Part shown: positions 1 to 26,108 of the stretch, in pieces
Layout: each line of letters opens with the position of its first letter
How positions within the stretch are numbered: the first letter of the stretch is position 1
DNA from: Cochliopodium minus
Lineage: Eukaryota > Discosea > Himatismenida > Cochliopodiidae
Direction: 5' to 3'
DNA length: 26,108 nucleotides
Assembly: GCA_024220525.1 (NCBI GenBank)
Contig: JAMYWO010000170.1
Span: forward strand, 4,191 to 30,298
Notes under the pieces: generated by a model
The model's database searches: none
What the model was told of the DNA's origin: nothing
Seen by the model: only the letters and a program-made list of their open reading frames with translations
Position numbers and translations under genes: made by a program

Positions 1-208
1 TTACAAATTCTGCACATCCTTCGTATGAAATATTCTCTATGAATTTGATTGCAAAATCCTTTATTTTCATTTTATCAAGAGATATTTCTTCAATCTTTCG
101 TTTTTCATCCTTTTTTTCTTCAATTTCTTCAATATCAACATCCAATTTTCTTTCTTGAAATGAATTAAGAGTAATATTAATATTATGACAGCAATATAAA
201 TAGTTGTA
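1..208 (-). CDS. 3'-ward partial exon of an unidentified protein
   Basis: An open reverse-strand frame runs from about 208 off the left edge of the window. It begins just after a possible 3' splice site (AG at 210-209) and reads through a charged helical stretch (FQERKLDVDIEEIEEKK) to a more varied end (DFAIKFIENISYEGCAEF). I do not recognise the family. No ATG in this frame lies upstream within the window, so at least one 5' exon must be missing. The region 209-435 could hold it or be a divergent promoter shared with the gene starting at 436. A second reverse frame here encodes a hydrophobic stretch (IYIAVIILILLLI) and cannot be fully excluded as the true one. Confidence is low because the exon is short and compositionally biased. 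Confidence 0.4.
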
Positions 209-435
209 CTTTTATTTTTCTTGTGATCCTTTTTATCCTTTATGTATGAATATAGTTACTTTTCTGAATGAATTTTTTGGGAATTGAATTAATTTTTCTA
301 TTTGTTTTGATGCGATACCAATATGAATGAGATGATAATTGTTTATTTTTACTTATATCTCCCTCCAATAAAACGATTTTTTTTTTTTTTTGATTTCGCT
401 TTATTTCTAAATTTTTGTTCAAAAATTAAAAAAAA
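209..435. other. Gap between the left-edge gene and the RBBP9-like gene
   Basis: AT-rich DNA between the reverse-strand exon and the forward gene. A reverse frame without stops covers 240-422 but has no ATG and no recognisable similarity. It may be a 5' exon of the left-edge gene or noncoding. Two A/T runs (369-390 and 421-436) sit near the forward start codon. Confidence 0.35.
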
Positions 436-1540
436 ATGAAAATTAATTTCAACAGGCAAGAATTTATAAAGATAATATACTCATATATTAATTGAATTCT
501 ATTTCAAATGCATTCTACAGAATAATCATCGTACCTGGTAAAAAAAATTCACAAATTTTAAAAAATTTAATTGAATAAAATTTTATAGGAAATGGATGCA
601 CAAATGTAATATAAATTCCAAAAGATGATATATTCCAATTTAATTTTTATTTATGCTGAAATTCAAATATAGATAAAAAATGCAAATTGGTATTACTGGT
701 TATCATTAAAATTAAAAAAGCAATATCAAGATGTTCAAGTAATTTGTGAGACAATGCCAGATCCATACAAAGCTAAAGAAAAAAGTAAAGAAAAAAAATC
801 TAACAAAATAAATTTTAAATAATTTTTGAACAGTTTGTAAGACAAATTTTTTTCAAATAATTGATTCATATTTAAATGTAACGAACATTTATAAAAGGGA
901 TTCCCCATATTGTCGAAAAACTAGGATGTGATGGTATTTTATTTTCATTAGGAAATTTTAAGATAAAAGTTGATCTTTTAAAATCAAGAAAAAACAATTA
1001 TTATAGGACACAGGTAACAATTATAAAATTTTACTAATTTTTTTTAAAAAAAATAAAATAAAGCTCAGGTAACTTTTTTACAATATCTCATTTTGCAACT
1101 ATTATTTTTCATATTTAAAAAAAGGTGCGGAAGCAGCGATGAGACTCTGTGAAACGCACAAAGTATTCGGAATCGTATTAGTTTCAGCATGTTGGACTGA
1201 TTTAGGAATGAAAAGTGAAGTAAAAAAAAAAGCTTTGTATCTTACTTTGTTGATTATGTTTTACATTTTGCGCTTTTTTTTTTAATAGAGAGTATCGGGT
1301 TATTACTCTAGACCTTGGGAATGGCGAAAAATCGCAGAAAATTGTGAATTTATCGTTCAACTCCATTCTACTGATGATCCTTTCATTCCAATCTCTGAAG
1401 CTACCCATGTTAAAGACAATCTTCTAAAGTTTAAACCTAATGGCTTGGATTACCATCAATACAACGACCAAGGACATTTCATGACAGAAGAATCTGAACT
1501 CATTTTAAACATAATTACTAAAAAACTTTCTAATTATTAA
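436..1540 (+). CDS. RBBP9-type serine hydrolase (alpha/beta fold), ten exons
   Basis: Spliced product of 193 residues, close to human RBBP9 (186). Exons: 436-455, 521-537, 589-605, 673-784, 834-836, 898-951, 1007-1013, 1064-1068, 1125-1219, 1289-1540. Family landmarks in order: IIIVPGNG near the N-terminus, MPDPYKAKEKIWIP, nucleophile elbow GHSSGAEAAMR (Ser77), VLVSA, SGYYSRPWEW, STDDPF (acidic triad member D139/D140) and GHF (His173). The full Ser-Asp-His triad is therefore present. RBBP9 proteins are cytosolic serine hydrolases; the physiological substrate here is unknown. The start is the first ATG in phase and follows an A run. Intron 1 appears to be GC-AG. The intron after 951 lacks a GT donor; ending the exon at GT 934 instead would delete six residues of the strand before the nucleophile. 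Exon borders are inferred from homology. Confidence 0.88.
834..836 (+). other. 3-base micro-exon (TTT) in the RBBP9-like gene
   Basis: Flanked by ...GAACAG and GTAAGA. Including it gives AKEKIWIP, matching the AREsIWLP stretch of RBBP9, and makes the Trp codon by joining its last T to GG at 898. Skipping it removes a residue and the Trp. Confidence 0.75.
1007..1013 (+). other. 7-base micro-exon (GACACAG) in the RBBP9-like gene
   Basis: Between TTATAG and GTAACA. It supplies the rest of Gly, the His and two bases of the Ser codon in the GHSSG nucleophile motif. Confidence 0.8.
1064..1068 (+). other. 5-base micro-exon (CTCAG) in the RBBP9-like gene
   Basis: Between AATAAAG and GTAACT. It completes the catalytic Ser codon, gives the second Ser and the first base of the next Gly, so that GHSSGAE reads in one frame across three exons. 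Without it the downstream frame is lost. Confidence 0.8.
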
Positions 1541-1573
1541 AAACTTTCTATTGTTCTTGTAATAGAAAGGTTT
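1541..1573 (+). terminator. Hairpin directly after the stop codon, followed by T run
   Basis: CTTTCTATT (1544-1552) pairs with AATAGAAAG (1561-1569) across an 8-base loop, with further A/T pairs outside a single bulge, then a run of T. It begins within a few bases of the stop. It could mark the transcript 3' end; in an AT-rich genome chance pairing must be considered, but this stem contains G/C pairs. Confidence 0.4.
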
Positions 1574-1637
1574 TTTTTTAAAGTTTTTTTTTTATTGATT
1601 TAAATAGAAAATATTTCCCTGAAAAAAAAAAAAAAAA

Positions 1638-3032
1638 ATGGAAAATCATTTTAACAATTCATTTGATTTTATATTCCATGGTAATTTTTTTAGATTCAAC
1701 ATCCCTTTTCTTTCATCCTTCCATCAATTATATTTTTTTTTTCCATATTTTTATTTATATTTAAGGATGTGGATCCAGTGGTGGTTCTTTTTATATCCCT
1801 TGTTATTTGAGAGAAAATGGGCCTTGCTCTTGTTGCAAAGAATATAGCCAAAATAAAGATAAAAATATAAGGTGAATAAAAAAATAATAAACACAATTTT
1901 GATCATATCATCATAAAATCTGATCATAATTGATAATATCAGATGATCAATGATATAATCCCAAATTGAAATGTGATACAACCAAATTTATTATTTATTC
2001 AACTTTATGTTAATTTCACATAATTTTCTTAATTTGAAAATAGAGGAAACCCTGGTGGAATAATTCTTTACAAAGAAAAAGTGATCGTAATAGATTGCGG
2101 AAAAACATTCATCGATAATTGGATCAATTGTGTCAGAAAACATAAATTTCTCAACAAAATAGATTCTGTTTTGGTAAAAGTTGTAAATTTAAAAGAAAAC
2201 TCTCCAAAACTAATTTTTCATAAGATTACACATTCACATGCAGACTCTGTTTATGGGTTAATAGATCTACCAGAATGTGCTAATAATAAAAACAAAGTGG
2301 ATGTACATATATCAAAAAGAGATTACAACATAATTAAAAAAACATATTTGTATTTTTTCTTTTTTTAAAAAAAAACTATTCTTCTAATAATTTTGAAACA
2401 ATAGACACCTTTTCGATAGTGAACCTGAAAAATTAGATAAATTAAATTTTGTCATATTTGAACCCAATAAACCTATTTTAATTCACGACTTAAAGTTTCA
2501 AACGTTCGATGTGGATCATGGTACACGAATTTTTATTTTTAATCACACAAAAGAAATAATATGATAAAAAAATCCTTATTTTTTAAAAAAGGACATAATT
2601 CAATATCTCTTGGATTTCAATTTGGAGAAATGGTTTATATATCTGATGTTAAATCGGTTTCTGTATAAAATATTTAAAAAACCCCCTCTTTTTTTTTTTT
2701 TACATACTAAATCTTGTATGAAACAGAAAGAAATAGAAGAATGGTTAACTTCACTTAATATAGAATATCTAGTAATTGATTGTGTTTCAGTGACTGCCCA
2801 AATAACATCTCATATGAATTTAAGGGAAACAACTGATTTTGTAAATACAATCAAACCTAAAAAAGCATTTCTCACTGGTATGGGTCATGGTTTTCTCTTC
2901 CCCTCTTTCGACATCAAGTTAAAACAAAAATACAATAACCAAAACACTCAATTTTTTATGCCTTATGATGGGTTTTTGATTCCAGATATACCTATCAAGA
3001 AAGATTATCTTTTCCTAAAGTCTAATTATTAA
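1638..3032 (+). CDS. Metallo-beta-lactamase-fold hydrolase (cyclic phosphodiesterase-like)
   Basis: Seven exons (1638-1680, 1766-1871, 2044-2173, 2225-2349, 2405-2520, 2592-2662, 2727-3032) give 298 residues. The product follows a eukaryotic family typified by fission yeast C777.06c: a GCGSSGG entry and a cysteine cluster (PCSCC), RGNPGG, VIVIDCGKTF, metal motif THSHADS (His96, His98, Asp100), FDVDHGHNS (His173), YISDV (Asp192) and TGMGHGF (His251). All expected metal ligands of this subgroup are visible. Related bacterial enzymes hydrolyse cyclic phosphates; the substrate here is unknown. The start ATG follows a long A run and opens the first exon in phase. The intron at 2174-2224 is 51 bases without an in-frame stop, so retention would insert 17 residues just before the metal motif; family alignment shows it is removed. 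The intron 1872-2043 is longer than most here. Confidence 0.88.
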
Positions 3033-3033
3033 G

Positions 3034-3064
3034 ATTTCTTTTTAATATTATTATAAAAAGAAAT
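3034..3064 (+). terminator. Hairpin directly after the stop codon of the metallo-hydrolase
   Basis: ATTTCTTTTT (3034-3043) pairs perfectly over 10 bases with AAAAAGAAAT (3055-3064), loop 11 bases, starting two bases after the stop. Placement parallels the hairpin after the RBBP9-like gene. Function as a 3'-end signal is inference. Confidence 0.4.
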
Positions 3065-3206
3065 ATCTACAGTAGTGACTCTCTTGACCTATAAAAACCA
3101 TAAAATAAAAGAAAAAAACTTTCAAAATAATTTTAGTTTCAACAATAAAATCTAATTTGAATAATGCCTTTCAATTTAAAAATCAAAAATTAAATTAAAA
3201 AAAAAA

Positions 3207-4677
3207 ATGAATAATTATCCGACTCTTTGTTTGGATATTGGAGAATATGAATCCAAATTTGGTAATTTAATGAATTGTTAAATAATTAACTTTCAATTTT
3301 TAAATATAAAAGGATTTGGAGGAGAAGTGTAAATTTGATTTGGAAAAATACTTGTTTATTATTTACTTATTGTATTATAAAGTAATCCTGAATCAATTCC
3401 ATCAGTAATCGCAAGAGCAAGGTAATTTAATAATTTTAATGAAAATATCCAATAAAATTTATAAATAAAACAATAGATGTGGAATAAAGTAAAAATCAAT
3501 ACCAATTAACTTATCCATTCATTTCTTTTTGAATCATTGCAAATTATAAAACAAGAGGTATAAAAAAATTCAATTTTAAATTTCTTAATTAAAAATAAAT
3601 TCAAAAAAAAAGTAATGCTGAGAGATAGATTCAAAGAAACATATGTAGGAAATGAAGCAATAGCAAATGTTTCAATCAGAATCTTAAAAAGGCCAGTAGA
3701 AAACAGAAACGTGAGCAACTTTGATGATTGGGAGAAACTGATGGGAGAAATTATCAACGTGGAAACAAAAGCAAATCTGCAAGAAAGTGCTGTTTTATAT
3801 ACAGTAGGTCCCAATTCCTCGAAAGATACTCTTGAAAAAATAACGCAGATAATGTTCGAAACATTTACAGCTAAAAAGTTAGATCTTTCTTCTCAAAGTA
3901 CTTGTTCGATTTTGTGTTCGGGTATTACATCCTAAATTTTTGAAAAATAAAAATTCCAATTGTTTTACGTTAAAAGGAAAAACAACGGGAATTGTTGTAG
4001 ATTCTGGTTACAAGATGACTAATGCCACTAAAGTATTACATGGAGTTCAGGTTAAAGATGAAAATTTTGTTGATTTTCAAACGGCAATTGGTGGTTTACA
4101 TGTTGATGAACAATTTATCTCGAAATCAAGAGAAAAATATGAATTTAGAAGTTCCTCAGAAAAATTTATTGCAACAAAAATTGTAAATAGACATGGATTC
4201 GTTCAAACTACTCATGAAAATTATTTGAATGCAGTAGCACCTGAATTCACCTATAAATTACCAGATGGAACTGTTTTAAACTTTCAAAACGAAGCATATG
4301 AATGCAGTGAATTTTTGTTTAATAAATTAGATATAGGATTTGAATACTCACCAATTCAAAATATCATCAAAAATTGTGTTTCATCTATCAACAAAGAGAA
4401 CTTTCTAGAATTCACAAATAACATTTTTTTTTGTGGAGGAAATTCAATGTTGAAAGGATTTGAAGTGAGAATACAAAACGAGTTGAAAGAAATGTCTTCA
4501 AAAGACTATTGTTTAAAATTTCCGCCTCAAAGACAACATTCAGTTTGGATTGGTGCTTCGATTTATTCTCAGCTAAAAACTTTTTTGGAAAACTGCATTA
4601 CATCTGAAATTTACGAAGAAGAAGGACCTGAATCAATTCACAGAAACTTTAATAAAAAATTTTTAAATCACAAATAA
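3207..4677 (+). CDS. Divergent actin-related protein
   Basis: Seven exons (3207-3261, 3313-3328, 3383-3421, 3477-3488, 3556-3557, 3613-3921, 3977-4677) give 377 residues, the size of actin (375). The order of actin landmarks is kept: phosphate loop 1 (CLDIGEYESKFGFGGE), PSVIARAR, VMLRDRFKETYVGNEA aligned without gaps to the actin VM...YVGDEA segment, ITQIMFETF, phosphate loop 2 (GIVVDSG), LPDG, FCGGNSMLKGF and HSVWIGASI near the end. Loop residues differ from conventional actin (for example DIGEYESKFG where actin has DNGSGMCKAG), and the C-terminus extends past the usual CF ending. It does not fit Arp2 or Arp3 closely by eye, so I call it an orphan ARP. ATP binding is possible but weakened. 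Four of its exons are 2-39 bases long. The start follows an A run. Confidence 0.85.
3556..3557 (+). other. Possible 2-base micro-exon (AG) in the actin-related gene
   Basis: Preceded by ACAAG and followed by GTATAA. Adding AG between 3488 and 3613 restores frame and gives GIKVMLRD, aligned without gap to actin. The same mRNA would result from one long intron whose right end is shifted to AA|GTAA, since AAAGTAA occurs at both borders. Both models predict the same protein. Confidence 0.5.
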
Positions 4678-4770
4678 AACCTTTATAAACAAAATAAGTT
4701 TTATTTTATTTTTTTTTTCAAACTTTATAACAATAAAATAATAAAGAAAAAGGCGAGAAAATGAATGATC
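4678..4770. other. Tail-to-tail spacer between ARP and LAMTOR1 genes
   Basis: About 93 bases of AT-rich DNA serve as 3' ends for both converging genes. It contains AAAATAA (4691-4697) and TTATTTT (4701-4707) able to pair over a 3-base loop, and several AATAAA-like words on both strands. Confidence 0.5.
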
Positions 4771-5789
4771 TTAATTAGACTCTCCACTAACTTCAATTTC
4801 AGGCAAAGTATCAATGATAGGACCAACATCCTTGATGTTAAAACCCTTGAAGATAGAATCAAGGATGTTGCTAACATTGACTTCCATATGCTCGATGTTT
4901 TGTTCATTGATAGAAGCCAAATTGAGGATGGAGACAACTTTGTTAGGATTGTTGTTGGTTAGAGGCATGGAGAAGTTGGTGAAAGGTTGGTTGCCTATTA
5001 CGGAAGTTTTCAGGTGGTGTTGATAATCTTTCACTTTTTCGAGCGCTTCGATACCTGTAGGCACTTGGACAGAGTTCATCGATACATCTATGAAATCTCT
5101 GTTTTTTTTTTTTTTGTTTTATGAAAAAAAATGAGTAAATTTCAAATGTTAATTTCAGATTTGAGTTTATGATATTTCATTTATCTATGAATTTTGTTCA
5201 ATTAATACTTAAATCTCCCAAAATTTTGTTGTAAACAGATACATAATTTATTTAATTTACAACCAGAATATGATATTTGAGTGAAAAACTTTTTAATAAT
5301 CCTATAATTCCAATTTAAAAGTTATCTGATCTAATTATTCTTTATAATTTCTCAATTTTCTAAAGTTATTTTGTTAATTCATTCACTCTACTAATTCATT
5401 TCAAAGAGAAGTTTTGAATTTTCTAATATCCTTCTCATATTTGATGATATATGAATATTTAATTCTTGAAACCATTATTTTACCCTTGAGTTTTGCTTAT
5501 AAGATCTTGGAATGATTCATTCTCTTCCATTCTCATATCTGATGGTGTTTTACCGAATGATGTCTCTGATTCTATTTTTTCTTCTTTAGGTGAATTTACA
5601 ATCATTACATTACTCTTATGTGGTTGGGTATGAATAGGTTGATTCTTTTGAACAGGCTTATTTTCATTATTTATAGTTCTATCTTGTTTTATATCTGTAT
5701 ATTTTGATTATTTCAACTAATTAAATCTAATTTATTGATAAATGTATTTTTATTTAGATACCATTAGATACACTTTGATTGCAACCCAT
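4771..5789 (-). CDS. LAMTOR1: LAMTOR1/p18-like Ragulator membrane anchor
   Basis: Three reverse-strand exons (5789-5762, 5694-5484, 5098-4771) give 188 residues (human LAMTOR1 has 161). The product starts MGCNQS, a combined N-myristoylation (Gly2) and palmitoylation (Cys3) signal as in LAMTOR1. A low-complexity Lys/Asn/Pro-rich segment follows. Exon 2 ends in LISKTQ and exon 3 opens DFIDVS, together matching the AKTxxxIIDVS core of LAMTOR1; later come a helical tract and a C-terminal SILNLASINEQNIEHMEV stretch. LAMTOR1 wraps the other Ragulator subunits and recruits Rag GTPases and mTORC1 to the lysosome. The phase across both introns is consistent and the total length is divisible by three. 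The second intron is unusually long (385 bases). The weakest point is that identity outside the two motifs is low. Confidence 0.72.
5099..5483 (-). other. Long intron of the LAMTOR1-like gene
   Basis: 385 bases from GTAAAA to CAG, several times the typical 50-70 base introns here. I see no convincing coding frame or RNA gene inside. It may hold a regulatory element or undetected micro-exons with lengths summing to a multiple of three. Confidence 0.5.
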
Positions 5790-6050
5790 CTTTTCTTTAT
5801 TAACAATTTTTTTTTAAATAATTTTTCTTTTTTTGCTTACAACTTTAAGAAATTTGTTCAATTACTTTAAAATTTAAACTAAATGTAAGATAACTAGTCA
5901 CTTTGATCTTTTTTAAAGAAATATCTTCTTCTTTTTTCAAATAAAATTTAAAAATATAAAAAAAATTTATATTTGATATATTCTTCTTGATTTATCAAAA
6001 GAAGATAAAGGAAAGGGATTTCTCATATTTTTGGATAGAATTAAACAAAA
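5790..6050. promoter_or_regulatory. Shared divergent promoter of LAMTOR1-like and CCDC93 genes
   Basis: 261 bases separate the two start codons, which point away from each other. The sequence is AT-rich with T runs near the LAMTOR1 side and A-rich text near 5940-5990. No classical TATA or initiator can be assigned with confidence; the call rests on position. Confidence 0.5.
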
Positions 6051-7923
6051 ATGTATGACAGTATTGATAAATTATATAATAGAAATATTCAACATGCCAG
6101 AGAAGGAGTAAATACAAAATTCGAAGATGAAGATCAAATGCAAGCACAAGATGAAATATTTGAAATGTTATTGGCAGCTGGTATTAAAAATTTATACAAT
6201 TTAAAATTTTATTATTCTCATATCAAATAAAGGTTACTTTAGAGCACGTATTAGTACATTACAACCATTTGATAAAATTTTGGGAGGATTAGCTTGGTGT
6301 ATTACATCATCCAATGTGGATGTTGATGTGGATGTGTTCTTCAGTGATGATGCACCATTGGGAGAAAAGATCGATGTGGGAGAAAGAATCTGTAAGGCAT
6401 TGGTACAGATGAGATGTCCACATACTTTATCATCACCCCAAATCAGAGGTTTAGACTTTCTAAAAATCTTTCCAGTGGTACAATGGCTGGTGAAAAAAGT
6501 ATATGAAGTGAGAGAAGAGACAGCAGAGTTGATCAGACTCTTTACTGAAAGTCAATTTGCAAAAGTATTCAGCCATCCTGAAGATATCACCTTCAAAGAG
6601 AAATTGCCAAAGGTGAGAGAGTATTATGGACAAGTGAATGATAATTTTAAGCCTAGGAGAAGATTCAAGAGAAGCGAAAATGAAAATACCTCTGATGAAT
6701 CCAAACTCGTCACCAATACTCTTTTGGAATATGGTCATCATACAAAAGAAAGCAAATCTGAACATAAAAATAACAAGAATAACAAAAAGAATGAAGGAGA
6801 GGATGATGAATTAGGTGAGAAATTCAAGAATGAATATGCTGCCTTTAATTCTTCTGGAAGTGTATCTGGTTCTTTGGTTGGATCCATGATCGGGTTAAGA
6901 TCAGAAGAGCTTTTGAAAAGTCAGAATGCTTATGAATTGCTTCGTTCGCAAGAATTGTCAAAGGGTGTATTCAATTCCAAGCAAATGGCAGAGGAACAAT
7001 ACAATAGACAAGTTGAATCAAAGAAGAGACAGATGTTGGCTTACAGGCAAACCTATGAAGATGTTAAACAGAAACATTCTGATATGTTCAATAAGCTCAA
7101 TGAATTACAAGGTGAATTGGATCAAAAGGTTGAGACAAATAGAAAGATTGAGGAGGCTATCCAGAAATTCAATGAGATTGAAAACTCTGAGAATGCCAAT
7201 GATATCAAGACTCTGAGAGGATTGGTTGCTTTAAATGAAAGTCTCAAGAAGCAACAAGAGGAATTCAAATTGAATTGTAAAAAGCAGCTTCAAGATTACA
7301 AGATCAAGATTGAGAATCTTCAAAAGGGTGAGAATGAACTCTCCGGTGAGGAAGGAGAAAGAATCAAGTTGATTGAAGAGACTTATAATAGAGATTCTGA
7401 AAAGTTGAAGCAGATCAAATCTTTGTTGGCAAAGAAAAACAGAACTATCCTTCTTTTGGAGAGAAAATTGGATGATATCCCTTCTCGTACTGAACTCACC
7501 CAATATCAAAGAGAATTTGTTGAATTGTTTGAGCAAGTTGCTGCTAAATTGGTAGAAACCAGACAATATTATAACACATACAATACCTTGGAAGATCAAA
7601 GAGTATTTTTGAACAAAGAACTCAGCATTTTGGATTCTATCAATGAGAAATATAATCTTGCTATGGCTTCCAAAACTAATAGAGAAAATCTTTTAAAGTC
7701 AATGCAACAGATTATCGAACAAGTAGAGAAGAATTCTGTCAAAACCAAGGAAAAGCTTGAGAATGAACAAAATACAAGGGATGTTCTCAAAAAGAAACAT
7801 GTTGATTTGATCGAAAAACAAGGTTATTATGTCAAATGTACCAAAGAATTCGAAACAGAATGTAGAAAGAATGTTATTCTCCAACAAAAATTGGAGGAAT
7901 CAAAGAACAAAACATCAAATTGA
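6051..7923 (+). CDS. CCDC93: CCDC93, Commander/CCC complex subunit
   Basis: Two exons (6051-6180, 6233-7923) give 606 residues, close to human CCDC93 (631). The N-terminal calponin-homology-like domain is very well kept: EMLLAAGYFRARI, PFDKILGGLAWCI, VDVDVFF, CPHTLSSPQIRGLDF and IFPVVQWLVKK all match the vertebrate protein closely. After a Lys/Asn-rich linker (about residues 190-220) come long coiled coils with conserved islands: GLVALNESLKKQ, IPSRTELTQYQREF, YNTYNTLEDQRVFL and AMASKTNRENLL. CCDC93 pairs with CCDC22 and COMMD proteins in the CCC complex, which works with retriever and WASH on endosomes to recycle membrane proteins. The start is the first ATG in the exon and follows an A-rich tract. 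The single 52-base intron breaks a glycine codon. The gene is complete and shows no frame damage. Confidence 0.96.
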
Positions 7924-8203
7924 TGGAAATTAAAAATTATTATTCCTCTCACACTTTATGTAATCATAATAATGATCCTTGGAAATTTGGAGGATTTGGG
8001 AAATGAAATGGAAAAAAAATTTTTTTTACTCAAAATGTGATTCATAAAATTCCTTTTTATTATGGTTCGAATAGTTTATAGCAATGAGGATATTTATTTT
8101 CATTTTGTGATTGTAATTATGATCTTTTATTGAAGGAGATTTAGAAAGAAAGGTTGAAAAAAAATTCATACACAAACAAAAAAATATAAAAAAAAAATCA
8201 AAG
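7924..8203. other. Spacer between CCDC93 and the kinase gene
   Basis: 280 bases of AT-rich DNA, poly-A rich towards the kinase start. CAAAATG near 8032 and CATTTTG near 8099 form a distant inverted repeat. Nothing coding is seen. Confidence 0.5.
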
Positions 8204-10326
8204 ATGTTTAACAAGTTTAATAATCATTTTCTTGAATCTGAAAGTTCAATGACAGAATTCAAGGTAAACCAAATAACATTTAATCATTACAATAAGATTA
8301 TGAGCTCATAAAAAAAAATTAATATTTTTTAAGCCAATTAATAAATATAAAGATCCTTACAAAAAAATTTATATATATTTTATGAAAAACAAATACGTGG
8401 CATAATTATCCTTCCTAAAATTATTAAATATATTTTAAAAAAATTAAAGGATATCGCAAATCAAGAAATGAGGTTTACTTGCACATCATATGATTTGGAA
8501 TTATCTTCTTTTACAAATGAAGATTTCCACATCCCTATCATTAATGGGAAAAACATAAAGATAAATTATGACATGATGAGCCAAAACAACATAAAGATAA
8601 GAAATGGAACTTATCAAGACAAGATAGTTGCAATAAAACAATCTGAAGTTGATAAGAATAGCGAAACAAGCGGAGCCATTGTTAAAGAGATGAAAATCAT
8701 GGCACAGTTAAAACATGAAAACATAATTACCTTTTATGGATGTATCATGGACAATAATAAGAATCCTTCGATTGTGATGGAGCTTATGGACAAAAATCTT
8801 TTTGATATCTTGACAAAGGTGAAGCTTAATCTCTTTGAAAGAATCGAGTTGGCAAAAGAGGCATGCAAAGGTAAAATAAATTTCATAAAATAAATATTTA
8901 TACCAGAGAAAATTATAAGAATTAGCACAAATAAAAAAATTAAACCATAAATTAACTGAAATTAAATTATAATAGAATATTTTTGCCCTATTTAAAATGT
9001 ATAAGTGGACCAAATTGGTTATAATATAAGAAGGACCAATTATATAATCTTTATCCCACAATAAAATAATATTTTTGTATCAAATTAAATCTCCTCTCAA
9101 TATTGTTTATTTTTATGATCAGGAATGTCATACCTCGCACAACAAAAGATCTTTCATGGAGACTACAAAACTGAGAACGTGTTGTATGATGTCAGAACCA
9201 AAAAAGTGAAAATCGCAGACTTTGGCTTTTCTGAAAAGATGATTAGAAAGGACAATAAAATGGAGATCCTTCGCGGGGTAAAAATAATTTTCCTCCAAAA
9301 CAAAATAAATTCAATTTATGTAGAATTACCTTCTTTTATTTTTTAAAAACTCTTTTTTTTTAGACTCCTTATTATCTTGCTCCTGAAGTCTTCGCTGAGA
9401 AAAGGTCAAAACATACATAAAAAAAAAAATTCAAATTTTTATTTGTTTTTTTTATATTTTTTGTATTTCTTATTTTGTATATTGTAAATAAATAAAATGT
9501 ATTTTTAAAAACAGAAAATATAAAACCTTTTAAAAAAAATCTTTTTGTATTAAGCGTCTAATTTAAACAAATATGTTATTATAATTGTGTGCTACTATAA
9601 ATTCTGTTTTTGAAAAACATTATTATCAAAAATAAAGTGTCTTCATAAATTATAACTAATTCACTTGTTTGGCTTTTATATTCAATACTAAAATTTCCAA
9701 ACATTAAACTATAAAAATAAAGATTTGGCTCGTACAGTGATGTGTATTCTTTTGGAATATCACTCTCCGTACATGTCAAAAGAACCATCCCTTACGAAGG
9801 CAACCTCGAAACCAGTCACTTTCTCAATATGGTCAATGGACCAGTCTACCTTAGACCGTAATAACTTTTTTTTTTTATATTCTTTTCCTTTAAATGTTAA
9901 TATATTTTAAAATAGTGAACTCCCTTTTTCTGAACAAGATTGCCCTAGTTCACTTAAAGAGCTCATTTTCAAATGCTGGCATCCAAACTCCTCTTTGCGT
10001 CCTACTTTCTCTGACATCTTGAGGGAGATTGACTACGTTTTGATTGATTGTATTTTCAGCAACTTCAGTGCAAGATGTTTTTGGAAATCTTTCTTTGTCT
10101 TGCAAAATTGTGGTTTGTTGTATAACGTACCCGAAAAGCTCTTTGTTGTACTTAACTTTTTTTCTTCTTTCTTTTTTAATTTTATACTAATCTTTATTTA
10201 TTATAGGATGCTTTGGTCAAGTTTCACATGCCTATCCACAAGATTGAAGAGGCCAAAAGAGTCTTCTTAGTAGATGGTTTTTGCAACATTCTTCATTTTG
10301 AAAAGTATGTTGATTTGTACTTCTAG
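8204..10326 (+). CDS. TKL-type protein kinase, SHK-like but without SH2
   Basis: Seven exons (8204-8263, 8450-8870, 9123-9277, 9364-9404, 9723-9857, 9916-10147, 10207-10326) give 387 residues. Kinase motifs: VAIK (Lys83), C-helix Glu100, LKHENIITFYG, MEL hinge, HGDYKTENVL (Asp174, Asn179), ADFG (Asp193), TPYYLAPE, YSDVYSFG and CWHPNSSLRPTFSDIL. These place it in the tyrosine-kinase-like group that phosphorylates mostly Ser/Thr. The strand before VAIK reads KIRNGTYQDK, but the Gly-rich loop GxGxxG is replaced by MMSQNN, which is odd for an active enzyme. After the kinase comes VLIDCIFSN...FWKSFF and a helical tail ending in YVDLYF. This resembles the linker after the kinase of Dictyostelium SHK proteins, which normally leads to an SH2 domain; here a TAG ends the protein before any SH2. 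Introns of 186, 252 and 318 bases are longer than in neighbouring genes, and the donor after 9404 is GTCAAA. Confidence 0.86.
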
Positions 10327-10805
10327 AAACTCTTTTTCTCTTCTTTCTTTCTCCTTTCTTTATTTTATCTCTTTGTTCTTTTATTGTACATTTACCCTCT
10401 CAACAAAAAAACTTGTAAAAAAAAAATAACACAAAAAAAAACTGGATTATCTTTCTCAAAAAAAAACAATGAAAGATATTTCTTTATTTATAAATTATTA
10501 ATTTAAAATATTTATAAAAAAAACCAAAAAACGAAAAAAAATTAAAAAATTTTGTCAGATGAAGATGTTTTGTTTGTGTTTTTCTTTTTTTTGTTCTTCA
10601 AACCTATTGGTATAGTTCAAAAAATGAAGATCTTTGAAATAAAAATTTGATATATAGAAAAATTAATTGAAATTTGATTCAATAAAACCTTAAAAATAGT
10701 GTTCATTAACTCATGATTTGAAGAATAGTCCATGATGAAAATTTTAAAAAAAAATTAACGATAGATTAAAAATTAATTTTCCTGACAAAATAAAAAAAAA
10801 TTGAA
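10327..10805. other. Intergenic region after the kinase gene
   Basis: 479 bases. The first 60 (10327-10386) are a pyrimidine-rich C/T tract, followed by poly-A rich DNA and AT text. I see no coding frame, RNA gene or clear repeat. It must include the promoter of the downstream fusion gene. Confidence 0.5.
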
Positions 10806-13784
10806 ATGAAGGATATCTTTTTATCAACAGCTCAAAAAGAGAATCTATCCAAATGGAAATCAAAGAATGTAGATATCTCATTGTCTTCGAAAATATTGGG
10901 TTATCTTTGGGATCTCATGATAAAATTCATCCCAAGCGATATAGCACCCAATGTACTTTCATTCATGGGATTATTATGTAATTTGCATGCATTTTATCTG
11001 TGTAAGAAGAAGAAACAAAAAATTTTTAAACAAAATAGGGAAAATATAAGAACTTTTATTTGGGAGTTTGGATACATGGATACACTGTTCAAATATAAAA
11101 TTTTAAAATTTTAATTAGTACGAAGTGAAGATTATTTTGGAACAAATTGTTGGATATACTTTTAAAAACCAAATATATTTGATGAGAATGAAAAGAATTA
11201 TCAGCAAATAACATATCATTTTCAAAATAATAAAAGGAAATTTAAATTTGATCCTAACTTTATCAAAAAAAGATTTTTTTTATGAAAGAACGGAAATTTA
11301 AAATAAAATTCCGTTTAAATAAGAAATTTTTAAGAAACCCATAATAAAAAACCAAAGAAAACGAGATAGTTCTAAAGTTAAATAAATAAAAAAAAATTTT
11401 AAAAAAATAATAAAAAAAAATTTATTAAAAAAAAAGGTTATTTGTACATCGATGATCACCCAAAAGAAGTATCAATCACAGCGGTAGTACTAATGTCATT
11501 AAGTTACGCATTTGACTCACTTGACGGTAGACAAGCAAGAAAGATAAAGAACGAATCTCCACTAGGAGAATTGTTTGGCGACGCATGCATCAACATTGGT
11601 GTCATTTTCTCCATTTTGTCTTTGTGTTACATTATTGGCATTCGTGACATCATGACCCAGTGGTATTTTGGACAGACTGCTGCTTTGTTCATTGTTGCCA
11701 CTCACATTGAGGCTTTGGGAACCAAAATCAAATCTTTTGGGAGATTTACTGGTGAGATTTTTTTTTTCATTCATTTTTAGTTTATTATTTAAAATTTATT
11801 GATTTTTTTTCTTTTATTTTTTATTTTTTAATTATTTTATTTATTTTTTTATTTTATTTTATTTTTTATATATTTTATTTTATATTTTTTGTAATTTAAT
11901 TTTATTAAATGGTTTATTGTTTTTTTATTTTTTTATTATTGAAAATTTTTTTTTTATTATTTTATATTTTTTGAAAATTAAAATTTTTTATTTTATTGAT
12001 TTTATTTTATATTTTTTGAAAAACTTTTTTAATGAAAGGACCTGGTGAACCTTTTATGATCTATGCTTTTATTGTAATCACTAAAACCACTATTGGACTC
12101 GACTGGATTGTAAACAAATTTAATTTCACCTTAGTCCCAATGTTAGAGAGCATTTCTGGTGAGAAAAAAACTTTTTTTTTTAAAAAAAATCAATTTATTT
12201 TTGAAAAATTAAAATTTAAAAAAAATATTAAATCAATAAAAATAAAAATTATTAATTAAAAAAAATAATTATTTCAATAAAAATATCCAATTAAAATAAT
12301 TAAAAATTTTTTTAATATTTTTTTGGTTTTAGGTACAAAGGACTCTATAGTATTGTTGAGATTGATAAGCAAGGTTATTTATTACTCCACAGTGATTTTG
12401 GTGATCATTTCATTGATGTTCGTTCAGGATCATTCTGCAACCAAGAAAAACCTCATCTTTTGCTTTTTTTATCGAAACGTAATCCCCATTTTGTTGTCAT
12501 TGGGATGGATGAACATTTCCAAAATGGATCTCTCTGATATCATGTGCGATGGACTTTTTTTCTCCATTGTTTCTACTGATCTTGTTGTATCTAAAATGTC
12601 AGGTCAGAAATAAAAATAAATTAATCAAAATTTAATAAAAAATCAATTAAAAATAAATTTAAAAATAAATTTAAAAATAAATTTAAAAATAAATTTAATA
12701 AAAAATCAATTAAAAATGAATTGAAAATAAATTAAAAATAAATTGAAAATAAATTAAAAATAAATTTAAAAATAAATCTAAAAATAAATTAATAAAAAAT
12801 AATAAAGAAAATTTTTTATTTTATTTTATTTTAAAATCTTAAGAAATCTTTTAAAAAAATTTTTTTCTTTTTTTTTTTATTTAGGAAGAGATTTGCACCC
12901 TTGGATATCTTTGTTTGCGATGATAAGTATTTTCAACCACTTCTTCATTTTGGTGATCGTGGCCTTTTACTACGTTTTATTGTTTTGGGACGTGTGTACC
13001 TATTTGCATTTGCCAATGTTCACCACCTACATCAACGTCTACGTAGACGGAGGTAAAAAAAATAAAAAATAAAAAATAAAAAAAAAATAATAAAATTTTC
13101 TTACAATAAAATTTTATTCAAATGAAATAGTTTATGATATGTTACATTTTGGGCATCAAAAAGGTATTTCATTTGTTTTTATTTAATTACTGAATTTTGA
13201 TTTGTATTTAATCAATTTTTATAATTTTAATCATGATTTTTTAGATTTTAAAAATTTTAATTTATGTGTTAAAAATTTTTTAATATTCATTATTTTTTTT
13301 TCTTTTTAGCATTCCAAGCTGCTCTTCAATTTGGGTCGAGATTGATTGTCGGAGTTCTTTCCGATGAGAACGTAATGAGCTACAAAAGAAGACCCATCAT
13401 GTCTCTAAAAGAACGTGCAGATTCCGTCAGAGTATGTAAGGGTGTAGATCAAGTAATTGAAGACTCTCCTCTCATTTCAGACGAAAAATTTTTAAAAGGT
13501 AATCATTGTTAATTTTTATTTCTTGTTGTAATTTTTTTTATTTTTTTTTTTTTTTCATTTTTTATTTTTTACATTTTTTTTTTAAATTTAAAGACAACAA
13601 CATTCATGTTGTTGCACATAGTACTGAGTATGATACAAAAGATGATAGATATTATGTTGTCCCAAGGAGATTGGGAATGACTAGAGTTTTGCCCAGAACT
13701 GAGGGAATCTCCACCAGTGATCTCATCAAACGTGTTCACGAGTGGTACGAGGAGAACAAGAAAAATGGAAACAACTCTAAATAA
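10806..13784 (+). CDS. Fusion: CDP-alcohol phosphotransferase domain plus cytidylyltransferase
   Basis: Eight exons (10806-11001, 11437-11751, 12039-12158, 12333-12602, 12885-13052, 13131-13163, 13310-13498, 13594-13784) encode 493 residues. Residues 1-330 look like choline/ethanolamine phosphotransferase: an N-terminal KSKNVDISLSSKILGYLW segment, IAPNVLSFMGL, several membrane helices and the signature start DGRQAR (residues 95-100). The signature D-G-x2-A-R-x8-G-x3-D-x3-D is broken at its end: Gly113 and Ile117 replace the two conserved aspartates. Residues 345-493 are a CTP:phosphocholine/phosphoethanolamine cytidylyltransferase: NVYVDGGVYDMLHFGH (HxGH at 362-365), SDENVMSYKRRPIM, VDQVIED, VVAHSTEYD and RTEGISTSD (465-473). 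These two activities are consecutive steps of the Kennedy pathway. The join lies inside one exon (12885-13052), so it is not a misjoined neighbour. The first intron is 435 bases. The likely role is a membrane-bound cytidylyltransferase; transferase activity is doubtful. Confidence 0.88.
11002..11436 (+). other. Long first intron of the phosphotransferase-cytidylyltransferase gene
   Basis: 435 bases from GTAAGA to AAAAAG. The frame stays open for about 110 bases past the donor, but that translation has no family match and joining 11001 to 11437 aligns without a gap. Otherwise AT-rich with poly-A towards the acceptor. Confidence 0.55.
12640..12795 (+). repeat. Short-unit tandem repeat inside an intron
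   Basis: Four near-perfect copies of AAAAATAAATTT from about 12651 to 12698, then looser 11-12 base variants to about 12795. It lies within the intron 12603-12884 of the fusion gene. Confidence 0.8.
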
Positions 13785-13794
13785 TTCAACATAC

Positions 13795-13824
13795 AAAAAA
13801 TAAATATAGAATAAATTATTTTTT
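13795..13824 (+). terminator. Hairpin after the stop codon of the fusion gene
   Basis: AAAAAATAA (13795-13803) pairs with TTATTTTTT (13816-13824) over a 12-base loop, 10 bases after the stop. All A/T pairs, so chance formation is quite possible. Confidence 0.25.
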
Positions 13825-13855
13825 TGTTTTTTTTATTTCAAAAATCAAAAAATTC

Positions 13856-13973
13856 AAAAATTACTTAAAATCTTAATTTTTTAAAAATAAAAAATCTTTT
13901 TAAACGTTTAAAACTGATTTTTTTTTCTTTATTATAATTTTTTTAAAAAATTACTTAAAATCTTAATTTTTTA
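13856..13973 (+). repeat. 28-base direct repeat, two copies 90 bases apart
   Basis: The copies at 13856-13883 and 13946-13973 are identical; the core word is TTACTTAAAATCTTAA. They diverge on both sides. Nothing indicates a mobile element. Confidence 0.75.
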
Positions 13974-14131
13974 TAATAATAATGATTATAATCAAAAAAA
14001 AATTCAAAATCTAAAAAATTCTATTAGTTTTTCAAAGAGAGATTCAATTCTTTTAAATAAGTTTTTACGATTATAAGTTTATAATTTTTTTATTTCAATT
14101 TTAAATTTAAAGCTTTGATAAAATAAAAAAA

Positions 14132-16259
14132 ATGGAACCTGTAATTACAGGATATGAACTATATATTTTACATACTTGTATCTTTGTTTCATCTAGTTTG
14201 AGTGTTATTGGATGTTCGTTCATGATCTTCTACATACTGTTCATAATGATCAGATGGCAATTCTGTAAGAACAAAATAAAAATTTATAAAGAAATGAACA
14301 TGTCAACAAGGATCAAATTGTTTGATTATGGATCATTTATAAGTAGATATTTGGAAATGAAAATATATAAAATTTATATTTAAGAAAATTTGAATGTCCA
14401 AAATAAACAGATAGAATTACAAAATATCTCTTTGACAATAAATAATTATAAAGAAAATATCCTTTATCTATCCATCATAAAAATTCACCTTTTAATAAAT
14501 TATTTATAATAAATGCATCTTCAATTAAAGATTATTCTTTGATTATTTTTTATTTATTTTTTTTAAATTAGGCCTGACAAATAAACAAAGGATCAAAGAA
14601 AACAAACACACCTCAAGCCGAAAGTTCGAGTCGGAATTTCATCTAGCAGAAAAAAAGAATTTGAACTCCTTCCACTCCATCCCCAAACCCATTTGGATAC
14701 TACATTGGATAGGAGAACTTCTCGTCTTGACTTTAACTATAATCAACCTTTTATCTTCTATATATGTAAAAATAAATAAAAATAAAATAAAAAATAAAAC
14801 AAAAAATAAAATAAAATTAATTTTTTTTTAAATATAATTTTTAATATAGTACATAAGTGCTTTGAAATATGTAAGATTTTTTTTTAATCCATTTTTTATT
14901 TTTTATTTTTTTTTCTTTATTTTTTCATTTTTTTATTATTTTTTACTGACAGTACAGCGAACACAAATCTTGTAACTTTATCTTGTCAGTAATGGGAACT
15001 ACCTTTGAGCCTGCATCAGTGGTGATTGTATGTGAAATATCTGTGATTGTAATTTTTTTAACTATTTACTTAGTTTTTTTGAAAATATTTTTCATTTTTA
15101 TTTTATTTTTGTTTTATTTTATATTTTTTTTATTTTTTTTTTTTTTGATAAAAATTAATTTTTTTTAAAATTTTTATTTTATTTTATTTATTTTTATTTT
15201 TATTTATTTTTATTTATTTTTATTTATTTTTATTTTTTTTTGATTATTATTTTTAGGTTTTCATCCTTTCGAGAAAATCGGAGAAAACACAAACAAGAAA
15301 AGGAATCAAGTCAACGCTGACTATCTATTTCGTGTTGTGTGTTGTCTTCTCAGTGATGATCCCCTTCTCCTACTCTTTTTTCACCATCTATTTTCGTTTT
15401 TACAGTAAAGAAAATAAAAAAAATAAATAAAATTTTAGTTTAATTAAATAAAAAATAACAAAAATAAAAAATATTTAAAAATTTGGAAGAAAAAAAAATT
15501 TGATTAATAAATCAAAATTTATATTTTATAAAAATCAAAATAAAAATGAAAATTTTTTTAAAAAAACCAGGAAAGAACGATTGGTGCAAATTGTTCTCGA
15601 AATCAGATGAGGCATTCTATTATTATTATATCCCTGTTCTCATTGCTGTTACTTTTAATGTAGTTATGTTGTTTGCCATTCATCAAGTAAACAAGCGACT
15701 TAACAGAAACAGTCTCTCTCTTGTTTGGTGGATTCCAAGGTAAAAAATAAAAAATGAAAAATCTTTGGAAAATAAAAAATATTTAAAAATAAAAAATTTT
15801 AATTGGAAAATAAAATATTTTAAATAAATTAAATCAAAAAAAAAAATAATGAATAAAAAAATATTTAAGGTGGAATTATTTTAAAAAATTTATTTAGATT
15901 GGAAAATAAAAAAAGTAAAAAGTTATATTATCAAATTGATAATAAATTATTAGAATAATAATAATATAAAAAATTTTTTTTCAAAAAGTTTTTGTTTGGT
16001 ATGGATTATGCCCATCATAAACTCAATCATCCAAAAAGTAAGTGGGAAAGCATATTTTCCTCTGTTGGTCATCGACTCTATATGTAATCCCTCACAAGGC
16101 TTCATCAACGCCATTCTCTTTTCTTACATTTTGTTGAGCAAGAGGAAGAGTTCTGAGGAGGATCTTTTACTTCTTGATAAGGAACTCTCTTTTCAAAAGT
16201 ATGTTTGTTATTTATTTGGTAACAGGTTTGAGTGGTTCATTGAACAAGATAAAAAATAA
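14132..16259 (+). CDS. Seven-TM cAMP-receptor-like GPCR
   Basis: Seven exons (14132-14264, 14572-14765, 14850-14870, 14953-15048, 15257-15404, 15571-15739, 15989-16259) give 343 residues. Seven hydrophobic helices are visible, roughly: TM1 after MEPVITGYELY, TM2 from IWILHWIGELLV, TM3 from NFILSVMGTTFEP, TM4 from TIYFVLCVVFSV, TM5 from YYIPVLIAVTFN, TM6 from LVWIMPIINSII and TM7 from LLVIDSICNPSQGF. The NDWC in the second extracellular loop, WIPSFCLVW in TM6 and NPSQGFINAI in TM7 fit the Dictyostelium cAMP-receptor/Crl family. Ligand unknown; coupling to heterotrimeric G proteins at the plasma membrane is expected. The first intracellular loop is long and basic and the C-terminal tail is short. 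Exon 4 could also end at GT 15028; the longer form gives a full-length TM3. A 27-base in-frame stretch 16200-16226 has GT-AG ends and may be a tiny intron. The first intron is 307 bases. Confidence 0.83.
14265..14571 (+). other. Long first intron of the GPCR gene
   Basis: 307 bases from GTAAGA to AAATTAG. The upstream frame stays open to about 14381 without resembling the family. No other feature is seen; joining 14264 to 14572 keeps phase. Confidence 0.55.
15176..15236 (+). repeat. AT-only tandem repeat in a GPCR intron
   Basis: About three copies of ATTTATTTTT plus shorter ATTTT variants, within the intron 15049-15256. Confidence 0.7.
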
Positions 16260-16412
16260 GAAGAATTATAAAGAAAAATGTAAATAAATAAATTGAAGCT
16301 TTTTTTTTTGTTTATTCGTGGAATATTTTTTGATTCTCAATTACTCCAATTTTTTTAATCAATCCTTTTTTTCAAGAATTAAAAATAAAATTAATTAAAA
16401 AAAAAAAAAAAA

Positions 16413-17757
16413 ATGAAAAAGAAAATTAGCAGAGGATTTAATTCTCAACATCTTTTGATTTATTGTTGTAAAAAAAAATTTATATTTGTTTCCATTTATT
16501 TTTTCTTAACAATTATCAAAAAAGATAATGGAGATTTATTTGGATTTGGAAGTAACAAATATGGACAATTAGGAATTGGAAAGGAAATAAAATTTGCAGA
16601 AAAACCAATCTTGATAAGGAATGATGAAAACATAAAATCAATTTGTTTGGGATCTCATTTTTCATTTATCCTCCACAAAAACGGAGATTTATTTTCTTTT
16701 GGTTATAATTTTGGACAACTAGGAATTGGAAACACAAATATTCAATATGAACCAGTTTTGGTGATGAATGATCCAACAATAAAAATGATCTCTTGTGGAT
16801 TTTCTCATACAATGATTTATAAGGAAAATGGAGATATATTTGTATTTGGTTTTAATGAATATGGACAATTAGGAATTGGAAATGAACAAATTAAAATACA
16901 AGATAAGCCAATTTTATTGATGAATGATTTAACAATAAAAAAGATAGTATTGGGAGGAAATCATTCAATAATTTACAAAGAAAATGGAGATTTGTTTGTG
17001 TTTGGTAAAAATGAATATGGACAACTTGGTTTAGGAGATACAGAAAATAGACACACTCCTACTCTTTTGTTTCATGATAAAGATATCAAAGAAATATATT
17101 GTGGAGATAATAATAGTATTTATTTGAAAAATAATGATGAAATATTTTTTTTTGGAAATTGGTATTTTTAATTTGATTCTATTTTTTTGTTATTTTCTTT
17201 TTAACCATTTTTTGAAAATTAATTAGCTTAGGTGAAACTTTGATTTTGAAAGACTATCACGAAGACAAGTTGGTTCCTACTTTTCTTCAAAAAATAGAAA
17301 ACATTAAAACAATGAGAACTGCTTTCAAACATACTATTGTATTAAAAATAATGGGGAATTGATTGCTTTTGGATCAAATAATGAAAATCAAATTAGTAAC
17401 AATGATGGTGGAAAAGAATTTTCCACTCCTGAAACAATTTTAAAAGATGAAAATATTGAAAATATTTTGTGTTCTTCATTTTCTACTTTCATTCTTTACA
17501 AAAATGGAAAAATAGTTCTCAATGGAACCCTTGAATTCAAGATTTTTAACAACGAATTGGTGATGGAAAATTCTTCAATCATGTTTATTGGATCAGATGA
17601 TGTCAAAATATGGTCTCCTCAAACACATAAATACTTTTCGGAAGATACAAAACAATTCGTAAAAGAGTTTGTTCTTGTTTTGAAATATTTTCAAAAGAAA
17701 TATGGTTTCAAACTTCCAAAATTTCTTCTCTTTCTCATTCTTGAACAATCCATTTGA
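16413..17757 (+). CDS. RCC1-repeat (beta-propeller) protein with one frame break
   Basis: Three exons: 16413-16467, 16525-17161, 17227-17757. The exon 2 repeats carry the RCC1 pattern (NGDLFGFGSNKYGQLGIG and relatives) at least four times; further degenerate repeats follow and the C-terminus is a helical segment (WSPQTHKYF, KLPKFLLFLIL). Such proteins form seven-bladed propellers; besides GTP-exchange on Ran they serve many scaffold roles, and this one is not specifically an RCC1 orthologue. Splicing the first intron (57 bases, no in-frame stop) joins HLLIYCY to NGDLF, which fits a repeat start; without splicing a hydrophobic insert would appear. In exon 3 the frame ending HTIVLK and the frame with NNGELIAFGSNNENQ are offset by one base near 17343-17351, next to an A5 run. 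The total exon length is one base short of a multiple of three. This may be a sequencing error or a real lesion. Confidence 0.82.
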
Positions 17758-18560
17758 AAAATTAAATTAAAAGTGTTATTATAATTTTAAATAAACAAAT
17801 TAGCTCTTGAAAACTTTCATTTGCAAGATACAAAATTTGTTTTCATTCAAGTTTGTGGGTTGTTAAAATGTAAACCTTTATTTTTTTTTACTAATATAAT
17901 TCCATAAAAACGCATAAGGAAAAATAATTTGCATAATTATGCGAATCACCATACACTGTATGTATTATCATTTGTAAATTAGAAGTTATATCTCCAATAT
18001 AGAGATGAATGATTTTTTTTATTGTGTTATATTAAAAAAGAAAAAAAAATTTCCCCTTATGAACAACATCATTCAAGCAGTGAGATATCAAATTTTCAGT
18101 TAAAAAATTGATCGGTTAATCTTTATCGAAGTTTTTATTGAAAGAAAAAATCCATGAGCAGTTGTACTATTATGGCAAACAATTATTGGTTTTTTATTAT
18201 TTTTCTCAATATATAATATATATAGTTATTTTTTGGAATATAGTCTCATAGAACACCAGATATTCTCATAAACAAAGGAAAATATCTAGAAAAGATGAGA
18301 TTCAAAAATATTGCAGATCATGATGATTGTCCACCAAATAGATAGTTGGTGAAAATCAGTAAATCTGCTTTTAAAAAAATAATTTCAATTTTTTTTTATT
18401 TTTTATTTTTTTAAATTGTTTAATTATTTTTTTTTTATTTTAAATATAAAATATCAAAAATCATTATTTTCACAAATATTGATTTTTTCAAATAATAATT
18501 ACTTTTAATCATTATTATTTCAATACATCCAAAGAAAAATCTTTAACTTTGTTTGAATCT
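17758..18560. other. Unassigned region after the RCC1-like gene
   Basis: About 800 AT-rich bases. A perfect 12-base palindrome, GCATAATTATGC, sits at 17931-17942, overlapping a CGCATAA/TTATGCG inverted pair (17911-17917 and 17937-17943). A short forward frame beginning MRFKNIADHDDCPPN (from 18295) ends in TAG and could be a first exon of the possible gene downstream, but I cannot join it. Nothing else is supported. Confidence 0.4.
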
Positions 18561-18874
18561 TGTTGTGCAAAGACAAACCTAATTGTGCTGTGCTGTTAAT
18601 GGTGGGAGACTTCAAACGAAGCAATGTGTTGAAAAAATAATTTTTTTTTCTTTTTTTAAACTTTTTTGTTTTTCATTCCAGATGAATTAAAATTTGTTTT
18701 CAAATCTTGGAAATTTTAATCCTTGGTTTTGTTTTATTTACTTTTTTGTTTTTTATTTTAAAAGTTGGTGCTTCTATTTGGAGAGGTTATGTACTCTTGG
18801 TGAGCATTTGTATTATCTTGCACTTCTTTTCCATTGGTGCTCCTTATCTTACTTCAAGAAAGCTTGATCTCTGA
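18561..18874 (+). CDS. Possible exons of an unidentified membrane protein
   Basis: Three forward stretches look coding by composition but I could not join them in one frame. Around 18561-18639: LLCKDKPNCAVLL...VGDFKRSN. Around 18681-18717, after an AG at 18680-18681: DELKFVFKSWKF. From 18765, after TTTTAAAAG, to a TGA at 18872-18874: GASIWRGYVLLV followed by a hydrophobic helix and ending in YLTSRKLDL. The last would be a C-terminal transmembrane segment with a short tail. I do not recognise the family. It could be a degraded gene, a gene with undetected micro-exons, or partly noncoding. Confidence 0.35.
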
Positions 18875-19348
18875 AATCAAAAATTTAATTAAAAAAATAA
18901 AAAATAGAAAAAAATATTTCATTTATTCCAGAAAGGTATTTTTTATTTATTGGTTTCGAAAGAAATGAAAGAAATAATTGTAAGAATGATTGTGGAAGAT
19001 CACAAAAAAAAAATTTCTTTGGACATGTATTGAAGGGTTTGTTGATTGCTGTATTAAAATTAAAGTGTTTATGGAGGATTTTTCATTAAAAAATCTTCTT
19101 GAAAACAAAGCTCCTCACATAAGTGAAAAAGATTAATCAGAACATCAATCGAAAAAGAAAATAACTAAAGCAAAAAGTCCCATGAAAATATCTTTTTGGA
19201 AAAGGATAGAATAATTGAAGAGAAGGATTTGACATCCAAAAATTACTCCAATAAATAGAAATTTCAAAATCAAAAATAAAAAATAAATTGAAAAAAAATC
19301 CTATCCAAAACAAAAAAATATTTTTTTATTTTCAAAGTTTTTATTTTT
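18875..19348. other. Unassigned region with short open stretches
   Basis: Between the possible membrane protein and the reverse-strand gene. Open stretches of 35-50 codons occur in all three forward frames around 18940-19135, for example TCIEGFVDCCIKIKVF and, in another frame, HVLKGLLIAVLKLK, each ending at stops. No family match, no consistent splice model. It may be a decayed gene or a 3' region. Confidence 0.3.
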
Positions 19349-20225
19349 TCAACAATTTGCGGGTCTGATATAATTAGGAGGGATTGTTGGACACTTTTCA
19401 CGCATGTGGGGAAATGGAACAGCAGTGTTCCATCCGACCATATCCATTCTATATTCTCCCATCACTTAATTAAAAAATTTTAAATTAAATTACTAAAAAA
19501 AAAAACCAACAATCAAATAAAAATAAAAATAACCTTGGCAATATGGTAAGTCAGGATCAGCAATTTGACATTCTTTTGGTCTCACAAAACTTGAGTTGAA
19601 AATTTTAAGACTGTAAGCATCGAAGTTTGTAAATTCTAAAAAAAAAAATGAAAAAAAAAATAAAGGCAAAAAAATTAAAAAAAATTACCAGTCCTTTTAT
19701 TTAATTAAAAAAAATAAATTTTAAAAAAAATTAAAATCAAAAAAAAAAGTTTTTTTACGCTTGAATTTGGTTGGAGATATTTCCAAATAATCCTCCTGCC
19801 TTTAATAAAATATTATTTTTGAAATGAACTAACTGTTTTTAATTTTGGCAAAAAAAGAAAGTCACCTTCCACACTAAAATTTTTTTTTTGTTGAAAAATT
19901 TAATTAATTTTTTGAAATTAAAATTAAAAAATTTTTATTTTACTGTGTGTAACAAAAACATCACAGACCATACTTGGACCAGTTCTCCCATCAGAAAAAG
20001 TGTAATTCTGATTTTAAAGACATTTTAAATTTATTTATATTTATTTTTTATTTATTTTCATTTATTTTTTATTTATTTATTTTTTTTAAAATCCTTTTAA
20101 AATTTTTTTTTGTAAAGTAATTTTTACCCAATTGTCTTGTTCTGGGATGGTGTAGAGTTCTGCCAAAGAAATACCTCTTCTTGTGGCCTCTGCATAACTT
20201 TGTCTGATGGTCAAGTTTGAAGTTC
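19349..20225 (-). CDS. 3' part of a conserved-looking cysteine-bearing protein, 5' missing
   Basis: Six further exons follow a missing 5' part, in transcript order: 20225-20128, 20007-19944, 19873-19866, 19799-19759, 19693-19689, 19635-19534, then the last exon 19464-19349. Two are only 8 and 5 bases. The spliced 144-residue C-terminal part runs TSNLTIRQSYAEAT, RRGISLAELYTIPEQD, MVCDVFVTHMWKAGGLFG, ATEFTNFDAYSLKIF, PYCQVMGEYRM and CPTIPPNYIRPANC. Several NxS/T sites and spaced cysteines suggest a lumenal or secreted protein. I do not know a name. The block with Cys followed by a helix and AGG recalls the cysteine region of permuted NlpC/P60 (YiiX-like) papain-fold hydrolases, but this is only a guess. 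The 5' end is lost at the octanucleotide repeat and ambiguous base near 20354. Confidence 0.72.
19689..19693 (-). other. 5-base micro-exon (GACTG)
   Basis: Reverse strand, between ATAAAAG and GTAATT. It joins NQIQA (phase 2) to EFTNFDAY, completing an Ala codon, adding Thr and starting Glu. Skipping it shifts the frame. Confidence 0.72.
19866..19873 (-). other. 8-base micro-exon (TGTGGAAG)
   Basis: Reverse strand, between ATTTTAG and GTGACT. It joins VFVTH (phase 1) to AGGLFG through Met-Trp-Lys and keeps the frame. Confidence 0.72.
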
Positions 20226-20288
20226 CTTTATAAGATAATGAAAAAATTAAAAATTATATCAAATATTAAAATAATATAAAAATAAAAT

Positions 20289-20353
20289 AAAAAAATAAAA
20301 AAATAAAAAAATAAAAAAATAAAAAAATAAAAAAATAAAAAAATAAAAAAATA
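20289..20353 (+). repeat. (TAAAAAAA)n octanucleotide repeat
   Basis: About eight copies of an 8-base unit (one is 7 bases), ending two bases before the ambiguous base at 20354. Such tracts often collapse in assemblies. Confidence 0.9.
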
Positions 20354-20354
20354 N
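20354..20354. other. Ambiguous base (n) at the repeat edge
   Basis: The only non-ACGT base seen in the window. Genes on both sides lack their 5' ends here, so the true distance and even the adjacency across this point are uncertain. Confidence 0.9.
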
Positions 20355-22728
20355 CAAATAACAATAATAGCTTCAATAACACTAATATCTCTCCCACTAA
20401 CACTAATATTAACAATGAGAATAATAATAAAGCACCTTTGATCAAATATCATAACAGTATAGAGAATACATTGAGAGCCGTTGATAAAATATCCAAATTA
20501 TTCAAAGAAGATGAATTAAAGAGAGGGATCGATCTAAGGGATGACAATGAAGAGATCCTAAAGAGAAAGAGGGAGTCGGAGAATAAAAGGATTGAAGAGA
20601 ATAAGAGGATAGAAGAGAATAAGAGAATTGAAGAAAATAAGAGGATCTCTGAGTTGCAGAAGAAGAGGGATGAAGAAGATAGGAGAAAGCAAGTGGAGAT
20701 GGATAATAAGAAGAGAAAGTTATCAGATTCTCATGATAAAAGGAAATTACAAGGTATGCAAACCAAAAAAATTTATTTTCAGTGAATAATAAAAAATGTA
20801 TAAAACTTTAATCATCAATTAATTTTGTATCATTTTTGACAAAAACACTTTTTAAACAATTTTTTTTTTTTTTAGAAGAAGAACAAAGAAACAAGAAAAT
20901 ACAAGAAGAAAAGAGGATACAGGACGAGAAAAGAAAACAAGAAGTATCAAGGGAAAGAAAAGAAAAGGAGAAATTCAATAAAAATTCAACAGAAAGTAAG
21001 ATAATCGAAGTGGAAAGCAAAAAAATCGAAGAGGAGAAGAAGAGAATAGAAGAAGAGAAGAAGAGATTAGAGGAGGAAAAGGAAAAAATCGAGCAAGAGA
21101 AAAAAATGATTGAAAATAACAAGAAACTCGAGGAGGAGAAGAAGAAGCTTGAGGAGGAGATTAAAATCATGAAAATGAAGCAAGAGGAGGAATTAAAGAG
21201 GAAGCAAGAGAAACGTAAGTTGAAGGAGGAGAAGAAGAGGTTGATACATGAGGAAAACAAAAGGAAGTTTACTGAGCAGTTGAAGAAGTTTCAGGAGGAG
21301 AGGGAAAAACAAAGAGCAAATGGTAAAATACTTTAATTTTTTCTTAAATACTACTATTTTTTTATTGATAAACTTTTTTTTATTTTTTACTTTTTTTAAT
21401 TATTGTTTAAAAATACTATTTTTTTATTTTTCAATAATATTATATTTAAATAACTTTTTTTAATTATCTATTAAAATATTCTTTTTTAAATTTTAATTTG
21501 TAAAGAAAATGATGAAGAAAAAAGGAGACAAGAAGAAGAAATTGAGAAAGTGAGATTGGAGGAGGAACACCAAAGGAAGATGCTACAAAAACAACGAGAG
21601 GAAGAGGAATTGAAGAGGAAGCAAGAAGAGTTGGAGGAGTTGAAGAAGCAAGAAGAATTGAAAAACAAACAAGAAAGCGAAGAAAATTTTTTAAAGTTTG
21701 TTCAGGAGAAAAAGAAAAGGGAGGAGGAGAAAAAAAGGAAGAAGCAGCTGGAAGATGAGCAAAAGAGAAAGATTATCGAAGCGCAGAACAAGAAACTTTT
21801 GGAGGAGCAATTGAGGAGGTATGAAGAAGAGAAGAAGAGGTATGAAGAAGAGAAGAAGAGGTTTGAGGAAGAGGAAGAAAACAGAAGAAAACAAGAAGAA
21901 AACAAAAGGATATTGGAGGAGGAGGAGAGAAAGAGGAGGGAGATGGAGGAGGTGCTGAGGTTGCAGGTGCAGATGGAGGAGGAGAAGAGGAGGAGGGAGA
22001 GGGAGGAGGTTTTGAGGAGGGAGAAGATCAAAGAGGAGAACAGAAGGAAGCAAGAGTTGGAACTGAAAAAGTTGCAAGAGAAGATTGATCACGAAAGAAA
22101 ACAAAAACTCCAACAAAATCAACAAAAAAACCAACAAAACCTTCCTCCTTTTACCAAGAAGCAGTCTGTTGGGGAGAACACCGAGTCTGACAGTCAAGAG
22201 GAAGAAGATTTGGAGAAGATAGAGAGGGAGACCACCAGGAAAAGGAAGGAGATCGAGGAGCTTGAGCAACAGGAGACCAGGTTCGCACAAAGAAGAAAAT
22301 CACCCGAGAAGAACAACAATGAAAACAACCTCAATAACGTTGATCCCAATATTAACAACATTCACCCTAACATTAACATTAATACTCCTAAAGAGAATTT
22401 TATTGAGAATACTCCTTCCAATAATACTCTCTTACCTCAAAGTAATTACTTCTCTGAGATCCAACAAAATGTGAATCATTCTAATAATGAGGGCAGACTT
22501 TTGTTCAGTTTCAACGATCCTAAATTGTGCACTCCTCCAAGTCATTTTCATCCCTTAAAGATCCCTTCCAACATTAATTTCCAACAACAACCAAGTACCA
22601 CCATTCCTAGGACTGGCGGAATTAATACCATTCCCCAAAATGTAAATGCTAACCCTGAACCTAACAATAATAATGGCAATCAAAAGAAAACACCACCCCC
22701 AAAGATTCTTATTGATTTAACTGAATAA
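20355..22728 (+). CDS. Highly charged coiled-coil protein, 5' end missing, C-terminal SIM-like motif
   Basis: Visible exons: 20355-20753, 20876-21322, 21506-22728 (about 689 residues). The open frame runs back to the ambiguous base at 20354 without an ATG, so the start is missing. The N-terminal visible part is Asn-rich (NNTNISPTNTN), then comes a segment with KYHNSIENTLRAVDKISKLF, then several hundred residues rich in Glu/Lys/Arg forming a long single helix or coiled coil. After about 22290 the sequence changes to an Asn/Pro/Thr-rich disordered tail ending ILIDLTE. The final ILIDLT matches the consensus of SUMO-interacting motifs (hydrophobic core followed by acid), so a nuclear partner role is possible; this is inference from a short motif. 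I do not recognise an orthologue, and similarity searches with such sequence are unreliable. Many reverse-strand frames over this gene are composition artefacts. Confidence 0.75.
20579..20650 (+). repeat. Four 18-base tandem units encoding ENKRIE
   Basis: In-frame repeat of a six-residue unit (ENKRIE, last copy ending ENKRIS), with silent differences between copies. Confidence 0.85.
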
Positions 22729-23156
22729 AATTATTTTACCAAAATAAAATTTTTTTTTTTCAACTTTACTGAGCAAACAGCAAACAGCAAAAACTCTAAT
22801 CGAAATCCAAAAACAAAAAAATTTTAAAGAAAAAGAAAAATACTTTCTAAAATAGATTGAAAAACAAAAAAAAATAAAAAATAATAAAAATTATGTTAAA
22901 ATGATTTTCTTTATAAAAATGAAATAACAAAATGATGAAAAAAGTTACAACTATGTGGCTTCGCGTTTAGTCTCCCAAATTACCATACTAACAACTCAAT
23001 GATGTTTGACTTTGCAGATCGATAACGTGTTGCAGTTAATTCATCAAGATATGATTTAAACCAAAAGTTTTTTAATAACTTTATATTACAATATTTAATA
23101 AACAATTTAAATTTAGTTTTGAAATTAAAAAAAATATAGTTAATTAATAAAAAAAA
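22729..23156. other. Intergenic region between the two coiled-coil genes
   Basis: 428 bases. Directly after the stop, TTATTTT (22731-22737) and AAAATAA (22741-22747) can pair over a 3-base loop. The stretch 22930-23060 is less AT-rich (it includes GGCTTCGCG) but shows no tRNA or snoRNA features and no supported gene. Confidence 0.5.
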
Positions 23157-25993
23157 ATGAATACCATCTTGAATAATCTCCTTTTTGAAAACATTGTCGA
23201 AACTTTGTTTGAGAAAAGTGATCATACCATCAAATATAAATACATTTGTGAAATTATATTGGATAAATTAGATCTCTTCAAGAGATTGGGATACAACAAA
23301 CAAAATTATGAAGAATTTTCAATGATTCACAAAGATAATCTCAAAAATGCACTATCCAAATTCAATTATAAAACAGATAATTATAATTTAAAGGTAAATA
23401 AATAAACCAATTAAGAAAATAATGAGAATTATATAACATATTCTCTGATCTTTCTCACACATTTAAAAATAGATAAAGGAGAATTATGAATGCAAATTCA
23501 AATTGATCTTTTTGGAAGAGAAAGATCTCATAAATATGGAAGATGAAAAATTTCTCCTCAACAAATTGAATCATTTCAACTTTTTAAACGAAGATTTTGG
23601 CAATAAAAACGAGGAATTTTTGTTGAAATACTTGATAAACAAGATATGTGATACATTATTCGAAGAGAACAGAAAAGCGAATCTATCCATTAAAAATATA
23701 TCAAAGAATATACTCCAAAACTTTCAATATTTCTTCAAACATCTAGGATTAAAAGGATCCAAAAAAGAATCAAACGATATAATCTCGATATTAAAAACAC
23801 ATCTCTCCAAATATAAGAGTATTGGAGGTGGATACTGTTTAGATGTAAAAAAAAAATTTTTTTTTTTCTCTTGATTTTTTTTGAATAAAAAATAAATGTT
23901 TTTTAAAATAGTATAAACGGAACACAAATGAACATTTTTATGTTCTATTTTTATTTATTGCGAACCAAAGAATTAAACACAAAAAGATATTAGGAGAAAA
24001 AGTAGAAGAGGAAATTGGGAGTAAATAATCTTTCTTTAACAAATTAATTATGTTTAAAATTTTTTTTGATTAGTTTTTAATACAAATGAAAATGTAAGCC
24101 TGAAACCAAAAGGTATTACAATCTTTACCACTTAAATTGTTTTGTTTTCATTGACACATCATTTATTAAGTTCCAAAAAGAAAGGAAAGAGAGTCATCAG
24201 ATCTTCATCAAAAACTTTCCTCACAAAAAAAATTCAAGGAACACAGCTCACAACCAACTAGAATCGAGCATACTGAACATAATTTAAATGAGTACAGCTC
24301 ACAACCAACCAAAATACAACATTCCGTAGATTTTTCACCAAAAAACCTCACTCCCAAGAAAACTAACAAGGAAAGATTGCTTGAGCTGATAGGCCAAAAT
24401 AAAAACAACGAAAATAATGTTGATGGTGATAATGTTGATAAGAAAGAAAAAATTAAAAGAGATTTGGAGGAGAACAAGAGAAAGAAGGAGTCCATACAAA
24501 AGGAGCTTGAAATCATCCAAAAAAGAATCTCTGAAGAAAACTTTGCAAAAGAAGTAAAAAAGAAGGAAGAAGAGGAACATTTTAAACAGGTAAACGAAAC
24601 TTTGAAACTGAAAGAAGAGGAGATCAAGAAAAAAGAGAAAGAACTTATTTTGAAAGAAAGGGAGCTTCTACTCAAAAAGGAAAAAGAGGAAAAGATGTTG
24701 AAAGAACAAGAAGAGATAAAGAGGAAAGAATTTGAAAAGATGCAAAAGGAAATTGAAGATAAAAAGAAGCAAGATGAGGAGAAAATCCAAAGGGAGAAAG
24801 AGGAGTTGAGAAGAAAAGAGATTGAGTTCCAAAAGAGACAGCAAGAGGAAAAGAAAGAACAAGAAAAATTTGATGTTGAGAAACAAAAAATATCTCAAAA
24901 GGAGAAAGAACTCATTTTGAAAGAAAAGGAGCTTCTACTCAAAAAGGAAAAAGAGGAAAAGATGTTGAAAGAACAAGAGGAGATAAAGAGGAAAGAATTT
25001 GAAAAGATGCAAAAGGAAATCGAAGATAAAAAGAAGCAAGATGAGGAGAAGATGAAAAAAGAGAAAGAGGAGTTGAGAAGAAAGGAAAGTGAGTTGAAAA
25101 AGAGACGGGAAGAGGAAAAGAAAGAACAAGAAAAATTGGAAAGTGAAAAAAAGAAGATCTTCCAAAAAGAAAATGAGTTGAAGGAAAAAGAGGAAGATTT
25201 GAAAAAGAAGAAAGAAAAAGAAGAAAAATTGTTGAAAGAACAAGAGGAGATAAAGAGGAAAGAATTTGAAAAGATGCAAAAAGAAATCGAAGATAAAAAG
25301 AAAAAAGACGAGGAGAAGATGAAACAGGAAAAAGAAGAGATTCTGTCGAGGGAAGAAGAATTGAAAAAACAAGTGATAAGTTACTCTGAACAACATGAAA
25401 AAGAAAAAAAAGATCTGAAGAGGAAAGAAGAGCAAGTAAAAGAAAAAGAGGAGTTTGTTCAAAGAGAATTCGAAAAAATGAACTTGGAGAAGAAGAGGAA
25501 GATCGAGCAAGAAATAGAGAAGATTGAACAAAAAAAAAAGAATAAAATAGAAGAGTTAGAGAGAATTGAAACAGAAATAGGCGATGCTCCTCTTGTAGAA
25601 GTGATGGATTTGTTGACTCCAATAAAAATCAAAAAAGAAAAGAATATTGATTTTCCTTTTCCAATGTTGGCTTCATTACACAACAACTACCCTAATATCT
25701 TTCCTCCTGACATGTTCACCAACCCGCATGTTCTTCCTTTGATGAATTTGGGTGGTGTGGGTTTTCCTATGATGAACCCATTTCCTTTTCCTGGTAATAA
25801 CATGCCTTTTCCAAACATGATGTTCAACCCTTTTATGTTTGGGCAAATGCCACCCAACTTTGAAAACAATGACAACCAAAACCTTTATTTTTATAACGAT
25901 AACAATGATGAAAATGACAACAATGAGAATAATACTCAAACAGAACAAAATACAACTCAACATGTATTCAATGACAAAGAAAATAATAATTAA
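23157..25993 (+). CDS. Coiled-coil protein with duplicated N-terminal domain
   Basis: Five exons (23157-23393, 23473-23844, 23912-24020, 24074-24112, 24171-25993) give 859 residues. The N-terminal part appears to hold two copies of a roughly 70-residue domain (about residues 11-81 and 134-206): compare ENIVETLFEKS and NKICDTLFEEN, then LFKRLGYNK and FFKHLGLKG, then LKNALSKF and LKTHLSKYK, with a closing GGGYCLDYK in copy 2. The helix-helix-helix-hairpin look resembles a winged helix, but I cannot name it. Next comes a Ser/Gln-rich linker containing two EYSSQPTK/EHSSQPTR-like repeats, then about 430 residues of Glu/Lys-rich coiled coil with a three-fold 89-residue repeat, then a Pro/Met/Phe/Asn-rich tail (FPFPGNNMPFPNM) and a disordered Asn/Asp end. 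Start ATG follows an A run; all junctions keep phase. Function unknown. Confidence 0.85.
24632..25432 (+). repeat. Three tandem 267-base units in the coiled coil
   Basis: Units begin at 24632, 24899 and 25166, exactly 267 bases (89 codons) apart. Each carries KEQEEIKRKEFEKMQ and KEIEDKKK. Units 1 and 2 are nearly identical in their first half; unit 3 is more diverged, especially at its end. Confidence 0.88.
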
Positions 25994-26108
25994 AAACATT
26001 TTTTATTTAAGATTTTGTTCTTTAATTATTGAAACAACATTAAAAAAAAGGATTTTCTATCAATCTTTCTCAAAATAATAGAAACGATTGGTTTTGGAAT
26101 GTTTGAGA
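25994..26108. other. 3' flank of the last gene
   Basis: 115 AT-rich bases to the window edge; no further gene start is seen. Confidence 0.5.

Follow-up and report, generated by a model that had tools for sequence, protein, structure and literature searches.

A predicted 5-nt micro-exon completes the nucleophile serine codon of an RBBP9-type hydrolase gene in a protist

Micro-exons only a few nucleotides long have been described from plant, fungal and human genes. Arabidopsis APC11 contains a 1-nt exon, for which sequential intron removal was argued by Guo and Liu (PMC4674806). A catalogue of plant micro-exons covers lengths of 1-15 nt, and RNA mapping without junction annotation lost reads at a 1-nt exon (PMC8831610). 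Human MPC1 has a constitutive 4-nt exon. When this exon was cut to zero in minigenes, both introns were still removed separately; the introns of this gene are long, and its authors explain the splicing by exon definition through the introns on either side (PMC9929638). In fungi, Fusarium CYP621A has a 1-nt exon inside its PKG motif, which was first inferred from the phase mismatch of the flanking exons and has transcript support, and a Phanerochaete P450 carries an 8-nt exon within AGHETT (PMC12940212). Here we describe a further case, the predicted 5-nt exon CTCAG of a protist hydrolase gene. No RBBP9 micro-exon was found among the matches listed by our literature searches on micro-exons, protists and RBBP9 splicing, which covered titles and abstract openings.

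The window analysed in this work is a stretch of 26,108 nucleotides (26 kb) of Cochliopodium minus DNA, which is eukaryotic in character and has an A+T content of 74%. The features discussed below are listed in Table 1. One plus-strand gene with ten predicted exons encodes a predicted 193-residue hydrolase of RBBP9 type. In a phmmer search against the PDB, human RBBP9 matched query residues 7-186 (184 bits, E about 2e-53), and the nearly full-length alignment showed 50% identity. The Pfam family PF06821 (Ser_hydrolase) scored 36.9 bits, above its cut-off of 22, and PF02230 and PF06342 were likewise above their own cut-offs. The DDPF and GHF motifs, which we take to carry the Asp and His of the human catalytic triad, are conserved between the two proteins. 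The GxSxG nucleophile motif is also found, and query S77 is aligned to S75 of human RBBP9, which is described as the reactive serine (PMC9839743). In all, GHSSGA, IW-P, STDDPF and GHF are common to the query and human RBBP9 (PDB 2qs9, 7oex and 9fcr; PF06821), while the query has a six-residue insertion near the C-terminus. The human enzyme was set beside the ten-exon structure with its tiny exons as a protein only. Judged from its predicted protein, this is an ordinary gene for an alpha/beta serine hydrolase of RBBP9 type.

Genome and viral contigs were also scanned for short peptide patterns, a method in which absence is weak evidence. The protein query found no relatives of the hydrolase in the genome contigs, and the viral contigs gave no match to the hydrolase or to the minus-strand protein described below. 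When two aligned sequences were used as query, one remote bacterial match was obtained in the genome contigs (L001, 29% over residues 8-70).

Table 1. Predicted features of the 26-kb window, with coordinates counted from its first base.
Feature	Position	Strand	Length	Content	Basis or remark
RBBP9-type hydrolase gene	436-1540	+		ten predicted exons	
Exon 1	436-455	+	20 nt	ATG, MKINFN + AG	frame and ATG only, outside guide; ab initio model agrees
Probable GC-AG intron	456-520	+	65 nt	gcaaga...acag, donor CAG/gcaaga	after first coding exon
Exon 2	521-537	+	17 nt	IIIVPG	3' edge from guided alignment; 5' edge from reading exons between introns, guide starts inside
Exon 3	589-605	+	17 nt	NGCTN	RBBP9-guided alignment
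Exon 4	673-784	+	112 nt	MPDP within	RBBP9-guided alignment; shortened to 64 nt ab initio
Exon 5, candidate micro-exon	834-836	+	3 nt	TTT	RBBP9-guided alignment
Exon 6	898-933	+	36 nt	IPHIVEKLGCD	RBBP9-guided alignment
Exon 7	989-1013	+	25 nt	EKTIIIGH + AG of catalytic Ser codon	guided alignment, identity with human protein
Intron 7	1014-1063	+	50 nt	gtaaca...aaataaag, tactaat inside	
Exon 8, predicted micro-exon	1064-1068	+	5 nt	CTCAG	path enumeration, shuffles, guided alignment
Intron 8	1069-1124	+	56 nt	gtaact...aaaaaaag	
Exon 9	1125-1219	+	95 nt	GAEAAMR...DLGMKSE	RBBP9-guided alignment
Exon 10	1289-1540	+	252 nt	STDDPF, GHF, TAA stop	guide to 1516; end is the stop codon
Metallo-beta-lactamase-fold gene	1638-3032	+		PF12706	introns 64-172 nt, homology-free model
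Divergent actin-family gene	3207-4677	+		PF00022	best 60 of 153 PDB matches are actins
Candidate micro-exon	3556-3557	+	2 nt	AG	actin-family gene; only open in-frame path of 7
CCDC93-like gene	6205-7923	+		PF09762 + PF21673	very long open exon
Predicted two-domain protein	10806-13784	+		PF01066 CDP-alcohol phosphotransferase + PF01467 cytidylyltransferase	
RCC1-repeat gene	16395-17171	+		PF00415 + PF25390	long open exon
Gene with candidate 5- and 8-nt exons	19361-20225	-			
Candidate micro-exon	19689-19693	-	5 nt	GACTG	only open in-frame path of 11
Possible micro-exon, ambiguous	19866-19873	-	8 nt	TGTGGAAG	gene 19361-20225; ab initio choice
Weak 5S rRNA match	22942-23062	-			39.6 bits, gathering score 38

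The exon path of the hydrolase gene was checked by our own protein-to-DNA spliced alignment, which permits exons of any length and was guided by the human RBBP9 segment alone. Intron penalties of -4, -8, -12 and -16 were employed, and all four gave one and the same exon structure between the 3' edge of exon 2 and the interior of exon 10. The nine introns of this model are 49-69 nt long, and the same range covers all 15 introns of the hydrolase and actin-family models, so that a merged intron of 111 nt in place of introns 7 and 8 would be long by the standard of both genes. Longer introns occur elsewhere in the window (up to 447 nt in plus-strand ab initio models, of which some are doubtful), and intron length alone thus does not exclude the 111-nt intron. 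A homology-free gene finder, whose splice matrix already included the GC-AG intron, was run on both strands and served only to find candidates. Its output contained plausible plus-strand genes, and also zero-length exons and implausible long minus-strand chains; its model at 14132-19473 is probably a false fusion of adjacent genes. Its model of the hydrolase gene kept CTCAG but preferred a 7-nt exon, left out TTT and cut exon 4 short.

Exons 7, 8 and 9 together spell GHSSGAE, with the catalytic Ser codon split as AG/C. The first base of CTCAG ends the nucleophile Ser codon, TCA encodes the next Ser, and the final G opens the Gly codon. The edges of this exon are canonical AG and GT sites (aaag before, gtaact after). 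Splice paths from GGACAC to GCGGAAGC were enumerated with GT-AG or GC-AG introns, up to three per path and each at least 20 nt long. Ten paths were obtained, three of them in frame, and the only open one uses CTCAG and reads GHSSGAEAAM. As a predicted exon, CTCAG is not longer than 15 nt, has canonical sites and is needed for the frame. The comparison of the residues it encodes covered human RBBP9 and, more remotely, YdeN. The first-pass annotation had proposed this 5-nt exon, an active-site Ser codon divided between exons and a 50-base intron ahead of CTCAG, and all three were borne out.

The chance of such a path was estimated by dinucleotide shuffling of the 111-nt composite intron with its first 6 and last 3 bases fixed. 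Any open frame-restoring micro-exon of up to 15 nt, flanked by two introns of 38 nt or more, appeared in 862 of 20,000 shuffles (about 4%), and any bridge of 1-6 residues from GH to GAEAAMR appeared in 560. The motif GHSxG was found in 163 of the 20,000 and the exact GHSSG in only 7. Frame rescue alone is mildly unlikely, and the exact motif is the convincing part. Consistently, the guided alignment returned CTCAG at all four intron penalties, and its score was reduced by 60.6 when CTCAG was blocked. A branch-point scan gave no clear consensus; intron 8 is without YTRAY and has NTAAY only in its own first five bases. On the path enumeration and the shuffles, CTCAG is very probably a real 5-nt micro-exon, as predicted from DNA and homology, and the predicted spliced sequence across it is GGACACAGCTCAGGTGCGG.

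The first-pass annotation had also drawn GACACAG (1007-1013) as a 7-nt exon, preceded by an intron ending at 1006, which would put a 7-nt and a 5-nt micro-exon next to each other in the motif. This candidate was rejected: the seven bases form the 3' tail of the 25-nt exon 7 (AAAAAACAATTATTATAGGACACAG). The residues EKTIIIGHS of exon 7 are identical in human RBBP9, and the exon started at 989 at all four intron penalties. Blocking the acceptor for 989 reduced the best guided score from 383.6 to 323.0 (a drop of 60.6). The next-best path was identical for this block and for the block of CTCAG; it uses GACACAG as a 7-nt exon and loses the catalytic motif. The path as originally drawn scores at most 323.0. 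The acceptor after 1006 is of similar strength to that after 988 (4.61 versus 4.40 in a small matrix), is in frame and was picked by the homology-free gene finder, which makes the earlier error understandable. However, a 7-nt exon would delete EKTIII, the segment identical in human RBBP9 that leads into the nucleophile motif, and it was rejected by the guided alignment. We therefore find the pair of consecutive micro-exons hardly credible, although the 7-nt form could occur as a minor isoform. The path with the 25-nt exon predicts AAAAAACAATTATTATA before GGACACAG in the spliced sequence.

The candidate exon TTT is inserted as AAA A/TTT/GG ATT and gives K-I-W-I. The query K-I-W-I-P is aligned to human S-I-W-L-P without gaps and with a common Trp, and YdeN (1uxo) has a Trp in the same alignment column. 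The path lacking TTT gives K-R-I-P instead of K-I-W-I-P; it is likewise open and in frame and was the ab initio choice. TTT was kept at intron penalties from -4 to -16 in the guided alignment, and blocking it reduced the score by 16.6. Of 20,000 shuffles of this site, 179 gave IW and 466 gave W after any residue. On the basis of these few comparison proteins, TTT is a probable 3-nt micro-exon, with AAATTTGGATTCCC as the predicted spliced sequence. It might also be a regulated element, whose in-frame inclusion or omission would swap I-W and R and tune the enzyme with the frame intact. The two open in-frame paths fit this idea, as do the two donors of TTT, which are the weakest of 15. But these donor scores come from a tiny self-trained set, and the Trp of human RBBP9 suggests that inclusion is the norm, so we regard a regulated TTT as unlikely. 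Were any exon of this gene switched, TTT, which keeps the frame and has the two weakest donors, would be a better candidate than CTCAG.

An on/off switch at CTCAG had been suggested by the first-pass annotation, on the ground that skipping either of its two micro-exons would abolish the enzyme and shift the frame. In such a regulated switch, CTCAG would be skipped in some growth stages and the truncated, Ser-less product would leave the enzyme off. The predicted consequence is correct for CTCAG: when it is skipped, GHSSGAE is changed to GHRCGSSDETL followed by a stop, the nucleophile is removed, and the first stop is at codon 86 of the shifted frame. The frame is likewise shifted when exon 7 is skipped, with the first stop at codon 76, but the exon lost in this case is one of 25 nt. 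Among protists, Creolimax has been the subject of an analysis of differential exon skipping (PMC4739763). In the hydrolase gene, single skips of the eight internal exons gave an early stop in seven, the exception being the 3-nt TTT, and retention of each intron singly gave an early stop in nine of nine. Any exon with a length not divisible by three is expected to break the frame when it is lost. Because early stops are general to the exons and introns of this gene, they are not evidence of regulation, and CTCAG is not a special control point. In addition, the donors flanking CTCAG (CAG/gtaaca and CAG/gtaact) have the two top scores of 15 in a splice-site matrix trained on the same 15 introns it scored. 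Regulated exons more usually have weak splice sites, so the strong donors favour constitutive use. Other candidate ultra-small exons nearby also suggest a habit of the genome rather than a switch at CTCAG. Taken together, the switch appears very unlikely, and this part of the earlier proposal was not sustained. Even less probable is a decayed gene or an assembly error, in which CTCAG would be a chance rescue of a pseudogene or of a misassembled exon junction. Frame-rescuing micro-exons of some kind did arise in the 862 shuffles counted above, but the exact GHSSG arose in 7 only, the remainder of the predicted protein has an open frame and shares 50% identity with human RBBP9, and the missing Ser-Ser is beyond what a single-base error could supply.

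We consider it likely that this RBBP9-type hydrolase gene has nine short introns, a genuine 5-nt exon CTCAG and a probable 3-nt exon TTT, and that it is spliced constitutively, intron by intron. For CTCAG itself, we infer that constitutive use and a stepwise order of splicing are most likely. An intron size of 49-69 nt suits intron definition, and 2-5 nt of exon would hardly hold both splice-site complexes together, so the introns would be removed in succession. Those on either side of CTCAG would be recognised singly, each across the intron. Removal of the first would fuse CTCAG to its larger neighbour, and the second would then be spliced normally, in every transcript. Such an arrangement may have originated from two intron insertions at CAG sites five bases apart (CACAG^CTCAG^GTG), and the intron-less ancestral form would read contiguous CACAGCTCAGGTG. 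Each donor beside CTCAG follows CAG (CAG/gtaac), which is consistent with two insertions at nearby AG sites.

Candidate ultra-small exons were also seen in two neighbouring genes. The actin-family gene has seven predicted exons, among them exons of 12, 16 and probably 2 nt. In the actin-guided alignment the 2-nt exon AG was kept at penalties of -4 and -8 and dropped at -12, and it is thus a candidate only. The minus-strand protein had no Pfam match. For its TGTGGAAG site, 6 of 39 paths were open and in frame, and three of these contain TGTGGAAG. AG, GACTG and TGTGGAAG were picked after inspection, and the chance figures are uncorrected for this searching: at the AG site, 5,000 shuffles gave the same residues 9 times, a bridge of 1-6 residues to VMLRD 87 times and a looser bridge 360 times, and any open rescue appeared in 757 of 20,000, while any equivalent rescue of GACTG appeared in 119 of 20,000. 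With the hydrolase gene included, three genes of the 26-kb window contain candidates, and one may tentatively imagine a lineage in which exons of 2-8 nt are commonplace, with dense intron insertion at neighbouring AG sites as their origin, obligate stepwise and near-recursive splicing, conserved catalytic motifs routinely stitched together from a few bases, and genomes misannotated in large part; we hold this broader view to be somewhat less likely than not.

The long exon of the CCDC93-like gene contrasts with the tiny exons of the genes upstream. The predicted protein with PF01066 and PF01467 may combine two Kennedy-pathway steps in one fusion. The best PDB match of its cytidylyltransferase part is ethanolamine-phosphate cytidylyltransferase, and the two domains are joined via a 33-nt exon read by eye. 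A literature search requiring all four terms found no paper on an ethanolaminephosphotransferase-cytidylyltransferase fusion. No tRNA was found in the 26-kb window.

If these predictions are confirmed, the nucleophile codon of an enzyme is finished by a five-base exon, ultra-small exons cluster in a protist genome, and the locus would be a good natural system for studying how the spliceosome copes when an exon is too small to be recognised by exon definition. There is also a practical warning: the homology-free model differs from the homology-guided model of the same gene, so gene finders can mis-call such genes, and CTCAG could easily be missed by annotation.

Exons as small as CTCAG have precedents, as outlined above; less usual are its place in a nucleophile codon and how many candidates a single stretch of 26 kb contains. 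With APC11, the plant catalogue and MPC1, CTCAG shares a frame-essential exon of a few bases between introns; it differs in being predicted from DNA and homology alone, in its introns of about 50-60 nt and in belonging to a protist. The exon definition credited by the MPC1 authors stands against the intron definition favoured here (PMC9929638). The fungal P450 micro-exons lie inside conserved functional motifs (PMC12940212), as CTCAG does; unlike the transcript-supported CYP621A exon, CTCAG is a predicted exon and would finish the nucleophile codon itself. Recursive splicing and ratchet points (PMC8605326, PMC6110457) resemble CTCAG in an abutting acceptor and donor and in possible two-step removal, whereas the candidates described here would retain 2-5 bases in the predicted mRNA and have short composite introns.
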